A stretch of 64,000 bases of DNA from Dioscorea cayenensis subsp. rotundata (Eukaryota > Streptophyta > Magnoliopsida > Dioscoreales > Dioscoreaceae). The DNA lies in NCBI RefSeq assembly GCF_009730915.1, contig NC_052489.1, positions 24,173,916-24,237,915 of the forward strand. Direction: 5' to 3'. The notes under the pieces were generated by a model, which did not search any database, was not told where the DNA came from, and was given only the letters and a program-made list of their open reading frames with translations. Below, in pieces: positions 1 to 64,000 of this stretch. How positions within the stretch are numbered: the stretch's first letter is position 1; every line of letters starts with the position of its first letter. The position numbers and the translations under genes are program-made.

Positions 1-222
1 TCATTGACACAGTCAAATGGTTGCATTGTCTTTAAGAAAGGATGGGGCAAGAGGATCCTTCAGAGAAACCAAAGAGCCATCTCCCCATGCCCACATGTGA
101 ATGCTTTTTGGTTCTATTTGATTAAAAGTCTTCAGTTTTGGAGAATCTTTGTTAACAATTAACTAACAAATGAGGATATAATTAAATTAGACTTATCTCA
201 TAGCACTTAAGTATATATTAAA

Positions 223-461
223 GCTTTTTTTTTTTTTTTTAGGAAAAGGAGCAGGCGAACCTACTAGAGATCTCAGGGCGTGCACAAATCTCAGTGGAAT
301 AAGTGGGGATGGGGCCGCGCTTACGTGGGCGCTGGAACCACCCGTACACAACTACTATTCATAACTCCCAGCAATGTGCCCTCAGCCGAGAATAGAACTC
401 TCACCATTCGGTGAGAGCTCTATCGGTGACCCGTGTACCAATAGACCCAAAGGTCGTTGGC
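223..461 (-). mobile_element. tRNA-derived SINE with perfect 14-bp target duplication
   Basis: A 239-bp insert is flanked on both sides by the same 14 bases, AAGTATATATTAAA (209-222 and 462-475). Read on the minus strand it ends in a run of A (poly-T at about 224-240 on the plus strand). Its head carries an A-box-like stretch (TTGGTACACGG) and, downstream, a degenerate B-box-like stretch (GAGTTCTATTC). Length, internal pol III-like boxes, A tail and long target duplication together define a SINE. The perfect duplication suggests a fairly young insertion. The rest of 1-1440 is AT-rich with no gene seen. Confidence 0.85.
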
Positions 462-1377
462 AAGTATATATTAAAATTAACAAACACAGTATATATATAT
501 ATATATATGTTAAGCCACAAATGATGCCCCATAAATATTAATTGGTATGTAGATCATTTAATTGTATATACTCATAAAAAAAAACCAAAAATTAAGACCA
601 AAAAAAAAAAAGAATGAGTTGCATGGTTTGAGAACTAAGAAAGAGCTCATGGGGACAAAAACAATATATATATATATATGGATTGTTGTGAATTCTTGGA
701 AGTGCATTGGATGCAGAAGATGGGGAGTTCTTGGACAATATAATGATAGATAGAATGAGAACAAAAAAAAAGGAAGAACAATAAGTGGATGAACAAGAGA
801 AATGATGCCAAATGAGAGCCCCCACAGAGCCACTCACAAAGGCAAAATGAAATAATTATTTATGAGCAATCAAATAACATTCTATTCTCATGACAAGGAG
901 ACCCTCCAACTCCAGTGACTTGTCTTACATCACCCCAATTAAGTGAATGGATCCATTGGAAAAGTATGACGTGACTTATGACGATCAATCAATTTCATGC
1001 TCTGAAGGTTGAAACAAAAATATTATTTAAGGATCAAGAAACAGTACTGGAAGTAAACAACAAGAGCTTATCTGATTCATTTGAATAAAATGGAATCAAT
1101 CTTCATATTCACAAGACTCACAGGCATTGTAACCATCAGTTATTTAATGTGTTTGGATGCATGGTTTTTCAAAGATTACACCGACACTTGTTTTTTAAGT
1201 CTAGATTCATCATTTATATATATATATATATATATCAATGTGAAGCATATAGTTGTGGATGTCTTCCTAGCCTTTTTAACTTAACAAAGTACTGAGAATG
1301 GTTCACTGTTCTTTCATGCATGCATAGGAGTGAAACTGAGTTTCTAATTATATAGAAACTCTGCACATATATAAATA

Positions 1378-1378
1378 A

Positions 1379-1432
<54 letters not shown>
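1378..1432. repeat. (TA)n(TG)n microsatellite next to the LOG start
   Basis: A TA run passes directly into about 18 TG units and ends some 55 bases before the LOG start codon, so it lies in the leader or core promoter. Further TA runs occur at about 490-508, 665-678 and 1216-1234. Confidence 0.9.
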
Positions 1433-1435
<3 letters not shown>

Positions 1436-1488
1436 GGAGAGTGTAAGTGTTTGATTATATATCAGTTGTTTCCCTGGGCCTTTCTTGG

Positions 1489-2683
1489 ATGATGGAAAGT
1501 GTAAATGAAGTGGAGAAAGGTGTGGAGAATGGGAAGAAATGGAGGTTCAAAAAGATATGTGTCTTCTGTGGAAGCAGGTCAGGAAACAAGCCTTCATTCA
1601 GTGAGGCAGCTCTTCAGCTTGGAAAGCAAATGGTATGAATTAATTAAAACTATATGTATATATGTTTATTTTCATTATTTAATGTGTTGAATGAATGAAT
1701 AAATAAAACTATGTAGTTGTTTCTAAAACTCATCTTAATTGCAAGCATGCAGGTTGAGAGAAAAATAGACCTGGTTTATGGTGGTGGAAGTATAGGCCTG
1801 ATGGGTTTAATATCTCAGACTGTATTTAATGGTGGCTGCCATGTTCTTGGGTACATAATTTAATCAACAGTAACTCATTCTTTCTCATTTTCATGTTATA
1901 TATCTTGATATATATATATATATATATGATCTTGCAGGGTTATCCCTTCAGCTCTCCTTCCACTTGAGGTACATGGGGTGAAGGTTTAATTAATTATATA
2001 TCATACTGAATATTAATGTTCCTAGCTAGCTATATTTCAATATGATCATTCATTTCTGTATATATGTTTTTCAGATATCAGGAGAAACTATTGGAGAAGT
2101 GAGATCAGTTGCAGACATGCATGAGAGGAAATCAGTAATGGCTAGTCATGCTGATGCTTTCATAGCTCTCCCAGGTGATGAATTTCTACATAAAAACATA
2201 ATGATATAAGTATAAATTAAAGATGACATTAAATAATAATATGTTTTGTCACCTTATCTTCTTCTTCCTCTTCATCTTCTTGAGCAGGGGGTTATGGAAC
2301 CATGGAAGAACTGTTAGAAATGATAACATGGTATCAACTTGGAATTCATGAGAAACCTGTGAGTTTAATTGGCTTTGCATGCATTAATTGTTTATAAAAC
2401 TTTTTTCATGATGATCATTTTTTAATATATATATATATATATATTAATGGTTGTTTAGTTAATGGAGCAGGTGGGATTGTTAAATGTGGATGGTTATTAT
2501 AATAGCTTGCTTGAGTTGATTGATAAAGGTTGGAAGGAAGGGTTCATTGAGGACTCTGCAAGCCAAATATTAGTGTCAGCTGAGACTGCTGAAGAGCTTA
2601 TTAGAAAAATGGAGATGAATGCAATAGAGAAAATTATGAAGAAGGATGAAGGACCAAGCAACAAGATAAAATCAAATTACTAA
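1489..2683 (+). CDS. LOG: Cytokinin riboside 5'-monophosphate phosphoribohydrolase (LOG)
   Basis: This enzyme converts cytokinin nucleotides to the free active bases in one step, by removing ribose 5'-phosphate. Exons are 1489-1632, 1753-1850, 1938-1968, 2075-2174, 2288-2358 and 2471-2683, giving 218 residues, the usual LOG length. Family marks visible: FCGSRSG at about residues 26-32, [11 protein letters not shown] in exon 2, ADMHERK at about 104-110 and the PGGYGTMEE signature at about 124-132, built across the exon 4/5 junction. The end is [13 protein letters not shown] plus a variable lysine-rich tail. Two ATGs in a row (1489, 1492) open the frame; the first is used here. All introns are GT-AG and all phases fit, so the gene looks intact. 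The LOG subfamily member cannot be told from sequence alone. Confidence 0.95.
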
Positions 2684-4380
2684 AAAATGCCACTAATTGT
2701 GTGTCATTTCTTTATTGTAAAATAAATTCCCACCCCCTTTGATGTATTTGTATATATATAATATTATATCCTTTCCACCGCCGCAAAGGGTATTGAGTTT
2801 AAGTTAGTAGCTTCATATTTATATATAAAATACATTATACGTCCATTTTAACTCTGTTTGAATTGATTTAAAATTTATAGTTCTTAAAAAATAGATTGAT
2901 CAAATATTTTAAGAAAAAACAAACAATCAATAAAATTAAAGATCTAAAAAAAAAAAAAAATCAAATGTGGGATTTATATTTTATCCTCAATGGAAGATAA
3001 TAAAGCACTAGAGACCAAAGACAATGGAGTGGACAAAAAAGTTCATGTTGTACTCTAAACACCAGTGGTTTTTTTTTTATTATTATTTATAAAGTGGACA
3101 AATACAGAGTCAAGGGTGTGCACAAAATCATGAAGTGAACATTTAATCCTCCGCCCTCGGCCCCTCACTTGTGACTATGGAGCTCAGATGACAAACCTGA
3201 GCTCTACTAGGAGAATTTATACTTAGAGTAATAAAATGCTAAACTGAGCTATGAGTTTTTGTTTTTCTTCTTAAGTTGCTAAATAAAAATTAATTAATTG
3301 ATAATTTAAAAAATATTTGATATTTTTTCTCCAAAAAGATCAATAAGCTTTATAATACTAAGTTACTAACTGAAACAAATTAATTTTTTGGTTATTATTC
3401 CTTAATTAGTTAATTACCATAAAAACCAAAACTACTATTATATCATCAATTTTAAAAATATATTCCGTCATATTCTAAAATTTATTATATACTATTCAAA
3501 TATATTAAATATCAAAGCACGGTCTTCAATCTAAAAACAAAATTTGAAATTAATATTTTTAAAGTTAATAATTAATTATATTCCTACAAATAATTAATTC
3601 TTAAAAAAAAAATCTAGTAACCCACAACAAGACAAAAGCCCAACACCAAACCCACATATATTTATATATACGCAAAACGACAAAATTGAAACAGTGGGCA
3701 ATGCCAAGAGAGAGGAGATGTTGACACGTATCATTTGTCGTTTAGCGAATGAGCTGCACTCCGTTTCCCGAGGCTATGATGACTAACACGTGTAAGTTCC
3801 TGATTAGGCCCAGCTTCGGCACTTGCCTTGCGTGTCCGACGCCGAAGGACACGTGGCGGTTTTCACGGCTTCCCTTTCGCTGGCGAAACCCCCACATTGG
3901 AGCTGTCCCTGATTCGCCAACGTAACGGGCCCCGTTACTCCCAACCACTACTACTTACCTTCTCGCCACGTTTCATGTGCCCATCCCTGTTCAATGACTC
4001 AAAAACCCTCACCCTCATTCCATGATTGTGAGTCTCGATTGGGGGTGTTTTCGTCATTTCATTTGAGCGAGGTCAATTGACTTTTCAAACCCGGAAGATC
4101 ACATGTGTTGTATAATGACCAAAATACCCTTTTAAGGCTGGCAAAGGCAGCACGTTTCCCAAAGGATATAACGGTCAAAGCGGGGGAAAAGCGTGGGAAA
4201 GGGAAGCATTTGCTTGTTTTTATTCAGTTTTATTTTTAAACCCAACATTGACATTTATTTTAAAAAATACTAATTAAGAAGTTATTCAACTTTTTTTTTT
4301 TTTTTTTGGTTAAATAAATAAATAATAATAATAATAAGAGAAACAGAGAGACTAGAGAGTGGACGAAGAGAGGACCAGGG
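2684..4380. other. AT-rich intergenic stretch between LOG and NF-YA
   Basis: No coding signal is seen. At about 3068-3245 a poly-T-led block contains GGGTGTGCACAAAATC. This resembles GGGCGTGCACAAATC in the SINE at 223-461 and may be an old relative in the same orientation; no target duplication was found. The last 700 bases are GC-richer and act as the NF-YA promoter. A purine-rich stretch with AAT repeats (about 4313-4400) probably opens the transcript. Confidence 0.5.
3723..3857 (+). promoter_or_regulatory. Cluster of ABRE/G-box-like elements upstream of NF-YA
   Basis: Three ACGT-core boxes lie within 135 bases: GACACGTATC (3723-3732), the palindrome ACACGTGT (3786-3793) and GACACGTGGC (3848-3857). 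ACGT-core boxes of the CACGTG(G/T)C type bind bZIP factors of the ABF/AREB class, and NF-YA genes are often induced by abscisic acid or drought. The boxes are seen directly; their use is inferred. They lie about 500-650 bases before the probable transcript start. Confidence 0.55.
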
Positions 4381-5113
4381 AAAGAGAGAAGAAATAGAGA
4401 GTGGATTTAATCCATTGTTTTTCATGGATTATCCAGAGAAATTATGATTGGAGATGAATTAGAAGCTAAAAGAATTCGAAGTGCTTCAATCTTTACTGGT
4501 GATTCTGACAGTGAATTGTTTTAGTTAGGTACTTTTTTTCATTGCTATTTTGTTTTGGATTTGTTTGTGTTGATTGATATTTATATTGGATTTAGTGAGA
4601 ATTGTTTGATTTTTCATGTTCTTTTGGTTTTCTCTCTTGTTCATGCGGGTTGGATCTGGGTGGAGTTTTTGTCTGGGAGTTGGTGTGTTTTTGGCTTTTT
4701 GGAAATTCTATGATCTCAATTTCATGATTTGACTTTTCAGTTTATTAGTATAATCTTGAATTGTGGAAGGTTTCATATTTTTAAGTTATTTGGTCATGAT
4801 TTTTGATAATTTCATGGTCTTTACTGTATTTATGGTGAGTTGAATTGGTGGCAAGCCTTGTTGGCTTGCAAATTAAAAGCTTTTTAGGGTTTGGCTTAAA
4901 CATAAGGCTTGTCAGTAGTCAATTCAAGGAATATTTGAGAATTGGTTGGTGTTTGTACAAAAAGGTACAAACTTTATCATTTCAGCATGAACAAATTTGA
5001 TCATTGGTATGCATATCTGAAATGTGTCTGCTTGCTAATGGTTTCACCAACATGAGAATCTTGGTGGTTTCCTTATTGTTTTGCTGATATAGAATGGTCT
5101 TGTTTATGTAGTT

Positions 5114-7633
5114 ATGTTTCAAAATTCTAGTCTGAACATCAAGGTTGGAAGCATGGGAACAAGACCTATGAGTGCAAATACAGTAGAACACAATGGACAG
5201 GGTTCTCAGCCATGGTGGGGAAGCTCTGCTCTCAGTACTGCTGTTCCACCTGTAATATCAGAGAGTGTGTTAAAACCGGCATCTGCTGTGAATCCTGATG
5301 GTGCTGATGGGAACCAAAGTGTTGGCCAATCTCATCAAAATGATCAAGAAGATGATAATTCTGATGTTAGCAAACAGTTGCAAAATTTGGGGACACAGAC
5401 AGGTTATCTTCTCTTGATTAGTTGTTCTGTGTATTAATCTTGTTCAAGAGATATTGAGATTAAAAGCTACATGATTTGCATTGAGTACTTGATAGTAGCA
5501 AAAACGGTGGAGTTTATTCTGTTTTGGAAGAGGAATGACATTAATTTTGTTCAGAAATAATTTACTCGGTAATTTGACCACCAGCATCCTTATAGTTCAT
5601 GAAAGTTTTGTGATGTGAAGTCAATGACTTACAAATTTTCCACCTTTGATATAATATGCTATGAACTGAGTTTGCATATTTTACTGTTTAGTAGTGTTGG
5701 ACTGTTGGTTCTTTCTTATGATCTGTGTTTCATTTTGTGCTGTCATATGGTTAGCTTAGCATGGTCAAGTGGTGGATGCATATTGCATTTCGATAGAAAT
5801 AAACTGTTTCTTACGCAAGAACTTATTGTAGGTTCAGTTGGAAGCTACGGACAAGAACGGCAACAGCAGCCGCCTGTCTCATCTGTCATGCCAACTGTGA
5901 TGCCTGAATATCTTGCACCACATACTCAGCTGGAACTCGGTCAATCGATTGTGAAACTTCTTCCCTTTTATCTTAGTCCTTAGTTCAAATGGTTCTATTT
6001 TTTCTGCGGAGTTATTCTATCAAGTGCTGTTAATGTTATCTGCTGCTAATGCCTATTCTCAGTATCTTTTAACCTTCAACAGGGATGTGCGGCATATTCC
6101 TACACTGATCCTTACAGTTTGATGGGCGCTTATGGCAACCCAGCACTGGTTAGTAAATAGCCAAATTTTCAGGGAACTTTTATCGTGTAATTTGCGACTA
6201 TTTCATTGCATTCTTTTTTATGGTGTATGTTTTTCTACTCATCAATCTATCAATAGAACTGTGCGTGCTTCTTATATGTAGTTCATTTCTATTTTTCTAT
6301 GTCAATTTATGAATAAATACAACACAATATCACGGAAATTTTCAAATGATTGAGTGTAACTTGTATAGCTTTCTTGATTAAAACTGGTATTAGTTCAGGC
6401 AAGTTGGAAGCAAAAATGAAAACATTTTGTTGTATTCCTTGTCTTCTTTAGTGCTAATTTCCTGCAATTAAGTTTCATTTTTTCTGTGAATGTTTCAATG
6501 TCTTTTCTAAATGTGTCCAAAAACTCTTTCAGATGTATCCTCATTTGATTGGAATGCCTCATACACGCATGCCTTTGCCACTTGAAATGACAGAGGAGCC
6601 TGTTTATGTAAATGCCAAACAATACCATGGTATATTGAGGAGAAGACAGTCACGCGCCAAGGCTGAACTCGAAAAAAAACTGATAAAAGTCAGAAAGGTA
6701 GACTCATACAAGTTTCTATGCTTTCTACATGAAGTAGTTTTAACAATCAATGCTAAATGTTTCCAAATATCATTTTAGATGCTGATAATATTATAAATAA
6801 GGTTTAATATTAATAATTCTCACAATAAATGTTGGGGGGAAAAAAAGAAAACTTAATTGCATGTGTAGAGTTCATCTGCAACTGAAAAAAAGGAGTGCAC
6901 TTATCATTTGCAAGTTCAGTGCAATCAACTGTTTGCCAATGGATCCTCTAGTGCTTGAGAGCCACAAGTTTAAATAGTGACAGCAGTTGATATCTTTTGA
7001 ACCCTTTATCACTTAGTTATTGTCAGATGTTGTAGTTTTTTTTTAGTGGAATATCTTGCCTAACAATCATGCTCCATGAATATATTTGTGTGCTTATTAG
7101 ATAGATGCATGAATTGATCATTATTTTGTAATCACTTCTTTACTCAATATGTATTTCTTTAGTTCTATGAAACCTTTCCTTTTATATCAACTGTCATTGA
7201 CTATAGATTTCTGCTATTTTTGGTGCTCTCCGATATAGTACCTCTTTAAACTTCAATGGTTTAGAACAATATAAAATGTTGCTTAATCACACAGCCATAT
7301 CTGCACGAATCGCGTCATCAGCATGCTATGCGAAGGGCAAGGGGTTGCGGGGGCCGTTTTCTTAACACGAAGAAGAATGATGGAAATGCCTCCGATCATA
7401 ACCCTGAGAACTCAGTGAATTCAGGTGATTCTCTTCTAGTGTCATCAACTCTCACTTCACAGAACATGAACCATGAATTAGTAAGTACTACAGTCTCACA
7501 GCAGTTCAGCTTTCACTTGTCCAATTTTCACTCTGTACCAGGTGACACAGAAGACAAGGGGGACTACTCAGGGCAGCGGCATGGCGCCATCTTGGCGAAC
7601 CGCCACCCAAGCAGGGCTGTGAGCATCCAGTGA
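5114..7633 (+). CDS. NF-YA: Nuclear transcription factor Y subunit A (NF-YA / HAP2)
   Basis: This is the CCAAT-contacting subunit of the NF-Y trimer. Exons are 5114-5402, 5832-5950, 6083-6148, 6533-6697 and 7295-7633, giving 325 residues. The conserved block spans about residues 180-236. Its NF-YB/C-binding helix has [16 protein letters not shown], and after a linker split by the last intron comes the DNA-binding part with [19 protein letters not shown]. The N-terminal half is rich in Q, S and N, as expected of a transactivation region. An in-frame ATG at 5153 is an alternative start, depending on which acceptor ends the intron in the leader (about 4530-5110). The 3' UTR carries a miR169-like site. 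Gene and domain look intact; which family member this is cannot be said. Confidence 0.95.
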
Positions 7634-7797
7634 GAGACTTCTTTCTCTGGGGTTGTGTAGCCTCTCTTCTGAACTAACTGCATGTTGACATATTGTTAAA
7701 TCTCAAGTTCACACACTTGTTCAAGCTTAGAAAGGCATGCACACTTGTGGCAAAAAGGCAATTGTTCATCATCTGAAGAGGAGAATTCACTGGATTG

Positions 7798-7818
7798 GAG
7801 GCAATTCATTCTTGGCTT
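7798..7818 (+). promoter_or_regulatory. miR169-like target site in the NF-YA 3' UTR
   Basis: This 21-base stretch begins 165 bases after the NF-YA stop. From memory of mature miR169 it pairs at about 16 of 21 positions, with an unbroken match over the stretch that faces the small RNA's 5' half (TTCTTGGCT at 7809-7817, apart from one G:U-type position). A miR169 site in the 3' UTR is a hallmark of plant NF-YA mRNAs, so the position supports the match. Confidence 0.75.
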
Positions 7819-8464
7819 TTTCCTTGGACTTTGTTAATGTGGGAAATGAGGATAAATAGAGAGGGAGGAGACTTACCAAACCAATGTGTCATCAATGATG
7901 TCATTGGTTTTCGGTCCCCTCTCAAACTAGTGTAAATGGGATTTAATGGCTTTAGAATAACAATGTAACAAATGGCAAGAACATCCTTCTTTCCAGGTTT
8001 TAATGGTTTGAACATTGAAGCTCTGAAATAATAATGCTTTGGGGTGTATTGTTATTTAGAGAACAGTTTGAGCAACCAAATTTCGAACAATTTCTGAAAG
8101 ATAAGACATCACAATTTTATTGAGGAACTGAAATTCTCATTTTCCAACAATGTCACAGTGGTACATATAATTTTAGCAAACAGATCCATCAGAGTTCATA
8201 TAAAATCGTATGCCATCTCTGAGTCCTACAACAGTTAAAATGATGATAAGAATCAGTGTAAATGAGGTTTCTCAATTCAATCCATATCGATCCCACTGAG
8301 AACATCCGTCGTCGGCAAGTTGATGGGGTGCATATTCAATCCCCTCGTCCGCCCGGGAGCCCCACCCTTAAGCGATGATACATCGAGCTCGTATCTGGCC
8401 ATTACAAAAAGAAGCAAACAATCAAACCTCGGCAATTAATCGAAACAACCTGCCTACTGATGGC

Positions 8465-10819
8465 TTACATTGTTGGTGGCATTCCTTGTTCAGAACCACA
8501 GTGTATCAAAATCATTTGGTCTCTTGCCGATACAGCATGGAAGTCAGTAATTCTAGTATCCTCCGTAGCTGTCAATACAGAAACAAATTAGTAACTCTGA
8601 TTTTCCAGAGGAATTTATATTTTAAAAAAAAAATATTTTAAGGGATTCGCAACTTACTTGGATAAGCCACAGGATCAGCATCAGAGTCCAATGAAAGAAT
8701 TTTCTACATGAGATGAGATGATGCCATAAACAACCCAAGTTGTAAGAAACTGGTGTTTTGATTCACTCATGTCATGCATTATGTATTATATAGTGCTCTA
8801 ACTTAATGGTGTTGTATGTCTGAGTCTGCTACCATTTTACACAAGTATTCAAGTTAAAGCAATAAAGTAGAGATTTCAGAGCCAGAATCGAATGATGTAA
8901 CCTAATGAAAGATAAGCACCTTAAGTTCTTCACAGCATCTTTCAAGATCATCGTTCACCAATACGTGATCAAAGAGGCCTGCTGATTTTCCTTGGTCAAG
9001 TTCAACTCTTGCATTTCTAAGTCTCTTTTGAACTTGTTCTTCAGTCTCTGTTCCCCTGAAAAAATTAAGACGGACGCAATGAGTAACAAGTGAAGGGTTC
9101 CAGATGCAACCTAGTCCAAGATTTCCTTCTTTTACCGTGCACGGAGGCGCTTCTCAAGCTCCTCGAATGATGGGGGACAAATAAAAATGAATATAGCTTC
9201 AAGAGAACTGGCTCTCACAGACCTAGCACCTTGAACATCAATATCAAGAATGCATCGCTGTAACCAAAAAAAGAAACAAGAGTTAAGTCATATTTGTGAA
9301 GAGCATGGGTGTTAAGCATGCCAATTTTTTCTAGTAACGTGCATTAGACAGAAAGGGATATCTGTTGTCACCTTTCCGGAATCAGTAACTGCCTCAACCG
9401 CTTCAATGCTAGTTCCATAAAGATTTCCATGGACTGATGCAGATTCAAGGAATTTTCCTTCTCTGATATCATTCTCCATTTTGCTCCGTTCCGTGAAGTA
9501 ATAATGAACCCCATGCACTTCCTTCTCTCTTGGTGCTCGAGTTGTGTGACTAACGGAAAAGCCAAAAGTTGATGGAAATTCCTTCATTAGTTTTGAAATT
9601 AATGTGCCTTTACCAACTCCAGAGGGGCCACTGATCACCACTGGTTTTGGGCCAGTGCCTTGGACCCCCTTGCTCCAAGCAACAACCTCAGTGCCAAGAA
9701 TTTTTTTCTGTTCTTTAACAAATCGGGTGTCCACCTATCAAATATGGCAAAGGTTACTACTCTATGTACAAAGCAGACAAATATAACAGGAATTTTTTCA
9801 AAGAAAATCTTTCATTAAACTTTTGATATAAATAACACAAAATGTTTATTCGAACATGTAATTTTATATCTGGAGCAAAAAATATCGTCTCAAACATCAC
9901 TATTTGCAACTGACAACACCACATGAAACAAGATTCCTAATAAATGTGGCCTGTCTCGATAAGCTTTCTGCTATCTCAATTCCTCATTAAAAATCTTTTA
10001 GGAGATAAGAAAGCCGGCAAACTATTATTAATTAGTGGCAAAGAGCAAATTTCAGATAGGTAGCAGACAAAACAACAACGATACATCTGGCATTCATTTA
10101 GACAAGCTTGATTCTATTTTATCCAAATGAAATATTTCTAGTGAAATCAAAGTGACATAACATATACAAACAAAACTAGTACTTAGCATATGAGACAAAA
10201 GATTGCAGAATTCTAACCTCAAGAAACCACAAGCAGTCATCTGTGGCAGTGTTGCTCTTCAGAACCAAAATTCGGTCTTCGTTCACTGGAACAGCTGAGT
10301 GAAGTTTACATGGAGTCGGTTTCACACCCAACACGGTAGGAATTAACCTGTCAAACTAAGTTTATTAATCCAACCATAGATTCAATAAACTATACAAGGA
10401 AAGTGCTCAGTCCCACAAAACTCACCATTCACTTGTTGACCTATCAAAAATTTTGATGCTAAACGAATTATCTTCCCCGTCCTCACATCCTCCAACTACA
10501 TACTGATACAGTCCAAGCGCAGAGCTTGAGATGTATATACAATGTATGTACAAACAATATTTATGAGTTAATGAACTGAAAGATTATGTATAATATTCTC
10601 ATACAATCTTTTTGCCAACTATGTTTGATGTTTGATTCCCTTTCAATAACGAAAATTCATCAAGGTTGTCAAGAAGATATTCAGGTGCTTCTTCCCCCTG
10701 AGAGAGAATAAATCATTAACATGCCAGCACATTTAACTCGTTATCAATCCCTAGATCTAAACTTTGAGCAAGAAAAACTCTCAAGAGAAAAGATCCAATC
10801 ATAATTTACTTCTCACCAT
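8465..10819 (-). CDS. Guanylate kinase, cytosolic plant type with N-terminal extension
   Basis: It phosphorylates GMP to GDP with ATP. Coding exons in transcript order are 10817-10819, 10605-10697, 10426-10502, 10218-10347, 9372-9734, 9136-9257, 8920-9055, 8658-8703 and 8465-8568, giving 357 residues. The kinase domain starts near residue 130. It shows the P-loop GPSGVGKGT (137-145), the GMP-binding part with [11 protein letters not shown] and YYF, then [10 protein letters not shown] and the lid arginines in [17 protein letters not shown]. The first 100 residues carry a kelch-like piece ([12 protein letters not shown]), as in the cytosolic plant isoforms. The start codon alone forms the coding part of its exon (ATG followed at once by GTGAG). 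A leader intron joins it to a 5' UTR exon whose donor is at 11437, so the promoter lies near 11.6-11.8 kb. It is convergent with NF-YA, with close or overlapping 3' ends. Confidence 0.93.
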
Positions 10820-11759
10820 GAACAGAAGAAGTTTTGCTTCTCTAATTAAATCAACCTTCTAGCCTGAAGAGAGAGACAAAGGCCAAAATCAAACAAAGCA
10901 TTAGAACAAAGGGAACAGACGAATAATGGTATTTATAAAGCATCAGCATAATTGTGAAAATAAAACTCAAAATTCATGTTTAATGTTTCTTTATCTAGTT
11001 TGAAGACAACACCAACATCAGCAGAAATAAAAAATAAAAAAAAAATCAAATTCTTAACATACAAACTGAAAGAAAAACCACATTGATCATAAAAATAACA
11101 TTTTCAACAAGTTCAAAGACGAAGCTCGTTGCCAATGTCCACAAGAAAAGAAAACTTATTAAAAAAACAAAAACCTCAATCAAAATACTCTCTGTATCCA
11201 GATCTCACGCACAAGATTCACAAGAAACAAAAAAACACCAATAAGATCAAAGCTAACAGCTTTTCCGTGCAACACAAACCCAAACACACAGAAAACTCCA
11301 TCTCCTCATTGTTAATCAAAACCCGCATCAGAAACATGCATTAAAACGAAGAACAACCAACCTATACACGAATCCATTAACAAAAAAACAAAAGAAAAAA
11401 ACCATAGAAAACAAAAAAAACAAAAAACAAAACTTACCAGATGGAGCAAGAGAGGAACAACTCGATCCACAAGAGATCTCAAGATCAAAATTTGTTCCTA
11501 GAGCTGAAATCAAAGAAAAAATACCCCGAAAAAAATTGGAAAAAAATGATCTTTTTATAGTTTCAAAACAGGCGTGCCCGGTCTTCAGGGAATAGTAGCT
11601 AAAATTAGCACTTTTTTCTTCACTTTTTTTTTTTGGATTTGCTTCTTTCTCTCTTTCCCACCAAATCTCAAGGAAAAAAAAATAACAATAAACAATGAAA
11701 AAATCCGAGAAAAATCGAAGGATGTGAGAAGAAACCAGCAAGGGCCGCCATTTTTATAG

Positions 11760-13290
11760 AAGGAGTTCGCTTGCAAGAAGCTTCTTTCTCCAATCGAACC
11801 GGTTTAACTGAACCGGACGAGAAGAAAAAAAAAGCCGGGTTGAGTTTTTTTGCCCCTAGATTCGTGATCTATGGTAAGATGAACGGCTAAGATTGAAAGT
11901 TACGATGGGTCCAACTTGCCAAATTAGTCCGGAGTTGGATCGTTTATGTCTTCTTGGATACCTCTTTCCATAAAAGTTCTAAGAAATTAATGATGATTTT
12001 TGTTTTATTTTATTTATTTGTTTGTTTTTGTTTTATTTGGAGTTTAAATTTATTCATAAACTTGATTTTCCATTTTTCTTTCCTTTTTTTTATTTATTTT
12101 TTGGTGTCTTTTTAAAAATAAATGTGGTATTTTTTTGGTGTCTTGGAAAGATCTAAAGATTCTTAATATAATACTAATAACAAAATCAACTCTAAATAAC
12201 TAAATGTTTTCCTCTTGGACTTGGAATATATACTAATCAATTATACTTTTCTTTGAAGAGAGAAAAAGTGTGTTTTTTGAACAAGTCAAAGTCAAAAGTC
12301 AATGGATTCCAAATCCATAATGCATTAAAAGAAGACACCATTAATAAATATCATCTTTTTGAACATAGACTGAAATCTATTTATTTGTTTCTAAAGCTTT
12401 ATAAAGTGAACCATGGAGATCTAATAGACAAGCTAAGCAAGCAGATAATTAAGCTTAGTATAGCAAATTCCTAAAAAGAGAGATAACCTTTGTCTCCAAT
12501 TTAAGCAAGTTGTGCCCAACTTGGCAAAGAACAAATACTTTAATCTTTTTTTTTTTTCCTTTTTTTTTTAATACATACATATATATGCATTCAGACGGCT
12601 GGAAATGGAGGATGAGAAGCAGAGTGGGGTCAAGTTTTCATAGTTTATGTGTTTTTAAATCACAAGTTGGTCCATTGTGGCCAAGAGAAAGCTGGACCAC
12701 TAGATAGTTAGCTTTTGTTTGGCTGTAAATGAGTGAGAGGAATAAGTCTATGTGGACTAAAAAGACCTAGTATGAATGAATATATGTAAATCATGTTTTC
12801 AGTTTTATTCTCTCTTTTGTCTTCCCATTCAAAAACAGCACTACCTAGTGAATGAATACAAAAGATTGTGAGATCCTGTCAAAGGTATTCTTGGCGTGTG
12901 GAACAAACTTAACATGTATATAATCTTTGGCCACCAACTAACAACAGTATTACAATTATTATTACATTGAAACTACTGATTTCAGAGTCGGTACCTATGT
13001 TTTTGAAGATGAGAGAAAATGATGATTGCCGACTTAAAACACGCGATATAAGTTTGTCTTGTTTCTTTCGACAATTCAGTACAGTACCTGTGGACCATGA
13101 AGGAAGTAGTGCATGACTTCAATTGTTGTTCTTCTCATGGAAAAGTCTATCAATTGCACATGAAAGCAAACAAAGAAGGAAGGAGAAAGGCATTTTCCTG
13201 GGAAGGGGCAACCATAAAAACAGGGACAAGCCTGTAATACCATAATAGAAAGTTGGCCTACATCAATTTCAGCAGCATAAATAATGTATA
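11760..13290. other. Intergenic stretch with no gene seen
   Basis: This lies between the guanylate kinase promoter and the 3' side of SEC62. It is AT-rich with poly-T tracts near 12070 and 12550. Open frames are short and show no family features. I see no repeat ends that would define an element. Confidence 0.5.
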
Positions 13291-13627
13291 AGAGATTTGA
13301 TTCATGGCTTTATTCCCACAAGGAAACTTCCTCCACTTGCATCACATGCCCCTGCTATTAGTACATTAAATGAATATCTTGACCAGCACAAGATGTTCAC
13401 AAGAAATCCTTCCACAAATTTAGTTTCAACAATGTAACATATAGGGCTCATATAAATCAATGGTTTTATTTGATGATAAACATACTTTGAGCTCTTTGAC
13501 TTTAAGTGACTAAACAATTCTTCACTCAGAAAAGCCATAATAACAAAAATTTAAGGATTCTGTTTATCAGCTGTTGTCCTGTTCCTTTTTCTTTAACCTG
13601 CTACCAGCATTATGGAATGAGATCAGC

Positions 13628-16600
13628 TCAGTTATCAACAGTCTTCTCGTCAGCAAATCTATCTGATCTGATTTCATCATTCAAATCTTCGACTATATGT
13701 TCTGTCCCTGCTGCTCCACTGGGATCTGTGTTCAAATGCTCCACCACTTCTTCTGTAGCTGTTCCGCTCACATCTGTGGGCGGATTCGCTTCTGTTGCAT
13801 TAGCAGTTTGTTGCTTATCCATCATCCCTGACAATGCTAATTTTGGGGACCATTCCAGAAAATCATCGATGATGTTAGACACCTGCTTTTGATACCTAAA
13901 AATAGAGAATTCATTGAACCTTTAGTCACAGCTTAACAAAACCCAAGACAGATTTATCTTATTTTTTGTGTGTAAGCAGTACCTAGCTCTAGCAGCCTCA
14001 TCGGGTGCATGGTGCCTGAGCAGCAGTATGATCAGCACAGCACCAACGGCGTAAGTAAGCCTTGAAGTCCACTTTGGACGTTCGCCTTCATCTTTCTTGG
14101 GCCAAAACCGAATCAATTCTCTAAAAGTTGTTTCCTCAGCATTGATATTGGGGAAAATCCAAATGCGCTTTCCAAGGATGATATAGAGAACACCAAAGAT
14201 AGCACCTCTAACTGAAACATAAAAATAATGGGCAATAACCAGGACGAAAGGTAGTTAGTTTCTTTCTTTCGCAGATCAAATTCATGTTTATATAAAATGA
14301 AAAGATAATGGGACAAAGTAAATCATCTTCCCTTGTTAATGATTAAGCCAACGCGTAAGCAAATAATCCCACAATTGTACACAAATTCCATGACAAAGAT
14401 GAAACAATTTAGCAACTATTTTAGGTGAGGTTCATGACTAACCATTGCTAATAAAAAGGAACATTCCACTTAGAGACTTCTCTAAACATATTATCGTAGA
14501 CAGTTATCTCCTCCTCAATTGATGGGTTGCGACTTGATAAATCCATTCTTGCAAATCCTTAAAACTATTCTCTCTTTTAATCCTCCCTCCCAACCATGGT
14601 CCCACATCTATATGAATCCAACAGCACAGCAACCTCGTGTACTGCTAATATCATGGCAAGTTAATCATGGATCATTTAAGTAGAGTATAGAAAAATACCA
14701 AACGGGGAACTAAACAACCTTTTAGGAAAAAAAAAAAGAACGAGGGTTTGGGTAAAAGGCTCATATAATACAAAGGCAATTCAGAATTGGACAAGGTTGA
14801 GCAACAAACAAGTGGTTCAAAGCATTTCCCAAATAATCTTCCAACCAATCTAATTCTTATACACCTTATAATTCTTAATTTCAACACATTTTCAATAGTG
14901 CTGAATGAGCAGACACAGCCACATAAAGGCTTTTCCTTGGTAGATAGAGAACTAGAATAGATTTTATATATTCATTCCTTCATCATTTGTCTAGAGTGTG
15001 TATGAGTCAATGAAACAAATTTATCATCCATGCTTACTGCAATTGCTTCTGACTACCTAGGAATCAGGATTCCAGTTTTTGTTTCAATTAAAAAAGAAAA
15101 ACTGTTGACAATACTAGCCAGTGAATAAAATGAGCTTATAATCATTCACTTACTTATAAGCATGCTTACGATAAATAAAAGAGCCCCGGCACATGTGTAC
15201 AGCACAACAATCTTGCACTGGTAAGGATAAACAGGAAATAAGCACATTGCCAGTGCCACCAGAGGCCAGCTAAACGCAAGAATGGCTTGCCATAGTGTTT
15301 GCCTTTTCATGAATGTCCATGCAAAGAAAGCATCATTTTCAGAGAAGACTTGTTCCTGCAGAAGGGAGGGATTAGAAACATCTAGCCAAATATAATTATG
15401 CGAAGCCCATGAGATCAAAGAGCTCATAACACGGACAAAATTTTGTTTCACATGGGATACTGATGGCAAAAAGCCAACATGACCAAACAATTTGATATGT
15501 TGCTACTCCAACTCAGAAAATCAAAGTGACCAATTTTTGACTGCTTGGGGTGGACTTACAAGGTTTGATGGCCAACAGGCTTATTCCAAGAACAGACAAG
15601 CCATTTCAAAAGATGTAAAGGCACACCAACTAAATTATTAACGTGTGAGATCTTTAAGGTCTAGAGTTCAATATATTTCCTATATGAAATGGGATGCTTG
15701 CAGTAATTATGAAACATACAAGATAATCCAAATATTTGTCATCGTTGCAACAAATATGTCAAGCACAAAAGTTTGCAAGGACTCATCAACATGAAAAATT
15801 GAGCAATTTAAGTTTGTGGTCTTTTGATAGAGAAGTGCTTCTGTATGCATCTAAAGTTACTTTACTATGATACTATCATGAATCTAACTAATCAAACTAA
15901 AATTTCCGACAATATTGAAACTACTATTGTAATATATTAATGTTTACATAATCTTCATTGACAAACAAAAGCAAACTTCCAAAGCACAAGTGGAAACCAG
16001 AAATAAAAAATTTTAAAAAATTTCAACATAATTCTGAGCATTACCAAATAACTACATATTCCCTAAGGGGTGTGGTTGAATAAAAATGAATTTCGAGAGA
16101 TCATATTACAAGGAAACTAAAAGAAACCTATAATAAGAGAAATGGGCACTTACAGGATATATCTCTAAATGTGCAGGCCACGAAGACAACTTCTTCTTCC
16201 CAGGCCTGACAGTTTTCACCACGCGGTCACATCTTACCAAAAGGTTCTTCATTAGCAGAGTATTGACAATATCATCTACTTCTAAATCTTTATCTGATCC
16301 TAATACCTCCCTAAGCTCTGGATGGTTCTTCAGAAAGACAGTAAAGTCCTTCCCTCTAAAGTACTCCATCCGTGTTTCCTGCATAATAGCCCATCTGGAT
16401 TCTAGTTGTTTATTGTCCCTAACTTTCTCAGCAAACAACTGATATTCATCTTTTGTTTTAGCAGCCTTCTGAAAATATCATGTTAACAAGCTAATAAGTT
16501 TCAAAACATAGCAGAATGAGCATAGATACCAAGACGATCAAACATACTAGAAGGCAACATTATTCAGATCAATGCTGAGAAAGATTAATATCAAGACAAT

Positions 16601-17652
16601 TAAGATGGTCATTGCAGTTTAAAGAGTTTATCCAACATGAAGAGCTTGATAAGATATATGGCATGTGGTGTAAACAGGTAGGATAAATATACAGACACCA
16701 AGGAATAACAAAAATTTAAAGAAAAGTGGATGCAAAGATATCAAGAACGTTTTTGAAATTTTGAAAAGTCATAATAGTTCACCTATTTCAAATATATTTA
16801 ATTTAAAAAAAAAATCAGAACATATATATTGAGGGAAGATAAGTAAGGCTTGCATTGTGAAAAAACAAGCTACATAGTTTAAAAAAGAAACCCAAAAGCA
16901 GGGAATACAAGTCCTAAGTGATCCCTCAATTTTCATGGTCATCACCATTTCTTGGCACCTCAATGTTAAAATTCCAATGAAGATCTCTTTGTCATCATAT
17001 ATTTTTCACAATGTTTAAATAAAACTATTTCATAAATAATTAATTCATCTTCCACAACCATCATAATCTCTCACTGAAGAACACAAACAAATAAAGTTAT
17101 CAAGCGACAACATTAAACATGTAATCCTGAAGTTCAAATCACTATCTTCGCATATGATGTCTGAGTGGGAAATAATGTTACCCTAGTAGTTCCTCTCACC
17201 ACATACAAAGATCCAGAAAGACTGAATCTCCAATTCAACACTGGCCTGTGCGGGAATCAAATGCAAGAAATGGAAAACACGCATATACATCACGGATCAA
17301 AAACTAAAAGGAAAAAAAAAAATCAAATCTTAAAAATCAAATCTTGAAGCCTTAAAAGGTAAAAACAACAACCATTTCCAAAACACCCAAGCTAAAAAAT
17401 AAATTAAATTTGTCAAAACAAAATCTAGAACAAAAACACCAGCATGACCTCAAAATAAACAAAACAAGGATCGACAAAGAACCAAACACTCCCGAGATCA
17501 GCAGCGGCGAGATCGAATCGAAACCCTAGCGAGACAGAGAGTGAGTGAGAGTGAGAGATAGAGACCTTAGAAGGGGCGGTTTCAGGGGTGTCTCGGGCGC
17601 CGGTCTGAGGGGCACGGCGAACCCTCTTCTTCTCCGTCGCCGATTTCGTCAT
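13628..17652 (-). CDS. SEC62: Translocation protein SEC62
   Basis: SEC62 is a membrane partner of the SEC61 channel for post-translational import into the ER. Exons in transcript order are 17566-17652, 16154-16468, 15154-15355, 13983-14211 and 13628-13895, giving 366 residues, near the usual length of plant SEC62. The N-terminal basic, cytosolic part carries AEKVRDNKQLESRWA, EYFRGKDF and a Lys-rich PGKKKL stretch. Hydrophobic segments follow at about 155-176 (QAILAFSWPLVALAMCLF), 182-214 and 253-268 (YAVGAVLIILLL). The acidic tail has several Glu/Asp stretches. The ATG at 17650-17652 is the only one in frame before the conserved part. Introns are up to about 1.1 kb and no foreign element was recognised in them. 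It looks intact. Confidence 0.93.
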
Positions 17653-18868
17653 CCGAGGAACTGGTGATCGTCTCCGTCGGGGGATGTCTTTCAAAGATGC
17701 AAGCTTGATTCATGAAACGGAAAGAAGGGGCTAATTAAAAAAAAAACATTCTTGATTTATTTTCACATTAACCCCTCCTTTTTTATTTATTTACATACAA
17801 TATCGTCATGGGCTTTCAACCAGGTAACAGCTCCAGCAATTTACTAAAGTTGTGTAAATAATAAATATCCATCAAATTATTGTAGAAAACTCCTTTGAGA
17901 ATCTAAAAATTATTCAGCTCTAGTATTTGGATAGGAGTACAAAATAGATATAAATGGCTTTTTATTTGTATAAAAGGTAATCATTTTTTCATAAATTATT
18001 AATCTAAATATTTGACATCAGTTATTTTTTTTTTCTGGTATAAAATGAACATTAGCTATTGGTGAAATATTCTTAATACAAATTAATAGTTCTTTTTATT
18101 TTTAAAATAAATAAATAAGAGAATTTAGAAAAACCATTTCAAATTAAAAGAAAAAAAATAAGAATACCACTAGATATGGTAAGAGTACAATTAAACGGAG
18201 AACAAGAAAAAATAAAGGGCCGAAGCCCTCACAGATATATCAAACACGAATCCTAACCATCACTTGGATCATGAACCTCTTCGGAAGACAAAATCTTTCC
18301 AATTTCTTCATTTGATGATCTAAAAACTCTAAGCTTTTTTTTGACAATAGTGATAGACTCATCAAACTTCACTCTAGATCCCTCTCCCCCAATTTCGCTC
18401 TAAGAGAATCTTTTTATCTCAATATTAAACTTATTCTGATTGCAAGATTAAGTAAAAAAAAACACAAGAAATTACAAATGAAAAAAATAAATCTTTATTT
18501 AATTAGTTTGCCAATTAATTTAGCCAAAAACAACAGTGGAAAAGCAGAGCAAACAGATTCTAAAAAGTAAAAAAGAAAAGAAAAGAAAAAATCAACATCA
18601 CATTGTCCTTTATTTGCCCACCCATCCCATCAATTCCATTCATGAGTCATGTACTCAAACACAGAGGTTGTTCAAAGCAGAAGTCACAGTGATTCAGATG
18701 TTGCAATAATTCAATCAACAAAAACACACAACTCTGCTTTATTTCTTCAAAATACATAATAATAAGTCTCTTTGTACACAGATATATATCATTGATCCAA
18801 CAAAGCACAAGCACTAGCACTAGCACAAGCACAAGCACAAGCTTAAGCAAAGGTGGCCATGCACATAA
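17653..18868. other. SEC62 promoter side and remorin 3' side
   Basis: No gene is seen. The AT-rich stretch contains several poly-A/T tracts. At about 18803-18843 an imperfect AAGCAC/TAGCAC hexamer repeat lies just downstream of the remorin stop and is probably part of its 3' UTR. Confidence 0.5.
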
Positions 18869-19594
18869 CTAAAAGAAAGATCTCCTAGATGGAGCTCTTC
18901 CCACAGCCCTCATAAGCTTAGCCAGTTCCAAAACCCCTGCCACCTTCTCTCCTCTCTTGCCCTCTGCTGATGCTCTCTTCTCCTCTGCCTTCCTCTTTGC
19001 TTCCACCACCTCATTCTGCATCTTCTCCATTGCTCTGGCTCTTCTCTCTTCCAGTTTTCTCTGAAACAGTTACAGTATAAACTATATATATATATATATA
19101 ACATAATATATAATGCATGTTTATATATACTTCACCTCTACTTTCTTGAAGTTATTGGTGGCCATGTCAACCTGAGCATTTTCCCAACTAGAAATGATAG
19201 CAGACTGGCGTTTGAACCTGTTGTTGATCTTAGACACCTCTTCAGTTTGCCATGCAACTATCTTAGTCTCCACCTCTTCCTGCCTCACTCTATACAAGGA
19301 CACTGCCTCTTGATGATCACTAGTATTATTATTATGTTCCTGATTAACCACAATAGCCAAAGGGTTCACCTCTTGCTCTTCTTCTTCTTGTTGTAGTTGA
19401 TCATCTCCAGCTCCATCATCATTCATAGAGCTCCTCATGTGCTCTCTGTTCATCAGGCTTGACAGTAACTCACTTTTAAGTGATGATGGCTGGTGTTGAT
19501 CAGTAATCAAGGCATGAATGTCTCTAAGTTCATCTTGAGGATGAGGATGAGGATGATGATGATGATGAGAAGAAGTATTACTACTGTCAGGCAT
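18869..19594 (-). CDS. Remorin family protein, group-4-like
   Basis: Remorins are plant-specific proteins that bind the inner face of plasma-membrane nanodomains through a C-terminal coiled coil and anchor. Exons 19136-19594 and 18869-19060 give 216 residues. The N-terminal 95 residues are disordered, with a His/Pro run (residues 10-19) and an acidic QQEEEEQE patch. The remorin C domain covers about 98-216: WQTEEVSKINNRFKRQ, then KKVERKLEERRARAMEKMQN, then KAEEKRASAEGKRG and the anchor-like end LMRAVGRAPSRRSFF. The KINNRFKRQ box and that ending recall group 4 remorins. An in-frame ATG upstream (19661-19663) would add a hydrophobic stretch not expected of the family, so the later ATG is used. 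Confidence 0.9.
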
Positions 19595-20450
19595 GTGACA
19601 TGGGTGATATATTTGATAATATGTTTTATTTAGAGTGATGAGAAACACAAAAGAGAAAGACAAAGAAAGGAGTGGGGATGTATAATATTCAAAGATGAAG
19701 CACTATATATGGAGATATATATAAATGAGGAATGAGGAGTGAAATGGAGAAGCACTGTGAGTGGATTCAAAGGATTAGAGCATTAACACATCACGTCAAT
19801 TGAGATACTTGGAAGTGGTCTTCACTGACTTCTTTAGTGTCACTGTTATGTACCATAAATGGTGGACAAATGGACGGTGGATTTTGACTTGGGATGTGTG
19901 TGCATGAGATTTGGTCGTGTACGTGGACGGTGGATGTAGTGGGACCAAACCTTGTTGTCCAATCAATGAAAACTCTGTTTTCCTTGTCGGCAAGACTCCA
20001 TATGTATTACATGTATAAATTATTTAATTCTTTATAAAAATTTTTATAGGATATGATAATAGAAATATCTAAGATAAAGACAATGAGCAACTTAAAAGAC
20101 AAGCATGTTGTAACCTCTAATACTTAATCCCTTCTTTAATCTAAACACCTCAATCAATCAATCAATCAATCCAGTACTGTTGCAGTTTTATTAATGTGCT
20201 CAAACTGAAATCGAGTAAAGAACATTGGAAAGTATTTCCAGATTTCACAAAGATTGTGTTGAGATTAGTACTAATTAAAGATGATGTTTAATATTTAATC
20301 ACTGAGCTTTTTGTATATACTTTTTTTTACTGAAAATATATGAAACCATTTGAACACTTGAATCTGACACACAAGTAGCAAAAACCAGAGATGGATGAGA
20401 ATAGTGAATGGAAATACAAAATAAGAAGAAAGTGTGTCAATTGATGATGA
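19595..20450. other. Remorin promoter and RbcX 3' side
   Basis: No coding signal is seen. A short (AATC)n run lies at about 20153-20170, and TA-rich DNA lies just upstream of the remorin start. Confidence 0.5.
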
Positions 20451-21658
20451 TCATGTGTCTGAGTTTGTATCTTCAGATGGCCATATCACTGTTTCAATAA
20501 GCCTCTCTCTCATCAAGGCCAAGTTCTCATCAGATATTCTTTGGTACATCTTTGGATGATCACATTTCTGTTTAAGGAAAACAAAAAAAACAGAGGACTA
20601 GTGAGTGAGAAAAAAAAACTTTGTTCATTGAGCAATAATGTGAATGAAATTGAAAAATGAATGGACAGCAGAAAGGGACCAAATTGATGTTTTTGGTTTA
20701 GTGATTATCAAAAAAATAAAGTGCCTCACTTTCATTTCAAGGACCATATTAACAAAAAATAATTGATTTATTGATTAATATGATGCACTTAAGAGTAGCA
20801 AGCAACGAATAATACCTTAATCCATTGACCATAAAGATGAAGGCGTGTTAACATTACTCTTTCAGCTAACTCTTGTGTCTCCTAATAACATTTTGAAAAA
20901 CATTAACTGAGAAAATATAAACTTTGAGCCAATAAATTAAGTGGTTTATTCCTGAAAAATTTGAGCTTAATTAATATTTGCATATGAAAAAATAAATCAA
21001 AAGAATCACCTTGGCAAGAGTGCGAAGAAAATGTTTACTATCAGTTGTGTCATTTGATGCCACAAAACTGCAAAAATTAAAAGATATTATAATTTGCAAC
21101 ACTTAAACATATCTGAAAAAAGAAAATGTCAAATGAACAGAAATAAAAATATCATAAGAACATCAAGAACTCACTTATAAAACCACATGTATTTTGGAGG
21201 GTTCATCTCATAGAGCTGGTAAAGAACAGTCCTCACAGCTTTTTGTGTGAAATAATTTATAAGTTGCTTCATTAAATAAACAGTCAGAATAAAATGAAAA
21301 CAATATAAATATCACTAGAAAAAAAAAAGAATGAAGTATCAATGACCTGATGAACATCATCAAAGCCTTCTTCATACTGGCCAGCAATCTCATTAGCAAT
21401 AACAAGTCTTCTCTTCTTTCTTGGTGTTCTTTTAAGACATGAATTACGCCATGGATGAATTGCAAAAGAGCTTTCTAATGAACGTTTGAATGGCTTTGGA
21501 TTTCTGAAAATGAGACACGGACAGCAGTGAGTATCCATTGCTGATATTATTGGCCAAACTCCAGCCATTTCTCTCTGATTAGAAGGAACAGAAGAGTGAT
21601 GTACTTGTGTGAATTGGTCTTCTGTTTTTTGTTTCAAATGTAGAGGATTTGGTTTCAT
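20451..21658 (-). CDS. RBCX: RbcX-type Rubisco assembly chaperone, plastid-targeted
   Basis: RbcX dimers hold the C-terminus of the Rubisco large subunit during assembly of the L8 core in chloroplasts. Exons in transcript order are 21347-21658, 21175-21266, 21010-21067, 20816-20881 and 20451-20567, giving 214 residues. The start of the fold is LINYFTQKAVRTVLYQLYEMNP, split here as LINYFTQKAVRTV and LYQLYEMNP, which matches the helix that lines the RbcX binding groove. WFYNFVASND, ERVMLTRLHLYGQW and RERLIETVIWPSED follow. The N-terminal 85 residues are rich in Ser and Arg, have few acidic residues after the first 30, and suit a transit peptide. An inner in-frame ATG at 21566-21568 (MAGVW) may be the real start. 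It looks intact. Confidence 0.88.
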
Positions 21659-22633
21659 TTATCACCAAATAAATTTCTAAGGTTGAGATTTATTCATGGT
21701 GTGAAAAAGCTGAAATATCAAAAGCTAGGATCTTTTCTGTCTCCTTGCAATGGGTTACTTGGCAGCAGAACGTTGGTGAGGAGGAGATTCTGAATATTTG
21801 TTTTCCTCCAAATTTTGAGCAATTATTTGATTTGACGTTTAATTTAAATATATTTTCTTTTCTTTTATAAATTAAATAAACCACACCTCTGTTACAAAAT
21901 TCAAAATTTGTATATACAAAAAAAAACAATCATAGATAGATAGATAAAAGTACAAGAAGCACACAAACAATATTACTGGGTCAAAATCACTGTTCACCAA
22001 CCGTTTAAAATAGATTTTAACAAGAGATATAAAAACTAAAGATAAGAAAATAGTACATATGACACTAATTAAAATCTCACATGTGAAATGTTTTAATTAT
22101 AAGGGAGGGACAACACAACAGTTGAAAATAAAGTTTTATCTGTCTAGCCATGTATTTCAAAACATACTTTACTTTGTCTGAACCCAAGTTTCCATGAGGT
22201 GTGGCTTCCTTTTTTTTAATTAAATATCAGTTTTTTTGTGTTTAATTTCATGATTATGAAGTGTTTAACAAAGGAAAATTTGATTGACCAGTCAAGTGTA
22301 GTCCCCAGGCTTTGTTTTTGAGAAAGTAGCAGAGGACAATGGCCTCTTGTAAAAAAGCCAAAAAGCCATATGACAATGCTTCATTTGTACACACACAAAA
22401 ACACAAACACACACATATGTGAACAGTACCATCCATTGAAGAACATCCAAAGCCATTAAATATAAAGGGAAACAACATGACACAGTAAATCACATTACAA
22501 CACAAGACCTGCACTCTTTTGTCCACCCACTACTCCTCCCAATGCTCCTTCTCCTCCTCACCACTTGTCTCCAATCATCAACCATTATTATACACTCTCT
22601 GTTGTAGCTACTCTTTTTTTCATTTTCATAGTG

Positions 22634-22954
22634 ATGATGATGGTGTTCAAGCTTAAGCTGGTGATGAAGTCCATTGAACAACAAACAATACCGTTAGTGG
22701 TGTCTCCACCGGCTCCGGTAGCTCCGGAGACTAGTCACAGGTCAGTGGAGACACTGGTGGTGGTATTGGCAGTAATTACTATTGTTGCAGTGCTGGCAGG
22801 AGTGCTTGCTCGGGTGTGTGGAGGAAGGCATTTGGGAGAGAGTGATGTTGAAGGGTGGGTGGAGAGTGTTTGCCGGAGCTGCATTGATGCTGGTGTTCCT
22901 CCGCCACCGGAGCAGACTGAGACTACAAAGGTGGTGGTGGAGGAGAAGAAGTGA
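22634..22954 (+). CDS. Small plant-specific membrane protein of unknown function
   Basis: A single-exon frame of 106 residues. I recognise its style from uncharacterised plant proteins but no defined family. One membrane segment (about 40-60, LVVVLAVITIVAVLAGVLA) is followed by RVCGGRHLGE, an acidic EGWVE stretch and a CRSCIDAG motif (about 80-87), then a Pro/Glu tail ending in lysines. A Pro-rich stretch (SPPAPVAPE) precedes the membrane segment. Three ATGs in a row (22634-22642) start the frame. An upstream extension of the frame has no ATG and is left out. The stop is followed by a T-rich 3' UTR. The preserved GC-rich coding stretch in AT-rich surroundings supports a real gene. Confidence 0.75.
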   Translation: MMMVFKLKLVMKSIEQQTIPLVVSPPAPVAPETSHRSVETLVVVLAVITIVAVLAGVLARVCGGRHLGESDVEGWVESVCRSCIDAGVPPPPEQTETTKVVVEEKK

Positions 22955-23213
22955 TGTTGCTCTCTTGAGTTTTTTGTTTTTTATTTTTATTTTTTATTTT
23001 CTCTTTTAAGTGATCTTTCTATGTACATGCATCATCATGTTTCTTATTTTTATTTGTTTTTTATTTTATTTTCAATGGATCAATTTAATTCATCCATTAT
23101 TAGATATGTTTCTGTTACGCTTTCACTTGACTGGTTAAAAGTTAAAAAGTTTTTAGTAATGAAAATCATGTCAGTGTTTTAATTCATATTAATATTATTT
23201 TCTTTGTCGTGGG

Positions 23214-23759
23214 TAGGGGTGGACATGGGCAGGGTCTGGGTCAGGGTCTGAGGGCTAGAGCTGAATATCTGACCCATATATTCGGGAAATTTGGGCTAGG
23301 TAGTATTCAGCTAAAGTGTTTTGATCCGAAGCCCGACCCGTTTGATTGTCGTTAAGTGCCCAGTGACCCGACCCAAAAAAATAAATAATTTTTTTATGAA
23401 ATAATTGAAATAAGCTAAATAAAAGCTACTACTACAACTCCCTAAAATTTTTTTCAAACGTTTAAAAAAAAATCTGACATGAGTATTATAAATGTTTACT
23501 CTTTTTCAGTCTATTACTTATTATATATATATAATTATATATATTATAAATAATATATGATATATATATTATTTATTTATTCGGATCGGGTCAGGGTCGG
23601 GTCAGGGTCAAAAGTCATCCGACCCAAAGCCGCTGAAATTCAATCAGTAAAACGTTTGAGTCAGCCCGGGTTTTAGCAACTTTCTAAAGCCGGGCACTGT
23701 ATTTTTTTGAGGCTGGGTTCGGGCCAGCCCATGGGTCGCCCAGCCCATGTCCACCCCTA
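23214..23759. mobile_element. hAT-type MITE (546 bp) with 8-bp target duplication
   Basis: The terminal inverted repeats are perfect over 17 bases (TAGGGGTGGACATGGGC and its complement). The flanks carry the same 8 bases, GTCGTGGG (23206-23213 and 23760-23767). An 8-bp duplication and TAGGGGTG ends are typical of hAT elements. There is no transposase, so this is non-autonomous. Inside it is rich in GGGTCAGGGTC/GACCCGACCC, with an AT-only core at about 23510-23575. Confidence 0.9.
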
Positions 23760-23767
23760 GTCGTGGG

Positions 23768-25510
23768 TTTTCATTATTAGTTTCTTTTTAAATTTTTCTT
23801 TGCGATTTCGTACATTAAACTTGTGAGTTGGGCATTATTTACTGCTGGCCAGCAGGCATTTTAAAGCACCAAAAAGTAAAGATTAAAGTTATCATGTTAT
23901 AATTGAAGTGGACAAAAGTGGATATTATTGTTTAATGTTGAGCCTGAGGGATTGGAAACATGTCTGGTAGTAAAAATAAAATAAAATCACACAACACATG
24001 GAATCAGTGGTAATTAAGATAAGTTGCGTGCTAAGACAAAGTTTGTCATATACAAAAATAAATAAATAAATAAATAAATAAAATGGGAAAAATTCTAGAC
24101 TGGAGGAACACTAAAAACATATGAAGGCATTTTGTCTTGTTTGATGGCGTTTAGCATCATTAATACCAAAATATTCGAAATGGAAATGATTGAGTAGTCG
24201 CAGAATTTCAAGAGAAAATCACATCACCTGCTCTTGTTGATGCCACTTTGAGTTTTTATGACAGCGGTTTCCTCGCTGCATTGGGGTTTGTGAATGATAG
24301 ATGATGTTTCACATGCTAGTGAAGCTGAGTTTATCACCCCTTGTTCTAAAATCAGAAAATACCCTGATTTCAGCCTATTCAAAATTAACATATATCCTTA
24401 TTTATAATAGAAAAAATATAATAGTATCACGTGAAACATGTGTCAAAATATAATAGACTGGAACCAATATATTCTCTGATTCCAGAACCAGCGGAGATGA
24501 ACTCAGTGAAACCAGCAGGTCCAGCACCAAAATAGGTAACAAAACTCTCTAATTTACTATCATTTTATAGGAACTACAACATTTATACATGAGGCTGCGC
24601 GATTGGTAGATTTTAAATCCACAAATAATCACGGATCGTCATCCAATTTAAACATAATAAATTTAATTTGAAATGTACAGACACAGTAATTTTTTTTAAA
24701 ATCATTGGCAATGTTACTATACTTTCTGCTTTGACCTATTCATTATCCATTTCTCTCATTTGTCTCTCTCCTTCTACGAATACAAAGGAGAAATTCACAG
24801 TTAGTGTTTGTTTTAAATATATATAAAAAAGATGGAAACTATTTTCACATTAGTTTAGCATATTTCAAGCTGTTCATGTGCAGCATCCGAACCTTGATTT
24901 ACATGCAATTCAGCTTAAGATCACCTGCTTGTGCACAGTAAGAAATGCAAAATTTAACAAAAATGGAATTATTTTAGATTTTACACATGTAGGGGAGGGA
25001 TGTGATTAAATTAATAAGCTTTAAACTTCAAGTACTAATAAAAACTATAAAAGCAAAAAAAATATAATTTTACAAAATAATAATAATGATATTGACTCAA
25101 GGAGATGATAAGAATAAGATCATAGTAGCGCATGACCTGTTTCTCTACTTTCCTCTCCATGGAAGCCAATTGAATATAAGACCTCATAATCTTGCATCAA
25201 GCCCTGCATTAGTTACAACATAAATAAATACTATACTTCACAGCAAAAGAATCCTTTTACAAAAAAGAAGAAAAACAAAAACGAGAGGAAAATCCTCAAT
25301 CAACAAAATCCGCATGCATCTTGTGAAAGAACCCAAGCCCACAAAAGCATACAAAACATCCAGAGGATCAAACAGTTCAACCCAGGAGATGATTTCATCA
25401 TTTAAGGCAGACACTAAAAATTAACAAGGGCATCCATTTGATCTGTCTTACTACACAAGTCCCGCGTAATAAAAACTATAGATGGAACAGAAAAACAAAA
25501 CTGACATATG
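23768..25510. other. Intergenic stretch with no gene seen
   Basis: AT-rich DNA with a (TAAA)n run at about 24056-24081. Short open frames show no family features. The last few hundred bases are the 3' flank of the ribosomal protein S2 gene. Confidence 0.5.
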
Positions 25511-25520
25511 ATAGCCATTG

Positions 25521-27279
25521 TTAAGCTTCCAGCCTCTCAGGTTCCTCAATGATGGTTTTGGTGGGTTTTGCCAAAAGATCTGTGAACTCTTGGAAGGGAG
25601 ACCTGGTAAAGCGAGTCTCAGTCCAAAGGTCAGGTGTCAGGAAGCCGTAGGTCTTCATTAGACAGTCAAATGTAGCCTGCAAAGAAAATAGATTAAAATT
25701 GTTATGGCAAAGGTGAAAGAATACCAAACAAGGCTGAAGCAGTGTCAGGTTTAGATAAGACGATGTTGCACATCAAACGAAATAAGTAAAGATCAGATTA
25801 AAAATAATATAAGGAAATATAAAGAATAGGCTGCGAGCTAAATGAAATCAACTTCAAAATTTGCATTTTGGTCCAGTGAAAAAATATTTATTGTAAGAAA
25901 ACTGCAGTAGACTACACTAGTGCAAGATCAATAACACATACAATGTGGCTAATATGGCTACCACAATGGTAGACCACTGCTTTTTGTTTGTTCTTAACAA
26001 AATCCAGACTTCGATGTAAACTATTATAAAACAAGGAAATGGTGTGAAAATTAATAATAATCATAACCAGACAAACACCTCATGGTATCACTTACTTGCA
26101 GATGATATTGACTGTCACACAAAATAAAGGTAAATAACATGTCCTTTTTTTTCATGCACAGCTAAAATTTCAGATCTCGGTAATGCACTAAAACAAGACT
26201 CACTGAAGGGTATTATTATAAAAAATTTCACAGAGGTCAAATCCACAAGGACATCATCTTTCAATATGAATGTCAGAAAATCCAATTCAATTTCATTAAC
26301 ATACTACACTACATAAACAGCAAGAGAAAGAACAATCAAACGCAAGAAAGAGAACACAAGGCCTGATTAGATATAAAAAAAAAAAAACCATGCATCCACG
26401 TAGACAAACCTAACATAACCTCATGTGTAAATAACTAAACTAAAATAGAGGACAATAAATCATTAAGATAGTGAACCTACTGGGAGCAAAAGATGCAAGG
26501 TCAAAAACCTACAAAGTATATGCTACTGATAAGCTGTCTTGCAGAACTAATCAAACACACCTTCAACCAACAAATTACACAACTAATATACTACAAAACC
26601 ACACATATGAGAATCCAAACTGGAATAATGAGTCAAGACAAGACATTAACCCCATAAAACTAGAATTCAGCCGAACCTCAAATGATCAAGACAGTAAAAT
26701 AAGTTCATTCAACCTCTACAGGAGATTACAACCCACACATGTAATAAGATGCATAAAACATCAACATTGACACAATCAAAGCCAAAAAAAATTCATCTAA
26801 CTTACTTACCATATTCTCGAGAATCACAGGTAATCAATGAAATCATAAAACAAATAAAATAACAATAAAATCACGAACTACTGCAAAGAATGGAAGCTAG
26901 AATCAAATACCTTAACAAAGTTGCCAAGGGTCTTGGTAGAGCCACGGATGAAGTGAAGACATCCTCAATGCCAGCGAATTGCAACAGCTTCTTCGGAACC
27001 CTAGCAGCAACAATCCCAGAACCACGAGGCGCCGGTACCAAACGAACAGTGACCGAGCCACACTTACCAGTCACCTTGCACGGCACGGTGTGCGGCAATC
27101 CAATCTTATTTCCCCAATATCCCCTCCTGACAGGAACTACAGACAGCTTCGCCAGTATGATCGCGCCACGGATCGCGGTAGCTACTTCCTTAGCGCACTT
27201 GACGCCAAGGCCGACGTGCCCATTGCTATCACCGACGACGACGAAGGCCTTGAAGCGGGTGCGCTGCCCGGCGCGAGTC

Positions 27280-27311
<32 letters not shown>

Positions 27312-27578
27312 ATCCTTGAGGCCAGATCCGGGGCCTCCGATGAGAGTTTCGATGATCTGGTGCTCTTTCACTGGGAGAGAGTGAAGGTAGATCTGCTCCA
27401 AGCTCTTGATCTTTCCTTCTTTGACAAGGCGGCCAAGCTTGGTAACAGGAACCCACTTCTCCTCCTCCTCACGACGTCCACCACCCCGGCGCCCGCCTCG
27501 GCGGTCGCCACGGCCTCTATCGCCACGACCACGGCCAAAGCCGCGCCCAAAACCTCCACGTTCTCCTCTCTCCGCCAT
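25521..27578 (-). CDS. RPS2: 40S ribosomal protein S2 (uS5), one base short of the family frame
   Basis: S2 lines the mRNA entry and decoding side of the small subunit. Exon 1 is 26911-27578 and exon 2 is 25521-25676, with a 1.2-kb intron. The N-terminal Arg/Gly-rich tail ([18 protein letters not shown]), the S5 double-stranded-RNA-type fold ([23 protein letters not shown]), [13 protein letters not shown] and [20 protein letters not shown] are all present. Exon 2 gives the standard end, with [17 protein letters not shown] and a short tail. Near 26945-26950 the frame slips: family proteins read [15 protein letters not shown] across this spot, and here one C of a CCC run (one G on the plus strand) is missing, so the literal frame ends a few codons into exon 2. 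Splice sites and everything else are well kept. A sequencing or assembly slip is more likely than decay, but a recent null copy of a multicopy gene is possible. Confidence 0.9.
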
Positions 27579-27800
27579 GGCTAAAGATTGAGAGAATTCT
27601 CACTAGGGTTTCCGGAAGGAGAAGGTGAGAAATGGCGGCGACCGGATTGGTTAAAGAACAAGCGAGCAAGAAGAGACAAGATTTATAGTAGTAATGTTAG
27701 GGTTAGTATTGAGAATGGACATGGGCCTGGGCTTCGGCCAAGGCCACTTGAATTATTTTTGGGCTGTTTGGGTAAGGATATGATGCAATGTTTTTTTTTT

Positions 27801-27990
27801 GGAAATTGTCAAAAAAAAACCCTGTAAGTTTGTAATATTGCCAAAAACACCCTATTAGTTTTATAATCCCTAAAAACCCCTTCTTTTTAAACTTTATATT
27901 TTTCAAACCCCCAAAGCATGTAACGAATGTCAACGGAGTGATTTTTAAATTTTATGGACGAAAATGCCCTTGCATGGGGAGTAGTGGCTG
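27801..27990 (+). repeat. Left terminal repeat of the Mutator-like element
   Basis: This matches the complement of 37200-37387 in order and content (GGAAA start, AAAAACCCC blocks, a GTTA/GTCAACGG block, then AAAATGCCCTTG), but with many changes. No gene lies in it. Confidence 0.65.
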
Positions 27991-28726
27991 CAGCCATTTC
28001 GGCGAGTTGAGAGGAAGTGGGGGGGTTTTCCGTAGAGTAACCCCAAGAGACGAATTTACTGGAGCCGTTTATTTGTTTTTCTCAACTCGCGTCTTCAGCT
28101 TTTCCATTTCCGAAGCTGTCTCCGAAGTTGTCTCTACCGGCGAAGCCTCTGTAATTGCAGCTTTTCCCTTTCCACCGGTATCTCGAAGAAGAAGTCCCGC
28201 GCAAGTAGTTGGCATTTCATCAGTTTGCAATCTAAGGTATTGAGTATGATTTTATGTTACTGAGTTGTTACAAAGAAAGATTTTTCGGTTTTGTTTTGTG
28301 CTCCTGTTTTTGTTGGAAGATATTGAACTCTGCAGGGGGATTTCTCGGCTGGGTTTTGTTAGTTTGCAGGGCAATTTCTCGGCTAGGGTTTTGTTTTGTT
28401 TTGCATGTTCGTCTGTATACACTATCAAAATAATTTTTTCGATTGTTACGATTTGTGTAATATTTATAATGTACATTTCCCCTTTCGTTTGATATGATTG
28501 CAGTTTTACAAATGAGGTTTACGTTTAAGAAATGAGATCTTACAGTTTAAATTTTGTTGTCTCTGTTTCAATATTGTCGTCTCTTTTTAATACACTGGGT
28601 CTCTGTTTAACAATTGATATCTTTGTTTAATAAATGAGAGGTTACCGTTTAAAACCTTATATTTCCGCTTAAACATTTGTGAATACTGAAAATTGAATGT
28701 GTTGTTATTGTCGCAGGCTTGTGATT

Positions 28727-31356
28727 ATGGCGGTCAACCTAGTTAATGGGCGATGCTATTTGACACCGGTAGTGGAGACCTTAGCTGAATTGAAAGATAA
28801 CATGACCCCTCGACACTGGGAGATCATCAGAAGGACACCGTTTGCGGCGTTCATTTGAGTGGAAGCTATATACCAAGAGAGGGCCCTTCTTGATTCTCTA
28901 TTGCAAAGATGCGATGGTCGAACCAATAAATTCGAGGATCGGGGAAAAGGCTGGCTGAGTTTCGAGGCCTCAAGATGTGGCCAGCGTTCTTGAGTCTAGC
29001 GTTGCGATGGCGGCCTTGATCGTCTTTCGAAGAAGAAAACCCGGTCGGCGTTCGAAGGGAGATATTTATCAAAAACCCTACGAGAGACACGGAGACTCTA
29101 TCAAAGGGCACTCTTGTGCAGCGTATTCGACGAGAGGAAGAAGAAGATAATTTTTGTCAAACTCGATGGTGTACCTCGTGGGATGCGATCCTTTTCCCAA
29201 AATACATCATGCTCGGTTCGAGCCCGGATCGTTGATTATGTCGATGATCTACCCGCCATGGGGCGATACGCGTAGGCGCGAGCGACGCATGAGTGGCTTA
29301 TGGAGGACATTCCACAGCGACCGCTCGAGTGCAGAGATAGATGCTGTGGGAAGAAGACCCAACCACGGGGGTATATTAAGGGTTGCTTTCGGTCGCGCTT
29401 AACGTCCGGTTTTATGAGTGGCCGGAGCAGGGGAAGAAAGTCTGTTTCAGTAAGATCCCAAGGATGCTGTGCTACGGTGAAAGTACTTACCGGAAGCAAG
29501 CGACGGTAGAAACCAGCTTGTTATCGCTCGATGGAAAAAATGTAATAAATCATGGACAATGTTTAACAGAAGTCTTTAATGTTTAAACATATTATTTAGC
29601 GTTTAATAGAAGGGGCGTTCACGATCATTGCGCAGTCCCTCAAAGAACTGAGCACTGGGTCGAGCAGGCGTCGGGATTTGGCGAGCGGCGACATCATCGA
29701 GGTGCCCATTCCAAAAGCAGCCACATTCGAAGAGACTTGCGAAAAAGAGGAGAACAATCGCCTCTGTCTCCATCGCCGGTGACGATGAAACAATAGCAAC
29801 ACCATCGGGTCGATCTCTATTCTTGAGTCTGTCGCCGTTGATAACAAGAGATCGTTAACTCTCTTGTTAACGAAATCCCTGACCCGGTGGAACCGGTTGC
29901 CGAGAGTGTGGCATCAAAGATGGACACAATCCCTGAAGAACAAGAACAAGCTAAGGGTTTGTCTCTCGATGATGCTGTTGCCATGGCCATGGTTGAAAAG
30001 ATCGTTGAATCTGTTGCTGTGGCCGTGGCCGTGGCCGACAGTACCGCATCGAAGCAGGACACAATCCCACAACAACAAGAACCATGTAAGGATGTATCTG
30101 CGGTTGATGCTGTCGCCGTCGTCCCCGCATCGAAGCCAGACACAATCCCACAACAAGAACAACCATATAAGGATGTGTATGCGATTGATCTTTGTCGTCA
30201 GTCGTCCCGCATCGAAGGAAGATCTTCTCGGTCTTTGAACACCGTGAAGGCTCAGCGACGAGTGCCCCAGTGAACACCCGACCGAGCGAGCGAGAGAGAT
30301 GATCGAGGCCATTCAACAATGGGACGAGGCGGCTCGGAAAGCTTTTTATTCGAAGAAGAAAAAAATGGTTTGGCGGTCGCGTCTTAACAAATCTGAGCGA
30401 GGGAGTTGATAAGGATCTTCCTCAACTGCTCTATAGACAGGTAAGTTTAAAGTTTTTATGATATTGTTTAAAGTTGTTATGATAGTGTTTAAATGTTTAT
30501 ATATTATCATTTAATTTATGTATTTAACGTTTAAATATTTATAATATCATTTGAAAATTGCTTATATCATTTAAATATTTACAATATGGGCTAATTATAT
30601 CTGTTATCGTTTAACCTCGAAGACTGTCGTGTGGAAGAATGACCATTGTCGACCTCACACGGGACAAACTATACACTATGCTTGAGGGGAAGGAGATGGT
30701 CGCGAGATGATGTGATGGAGCAGCTTTCGTATGCATAATACAAAAAGTCATTGAGCAAAGTGCCATATCCTTACAAGAAGCGCCTCCATCACACGACCAG
30801 TCGTCGTTTATGTCAAACCAGGACGACGCACATGAAACAACTATGGCTATGATCGGGGATGTTGTGCGCAACCTGCATGAAGTTCAATTTGTCATCCTCC
30901 CAATAATCATGAATGGCCACTTCCATGTCGTTGTCCTTGACAATGATAAACAAGAATACATGCATTATTCTTCATGCGCGGGGTACAATAAAGACGCGTT
31001 GGACATGGTAAGTTCTTTAATTATGTCCGATTAATAGTGTTTGGTATTTAATCGATATTCTAATCTCAACTTGCATATGTCGACAGCTTAATCTATTCGA
31101 TAATTGTGTCAATATGGAGTTCGGTGAGTCGGCGACGGCAAAGTACCCACTCGTACACGACATGAAAACCCCACGCCAAAAACAAGGAAGCATCGATTGC
31201 GCCGTCTACGTCATGCGGTTTATCGAGCAATTAATTTGGGGTGAGAAGCTACGGCTACCGCAGACAGACGTTCCTTACCTTAGATTAAAGTATGTTTCCC
31301 GCATACTTAAGGAGGGGAGGGCAGCCGGCGTCCATGAGAAAGGGGGTTCGTCATAA
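28727..31356 (+). pseudogene. Ulp1-type (C48) cysteine protease gene of the MULE, decayed
   Basis: The N-terminal part (28727-29550) starts at ATG 28727 and reads RHWEIIRRTPFAAFI, then has a stop. Further on, in shifted frames, it carries pieces of the plant-mobile-type domain known from these proteins (YVDDLPAMGRYA in one frame and CFSKIPRMLCYGESTYRKQ in another). A repetitive middle (29880-30200) encodes DTIPQQQEP-like units. The protease domain is at 30810-31007 and 31087-31356, joined by a good GT-AG intron. The histidine lies in GHFHVVVLD, and the active-site cysteine block is QGSIDCAVYVMRFIEQL with Cys kept. Where Ulp1 enzymes usually have YDS (the aspartate), this copy reads YMHYSS, so the triad looks incomplete. 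At least three frame breaks lie upstream of the protease exons. Confidence 0.75.
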
Positions 31357-31789
31357 GCAGGTTAAATTTTGTTTTCGAAGAACATGACTTGTATATGTCA
31401 ATCTAAATTTTGTTTTCGAATGTAAACCAGGACAAATTCAATTCATTGTTTTTGTTTTCGAAGAACATGACTTATGTATCTCAATGTAAATTTTGTTTGT
31501 TTTCAATTGTAAAGCAGGTTAAATTCCATTCAATTTCATTTCATTGTTTAATTTACGTTCTCATTGTTTATATTTCAGTTTCATTGTTTAAATGTACCAT
31601 ATATCGTTTAAATATCAGTTTGAAATATTTAAAATTACAGTTTCTCCGTTTAAAATAACACTGTCTCTGTTTAAATAAATGCGTTCACTGTAAATAATAA
31701 GACTTTAAATATGGAAAGTTGCCAATCAATTCAGACTGTTTCTCTTTAGAAGTCGGCTTATTTACAATGCCTAGTCGGCGACAGTTTCA

Positions 31790-34283
31790 TTGCAAGATCT
31801 ACGATTGTGACCGGATCCATGGCAGCGGCTGCAATGTAACTCGCGGACATCAAACGCTTGCGACTCGATCCTTTTTCGTCTAGGACGCCTAGGCTGCCTT
31901 CTCGTCACAGGCGGTCACAAACGAAGCTCACGATTTCCGTCTGAAGGCTTGTCATCGTTGGGTATGGGAATATAGCTTCCTTATACGCCAGTTTATATTT
32001 GTCAACGATGAAGTAGCCACTAACAAATCGATGAACGTTGGTGTGCATGCGCATTATTGCGGTATGAGCGTGTTCTGAAGAAACCATAAACTTGCCACCT
32101 GCCGACATGAACAAGTTCGATGGCAAGATCTACTGAGTTCTTCGTGCCTGGTCGATCGCCCGTAGCGATCATCGACACAACAACCAACACGAAGATTTCG
32201 GCTATCCTCGACAATTATCTCTATCTTCGAATGTATGTCTGGGCATAAGTAGGTCTCCCATTTGTTCGCTTGTTTACGGCGGTTACATAACATGCGAATC
32301 AACTTGAACCTGGCAAATAAGGTTAAACAAAGACAGCGATTGTTAAATAATTGGTAAACTTTTTTAAACAGTAAGGTAAATATTTAAACAATTAAATTAA
32401 TATTTAAAGACAGAAAATTGTAATTAAACAAATATGGAAATTTTGAAAGGTTAAAACTAAATGTTAAGTGAAAATTAACATTCGCAGACCTTATGGAGTC
32501 GACCATTTTTCAGTCGCGGTAAAATGACGAGCTTCTTTGATCCAAGCATTGAACGACTCCGCGACATTTGAATACATCTCACCCCAGCGATCACCTCCGA
32601 GCGAGATAATTCGACCAATATGCCATATCCGATTTATTAATCAACCGGTGATGGGCTTGGGTGATGTGCCTGCCGAGTTCATTCACGGTATCATCGAATT
32701 CTTTAGCCGTGGATGCCCACGCAATGCGAAAAGCATATAGACCCGACACTCCTCCCTCAATGTCTTCCCAAGTCGACATTGGCTTTCATGAAAATTGGCC
32801 TCCAAATGTCGAAGGCGGTATGCATGTGGCGAAGAAGGGAAGACTCTCGCAATTGCGTTCACAAGGCCCTTGGACCTGTCCGACACGAAGGTAATTATCT
32901 CATTATAATCTCATTCCTCATATAAAGCATCGCCTAACTTGGATATGAACCAAGTCAATTAGGCGTCGGTCTCGTTGTCGACTATACCGAAGGCGGCGTG
33001 GAAAAAAACTATTGTTTCCATCTTTCCCTCGTGGCCCGATGAGAGTACCCGATACTTTCCAAGGAGGTGGGTACCATCGAGAAACATGACCGACAAGCAC
33101 TCTTGAATCCCACAATACACTGCTACGAAAGAAAGAATGCACGTTTAAAACGATCACCGTCTCTTTCCACGATCACAACGCTGCCGGGGTTTGTCTCAGC
33201 CACCTTATCCACATACCAAAGCAACAAGTCGTAGCTGGAGATGTCACTGCCGTCGAGGACCACCCGGGCATGCTCTTTTCCTAATCAAGCCTGTTTGTAT
33301 GGTATGTGGACACCATGTTCCCGCAACATGTCCTTCTGAATGTCGATGGCCATGTCATGAGGGCGGTCCCTGAGCTTCAGAATCACTCGATGCGCTTACC
33401 CATTTTTTGGGACGCTTTCGGATGTGGCCGAACCTATTCCACCACCGCAAGTGTGTGAAGTGTTGATTGTCTTGATTTTTGAAAGTATTTTTTTATTATA
33501 CTATTTTTGATGCGTGAAGGCGCATGATGACAACCATCGGCAGCATTCCACGATCGCTAATGTTTTTCGTTCTTTATGAATTTGAAGTCAAAATTCCGCT
33601 TGATTACAAAATTTTGAAGTACGTCCCTGAAATATTCAACACCGTCAAAACATTGTCCGATATCCAACGCAACGACGCAGAATGATCGGCGAGGAAGGAA
33701 GACATCCCACACCGTCGAGGGCCACTATGGGGTTGAGCAGGGAGGCGCTGCAGAATCGAATTCTTGCCCGACACTTCATTTTAAATGAAAAGGTCGATAT
33801 TTTTAAACAAAGACTAGAGTGTAGCGATAAAGTAAATATTTAAAGCGTTAAATTAAATAGTTAAAGCGGTGACCAATTAACTTAAATGAATAGTACAAGA
33901 ATTTAACCCGATGAGTCGATATACTTAAACAATAATGAACCTATACTATCGCGATAAAATAAAAGAGAAAGAACTTACAACGAGAAAAACTCGTTCTCAT
34001 TAGGATTCGACAATGGCACATTGTCTGTCTCGACAACAAGATCAAATACATCGCATTTGAAGATGGAGTGCACGTGACACATCCGCTGGAAGTCAACATC
34101 GTTTTCTATTGGACAAACCGTTTTATATCCATCGGGTGTGATAAACTTCACCCTGACAAGGAAAACTTCGAGACCCCATCGCTCACATATCTCAGCTAAC
34201 ACCAACTCCCAAGAAGTCTGAGCCGTGAACATTAGCACTCTTCTTTCCCCGTTGTATCTAGCAATACCACAAAAACTCTCCAT
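31790..34283 (-). pseudogene. MURA-type transposase of the MULE, decayed
   Basis: Read on the minus strand, the first exon (from ATG 34283 to about 33978, with a GTAAGT donor) encodes the PB1-like N-terminal domain (MESFCGIARYNGERR, then VDFQRMCHVH). The DDE-type core follows in pieces: LVVWYVDKV-like and VLDGSDISSYDLL at about 33300-33150, then ITFVSDRSKGLVNAI and YRLRHLEANFHE (about 32900-32780), then YSNVAESFNAWIKEARH near 32580. A zinc-finger SWIM-like end (KFMVSSEHAHTAIMRMH, then FVSGYF) lies at about 32110-31950. Several stops and frame changes separate the pieces, so no intact enzyme is encoded. Together with the terminal repeats this places the element in the Mutator superfamily. Confidence 0.75.
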
Positions 34284-35350
34284 AATATATCGGCCGAAAA
34301 CCAAATCGTACAAACCAAATGAAAAGAAGAACAAGAAGAAGAAGAAGAAGAAGAAAAAGAAGATGTAAAGAACAAACAACAATCAAAAAGGCAAACAAAA
34401 AAGTGCACAATGTATGCATAGAGGTTAGATTAGACGTGATGTGATTGGGCGGTATTTTTCCCTCCATCCCAAGGGCAAAAAAGAAAATATATGTCACTGT
34501 CGCGAGGAAGCTATAATGTCATCGCTCGAAGGAAAGTTCTCACCTTATCATGAGTCTCTGCTTAAACGTCAACATTTTTATGTTTAAACCGATACATATA
34601 GTGTTTAAACTAACGGTTAACTGTTTAAATATATTCTATATCATTTAAATAATATGCAAACCGTTTAAATATAGTGATTTAACTGTTTTAAAATATATGT
34701 CAGTGTTTAAATTTAATGCTTTCACTGACATGGCGTTGAAAATGGATACATCCTGGGTCACTGTTTAAACATCTTTATGTATTTGCTTAAACATCGTTGT
34801 CATTGTTTAAAGATTAAATCGATTATTGTTTAACTTTTTGTTTTGTTTACAATGCCCTTTTTTGTTTCTCAAATTTTATATGTCTCTGTTTAAATTTCAC
34901 AAGTTATCACAAGTTGACACTCAAATAATTTTGTTTGTTTAAACGTTTACAATGGAGAATCTGATTAAATATCAGAAGTTCACATTCAAATAAGCTTGTT
35001 TCATTTAAAATAAAACATTTACAACGTCTTCTCCGACCTTGGACACTCGCGAGTCGACCCTCGTTCGTCTATTAAGATTTCGGTTTGACTCACCAAATAT
35101 CTGTACATTCGAATGCTCACGGCGGTTGCATAACATGCGCATCAACTTGAACCTGCACAATGTAGAACGCAACACATTAAAAAAAGGTTAAGCAAACACA
35201 TTTATAAAAAGTCTAATAATCAATGTGTCATGGTCTGACTTAAGCGAAGATCCTGAGAGTTAAACAGAGAAAGTAATATTTGTACACTGACGGAAGGTTC
35301 TTAAATTGTAAGAACAATTCTCAAGTGATAAATATCAACTCCGTCTTAGA

Positions 35351-35590
35351 GGATGTTCCATGATCTTCCTCCTCTAGAGAATCCTCCGCAATCACACAAT
35401 AAGTGAAATCTTTCTTTTCTTACCCAAGTCGAAATTCCCGCTTAATTGCTTGCCCGTCATCCACCGCTGGAGAATCCTCTGCATTCAGGTAATTATGCGG
35501 GAATTTCGACTTGGGCAAGAAAACATATTTTAACTTGTTGCGTGATTACGGCTGATTGATTCTCAAGATGAGGAGGATCATGAGACATCC
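35351..35590. repeat. Long imperfect inverted repeat (arms about 96-100 bp)
   Basis: The left arm (35351-35446) and right arm (35491-35590) are complementary over their length at roughly four in five positions, with a 44-base loop. A 19-bp perfect core, CCCAAGTCGAAATTCCCGC, occurs at 35423-35441 with its complement at 35497-35515. It lies inside the MULE and abuts the nested MITE, which starts five bases after the right arm. Confidence 0.8.
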
Positions 35591-35595
35591 TTTAA

Positions 35596-36402
35596 GGTAG
35601 TGTTTGGATAGTGGGATATAATATTCCATGGATGGAAGATATCCATGAATGAAATATCCATGGATGGGAATATCTATGTTTAAGTGTTTGGTTGGAGGGA
35701 TTTAATAGTAAGGAATATGAATAAAGATTGTTTAGTGTTTGGTTAGAGGGATAACGATTTGTAAATATTTGGATATTCATTTTTAAGTATGTATTTGATT
35801 TAAATAACGGATATTAATAGATAATTTTTTTATTTATTTAGCATGAAATATTTTTAATGGATTATTAATGAATAACATAATAAACGAAAACTATTATGAA
35901 TACCTAGAAACTGTAGCGAATAACCAAGAGGTTAAAAACTAAGAATGTATTTTCAAATTATCATTAAAAAATATTTTAAAATTATTTAATTTAATTTAAT
36001 TAATGGATGATATTTTTAATTTTTTAAATTTAAATATTTTAGGAAGTAATTAATTTTTTAAATAGCAAATAATTAATAAAAATATATTTTATTTATTTAG
36101 TTTAAATTATTTTAATAGATTATTAATGAATAACATATTTATTTATTATTTAATTTAATTTTTTTAGTTGAAGTTAATTAGTTTAAAATATTTAGAGAGA
36201 TAGAAATGGATGAGAGAAAGAGAGAGAAAAAGGGATGAGATGGTGGGATGAGTGGCATCCCACCAAGGTGGGATGGCATCCCATTTTCAGGGATGGGGGA
36301 CATCCCCATCCAGCCCCATCCAGGAAACCAAACACCTGGATGGGGCTGTAGCCCTGGATATCCCATCCCTATCCTGGGATATCCAGGGCACCAAACACTA
36401 CC
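35596..36402. mobile_element. PIF/Harbinger-type MITE nested in the MULE
   Basis: The termini are GGTAGTGTTTGG and its complement, flanked by TAA on both sides (35593-35595 and 36403-36405). The 3-bp TWA duplication is the PIF/Harbinger size. The ends hold ATATCC/GGATAT-rich repeats that extend the inverted repeat, and the centre is AT-rich. No transposase frame is seen in its 807 bp. Confidence 0.8.
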
Positions 36403-36854
36403 TAAGATGAGGAGGATGATGATGAGGACGACGAGGAGTGGTTGTCCATGGGAAGGGTTATTCCTCGTCATTTATGGTGTGAAGTCCACAAGCAGGTTGA
36501 CGCTTCATATCCGAGAAAAAAAGAAAACGCACAGTGGACCGAGATTGACTGATCACAACAAACGGATGTTCAGATATTTATGTCACCGTGCACAAGAATT
36601 AATGCCGTCATTATTTTTATGCACGGGATACCATAACCTTGCCACCTGCCACCTGCCACCTGCCAACACTTAAGTTCAAACGAAAAAGATCAATATTTTA
36701 CGCATAGACGTTGAGAATTTACACATTAATATGAATAGTTAAACAGGTAAAGACAAAGTTAAACGGAGACGACAAATATTAAACAGCTATGTATTATATT
36801 TAAACAGAGAATAGCAAAGAGTTAAACAGTATATAGAGTTAAACAGAAAATATA

Positions 36855-37240
36855 GCAAAGATGGAGTGCACTTGACCAATCCTATGGAAATCAACTTCAT
36901 TTTCTGTTGGAGAAACCGATTTATATATTTCGGGTATGATAAACTTCACACAGACTCGTTTCCTGAAATAAATTTACATCTATCATTACCACAAAAACCC
37001 TCCAAAATAAACACCCGCAGAATGATCAAAATGATAGCAACGAAGAGATTCTCACCGTATTACGAAACCGGCAGAACTGAAGTCGAACAAACCAAATGAG
37101 GAGAAATGAGGAGAAGAACAAGATGTAATGCAACTTCTAGACATTGTCTATCAGAAACCAATCAGAAAGCCCTTGAAAAGGTTGGATATGATGTGATTTG
37201 GCGCTTTTTTTTCCCACCATTTTCAAGGGCAAAAATGGGA
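36855..37240 (-). repeat. Second, diverged copy of the transposase 5' region
   Basis: Base order here parallels 34060-34490. Shared blocks include GATGGAGTGCAC, TTCT(A/G)TTGGA(C/G)AAACCG, GATAAACTTCAC, ATTACCACAAAAACCCTCCA-like, AACAAACCAAATGA, GATGTGATT(G)GG and AAGGGCAAAAA. The 34.1-34.5-kb copy therefore also ends in the subterminal block that lies next to the right terminal repeat. A shorter match links 35108-35150 to 32275-32310 (ACATGCG-AATCAACTTGAACCTG). The piece has no usable frame. Confidence 0.75.
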
Positions 37241-37387
37241 TTTCACAACATGGACCTATTTCAAGTGAACGGTAGGGGGTAAAAGGGAAGTTTAACACTA
37301 ACGGAAGGGCTGTCCGGGGTGTGTAAAAGTAGGAGGGGGTTTTTGGGAAGTTTTGAAAATAACGATGGGTGAACAGTAATTTTCCCA
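37200..37387 (-). repeat. Right terminal repeat of the Mutator-like element
   Basis: On the minus strand it starts TGGGAAAATTAC and runs through CCCAAAAACCCCCTCC and CCGTTAGTGTTAA to TTTTTGCCCTTG, in the same order as the left end. The following T run is part of the target duplication. Confidence 0.65.
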
Positions 37388-37429
37388 TGTTTTTTTTAAG
37401 TAAAATGATAAATGGATGGTTATAAAACC

Positions 37430-38272
37430 CAAGGTTGTCAGACCCGGCCCGGGCAATGACACAGCTAAGCCCAGGGGTCAGGGGTCAATGGGTTCGACCG
37501 GGTCGAACCGGGGTCAATAATTAAATATAAAAAATATTATAATAATTAATAATGAACAAATATAATATTAAACCCATAATTATAATATAAAAACCTACTC
37601 AAATTTGATATTTAAATTGATAAATGACCTTATATACAGTAGAGTTTTCTAATTATGTCATTTATTTTTACATTTTTTAAATATTTACAAATTTAATATA
37701 TCAATATATAATTATCGAACTTCTCTCGGTGTTATTTATTTATTTATTTGTTTATTTATTGATTTTGTTAAAATAGATAAGAAATTTAATTCACTAATTC
37801 TTATATCTCAATTGAGTTTTTATTTTATTTTAAATTTTCTTATATTTTTTATTTAATTAGAATACTTTAATATTTTATTTTTATAATAAAATTACATTCA
37901 TTTATTGTTTTATTTTCTTAATAAATTAAATTTTTAGAAAGTATTTACATAACACATTAATAGATTTTATTTTTAAATGTTAATTTTTGTTGGTATGTTT
38001 ATGACATATATATATATATATATATTGTAATTCTATTTATTGTCTAATGAGAAAATAATAATAAATTATTAAATATTGTAAAAAAAAAATTAAACATTGT
38101 GACACGATTGACCCGGCCGGGTCAACCGGTTCCCGGTTGAACCGCCCCGGTCACAGGGTTAACACCGGGTTTTTTAATACCCAGTTCAATGGGGTATACC
38201 CGGGTCGGCCACATAGTTGGTTCCCGGTTTTTCTGTTGAACCGGTTGGGCCGGTCCGGGTCTGACAACTTTG
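37430..38272. mobile_element. hAT-type MITE (843 bp) with 8-bp target duplication
   Basis: The ends CAAGGTTGTCAGACCCGG and the complement of CAAAGTTGTCAGACCCGG differ at one base. The flanks are both ATAAAACC (37422-37429 and 38273-38280). Both outer 100-150 bases are very GC-rich (GACCCGG, CCGGGTC, GGTTGAACCG), and the core is AT-rich with a TA run at about 38009-38025. There is no transposase. It sits only 42 bases beyond the MULE end. Confidence 0.9.
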
Positions 38273-38282
38273 ATAAAACCAT

Positions 38283-38384
38283 CGTCTATGTAAATACAAA
38301 AGGACTAATAACTTAGTGGTATTTGATCTTAATATAAAAAAATTATGAAACATTAAAAAAATTTTAAGTTCAAGATTCATTGAA

Positions 38385-38436
<52 letters not shown>
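38283..38436 (+). mobile_element. SINE-like copy with an (AAT)n tail
   Basis: An A-box-like TAACTTAGTGGT (about 38309-38320) is followed by a B-box-like AGTTCAAGATTC (about 38368-38379) and a run of some 17 AAT units (38386-38436). The head CATCGTCTATGTAA resembles that of the next copy. No clear target duplication was found. Confidence 0.5.
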
Positions 38437-38591
38437 GATCACAGATTGTCTACTATAGGTCTGGGCTCATAGCCCAAACCCCTCATTCCAGCTCAGGCTC
38501 ACAGATTGGATGAATTCCCAAGCCTATGTGCAACAGTGCAAGTGCTAATATATATAACTGCTTGTTGTTTTCATTTTTTTTTAAAAAAAAA

Positions 38592-38770
38592 AACATCTTC
38601 TATGTAATTACTGTAAATGTGTAACCACCATGACAATAACAGAGTGGTTAAGACATTGAACTTGAAATCAAATACGGTTCAAGGTTTAGTGTGAGGCGTA
38701 AAAACAAAAAAGAGGTGTCAATGGCTTTGTCTATATTATAAAAAAATTAAAATTTAAAAAAACTATTTTA
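38592..38770 (+). mobile_element. Second SINE-like copy
   Basis: The head AACATCTTCTATGTAA resembles the copy at 38283. TAACAGAGTGGTTA (38637-38650) fits an A-box and GGTTCAAGGTTTA (38676-38688) a B-box. An A-rich end follows. The boundaries are approximate. Confidence 0.5.
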
Positions 38771-39007
38771 TCAAAAAATTAAAGTAAATTTTGTCACAAA
38801 TTAAAGTATTCATTGTACTTGCTTAAATGTTGATATCATTCCAATCTTGATGCTTAAAAAATATCAATAGTTCAACCACTTACACAAACGCTCATACACA
38901 CATGTATATGTCTTTCATGATAGAATTAGACTACATTTCACATGATATTATGGATCTCTCTCAATCCAAACTTTGTATAACAAGAGTGTTTAAATTACAG
39001 AAATCTC

Positions 39008-39435
39008 ATGTCACATGAAGGTACTCAATTAGATCTCAATATCTCCAATTTTTCAAAACATCATCATCAACAACAACAAGATTTATTTATTTTTTCTCCA
39101 TTTAATCTCATGCAAAATGAAGGTACTCAATTAGATCTCAATATCTCCAATTTTTCAAAACATCATCATCAACAACAACAAGATTTATTTATTTATTCTC
39201 CATTTAATCTCATGTCACATGAAGGTACTCAGTTAGATCTCAATATCTCCAATTAGATCTCAATATCTCCAATTTTTCAAAACATCATCATCAACAACAA
39301 CAAGATTTATTTATTTTTTCTCCATTTAATCTCATGTCACATGAAGGTACTCAATTAGATCTCAATATCTCCAATTTTTCAAAACATCATCATCAACAAC
39401 AAGAAGATTTATTTATTTTTTCTCCATTTAATCTA
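39008..39435 (+). repeat. Four-unit 102-bp tandem repeat encoding an EAR-like peptide
   Basis: Units begin at 39008, 39110, 39212 and 39334 and are nearly identical. Because 102 is divisible by three, the units stay in one frame: each encodes 34 residues beginning MSHEGTQLDLNISNFSK and ending DLFIFSPFNL. Unit 3 contains an extra 20-base internal duplication, which closes the frame at 39256; unit 4 would be a separate frame. LDLNIS resembles the LxLxL/DLN type of EAR repression motif. There is no proof of expression, and it may be only a minisatellite. Confidence 0.9.
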
Positions 39436-39526
39436 TAAGCCATATATTATTTAAATCACATTTAAAAAAAAAACTCAAACTGATGTACATATTAACAATA
39501 AAAAAAAAACAAGAGAAAAAGAAAAG

Positions 39527-39937
39527 CTAGTGCATGGCCGTCCAAGCACAATAAGCACAAACTATCTTCTGAGAAATATAGACATAAACAGCAAAAGAGA
39601 AACTCATGAGAAACAAGTCCTTCCAGTCTCCCTTTTGTTTTGGCCTCAAACACTCCTTCAAACCCTTTCCAAGCTTCTCAACTTCTCCATATATGACATG
39701 CTGTGCTAAACTCAACCCTTTCTTCTTCATCTTCTTCTCAACCCCTTTGTTTTCCTCATCTTCTGCTTTTTCTTTCTTATCTTCTCCAGGGCCAGGAGGA
39801 GCAGGACTCCTAAAAGACACAGAGCTTCTTATAATTGTGGTCTTTGAGCTGATGGATCTACAAGAGAGAAGGTGATCAGAGTTTTGTTGTTTGTTTTTGA
39901 AAGGGTTACAGTTGAAGGAGAGAGTAACCATTGCCAT
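39527..39937 (-). CDS. Small putative plastid membrane protein of unknown function
   Basis: A single-exon frame of 136 residues that I cannot assign to a family. The first 45 residues are rich in Ser, Thr, Asn and basic residues with almost no acidic ones, as in a chloroplast transit peptide. A Pro/Gly patch (SPAPPGPGE) and a Lys/Glu-rich charged stretch (about 52-73) follow. The end is conserved-looking: LSLAQHVIYGEVEKLGKGLK, a DWKDLFLMSFSFAVYVYIS membrane segment (about 105-123) and a Cys-containing CAYCAW tail. The ATG at 39935-39937 fits the transit peptide; an upstream in-frame extension to 40084 looks like leader. The frame, composition and spacing from the stop support a real gene. Confidence 0.7.
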   Translation of the reverse strand: MAMVTLSFNCNPFKNKQQNSDHLLSCRSISSKTTIIRSSVSFRSPAPPGPGEDKKEKAEDEENKGVEKKMKKKGLSLAQHVIYGEVEKLGKGLKECLRPKQKGDWKDLFLMSFSFAVYVYISQKIVCAYCAWTAMH

Positions 39938-40781
39938 TGTTAATAAGAGATTCAGATGGATATTGAAGAAGATATAAAAACTTGTTATCATATCACTAGT
40001 GTTTTTGCCTTCAAAGAAATATCTTTGTGAGGTGGCAATGGTGGACCTACTCACTTTTGTCTTGGTAATGACTATATTTTTCATCTAGCTGGCAAGAGTT
40101 GAACAGAAAAGATAAGTTTGGATACAAACTCCAATCTCCATGACTTTCACGTTCCACCAAAAACATACAAAGTTTTTTTTGTGTGAATAACAGATGAAAG
40201 TAAAAAGGTTTTACTGACATTCTAGGAGAAATCACAAGTAGGATAATGAGTTGATAGACTTTTAGCCACACCTGATATTCACTGGAAAAGAGCCTACTTT
40301 TTTTTTTTTTGGTCTATAAAGTACAGAGTGTGCAGCAGTATCTGAATAATAGCCACACAAAACTTAGCCATAGAGACTAGATAACAGTTGCGTTTTGGAG
40401 CAGAAATCCAAATTACATTATCTAAAAATTAAGCAGTGACTATAAATTTGAGAGTGGTGGTAAAGGTGAACAAAGCAAACAGACTGAGCTGATGGAGAGA
40501 CTAGAGAAGCAGGTGGCAGGTTCTTCTCTCAAGAGAAATCAAGAGCAGGAAAACAAGTCCTCATTTTCATGCACTGAATCTGGTATAAAGGAATTCCACT
40601 ATCAGAAGATCACTGAAGGTGATGAACTCCTCAGCACATATTCCCACGGAGGAAGACACAAGTCAGCTTCAGTGAAATGGCATCCTGGGTCAAGAAACGA
40701 CCAGGAAATGCTCTGTTTCCATCTCCATAGATTCTGATCAGTGTATATATATATATATATATATGTTAATATTAATGTTAA

Positions 40782-41225
40782 TCACTAGCAATATAGAGTT
40801 GGTTTGGTTGTGTTTGAATTGTAAGTATAGAATGCTTCAAAGGGTGCACTATCATGCTACTCTCATGCTTCACAACAAGGAGTTCTGTTAAAAGTTCAGA
40901 AACATTTTGTTTGATTGTTAATTCTTGTGATACTTTAGACAAACAAAACAAAGAATAAAAACTTTATCCCCAAACAAGAATATAAAATAGATCACTAACA
41001 GTACACAGTTGTTTATGTTTGAATTATAAGTATGAACTGCTTCAAAGGGTGCAGCAGTATCATGCTTCTCTCATGCTTGACAACAAGGAGTTCTATTGAA
41101 TGTTCTCAACTCTTTTATTTTTTTATTTTTTTTTGTTTAGAGACGTGATTGTTAATTCTTGTGATACTTTGAATAAACAAAAGAGAGAATGAAACTTTAT
41201 CCCCAAACAAGAATGGAAGGTGGAT
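40782..41225 (+). repeat. Two-copy tandem duplication of about 210-230 bp
   Basis: 40782-40992 and 40993-41225 share GTTTGAATTRTAAGTAT, GCTTCAAAGGGTGCA, CTCTCATGCTT, ACAACAAGGAGTTCT, TTGTTAATTCTTGTGATACTT and CTTTATCCCCAAACAAGAAT in order (the fifth block is given as one of 20 bases plus one). The second copy has a T-rich insertion. The function is unknown; an upstream 81-codon frame (40492-40737) may belong to the same transcript. Confidence 0.8.
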
Positions 41226-43488
41226 CAGAGACGTGTGATTGGTGCCTGAAACATGCACAGCACGTGGAGTGGAAGAACACAGCAGAGACCAACATGGCCG
41301 GCCAGTTGGTGTGACGAGGCCACATGCTTGCCATGTTGATCACCTTGCTCCATGCTCTTTCTCCATTTTCCTCCTTTGGACCACCATCAACAGACTTGTG
41401 CCATTATTAATTATACATTACACATGGATGGATAAAGGATATTTGGAGATAGGAAGTGGGAAGTGGGAAGTGGGAAACATGTGGTCATGATTCATGTTGA
41501 AAAGTGTTAGAAAATTAAAGGATATTTAATCAATAATTGATTGATTATCTGGTTTCAACCACATCAACACTAGTCCATGTAATAAACGAACATTTTTTTA
41601 TAGAAACTTCTCAAGTGCAAGACTTTTCAAAACACACATTATTCTCTTCAATTTTTTTTTAAAAAAAATAAAAAATAAAAAATAAGAAGGATGAACTACA
41701 ATTTATTAGAACTTAGAGAAAGAGTTGAGGGATAAATAGAAAAGGAGAGCACATAGGATAAGAAGCGAGACAGGAGAATAAAGAATGGATCAGGGGGCAA
41801 ACAAATAAAAAGGAAAAACTATAAAGGTTGCACAAAAGTGTCAAGCAATGTTAGTATCATGAGAGGAGATTCGAGAATGGGGTTATGAACCCAACAATAA
41901 CTGATTGATTGACAGACTCTCTGGGCCAAGAGCTAAAAGAACCCATAAAATTTGAGACTTCATTTGATTGTTAGGATTGCCTGCTCTAATTTAGATTTTT
42001 CTTTCTCTAGAGCTGTAAGAATCCAGGCTAACAATCTATGATTAGTTTTAGTATTAATCAAAGAATGAGACAGTGCAGTGCAAATGAAAATATGGCAAAA
42101 AATGGGTCTATTTAGTCCAGCACCACACTTTGTAGTCCATTCCATCAGACAAAATCTTAGTAAACTTGCATGAAGATTTGCAAGTCTTTCATTAATGAAT
42201 GAGATAAGCATATGTTGAAAATCATGCACACAGATTTCAGGGAAATGACTAGGAGAGAAATAAGTCATGCCAAATGTCTTTGGGGACTTTGCTTTCTAAT
42301 TAGCAATAGTGCCAAACAAGGGTGCAAAACTATCTTTGATGGCAAATAAGATATTGATTTGAGAGGCGGGAAGACAATTAAGGATCTCACGTTAGAAAAA
42401 AAAGATTTTATTGAGAAAAGGGGAGTGGAGGGAAAAATCCCAAAAACTAATCTTTGAAGCTAATTGATGAAAATGACTTCTATTACCATTTACCCAAGAA
42501 GGCATCATTAAAATCTTGAAAAGCTAGGATGCACCGTCCCCATGCTCCCCCCCCTCTTTATATATTCTCTCAATTTTTCACCTTTAAAATCGTGTCATTT
42601 AAGCGGAACACAGCAATCACATTTTTCCTTTTAATGTTATAAATGTTTTTATTATTATTGATAAGATTGATTATTTTCTAATTGCTTAGATCAATGCAAC
42701 CTCTGACTCGGCCAAGCTTTATCTAGCAGAGTCTCTACTCATGATCAGGTGTAGCCTTAGTTTTGCAACCTCCAGGAACTCTGCCGACTTGCAAGCTTCT
42801 ATGGTGCCTCTCTAATTACCCCCTCCCCTCTTATAGCTTCAGGCTTCTTCTTTCGTTTTGGTCGTGTTGTTGTTATTGCATTTTGTTTTTTTTGTTTTTG
42901 TCGTGTTGTCTTTTTGTCATGTGACCCCAAGTGTTTTGGTCGTTCTTATCTGTTGTTTGTTTAGCTGTTTTTTTGGTTTGTTTTATTTTTTTTATCCATA
43001 TTTTTTTAATGGATTTATAATTTATCTTTTTTTTTTAATAATTTTTTTTAAATAAAAAGTTTATAACTTTTCCGGTGGTCCACTTCATGTTTTTGATCAG
43101 CTATAACTGTCGGTGTTTGATCAAGACAACCACTCTATCAACGACCAGCAATACAACATGTGTAAATAAATAAATAAAAAATAAAAAATTATATTATATA
43201 TATATATATTTGAGAACTTATTTATGAACTATTTTAAGATATACTCAAATTTCAATTTAATAATTCTATCAATATTTTTTTTATACAATACAACAACCTA
43301 GCAATAAAATACTCCATACAATCTTTTTTATCTATAATGTTTTTACTTATTTATTTAAGAATTTGTAAAGCATTAAATATTTTTTTTTTTCAAATTTACT
43401 GTAGTTTTTATAATTTTAAATAAATTATATTAAACTACATATTTTTTTTAAACATAGGAGTAGTTTAAATAAAGATAATATTGAAAAG
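41226..43488. other. Intergenic stretch with no gene recognised
   Basis: A 102-codon minus-strand frame (41960-42268) has no recognisable domain. Parts of 41.7-42.9 kb look like decayed repeat DNA, but no ends, target duplications or domains were found. The DNA is strongly T-rich from about 42.85 to 43.45 kb. Confidence 0.4.
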
Positions 43489-44012
43489 AGTAATGATATT
43501 TTTACCGAATAGATTTTTTGAATAGGTTTCCCGAATGATGTGGATGCTAAGTTGGCATCCATGCATCCACGTCATTCCTTCTTTATCTTCTTTTTTTTTA
43601 TAAAAAAAAATAATTTTTTTTATTATTTAAATCCTAAATTTAAACATTTAATCGTAATAGATAAAAACTTGATAAACCGAAAACCCACGTCCTAAACCCT
43701 AAACTGGAAAACACATTGTGTTTTCCAGTTTAGAGTTTAGGGCAAAGGATTTAGGGTTTAGTATTTATTATTTAGGGCAAAGGATTTAGGGTTTAGTATT
43801 TATTATTTAGGGTTAAGTTTTTAGATTTTTAGGGTATAGATTTTGTAGTATTTGGGTTTAAGATTTTAAATATAATTTTATAATTTTTTTTAAAATTAAA
43901 ATTTTAAGGATTTTTAAGGTTTAAATTTAAATTTTATATAAAAAAATGACATGGATGAAGATGTGAGCATCCACGTCATTCGGAAAATCTATCCGGTAAA
44001 AATAGCATTACT
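43489..44012. mobile_element. Mutator-type MITE, about 524 bp
   Basis: The left end AGTAATGATATTTTTACCG and right end (complement) AGTAATGCTATTTTTACCG continue similar for about 80 bases, including GACGTGGATGC-like blocks. The flanks TATTGAAAA (left) and TATTGGAAAA (right) could be a worn 9-bp duplication. The middle has a CTGGAAAACACA palindrome and a direct repeat built on GGGCAAAGGATTTAGGG. The exact ends are uncertain by a few bases. Confidence 0.6.
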
Positions 44013-45456
44013 TTATTGGAAAATTAATATATTTTTTATAAATTTTAGATTATTAACTAATTTTAATTGATATTTTAATCTATATAATAATTTAGTTAAA
44101 ATGGATAAGGCAAAAAAGATGAGGAGTAAAATATATGATTAAATATGAATAATATAATATATGTGATTATGCACGTAATGATATATATAAAAAAAACATT
44201 TTATAATTAAATAATAATTAAAAAATTATTTTCCCCAATATACTTGTTCCTCAACAGAAAGCCTGACAAGCCAAGCGGGCCACAAGTGCCATTTGCTTTG
44301 TAAACCACATGATTGCATTAACTGACTAATTAATGATATTTAAATTTATGTACTCCATATATATACAATAAACAATGGGCTCAGAGAGAAAGGAGAGGGG
44401 AGAAGCCAAGAAGGTGAGGCAAGCCTTTGAGGTATTTCACATCTCAAGTTAAAATTTTTACAAGCAAAACACTCTTCATAGATTTTACTGCAAAGTTTTC
44501 ATCATAGCAGATAATGTAGGGACATGCTTGCATGAAAAGATCCATAGAAAAAGACACCTCTAAGTAACATCCATTAATGGTGATTGGTCACTACTGAGTA
44601 CTGATACACAAAGAATTAGAAAGAGGAATCCAGCCACATGAAAGCTAGACAACCAGAAAAAGTTCACAGCTTTTTTTTAGTAGAATAGAGGAAAAAAAAA
44701 AAAAAAATTCAAATTTTGATGTTAATCCTGAACCCAACGATAGTTGCCAGGGAAAAAGGTTTGAATTGATAAGCTCAGGAATGCGTTTGCTGGCAAGCTT
44801 TGTCATTTATGTGCTGTTCATTTGGAACCAGCTCATCGGTTCTATAAACCAGGGATCTCAACCCCTGATTTCCCTTTTATTCCGTATTATATTTATACCC
44901 TTCGCTCTCTCTCTCATAAAAATCCAAACTTTCTCTTCTTCCATACTTCTCTTTCGCGAAGGTAGAGTGTGAGTCCTTCTCTCCATCTTGTTTCTCTGTT
45001 GCTGTGTTTTTCTAGTGCGCATTGTTGTTAAATTAAATCCCTGGCCTTCAAAAATCCATTTTTTTTTCTTTAAAAACAGGGAAAAGTCCCTTTTTGAGAA
45101 AAAGAAGTAAGGCTACTTTGATTTATGTGATGTTTTTGCTGGTATTCGTGCTATTCATCGGCCTTTTTGAACTTTTGGTCCTTTTTAGATAGTGCGCGTG
45201 CCATTCCTTTTCCTCAATAGAAGATCGGCTTTCTACTTTTACAGTTGTCTCTCGGCTTTTACCTTTGATATCTTTCTTCTGTTGTCATTGCTCTCCTCTT
45301 CGTATTTCCTCTTTGTCTGTAATTTTCTATTCGATCTTATTTGATTTTTGTTCCTTTCATTGATTGTAAGAGGTGCTCTTTTTTGCTCTCTCCTTTTTAT
45401 GATAAAAAGACGTTTTTTTTTTTTGGCAGATTTTTTTTTGACGGTGGGATTGGAGA
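44013..45456 (+). promoter_or_regulatory. SMT1 promoter and leader with a 5' UTR intron
   Basis: A TATA-like stretch (about 44887-44897) and a CT run precede a probable leader exon ending at 44961. A GT-AG intron (44962-45429) then joins it to the exon with the start codon. Upstream of about 44.4 kb the DNA is AT-rich with no other feature seen. Confidence 0.55.
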
Positions 45457-48400
45457 ATGTCGAAGTCTGGAGCTCTGGATCTTGCCACTGGAGTGGGTGG
45501 AAAGATCAACAAGAAGGAAGTTCAATCGGCTGTTGAACAGTAATGCTTTTTTCTTTGTCCTTCCTCTTTCCTTTGTTTCTCTTCTTTTTTTGTTTCACTT
45601 TTAGATTCATTAATGGCTTCAATTTTTTTTCCATTTATGGCTTCAAAAAGCTTATCTGTTTGTTAAGATCTTTGTTGAGAGATTGAATGTTCATGCTTCA
45701 AAAATTTGTGGCGATGTTTAAAAGTACATGAAGATGAGGCCTTTTGTCTTAACAAATTAATTTCACTTGAATGATCTATGTACTGCTGATGTTTTGATGT
45801 TTGATGGTTTAGTTTAACCCTATCATTTTCAGATGTTGAAATTGGAGGTTTGATCTGAAGATTTCTCCAAGTGTAGTTAACAATCTTGGAATTCCCTGTT
45901 TCAGGAATAGCTAATGTCCTCGCAATACTTATATTATAATAATCCTGAAGCCTTCTCGTGGTCTTTCACTAGCTTCTGTCATTATATATGTTTGTGACAG
46001 TAAAAAGGAAGCTATAATGTGGATCCTAATTCTTTTGCCAGGGCTGCAGCTTACAGACTATGTTGGAGTTTGAATTCTCAAGAATGTCTTTCCCTTAAAC
46101 ATTAGTTAGAATAGAGAAATGCTTACATAAACTTTTTAAAATTCTCTTTTTTATACTAGTATTTTAATATTCCATTATTGATTGATGTGTAATCTATAGA
46201 TTTGAAGTATGAAACAATGGTTTTATATCTATAAAGTTAACATAATCTTTTCTGTTCTAAACTCATGCAAATCTTCAATGTTCACATGCCATTTTACTGG
46301 TTATTTCAAGATATGAAATACAGCCAGAAACGTTTGTCCCTCTTGTCAGAACTCATGTGTTCTATCTACCATTAATGCATGGACATCTAACTGATCAACC
46401 TTTACATTTAAGTATCATCTTCATGAAAAATGTGCTTTATTCAATTGTTATTGTTCAGTGTTGTGCATTATTATGTAATCAGTTATATTATGGATCTTTT
46501 GAACTAGCAACGCTTTGTATTTTTCTAGCAATCTCTATCAATAATTATATTCTATATGCATCTCCCGTTTCTTCTATGAGATTGCTCACTGGAATCTTTC
46601 TAGCTGGCCCTTTCTTTGAAGCACATGCTTTTGTTACTCCCAACTCCGGATAAGCAGTGTCTCCACTCTTCCTAATCATTTTTTTTATGAAATAAAATTC
46701 TTAGCTGTATCAAGAAGCAAGAACTGCTAATTGCCACAATGAAATAATTTTGTAAAGTTGTTCATGGTTTTTTGTTTGTCAACTAGGTATGAGAAATATC
46801 ATGTCTGTTTTGGAGGGGATGAGGAAACCCGGAAAACAAACTACAGTGATATGGTGAGAAAAGAATTATAAACCTCTTCTCCTGGACTATGTTTCACCGT
46901 AAAATATATCTGCTTTTCAATTTTCTTTTCATCAATATGAAATTTAGTGTCTTATTCTGATATGCGGAGTCAATCATATGGTGCCTCAGGTAAATAAATA
47001 CTATGACCTGGCCACCAGCTTCTATGAATTTGGTTGGGGGGAGTCTTTTCACTTTGCTCACAGGTAAGTTCCAGACCGTAAAATTTTAGAAATTTATTGT
47101 TTTGAAGGTAAATGTGATCATGATAATGATGCACTGTTCTGTTTTGACAATGAAAATGAAGTTATTCATGTTAAAGTTTGAACTTTTGAAGATGGGTGGG
47201 AGAGTCTTTACGTGAGAGTATTAAGCGTCATGAACACTTTCTTGCCCTGCAGTTGGGCTTGAAAAGAGGAATGAAGGTTCGTAATTCTTTTTGTTTATTT
47301 TGTTGTTTTGGCATTTACGTATCGTTTTGAGCTTGCGTCATGTGTTGATACTCGAATAACTTTTTTACCTTGTTGCATTGTTATTTTAGGTGTTGGATGT
47401 GGGATGTGGGATTGGTGGACCTCTACGAGAAATTGCAAGATTTAGGTAATCCCCATCTTTTTCCTAACTTTGCACTGTCTCACTGAACCTTTACATGAAA
47501 ATTTTTGTCTTTTGAATTGTCAAGCTATATCCTAAGGCACATCTCTTGATGATCACTTCTGATAGTGGTTTATGTAAGAAAACACACTGAGTTGAAACAT
47601 TCGGATGTGATGACTGCCGAATGTTTTTGTATGAAAATTGTCAGAATGAAGAATCTCTTTCTTTTACTGTATCATGCATCATTTTTCAGTGTCAAATAAG
47701 AAACTTTTATGGAGAAAGCCTTTCAACATTTCCCCTTCCCTGTTTTAGTTGTATTTGTAATTCTTAATATTTGAAGCTTCAGTATTCAGTAGGGATATGG
47801 AATAACAAAGATGAGAATGCCAAAATTAACTACATTGGACCTCTTGTTGGAATTTTAAGCAAACTAAGTTGAATTACAATGGCTGTTAACGGGTATATTT
47901 ATCCATTAAATGCAGCTCAACATCTATTATCGGATTGAATAACAATGAATACCAGATATCAAGGGGAATAGTAAGTGCCTTCACTCTCTTCTTGACATTG
48001 CAAAGCTTTAGCACCAAGTTTCCATTGTTTGAAACTGTGAGATTTTAAAACTTAGATGATCGCAATTTCAATAGGAATTAAACCGTGTGGCTGGTTTGGA
48101 CAACACTTGCGACTTTGTCAAGGTACAATTACCATCTGACGATTTGTTATACTCAGAGATGGACAAACAAATTTTACTATCCTCATATTAATGTTATTAT
48201 TTCCCATAATGCAGGGTGATTTCATGAAAATGTCATTCCCTGACAACACATATGATGCCGTGTATGCAATCGAAGCCACATGCCATGCACCTGATGCAGT
48301 ATGTGATTATATATATATTTTTTGGTATTAACTGTTGTGATATGTTTTTAATATCACATGGTCATTCTTGATTTTTTTTTTAATTTCTGAAATGTATTCA

Positions 48401-49748
48401 TGATCTGTGTTACTGGTCTGTGCAGATGGGATGCTATAAGGAAATTTACAGAGTATTGAAGCCTGGCCAGTGTTTTGCTGCCTATGAATGGTGCATGACT
48501 GATCATTATGATCCCAATAATGAAACTCATAAAAAAATTAAGGCCGAAATTGAGCTCGGCAACGGCCTACCAGATGTGAGATCAACAGCTCAGTGTCTCG
48601 AAGCCTTGAAACAGGCTGGTTTTGAGGTAAAAACTTAACTTTGTTAATTAAATCCATTGGCAACAATCTTGATATTTGTATTAGGCTGCATTTGGAATGA
48701 CTGATAAATGGGAATACAACAAACCATAACACTTTTGGTGCTTGTGGAACATAACTAAGAACCAGATTTTTGTCTTGAACATAGTTTTAATGAGTTGTTA
48801 TACTCATTTATACCCTTCATCTTTTAAATTAATGGCTTTATATCCTAAATGATGTTATGATTTAATTAGTCTAGTAATAATTATGTAATTTTTTTTTGGC
48901 TATGATAATAATCTTGGCTATTGGATTAGTTTTTATTAAATATTTAGTATTTGATATGATTCAAATCTTGAAGAAATTAAATTGACTAAAAGGTAATTCA
49001 AATAGTAAATTAAAACAATGTTTAGAAATTTAAAATGAAAACAGTAGGAAACAATAAACGCATATGAGTATTTGAATTATTGGATATATATTTGTAAATT
49101 ATTCTATCATTGCTTAATTTATTAATTGTAAACATCAGTAAGTGTAGTGTTTTGTTTTGTCCATTTTATATAGAATAGTAGAGATGAAGAAAAATCTTGT
49201 TATTTCTGCTGAGTGTTGTCAGGTCTAGTTTGATGCTTGTTATCTTGTCTGAATTACTAAACGCTAGCTTAGCACACTGTAAATGATTGGTGTCTTACAG
49301 GTTATATGGGAGAAGGATCTCGCAGCAGACTCACCAGTGACTTGGTATCTGCCTCTCGATACTAGTCGGTTCTCCATAACTAGCTTCCGTTTGACAGCAT
49401 TCGGACGTTTCGTAACAAGAACCATGGTACATTTGAGCTTGTGCACTCTCCGAGGTCGGTTGTGCTTGTTTGTTTAGTGTACTAAAATTTGATTTGTGAA
49501 CTGCAGGTCAAAACACTAGAGTACGTGGGTCTTGCGCCCGCAGGAAGTGAACGGGTTTCATCCTTCTTAGAGAAAGCTGCTGAAGGACTTGTGGAAGGTG
49601 GAAGGTGTGTTAATTTTCGGTCTCGCATGCTTATTAAGTTGTGTGTTACCTGAAAACTGCTCACAAAAAATATATTTGATTTGGCAGGAAGGAGATCTTC
49701 ACACCAATGTATTTCTTTTTGGTCCGAAAGCCCTTATCGGATTCTTGA
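45457..49748 (+). CDS. SMT1: Cycloartenol C-24 methyltransferase (sterol methyltransferase 1)
   Basis: It adds the first C-24 methyl group to cycloartenol, using S-adenosylmethionine, at the ER membrane in plant sterol synthesis. Exons are 45457-45539, 46787-46853, 46990-47063, 47192-47276, 47390-47445, 47916-47970, 48075-48122, 48215-48298, 48426-48626, 49301-49426, 49507-49604 and 49688-49748, giving 345 residues, the normal SMT1 length. The sterol-binding [11 protein letters not shown] box is at 62-72, the SAM motif [12 protein letters not shown] at 104-114, then [22 protein letters not shown] and [15 protein letters not shown]. The C-terminus reads [11 protein letters not shown]. No breaks were found. 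A partial pseudogene copy lies 7.4 kb downstream, beyond the sugar transporter. Confidence 0.96.
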
Positions 49749-50146
49749 GAGCATTTTCTCCATCCATTGAAAATCTCCAAGATTCTTAACATTTGAAAGT
49801 TTTAGCTTAAGAAACTGATTTATTTATTTTCAATTAGAAACTATTAGCCGTTCTTTGCGTTTGGATTAAGTGGATAGCATTTAATATTATGTTTTATGAC
49901 TGTTGCAATTGCCATTTCCTCTGTTAATTGTCTTTTGGATGTGATGATTTTCTGCTGTATCACATTAATATAAGTTGGTTTTCCTCTGTTAATAGTTTCC
50001 AGTACTGTCAGAACAAAGCGCATGTCTAATATAACTATGGGACTGTGAGGGACAGAGGCCATGTCCATCTGAGATAGAATGAGACAACTATAACTATAAG
50101 CAGAACAAACTAAGGCTGCAGTTCAGTAGCGCCATTGCTGTAGTTC

Positions 50147-53100
50147 TTAGGCCCATCTTAATGGATCATCATCATCAACATAGCGCTTCCAGAACCAGTG
50201 CTGCTTCCAGACTCTTTCGGTTATCTCCTCAATCGGTATATTCTTAGTCTCGGGGAGGAAGAAGAGGACAAAGATGGACATGACTACGACCCAACCAGCA
50301 AATAATATGAAGATGCCGGACTTTAATTGGCAAAGCATTGGGAGAAAAGCCTGAGCAATGGCAAAGGTGGAGAGAAGGTTCACGCATACAGCCACACTCT
50401 GCCCGGCCGGACGCACCTCCAGTGGAAATATCTCACTGGGGATGAGCCATCCGAGAGGCCCCCATGACCACGCGAAGGATGACACAAAGACGCAGACCAT
50501 GACCACAACCAGGATGGCGTAGCCATGGCTTAAGTTGTCTGAATGGTCAGTCACTTTGATGCTGAAGACCACAGCAATGATCACTTCAGAGAGGAACATT
50601 TGCACACCAGCCTCTAAGAGCAACGCACGCCGGCCCACTTTGTCCACGAAGTAAATCGACACAACAGTGGACAACACATTCACTATTTGAATGATCACAG
50701 CTGCGAATCCCAGTGTTTTGAACAGCACAGGCGTATAGAAGATGATATTGTTGATGCCAGCGAATTGCTGGAAGATCTGCAAGCATTGCATTTGAGAAAC
50801 CAACAAATCAACGGATTTCATACTTTTGAAATATGTTTTATATATACATTAACGATTGCAGGTTAGCAGTACCTGAAGAAAGATGGCGACAATGAGTTGG
50901 GGGCGATAGCGTCGCTGGAGAAGGTTACGGTAAGGATGCTTGACCTGTTGGGCAATGCGGCTGGCCTCAAGGATCTCATTGAACTCAGGCTCAACATTGT
51001 TTATCCCGCGAATGCGCTTGAGCACGGCCTTGCCTTCCTCGAGCTTGCCCCGCTCAATTAGACTGTTAGGCGTGTCGACCACTAACAGTGAGCCTACCGT
51101 CAATAGAAGAGCTGGGATTCCGGCAAGTGCCAGTGATAGTCTCCATCCCCACGGGTGTATCCTATATGCATTGATCCATTAGTAATTGTTATACATTTAA
51201 TTTAATTTCATTGATAACAATAAGAATTCTATGAATGTGACTGACTTATTGGTTCTATAGTTGATGAGGTTGCCAAGGAGAATGCCGATAGTGACATTGA
51301 GCTGAAACAAGATGTTGAGACCCCCACGGATTCTTGTTGGAGCAATCTCTGATAGGAATAAAGGGACAGCCTGCCAAGTGCATTTTGTAATTTACATGCA
51401 GTACATTTAAAGGAGGGGTCAGCTTTTTCATGATGTGAGTATAGTAAAATATGTATATTAGACGGCTAACCTTTAGGGTGTTTGGATCCAAAGAATGGCT
51501 ACCATATGAATGACATTGATTATATACACTAATATAATCCTATATTTGAATACATAACTATTAGAATGAAAATAAGTTATGTAGATAATGTAATTATTTA
51601 CCGTTAAAGAATTGAACTATCCCAAAATTACGGAGAATGGGGAGTAATGAATACTTCCTCCGTTCCTTTTTACTTGTCATATTTACATAATTTACACCGA
51701 TTAAGAAAAGTTAGGTAAAGTTAGTTGATTGCCTATATTTTATAAAAAAATCCATTATTTTCCAAAACTACCCTTATTTAAAACTCCACTAGTGGAGTAT
51801 AAAATTTAATATTTAGTTGATTATGATTTATTGAAAATTGTACAAGTATATTAAATTAAAGGATAAATTTGAAAAAAATTATTTAATACTGCACAAAGTT
51901 TTAAATGTGACAAGTAAAAAAAAACAGAGAAGACCTCTAAAATGTAATAACTAAAAAGAAATGTAGGAAATACTATTTATGGTGAAATGATACTTTTACT
52001 TTGTTGGGTTATCAAGGAAATAAACCGGATTAGACGTGACTTTCTATGGTCTGGGACGGATTTGATTCATCCGCGCTGCAGACTCATAAACTGGCATAAT
52101 ATCTGTCGTGACCGCGACCAAGGGGGTTGGGGCATTTTGGACCTACATAATTTCAATCAGGCGTTAGTGGGAAAATGGTGGTGGAGATTTATGTCGGACC
52201 GCTCATGGTGTGGCGCCGAGGTAATTAAGTTCAACTATGGTATGGACCGTTGGAATATGTTCCCTAGGCAATCGGGGAGAATTTCCTTTTTTTGGAAAGG
52301 GGTGTTAAATTGTTTTCCGGCTTTTCGAAGTTGCATTGGGCATGACATTAACTATGGGAGGGAGACGCTATTTTGGAAAGATAGCTGGTTAAGTGGTAGA
52401 GCACTGATGTATATTTGGAAGGAGGAATTTGGTAGATCTTTGGAACCGAATGGAACTGTTAGTGACCTGTTTTTTCTTTTGTCACGGTCCCCATTCATGT
52501 AGGAGAAGGAAGTGAAGACTTTTATGGATCAGAGGCAAGTGCAGGAGGGGGTGATCGAAGACTCTAAAAGGTGGCGTCTTACTAGGAATGGGGTGTTCAT
52601 AGTGAAATCATTCTACACATTCCTGACTAATGGTGGACTGCGGTGCCCTTTGGCGAAATTTTTCTGGAAAAGTAATTGCCCGAAGAAAATAAACATTTTT
52701 AATTGGCTAGCTTGGAAAAAAACATGATTCTAACCTTGGAGAACTTAGAAATCAGAAGATGTAACCGCCTACCGACGGCGACCTGTGTCTTGTGCAATGC
52801 GGCGACTGAGACGGTGGATCATCTCTTCTTGCAGTGCCCGTTGGCAAAGCAGGTGTGAAGATACTTCAATAGTTTGCTCGGTCTCCCGGATCTGCCAGAT
52901 TGCCTTCATCTGGTTTGGGGGCTTGGAGATTATCTGTCAGACCGGCCTGTAGAGAGTTAGGGGTCTTAGTGGGGAAAACGATTGTGTGAAATCTTTGGCT
53001 TGCTAGAAATGACTGCATGTTTAATGATATTATGATGTCTGCTCATGCTCTAATTGTGAAGATTGATCGAATATTATTATCCTGGCTTTCTACAGTTAGT

Positions 53101-56100
53101 GGCAGATCGAGAGCAAAGATGGAGGAGCATTCTACTACCATCAGGCGCAGTTTGGAGTTTCTGAGCTCGATGTGGGAGGAGCAGGTTGTAGCATCCATTT
53201 CGGATGCAGGGCTATCTTCGCATTCTGACTAGTCGACTGAGTTCCTAGGGGAAGGTTGAGGCGGTTGTTTAGCCTCGTTTTGTGCTTTTATGTTGGTTTA
53301 TATATGTTTTGTTCCACTTCTTGTGATTGGAATTTGTATGTTGTTCTTGTTTTAATTGAAGTGGTTTATCCACCTTTTAAAAAAAAATGATACTTTTACC
53401 TATGGTAAAGATTTAATTAAATAAAAAGCAATAATTTAAATAAATAATTATAATAAATAAATATTAACATAAATGGACTTATTTAAATATTTAGTTAGAA
53501 TAATTAAATAATATTAATTAATATGAATCGTTTAATATACATATAAATATTTAGTAACTTGCCTATGAGCTTTACTTTTTTTTTTTACTCAATCTTGTCT
53601 CTCGTCTATATATATATATATATATATATATTTTACAATATCACTTTTCTATCAATATTAGACATTGAGAGGGCATTTATTTCAATGGAAAAAGTGATAT
53701 AAAGTGAGAGAACTGCTACATTTTTTAAGCATGGGAAGTAATATCACTTTCAGTATTTTTTGTGTTCATTTGTCAAAAAAGTGATAATAGAATCGAATAA
53801 AAAAGGTGTTGAGTGGAGTTCTATTAATACAAAACAGGGACTTTGGAAGTGCAGGGAAGTCAGTTTTTATAGAGTGACTCATTTCCTCTCACTTTAATAA
53901 AAACAATGCTAATATGGGTTTAGCTTAAAATACACTTATGTTCTTAGGACTGATATTGATCGGCCAATGAGTTTGATATTAGAAGGCCCGAGCAGAACTG
54001 GTAAAACGGCATGGGCTCGGTCTTTTGGCCCCATAACTATATCTGTGGCCACATGGACTTCAATGCAAACACGCTCCGAAATGATGTTATGTACAATGTG
54101 ATTGATGACGTCGCTCCTCAGTATCTCAAGCTAAAGCACTTGAAGGAGTTAATTGGTGCACATCAAGCCTAGCAGTCAAACTGTAAGTACGGGAAACCTG
54201 TTCAGATCCCAGGTGGTGTTCCTGCTATTATATTATGCAATGCTGGACCTGATTCCAGCTATTCAAAGTTTCTTGATAAATGTAAAAAATATTTCTCTAA
54301 GGCACTAGACCCGTCAGGATGCGGTGTTCGGGTTCATTTCCTTTCCCCTCTTCCGGCTCTCAGGTGACCTGTCTGGTTCTACATCGGTGACAGTGTGATC
54401 TACAAATTGCGATCATCACATACACATCTCTGTCGGCTACGTGCAATATGGATTCCCATACCGGACTCCTCATTACTGCACCATAGGTTGAGAGAGGCTT
54501 ATATGTTTGGCAGTTAGATAATCCCTTGTATTTCAAATCGATTGAACATCACCAACGACCCTTTTGGTAAACTGTATGACATTGTCGTGATTCAGTTACA
54601 GTTCAACTATAATTTGAGGAGGGCAATTCAAATTCACAAATGCTAATTCACATTCAGATTTTTGACAACCCTACTTCCGAGTGGCTATGGTTTCCTTCAT
54701 GTATTTAAAAATCGTCTTTTCTAAATAATCTTAGTATTATTTCCGTTAACAATGTAATTCATGCTGTGTCTTACTTTGTTAGCGGACTAGACCAACATGT
54801 ACTCAACGTAGAACAGGATTTTAATGTAACTTTGAAAGGTGTCTAAGTTAGGAAGACGCAGAGATTGTAAAAGAGGGAGGTGTTATCTTGGACGTTAAGA
54901 CCATGCTCTGAGATTTAGGATGAACCACTGGAGAGAGTCCTTTGGGTAAGGGTGAGTGAGAGTGGCCCTCCGGCAATCTAGAGAGGGTTATTCTTTATCT
55001 TTGTGAGGATGAGTGTGAAAGTTGTATTCATTGTTTTTCATCTCTTTTACTAGATTGTTGATCTTCGGGCTCGACCCCCAGACGTAGGCATGTTGTACCG
55101 AAATGAGTAACCAATTCATGTGTTTCTTTTCTCCTGTGTGTTTGATTTTACATTGAGTGTGTGTTTACTCTACATGACAGATTGAGTGAAAATCACCACT
55201 AACACTCCTCCGAAACTAACTATATATGTACCTAAAATTATAAATAATAATTAGATTGTGATTAATAACTGAGCCTGACCTGATTAGCAAAGCCAACACC
55301 GCAACCAAGTAGAATTCGACCAACGATGAGCATGGCCAAATTTTGGGCTGAACCATTGAAAATAACACCGGCAATGAAGAATGCTCCGGCGATGAGCATT
55401 GTTAGCCGGCGGCCAAGCCTTCTAGTTGTATAGGATGCGAACAATGTGGCTATTAGTCCGGCTAAGTAGAACAACGATGTGAACAGTTGTAGGCCTTGGT
55501 TGCCAAATTTGCAGTAGTTGTTCTCTAGGTGTTTTTCTTTTTCTTTACTATATACTTTAGGGAAAAATTTTAGGAGAAAATCATTCATTGATGTAACGCC
55601 ACCTGTTATCATTAAAATATATGCTCATTAATTAATTATAAGTTAGACTTGACATTAATTTTGTAGGGCAGCAAATATAATAGTTACTAAAATATGATGG
55701 CCTACTTTTGATCAGTAGGCATGTAAATTGATGCCCTCTTATCTTTTAGAGGGAAAAAGGTAAAAGATAAAGCAAACCATACTATCCCTATTAAAACAAG
55801 CTAAAAAGAAAGGAAAAGATGTCCCCCCTTTTGCAAGAAGAGTTTAAAATCATTAGCCATTAATTTTTTTCATAGATACATCGTAGAAACAGTTTGGCTT
55901 CCATTGTTTTTTTCTTTTGGCTCTGGCCAGAAAGAAGAGAGATTAATGATTTTTTTTTAATAATTAAGTATGTCACATAGACTTTTCAAAAACCAAAATA
56001 AATTTATTAAATTTAAAAATCAAAATAGTTTGAAATATGTGATGATTTATATTAAACTATACCACAATATCTATTTCTTTACTATAATAATATTTAAAAA

Positions 56101-56366
56101 TCAAAATAGAATGGATGAAACTAAAAAAGCAATGAAACACGTAGCCCATGTTCATTAAACAATCATACATGAATGAAAACAATAATATTAATCCTAAAAA
56201 TTAAATTATATATAAAAAAAAGGTTCTTCTCACCAAAAACACCTATATCATAGCCAAACATCAAGCCTCCAGTTGCAGCCATGATGCAGGACATGATCAC
56301 TATGGGAGTGATCTTGGCTTCAAACTGCCTGCCGGAGCCGGCCGACACTGCAAAACCTCCGGCCAT
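50147..56366 (-). CDS. Sugar transport protein, STP/MST hexose-proton symporter
   Basis: A major-facilitator protein of the plasma membrane that imports hexoses with protons. Exons in transcript order are 56234-56366, 55280-55602, 51246-51370, 50873-51161 and 50147-50776, giving 499 residues, close to the usual 505-520. Visible marks: [18 protein letters not shown] near the start, RRLGRRLTM between helices 2 and 3, [14 protein letters not shown] and [15 protein letters not shown], the [12 protein letters not shown] loop end, [14 protein letters not shown] (helix 7), [30 protein letters not shown] and [11 protein letters not shown]. An in-frame ATG 30 bases upstream is less likely. Intron 2 (51371-55279) is 3.9 kb and holds a LINE, a geminivirus fossil and an LTR piece, yet coding phase is preserved throughout. 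Confidence 0.94.
52000..53384 (+). mobile_element. 5'-truncated LINE with target duplication
   Basis: The last 1.4 kb of a plant non-LTR retrotransposon. AAATGATACTTTTAC occurs on both sides (51985-51999 and 53385-53399), and the 3' end is A-rich. The frame at 52000-52500 carries the plant LINE post-RT region ([33 protein letters not shown]). Past a stop it continues with [15 protein letters not shown], and the zinc-binding RVT domain follows ([19 protein letters not shown] near 52780-52840). Several stops show it is dead. It lies antisense to the sugar transporter. Confidence 0.9.
53945..54850 (+). mobile_element. Endogenous geminivirus fossil (Rep, TrAP and REn parts)
   Basis: This is a fossil of a begomovirus-like complementary-sense region. 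From left to right it shows the helicase half of Rep (Walker A GPSRTGKT at 53985-54008, then [11 protein letters not shown]-type and NVIDDV blocks and a [10 protein letters not shown] block to about 54330), a zinc-finger-like part of TrAP (about 54390-54500), and the overlapping REn gene opening with [12 protein letters not shown] at 54448 and continuing to about 54850. The gene order and overlaps match begomoviruses. The Rep N-terminal half, coat protein and origin are not seen. It is broken, with perhaps half a dozen breaks, and looks old. It lies inside intron 2 of the sugar transporter, antisense to it. Confidence 0.9.
54858..55200 (+). mobile_element. LTR-like fragment next to the geminivirus fossil
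   Basis: A GGGCTCGACCC-GACGTAGGCA block preceded by AGAGGGTTATTC and a T-rich stretch resembles the R/U5 part of plant Ty1/Copia LTRs. No internal region, primer site or second LTR is seen, so this is a fragment or solo remnant. The boundaries are approximate. Confidence 0.45.
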
Positions 56367-56399
56367 CTTCCCACCCGTGTAGAAGATGAATCTCAAGAT

Positions 56400-57174
56400 A
56401 AAGAAGAAGAAAAAGAAGATGGTGATGATAGAAAGAAAAACAAGAGAAATGGAATGAAGAGAAGAACAAGGCTGAAGTCATTGGCGGAGGGATGAGGGGT
56501 CAACGCAGTGCTCTTGGGCCCAAGGGTGTTCCTCCTAGCGAAGAAGGATCCCAGCGGCCCCACTTTTTAAATGTGAAATATTTCTATAAATTAATATATA
56601 TATATATAATTTTTTAAAAATATATATATATATATATTAAAGAAATATATTTTCAGAAATCTATTGTTTCACCCTTTTATTATTTACAAATTTATTTATA
56701 TAGTTTAAAAAAATTATTTGTATAAAAAATATTTGTAAAAACATGACAGTTTTATAAATTGGTATATAAAATATTAAAAACTATATTTTTAAAAAAATAT
56801 TTGTTACAATATATTGTTTGGCCTTTCAATTTTTATTTGGATTCTCCAAAATGTCTGGCTGTGTTTTTTTTCACTTTTATTTAAATTCTTGGGGGCTATA
56901 GAGCTTCAAGATCAATTGGATCTACGGCTTTAGTGGAGAAAAGTGAGGATTAGAGAATCAAAAAGTTGAAGGACTCAAAAATTAATTTATAGATTTATTT
57001 ATTATATTTTGAATAGAATTTTAGGGTAGTAATTGACTTATCTATCCTTTCAAAATATTATTATTTATTTTTATATTTTTAAAAAAATTTATAAAAACCA
57101 CCGAGCTCATAATTTATTGATATTGAATTTTATGTATAGAGTCTTTATGTCCACCTAAAAAAAGTTTGAAGCTA
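56400..57174. other. Sugar transporter upstream region, AT-rich
   Basis: The first 170 bases are GC-richer and contain the probable leader and promoter. From 56570 on the DNA is strongly AT-rich with TA runs and no gene or element recognised. Confidence 0.5.
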
Positions 57175-57460
57175 AATTTACTATCTTTATATTAATGTTA
57201 TGATTTCAATAACACAGAGTGATTTAATGAAAAGGCCATTTCCCGACAACATATATGATGCTATACATGCAATCAAAGTGATATGCCGTGCACCTGACAT
57301 AGAATGTGACTATAATTTTTTTTTGTATTAACTGTTGTGATATGTTTTTAATATCATGCACTCATTCTTGATTTTTTTTTTATTACTAAAATGTAGTCAT
57401 GATCTGTGTTATTGGTCTGTGCAGCTGGTATGCTATTAGGAGATTTACAGGATATTGTAG

Positions 57461-58322
57461 TGTTGAGGAGGAGCTGGACGATCAGAAGTGTGAGACGGAG
57501 TTTCTTTTTAAAAAATAAAATAAAATACTGCAGCAACCGCGAACGGTTACTGTAGCACTACAAATAGAGTTATGAAACCAAACTCTATCCCGAGAAAATC
57601 ACTGCTTGAAGTACGCCAGTGAATTTGGCACTGTACCAATGCTACTGTAGCTCAGACACTGTAGAAAATGTATTGTAGCTATAATACTACTGTAGCCCAT
57701 GAAGAAATCTTTAAAACCAAATTATTTTGAGATAATCACGGAGTGAAGCATGCCCGTGCTCCTTTCCTTGTAGCACATGCACTGTAGCACTAGAAGAAAA
57801 TTAAAGTTCTGGAATAAACACGATCCAAGCATGATCACTGTCCCTTTGAATTTTCTAGATTTTCTTGCTCTTCCCCACTTTGAGTACAAAACTTATATCT
57901 AATCAATACAATAGAAATATCAAACAATAACAAGACTCAAAGACACACGATTTAGCGTGGAAACCCCCTTAAATCAAGGGGCGAAAAACCACATGACCCT
58001 AAAGCTACTTAACAATTTTTTCCACTATGTCAATAAAGGATTATGAGAGTTCTCTCTAACTCACTAGAGGATTACAAGCCCAATGGCTAACAAACATACA
58101 CTAAGAGAGTGTCAATGATACAAGCAGCAACATCATCATCATCATGGATAGCAAACAAACATCAAGTAATGATCAAATGAAAGATTAAACCTAACAAATA
58201 GGTAGAGTTACTTGTAAAGGTCCTCCACCCAAAATTTGAGTAAGATCCACAGTATTGGCATCTGATCTTTTTGTCCTAACTCACACTTTTCCTCTTCTTC
58301 ACTTGGTTTTTCTGATGGCTTC

Positions 58323-58378
<56 letters not shown>

Positions 58379-58493
58379 GCAATCATGATCACACGCCTCT
58401 TTCATCCAAACAAAATGAGAGCTTTTAACCCCATGTGAAATTTTAGTTTCCCACTTGTTAGTTAAGCCCCACTAAATGGAGGCTGACTCAACA
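57461..58493. mobile_element. Solo-LTR-like insert in the SMT1 pseudogene
   Basis: A fossil insert of 1033 bp bounded by TGTTGAG and CTCAACA, splitting pseudogene exon 9. It has no coding region. It contains several ACTGTAGC-type motifs (57550-57795), a block near 57950-58010 typical of plant retroelement leaders (CACGATTTAGCGTGG) and a CT/CA microsatellite (about 58322-58376). No clean 5-bp target duplication is visible, and host bases are missing at the right side. Confidence 0.5.
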
Positions 58494-59681
58494 TGAAGAA
58501 TGGTGCATGACTGATCATTATGATCCCCCAATTGTGAAACTCAAAAAAAAATAAAATAAAATATTATTATTATTATTATTATTATTAAGCCCGAAATTGA
58601 GCTCCGAAATAGCGTGATCATTGTCTCGAAGCCTTGAAATAGGCGGATTTTTAGTTAAAAACTCAATTTTGTTAAATAAATACATTGTCCATATATGTAT
58701 TAGACTACATTCAAAATGGGATAAAAGGGAAGAGAGCACAACAACCCATAACACTTTCGGTGCCGATGGAACATAACTAAACACCGGATATTTCGTGAAC
58801 GTAGTTTTAATGAGTTGTTTTACTTATTATTCCCTTCATTTTTTAAATTGATTGCTTTATATCCTAAAAGACGTTCTGATTTAATTAGTTTAGGCCATGT
58901 AATATTTTTTTAATTTTGCTATCATAATAATCTTAGTAATTAATTTTATTTTTATTAAATATTCAATATATTTATTTAAATATTGATATGATTCAGATCT
59001 TAATAAGATTAAATTTCAAAAAATTAAATTAAAACAATGTCTTTAAATTTAAAATGAAGACACTAGCTTGAAAACAGCGGACTTTGGCATGATGTATTTG
59101 AATTATTGGAGATGTTTATGTAAATGATTCAATTATAGTTTAATTTACCAATTGTAAACAACAGTAAGTGTAATGTCTTGTACATTTTACATCAAATAGA
59201 AGAGATAAAAAAAAAATTTTGTTATGATCTACCGAGTGTTGTCCAGTTGTCCTGTCCAGTTCGATACTTGTCATGTCTCAATTACCAAATACTAGCTTAG
59301 TGCACTGTACATGATTGGGAGAAGGATCTCACAGCAGACTCACCAGTGACTTGGTATCTGCCACTTTATACTAGTCGGTTCTTCATAACTAGCTTCCGTT
59401 TGATAGCATTTGGACATTTCAATATCACATGAACCATGGTACATTTGAGCTCATGCACTCCCAAGTTGGTTGTGCTTGCTTGTTTAGTGTACTAAAATTT
59501 GATTTGTGAGCCATAGGTCAAAACAGTAGAGTTTGTGGGTCTTGCACCCGTCGGAAGTTGATGGATTTCGTTTTTCTTAGAGAAAGCCGCTGAAGGACTT
59601 GTGGAAAGTGGAAGGTATGCTAATTAATTTTGGGCTCGCATTCTTACTAAGCTGTATATGTTACTTGAAAACTGCTTACAA

Positions 59682-59930
59682 TGTTGAGTCCAACCCATTT
59701 GGTGGGTTGATGAAATAATGGTTGGTCTCCAAGGCCCAAGTTAACAAAAATTATGTCAACTTTTGGAGACCAAAAGAGTAATTGACAAAAAAGGCTTAGA
59801 TGATGGTCTTCCATCATTCATATGATTGATAATTTACTACAGTACCAATAAATAGTATAATGAACAGAAATTTTACTACAGTACTTTGTTGGCTGAAGTG
59901 TGACTTCCGCTGAAATTTTTCACTGTTGCA
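59682..59930. mobile_element. Unclassified 249-bp insert in pseudogene intron 11
   Basis: This interrupts the sequence aligned to SMT1 intron 11. The host stretch TTACYTGAAAAC occurs on both sides (59661-59672 and 59931-59942), and similarity extends to about 20 bases, like a target duplication. Inside is a TTGGTCTCCAA / TTTTGGAGACC inverted pair. It begins TGTTGAGTCC and ends TGTTGCA. The class is unknown. Confidence 0.55.
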
Positions 59931-60066
59931 TTACCTGAAAACCCCAACAACAAAAAATATATTTAATTTGCAGGAAAAAAGTTTTCACACATATGTACTT
60001 CTTTTTGGTCCAAAAGACCTTATCGGATTCTTGAGCATTTTCTCCATCTAGTGAAAGTCTCCAAGA

Positions 60067-60399
60067 TGTGAGAAAGAGAATAAAAAGAACCAAGCTTTCA
60101 AGATCACACATACACTTGAACAAAACACACACTTTTTCAGTTGAACACTCACTGAATTAATTCTCATACATACTGACACTGCGATCAGCTTCAAAACTAA
60201 AGAGAAAGCAAAGATGCCAATCTGTTTAAATGCAGACACAACATCAATTACAAACAGTGAAATTCATAAAACAACAAACATAAGTAATATAATGATAGAT
60301 GACAAAATAGGAGTCAACTAACTCCACTTAATCAGACACCAAACACAGCCATCAACAGGATTCTCCACTCAACATAATTATGAGCAAAATTCCTCAACA
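60067..60399 (-). mobile_element. 3' LTR of a Ty1/Copia element
   Basis: A fossil LTR of 333 bp, starting TGTTGAGG and ending CTCACA on the minus strand. A purine-rich tract (TAAGGGGAGGAT, 60400-60411) lies directly before it, as expected of a 3' LTR. Its far edge falls inside pseudogene exon 12, just after the shared CTCCAAGA. Confidence 0.75.
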
Positions 60400-63300
60400 T
60401 CCTCCCCTTAGCTTAGAAATTCTTCAGTCCTAAAGCCTCTCTATAATACTCAAATTTGCTGGATGAGAGAGCCTTAGTAAAGACATCTGCAACCTGCTCA
60501 TTGGTGCTGCAATAAACAACATCTATCTCACCATTGCTCACAAGATCTCGAATAAAATGGAATCGAGTATCAATGTGTTTAGTGCGACCATGCATAGAAG
60601 GATTTTTAGTGATTGATATGGCTGATTTATTGTCACAAAATATGGCAGTAGGTTCACATGATTCTTCACTCAAATCCTTCAAGAGACGCCTTAACCAAAC
60701 TGCTTCACAAGCAACTGAAGTAGCTGAAAGATATTCAGCTTATGTACTCGATAGAGCTGTAATCATTTGCTTCTTCGAACACCAAGCAATTGTTGCAGAA
60801 CCGAGAGAAAAAATCCACCCAGTTGTGCTCCTTCTATCATCTAATGATCCACTCCAATCGCTGTCAGTGAAACCTCTGAGCTTGCAATCAATTGAATGGA
60901 AATAATGAAGCCCAAAACTCAAAGTTCCAAAGATATAATGCATAATTCTTTTCACAACACCCAAGTGGTGCATAGATGGAGCTTGCATATATCTAGAGAC
61001 AATACCAACATCATACATGATGTCTGGCCTCATATGGGTTAAGTAGAGTAGACCTCCGACCATCATTCTATACCGAGAGGGATTAGCACATCCTGAATTG
61101 TCCTTCAATTGCAACTTTCATTTGCATTCATAGACGTAGAAGTTGGTTTACAATTCAACATTCCAGACTGTTTGGGCAACTCCTTTGCATATCTTTGCTA
61201 TGACACAAATAATGATCCCTTCGATTGCTTCACCTCAAGCCCAAGAAAATATTTGAGAGGTCCAAGATCAGTCATTTCAAGTTTCTTCATCATACTTTCA
61301 TTAAATTCTAGTAGCATTTCACATGATGATCCCATGTAGATAATATCATCTACATAGAGACACAACAACAATAAATCTGAATCTCCTTTGAGCTTCTTAT
61401 AAACAGTGGGTTCATTGACACTTCGAGTGAAGCCAAATTGCTGGAAATGTTGATCAATGCAGTTGTACCATGCCCTTAGTGCTTGATGAAGCACATACAA
61501 GGCTCTCTGTAATTTATAGACATAATCTTCCTTCTCTTTCACAACAAAACCTTTAGGTTGAAAAACATAAACTTCTTTCTTTAATTCACCATTCAAGAAG
61601 GCGGTCATGACATCTAACTGAAAAATACACCAGTTTCTCTGTGCACTTAGAGCAAAGAAGACTTGAATGGTCTCCATTCTAGCTACTGGTGAGAAAACTT
61701 CAGTTAAATCAACACCCTCTTATAGTGAATACCCCTTGGCAACAATCCTTGCCTTTTTCCTAAACACAAAGCCATCTGAATTGTACTTCGTCTTGTACAC
61801 CCACCCATTTCAAACAACAGCATGTTTGCCTTCTTGTAAGAGAGAGAGCTTCCAAGTTTTGTTCTTATTTATAGCTTCCATTTCGTCTTGCACACCAGCT
61901 AGCCAACCTTCATCTTTGATAGCTTCTTCATAAAGTACTGGGTCTACAGAGATTAATACAAAAGAGCATGTGTTGTAGATATCATTCAAGTCTCGGTATC
62001 TTACTGGTGACTCATCTTCTCCATTGGAAGTAGTCTGAAGCTGAGAAAGTTGGGGAGATCTCAAGCCGTTCATTTATTTGATCTAATGGCTGAGAAATTC
62101 CTTCTTGATCAGCTTCAACATCTTCCTCCACATCAGCAATAGGTGTGAGGTTTGGTGTTGCTGAGTCAAATGAGTTCGACCAGTCCCAACGAAGATTCTC
62201 TAAAAAGTTCACCTCCCTGCTGACTTGGACACGTCTGGTAATAGGGTCCAGACATTTGTAAGCTTTAGAATCCTCCGTGCAGCCAATGAAAACTGCCTTT
62301 GACGACTTGGCATCAAGCTTTTTTCTGATTTGTGGGTCAATGAGAACATAGAAGATGCATCTGAAGACGCGCAGATGGTCAACCTTGGGATCTTCTTCAG
62401 TGCGCTCGTGGGAGATCTGTTGAGAATGTGAATTGCAGCAGCAACAGCTTCAGCCCACAACTCAATAGGGATCTTCATCTTCGCCAACATTGTTCTGGTC
62501 ATCTCCGTGACAGTACAGTTCTTGCGCTCGGCCACGCCGTTTATTGAGGAGTCCGGGGAGCCGCCAGTTGATGCTTGATGCCAGTGGCGTTACAGAAGGT
62601 TTTAAAATCTCTTGAAGTAAACTCGCCACCTAGATCGGTACGGAGAGACTTTAGTGATAAGGAGTATTGATTTTCCGCCAAAAGTTTGAAGCTTTTAAAG
62701 ATCCGTAGAGCATCAGATTTACTCTGAATAAAATACACCCAACTATACCTCGAATGATCGTTAGTTAACAGAAAAAAAAATACCGATTACCTCGAGAGAA
62801 GGTGTTTTCATCGGTCCAACTAAGTCACCATGGATCAATTCGAGTGATGCCATTGCCCGCTGAGCTTGATCTCTTGGAAACTCCAACCTTGCTTGTTTTC
62901 CAATAGAGCAAGCTTCACATGGTGATGTATGTACAATGGCTAGTACACAATCAACCAAATGCTGTGCTGATAGCTGTTTCAAACTTCTCAAATTTAAGTG
63001 GACATACCTCCTGTGCCACAACTTTGAAGTGCTTTTAGCTCCATGTGCAATATGAGCTGAATCTACATCATTTGCATTGAATGGAAAAAGCCTATGAGTT
63101 ATCGAGCGAACTTTGGCCACCGACATGCTTGTTCGAGACTCCTTAATTAAGCATTCTCCACCTGAAAACTCAACATTATAACTAGTTGACATGAGCTGCC
63201 CGACGCTGAACAAGTTATGTGCCAAATTTGGCACAAATTGGACATTGGAAAGAATATGATTCTTCCCAGAGCTTGCTTGAAGTAAAACAGTCCCAACTCC

Positions 63301-64000
63301 TGCAACTTGGAGTGTATTACCATCACTTAATCTAATGGTTTGATGAGGACCTTCTTCAATACTGTGGAAGAGTGCTTTGTTCCCTGACATGTGGTTGGAG
63401 CACCACTGTCAATGAGCCAAATACCTCCAACTTTATTCTTTGAATCAACACTTGCCATGAAAAATACACCTTCATTCAAATCTTTTGTTTCTTCAGTCAC
63501 ATTCAAAGCTTTTTTTTTTGAACCAGCAATGGGCTTTTATGTGCCCAACTTTCTTACAATGGTGACATTGCACTCTACTTATGTTTTGTCTAAACTCAGG
63601 CTGAGTTTCAGTTGCTTCTGAGCTTCGGCCACGGCCTCTACCTCTTCCACGACCTCTAAAAACTCCTCTCCCTTGACCTCTTGTGAGATTTGTAGAGCTC
63701 CTTCCTACTATTAGTTCAGATTTCACTTGGAGAGCCTTTACTTCCACATTATCTGAATACATGTCAAGTCGACCTTCATGACCTTTCAAAGAGCCACTTA
63801 GCTCATCAACTGTCATCTATGACAGGTCTTTAGCTTCAACAATTGAGGATACAACATGAGAGAATTTGGATTAGGGATGTCAACGGGGCGGGGATTTACC
63901 GGGGGATACATTCCCCGGCCCCGGCCCCGATTTTCCACCCCTATCCCCGACCCCGGCCCCGAATCCGAATACGGGGATTTTTTTTCCCCGTCCCCGTCCC
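60400..64000 (-). mobile_element. Ty1/Copia internal region, runs past the window end
   Basis: A fossil polyprotein in Copia order on the minus strand: the GAG zinc knuckle CHHCKKVGHIKAHC (about 63550), the protease region (about 63400-63250), the GAG-pre-integrase with LWHRRYVHLNLRSL (about 63020), the integrase core (about 62750-62300), reverse transcriptase (about 62000-61200, with YVDDI) and RNase H (about 61110-60420, with STNEQVADVFTKAL). It is broken, with at least half a dozen breaks. The 5' LTR lies outside the window, so age cannot be read from LTR divergence here. Confidence 0.9.
63872..64000. mobile_element. End of a hAT-type element nested in the Copia element
   Basis: The sequence TAGGGATGTCAACGGGGC marks the start, followed by CCCCG/CGGGG-rich DNA typical of plant hAT MITEs. 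The window cuts it off, so the second end and the target duplication (candidate ATTTGGAT at 63864-63871) cannot be checked. Confidence 0.65.

What the first reader, a model, noticed from the sequence alone, without database searches (positions are those of the whole stretch)
53945..54850. Begomovirus-like Rep/TrAP/REn fossil inside a sugar transporter intron
The stretch shows Rep helicase motifs (Walker A GPSRTGKT), then TrAP-like and REn-like blocks in the gene order and overlap of begomoviruses. DNA-virus integrations of this kind are documented in few plant lineages, chiefly yams and Nicotiana. It sits antisense in intron 2 of a preserved host gene, beside an LTR fragment that could have helped its capture or spread.
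Basis: partly seen in the sequence, partly recalled or inferred. Interest (0 to 1): 0.88.

Follow-up and report, generated by a model that had tools for sequence, protein, structure and literature searches.

The report
Decayed geminivirus fragment in plant intron
An intron of a plant sugar-transporter gene holds a broken 0.9-kb piece of an ancient plant virus that exists in well over a hundred copies in this genome; the piece itself is an ordinary dead fossil, but the way its sister copies end hints at how such viruses get into plant chromosomes.

Summary
Window 53938-54828 (+) is a fragment of an endogenous begomovirus-like element (EGV). The own genome gives 45 further match rows (69-88% identity), and sister loci carry clear REn and Rep domains. 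The window copy scores as REn (E 1.8e-5). Its Rep part is weak alone and rests on colinearity. TrAP is not supported here, nor at cut-off in the genome scan. The piece lies antisense in intron 2 (51371-55279) of an apparently intact sugar-transporter gene, between two dispersed repeats that are truncated where it begins and ends. None of 19 sister loci carries those repeats, so they probably did not spread it. It looks like dead filler DNA. Yam EGVs are published (Filloux 2015; Sharma 2020): a new member of a known kind. Beyond the finding, many sister copies end at the viral origin nonanucleotide on the REn side (14 of 34 and 15 of 38 rows) but rarely on the Rep side (2 of 29, 1 of 24). That fits integration of molecules nicked, perhaps led, by Rep.

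The parts
53938..54828 (+). Fragment of an endogenous begomovirus-like element (EGV), truncated at both ends
   Evidence: 46 own-genome match rows including itself; sister loci continue past the edges
53938..54098 (+). Rep remnant, end of central domain with Walker A; frame then broken
   Evidence: Gemini_AL1_M E 0.014, 15.9 bits, below the cut-off of 24; colinear with sister loci whose ORFs score 3.1e-17 and 3.2e-15
54005..54364 (+). Rep C-terminal pieces in another frame, split by a stop
   Evidence: No Pfam match; assigned by DNA colinearity with sister loci only
54487..54828 (+). REn (AL3) remnant in several frames
   Evidence: Gemini_AL3 on pieces 54518-54643 (3.9e-5), 54709-54843 (0.0016), 54487-54567 (0.14); genome-wide match 54569-54721 E 1.8e-5
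53668..53937 (+). Truncated copy of a dispersed MITE-like repeat; family members continue past 53937
54827..55220 (+). 5'-truncated, LTR-like dispersed repeat; family members continue upstream and mostly end near 55220
51371..55279 (-). Intron 2 of the host sugar-transporter gene (3909 bp)
   Evidence: GT/AG borders and phase read from sequence
55280..55602 (-). Host exon 2
   Evidence: Sugar_tr E 9.3e-17 on the enclosing ORF; borders read
56234..56366 (-). Host exon 1 with ATG
   Evidence: read
50147..51370 (-). Host exons 3 to 5 with short introns (inner borders not fixed)
   Evidence: Sugar_tr E 1.7e-50 and 1.2e-15; exon 3 acceptor read

Best explanation
The stretch is a dead remnant of one copy of a large, old family of endogenous begomovirus-like elements. 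It came into, or was left in, intron 2 when a chromosome break was repaired by end joining, and it now fills the gap between two repeats that lost their facing ends. It makes no intact Rep, TrAP or REn and has probably drifted neutrally for millions of years; at most it adds some sequence to the antisense strand of a host intron. Shown: family membership, truncation of all three partners at the two junctions, broken frames, no visible constraint. Inferred: end-joining repair as the mechanism, and lack of function.
For: Sister loci with REn (E 3.4e-33), Rep catalytic (5.3e-35) and Rep central domains (3.1e-17) in natural ORFs. Window REn match E 1.8e-5 genome-wide. Of 19 sister loci compared by DNA, none shares the window's flanks. 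The left repeat is cut at 53937 and the right one at about 54827 although their relatives continue, while EGV relatives continue past the edges. Shared bases at the joints are 1 and 2, read by eye. Rep and REn pieces are interrupted by stops and frame changes. Of 27 window-private changes, those in the two Rep segments fall 6/3/6 and in REn 6/3/7 over codon positions 1/2/3, overlap counted in both.
Against: End joining is read from the end state only; no empty site from a related plant was available. The codon-position counts are small. Transcription and small RNAs over the interval could not be checked, and published yam EGVs do give small RNAs (Filloux 2015), so a regulatory effect is not excluded.
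Confidence: 0.8

Rival explanations
1. The fragment entered this intron directly from an infecting virus as a separate integration, not from an already endogenous copy.
For: The flanks are unique to this copy among 19 sister loci; many EGV copies elsewhere have mutually unrelated flanks. In the unrooted tree the copy branches singly, not inside a tight subgroup.
Against: It lies among endogenous copies in that tree (between groups with support 99 and 100, terminal branch 0.059), and it lacks the origin end that many sister copies keep. Neither point is strong.
Confidence: 0.3
2. A transposable element (the MITE-like or the LTR-like neighbour) picked up the virus piece and carried it here.
For: Both neighbours are dispersed repeats that abut the piece exactly.
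Against: Both are truncated at the junction, none of 19 sister loci carries either, and no matching second repeat arm was seen on the other side.
Confidence: 0.05
3. The piece has been kept because it acts as an antisense or small-RNA source in the host gene or against related viruses.
For: It lies antisense in a preserved gene; small RNAs and transcripts of yam EGVs are published (Filloux 2015).
Against: No constraint visible in 27 private changes, which would not exclude a role of the RNA; no expression data here.
Confidence: 0.08
4. The Walker A block belongs to a cellular or other non-geminiviral helicase.
For: The single 62-aa Rep piece alone matches only generic P-loop proteins weakly in the PDB (best E 0.015).
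Against: REn follows in order, and sister loci carry Rep catalytic, Rep central and REn domains.
Confidence: 0.01

Closest known systems
Yam endogenous geminiviral sequences EGV1/EGV2 (Filloux et al. 2015, PMC5014472; abstract, whole results section and conclusion read)
   Same: Begomovirus-like rep and ren, no recognisable TrAP, many dispersed copies plus tandem arrays, origin nonanucleotide present in some units (seen here in L014, 2438-bp spacing)
   Different: The window copy is an 0.9-kb piece without origin, Rep catalytic domain or open frames. Whether it is EGV1 or EGV2 was not tested, since their sequences were not compared.
EGV Rep homologues of 42 angiosperms (Sharma et al. 2020, PMC7758297; abstract, sections 3.3 and 3.7, passages)
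   Same: High copy number and clustering; most Rep homologues truncated or interrupted; D. alata with 148 rep copies, and potential nuclear shuttle proteins there
   Different: The parts that I read describe no map of where copies end
Nicotiana geminivirus-related DNA (GRD; Bejarano 1996, Murad 2004; not held, known from citations in other papers)
   Same: Degenerate begomovirus repeats in a plant nucleus
   Different: Different host and lineage; details not compared

Membership tests
Endogenous begomovirus-like element (yam EGV type) | REn (Gemini_AL3) homology | tested here: met
   E 1.8e-5 genome-wide over cut-off; 3.9e-5 on a piece, 23.9 of 24.1 bits
Endogenous begomovirus-like element (yam EGV type) | Rep homology | tested here: inconclusive
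   Window: 15.9 bits, below cut-off, no AL1 match listed at this place (150 of 163 candidates scored); sister loci met
Endogenous begomovirus-like element (yam EGV type) | TrAP (Gemini_AL2) between Rep and REn | tested here: not met
   No match in the window pieces; 1 sub-cut-off match in the genome, E 0.038. Filloux also found none in yam EGVs, so this counts against the TrAP claim, not against EGV membership.
Endogenous begomovirus-like element (yam EGV type) | Gene order Rep then REn on one strand, colinear with fuller copies | tested here: met
   Sister loci align over 53937-54828, in full or in part
Endogenous begomovirus-like element (yam EGV type) | Nuclear integration | tested here: met
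   Inside an intron, joined to dispersed host repeats on both sides, on a 31.6-Mb contig; assembly taken as given
Helitron-like or Rep-mobilised element (family level) | One element end clusters at the origin nick region | tested here: met
   14 of 34 and 15 of 38 REn-side rows end within 12 bp of the nonanucleotide; 17 and 16 run past it. Not met by the window copy, which lacks that end.
Helitron-like or Rep-mobilised element (family level) | Second end also fixed | tested here: not met
   Left ends scattered; starts at the origin only 2 of 29 and 1 of 24 rows, with weaker detection on that side
Helitron-like or Rep-mobilised element (family level) | Defined target site | not tested
   No empty sites available

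The most novel reading that the evidence does not exclude
The family spread by a T-DNA-like, Rep-linked route. Rep nicks the virion strand at the origin nonanucleotide and stays on its 5' end, and that end is joined precisely into plant DNA while the other end is lost at random. Copies therefore end at the nick site on the REn side with unrelated DNA beyond, but rarely on the Rep side. The window fragment would be a later broken remnant of such a copy.
Probability: 0.45. Interest if true: 0.7.

Novelty: new member of a known kind. Interest (0 to 1): 0.42.

Why it matters
The window copy itself adds one more dead EGV to a known family. The family matters more: Filloux et al. proposed Rep-driven, Helitron-like spread and said that whole yam genomes would be needed to learn more. 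The ends of the copies in this genome are such a test. The one-sided clustering at the origin points to Rep-nicked DNA as the integrating molecule, which can be checked in any EGV-rich plant genome.

Tried and rejected
Rejected: LTR or MITE capture; non-geminiviral helicase; a TrAP remnant (the locus of the one weak genome match, L025, has no DNA similarity to the window piece at E 0.001). A fixed 892-bp repeat unit, suggested at first by the shared query ends, was rejected because sister loci continue past the edges. Looked for relatives in IMG/VR with a Rep piece and a sister REn ORF: none confirmed. PDB searches of two Rep pieces gave nothing specific. Other EGV pieces in the window: only two short matches (22 and 36 bp). 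The left neighbour at 51951-53229 looks like an old LINE by eye, but two pieces gave no Pfam match at E 0.01.

Literature: seven searches (of these 69, 72 and 77 were aimed at the nick site or the integration mechanism) and passages of PMC3187698, PMC3198968, PMC8626973 and PMC6293997 showed no report of EGV copies ending at the nick site. Bejarano 1996 and Murad 2004 are not held, so a description there is possible.

Full report
What is there. Window 53938-54828 on the + strand is DNA of an endogenous begomovirus-like element. A search of the own genome (584,211,761 bases, 2,249 contigs; the window is contig C19, 24173916-24237915) gave 46 match rows including itself, 69-88% identical, best foreign E 4.4e-289 (40 of 207 candidates scored, and some copies give two rows). 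Ten natural open frames of sister loci were scanned: four match Gemini_AL3/REn (E 3.4e-33, 2e-29, 4.9e-28, 4.3e-24), three match Rep domains (Gemini_AL1 up to 5.3e-35, Gemini_AL1_M up to 3.1e-17), one only weakly (AL1_M, 0.018), and two match nothing. In the window, pieces searched apart match REn at 54518-54643 (3.9e-5) and 54709-54843 (0.0016), weakly at 54487-54567 (0.14), and the Walker A end of Gemini_AL1_M at 53913-54098 (0.014, below cut-off). An unrelated family matched a neighbouring piece at the same E of 0.014, so the Rep assignment rests on colinearity with the sister loci. A genome-wide REn scan lists 141 rows (150 of 165 candidates scored; about 134 places if seven pairs of neighbouring rows are joined, by eye), the window copy among them at 54569-54721, E 1.8e-5; 0 of 14 control genomes respond. 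The Rep catalytic domain has 140 listed rows, none at this place (150 of 163 scored). TrAP has one match in the genome, E 0.038 and below cut-off, at C843 inside a REn match. So Rep and REn are right and TrAP is not supported.

Setting. The host gene runs on the minus strand with Sugar_tr matches in its exons (E 9.3e-17, 1.2e-15, 1.7e-50). Exon 1 is 56234-56366 and exon 2 55280-55602; exon 3 starts at 51370. Borders are GT/AG and the phases fit (read); the inner borders of exons 3 to 5 were not fixed. Intron 2 is therefore 51371-55279, and the virus genes point against the host gene. That the plant is a yam is inferred from the element family.

Junctions. To the left lies a dispersed repeat of MITE type, cut at 53937. 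Twelve relatives were fetched, all chosen because their match ran to that point; all 12 continue beyond it, most of them with the same further sequence. To the right lies a dispersed LTR-like repeat; the nine relatives fetched mostly end near 55220, and several share about 0.5 kb upstream of the joint at about 54827. EGV relatives continue past the joints, most of 15 shown on the left and all 17 shown on the right. One base (53937) and two bases (54827-54828) are shared by the partners, read by eye. None of 19 sister loci shares the window's flanks (hits above 80 bits, 1.5 kb each side; some loci overlap). Three partners, each broken at the same two points, with short shared bases, are what patchwork end joining leaves. 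That the neighbours carried the virus piece finds no support.

Decay. In an unrooted tree of 16 sequences (GTR+G) the window copy branches singly between a group holding L002-L006, L009, L012, L013 and L017 (support 99) and a group holding L007, L008, L015 and L018-L020 (support 100). Nearest by identity are L003 (88.1%) and L002 (86.6%). Its terminal branch is 0.059 substitutions per site. At plant neutral rates recalled from the literature (0.65-1.3e-8 per site and year) that is very roughly 5-9 million years; it is a time since the split from the sampled copies, not an insertion date. Private changes show no clear excess at third codon positions (Rep segments 6/3/6, REn 6/3/7, 27 in all). 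Fixed differences between two other clades do in Rep (5/1/12 and 10/10/22) and only slightly in REn (21/12/25). The counts are small.

Beyond the finding: where sister copies end. In an array-interior copy (L014) the origin nonanucleotide recurs at 2438-bp spacing. Two queries spanning it, from two lineages, were searched genome-wide (40 of 44 and 40 of 58 candidates scored, 46 rows each). Of rows that begin on the REn side, 14 of 34 and 15 of 38 end within 12 bp of the first base of the nonanucleotide, 17 and 16 run more than 40 bp past it, 3 and 6 end earlier, and 0 and 1 end at +13 to +40. Of rows that reach the Rep side, only 2 of 29 and 1 of 24 start within 12 bp of it. The two queries find partly the same copies, and a copy can give more than one row, so the counts must not be added.

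I read the junctions of 18 loci chosen because they seemed to end there. 15 end between -7 and +9, two run on weakly to +16 and +17 (L018, L008), and one passes through (L064). Two pairs are duplicates of each other (L062/L063, L066/L067), and L005 and L059 continue into an inverted EGV copy. That leaves 11 apparently independent ends. Their next 300 bases are unlike one another and unlike the 25 EGV loci they were compared with, apart from a stretch of about 75 bases, more than 200 bp beyond the end of L011, shared with three other loci. Left ends of held copies are scattered through the Rep side. In 8 of 9 looked at, no near-match of the nonanucleotide lies within 260 bp upstream of the left end; L002 has a one-mismatch AT-rich match. 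L016, one of the 8, starts about 34 bp on the REn side of the origin.

Reading of this pattern. In the virion strand the preserved end is the 5' end made by Rep's nick, to which Rep is covalently bound by established knowledge of geminivirus replication (recalled). A precise 5' end and a ragged 3' end are the hallmark of VirD2-led T-DNA (recalled). So Rep-nicked, perhaps Rep-led, molecules are a good candidate for what integrated. Against: about as many rows run through the origin as end there; detection on the Rep side may be weaker because the stretch between origin and Rep start is less conserved (several starts at +81 to +156); the origin is also a recombination hot spot and a hairpin that may break by itself (recalled); and copying after integration could inherit one end. 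The window copy lacks this end and is no evidence either way.

Known and new. Yam EGVs with rep and ren but no TrAP, in many copies, are published (Filloux 2015, PMC5014472: abstract, results and conclusion read), and so is their wide occurrence in plants (Sharma 2020, PMC7758297: abstract, sections 3.3 and 3.7, and passages). This copy is a new member of a known kind. Filloux's conclusion raised Rep-mediated, Helitron-like spread; Liu 2011 (PMC3198968, passages) raised self-mobilisation by Rep. I found no report of copies ending at the nick site in the searches; the Nicotiana papers were not held.

Noticed in passing
own genome, e.g. C273:48433-48960, C16:8631066-8631581: 72 rows match Gemini_coat (PF00844; that it covers coat and BR1/nuclear shuttle is recalled). 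Of 52 rows taken over the cut-off, 23 lie within 6 kb of a REn match and 18 of these 23 are on the same strand as REn, unlike a normal begomovirus DNA-A. Filloux saw no coat gene in EGV1/EGV2; Sharma mentions shuttle-type genes in D. alata.
   Followed up: partly
queries, +94 to +124 past the nonanucleotide: A second cluster of ends (10 of 34 rows at +94 to +120; 7 of 38 at +98 to +124), at three places within about 1.3 kb of a coat match (C974, C8, C10, by eye). This may be a common region shared by A-like and B-like units.
   Followed up: no
C4:9297333/9297337 (in L005) and C334:11759/11761 (in L059): EGV pieces in opposite orientation meet within a few bases of the origin at two places with related sequence.
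   Followed up: no
L013/L014 (C10:19546242-19552575) and C10:19554403-19556477: Tandem EGV units of 2438 bp, 98% alike, followed by four origin-region matches on the other strand at roughly 640-bp spacing.
   Followed up: no
window 60413-63816 (-): Copia-type retrotransposon remains: RVT_2 E 1.4e-49, Pol_BBD 2e-21, gag_pre-integrs 1.7e-13.
   Followed up: no
window 31021-31356 (+): Ulp1-type protease piece (Peptidase_C48, E 4e-5), perhaps part of a transposon.
   Followed up: no
window 53385-53544: AT-rich dispersed repeat, at several places present twice about 250 bp apart, just after an A-rich tail of a LINE-like stretch (by eye).
   Followed up: no
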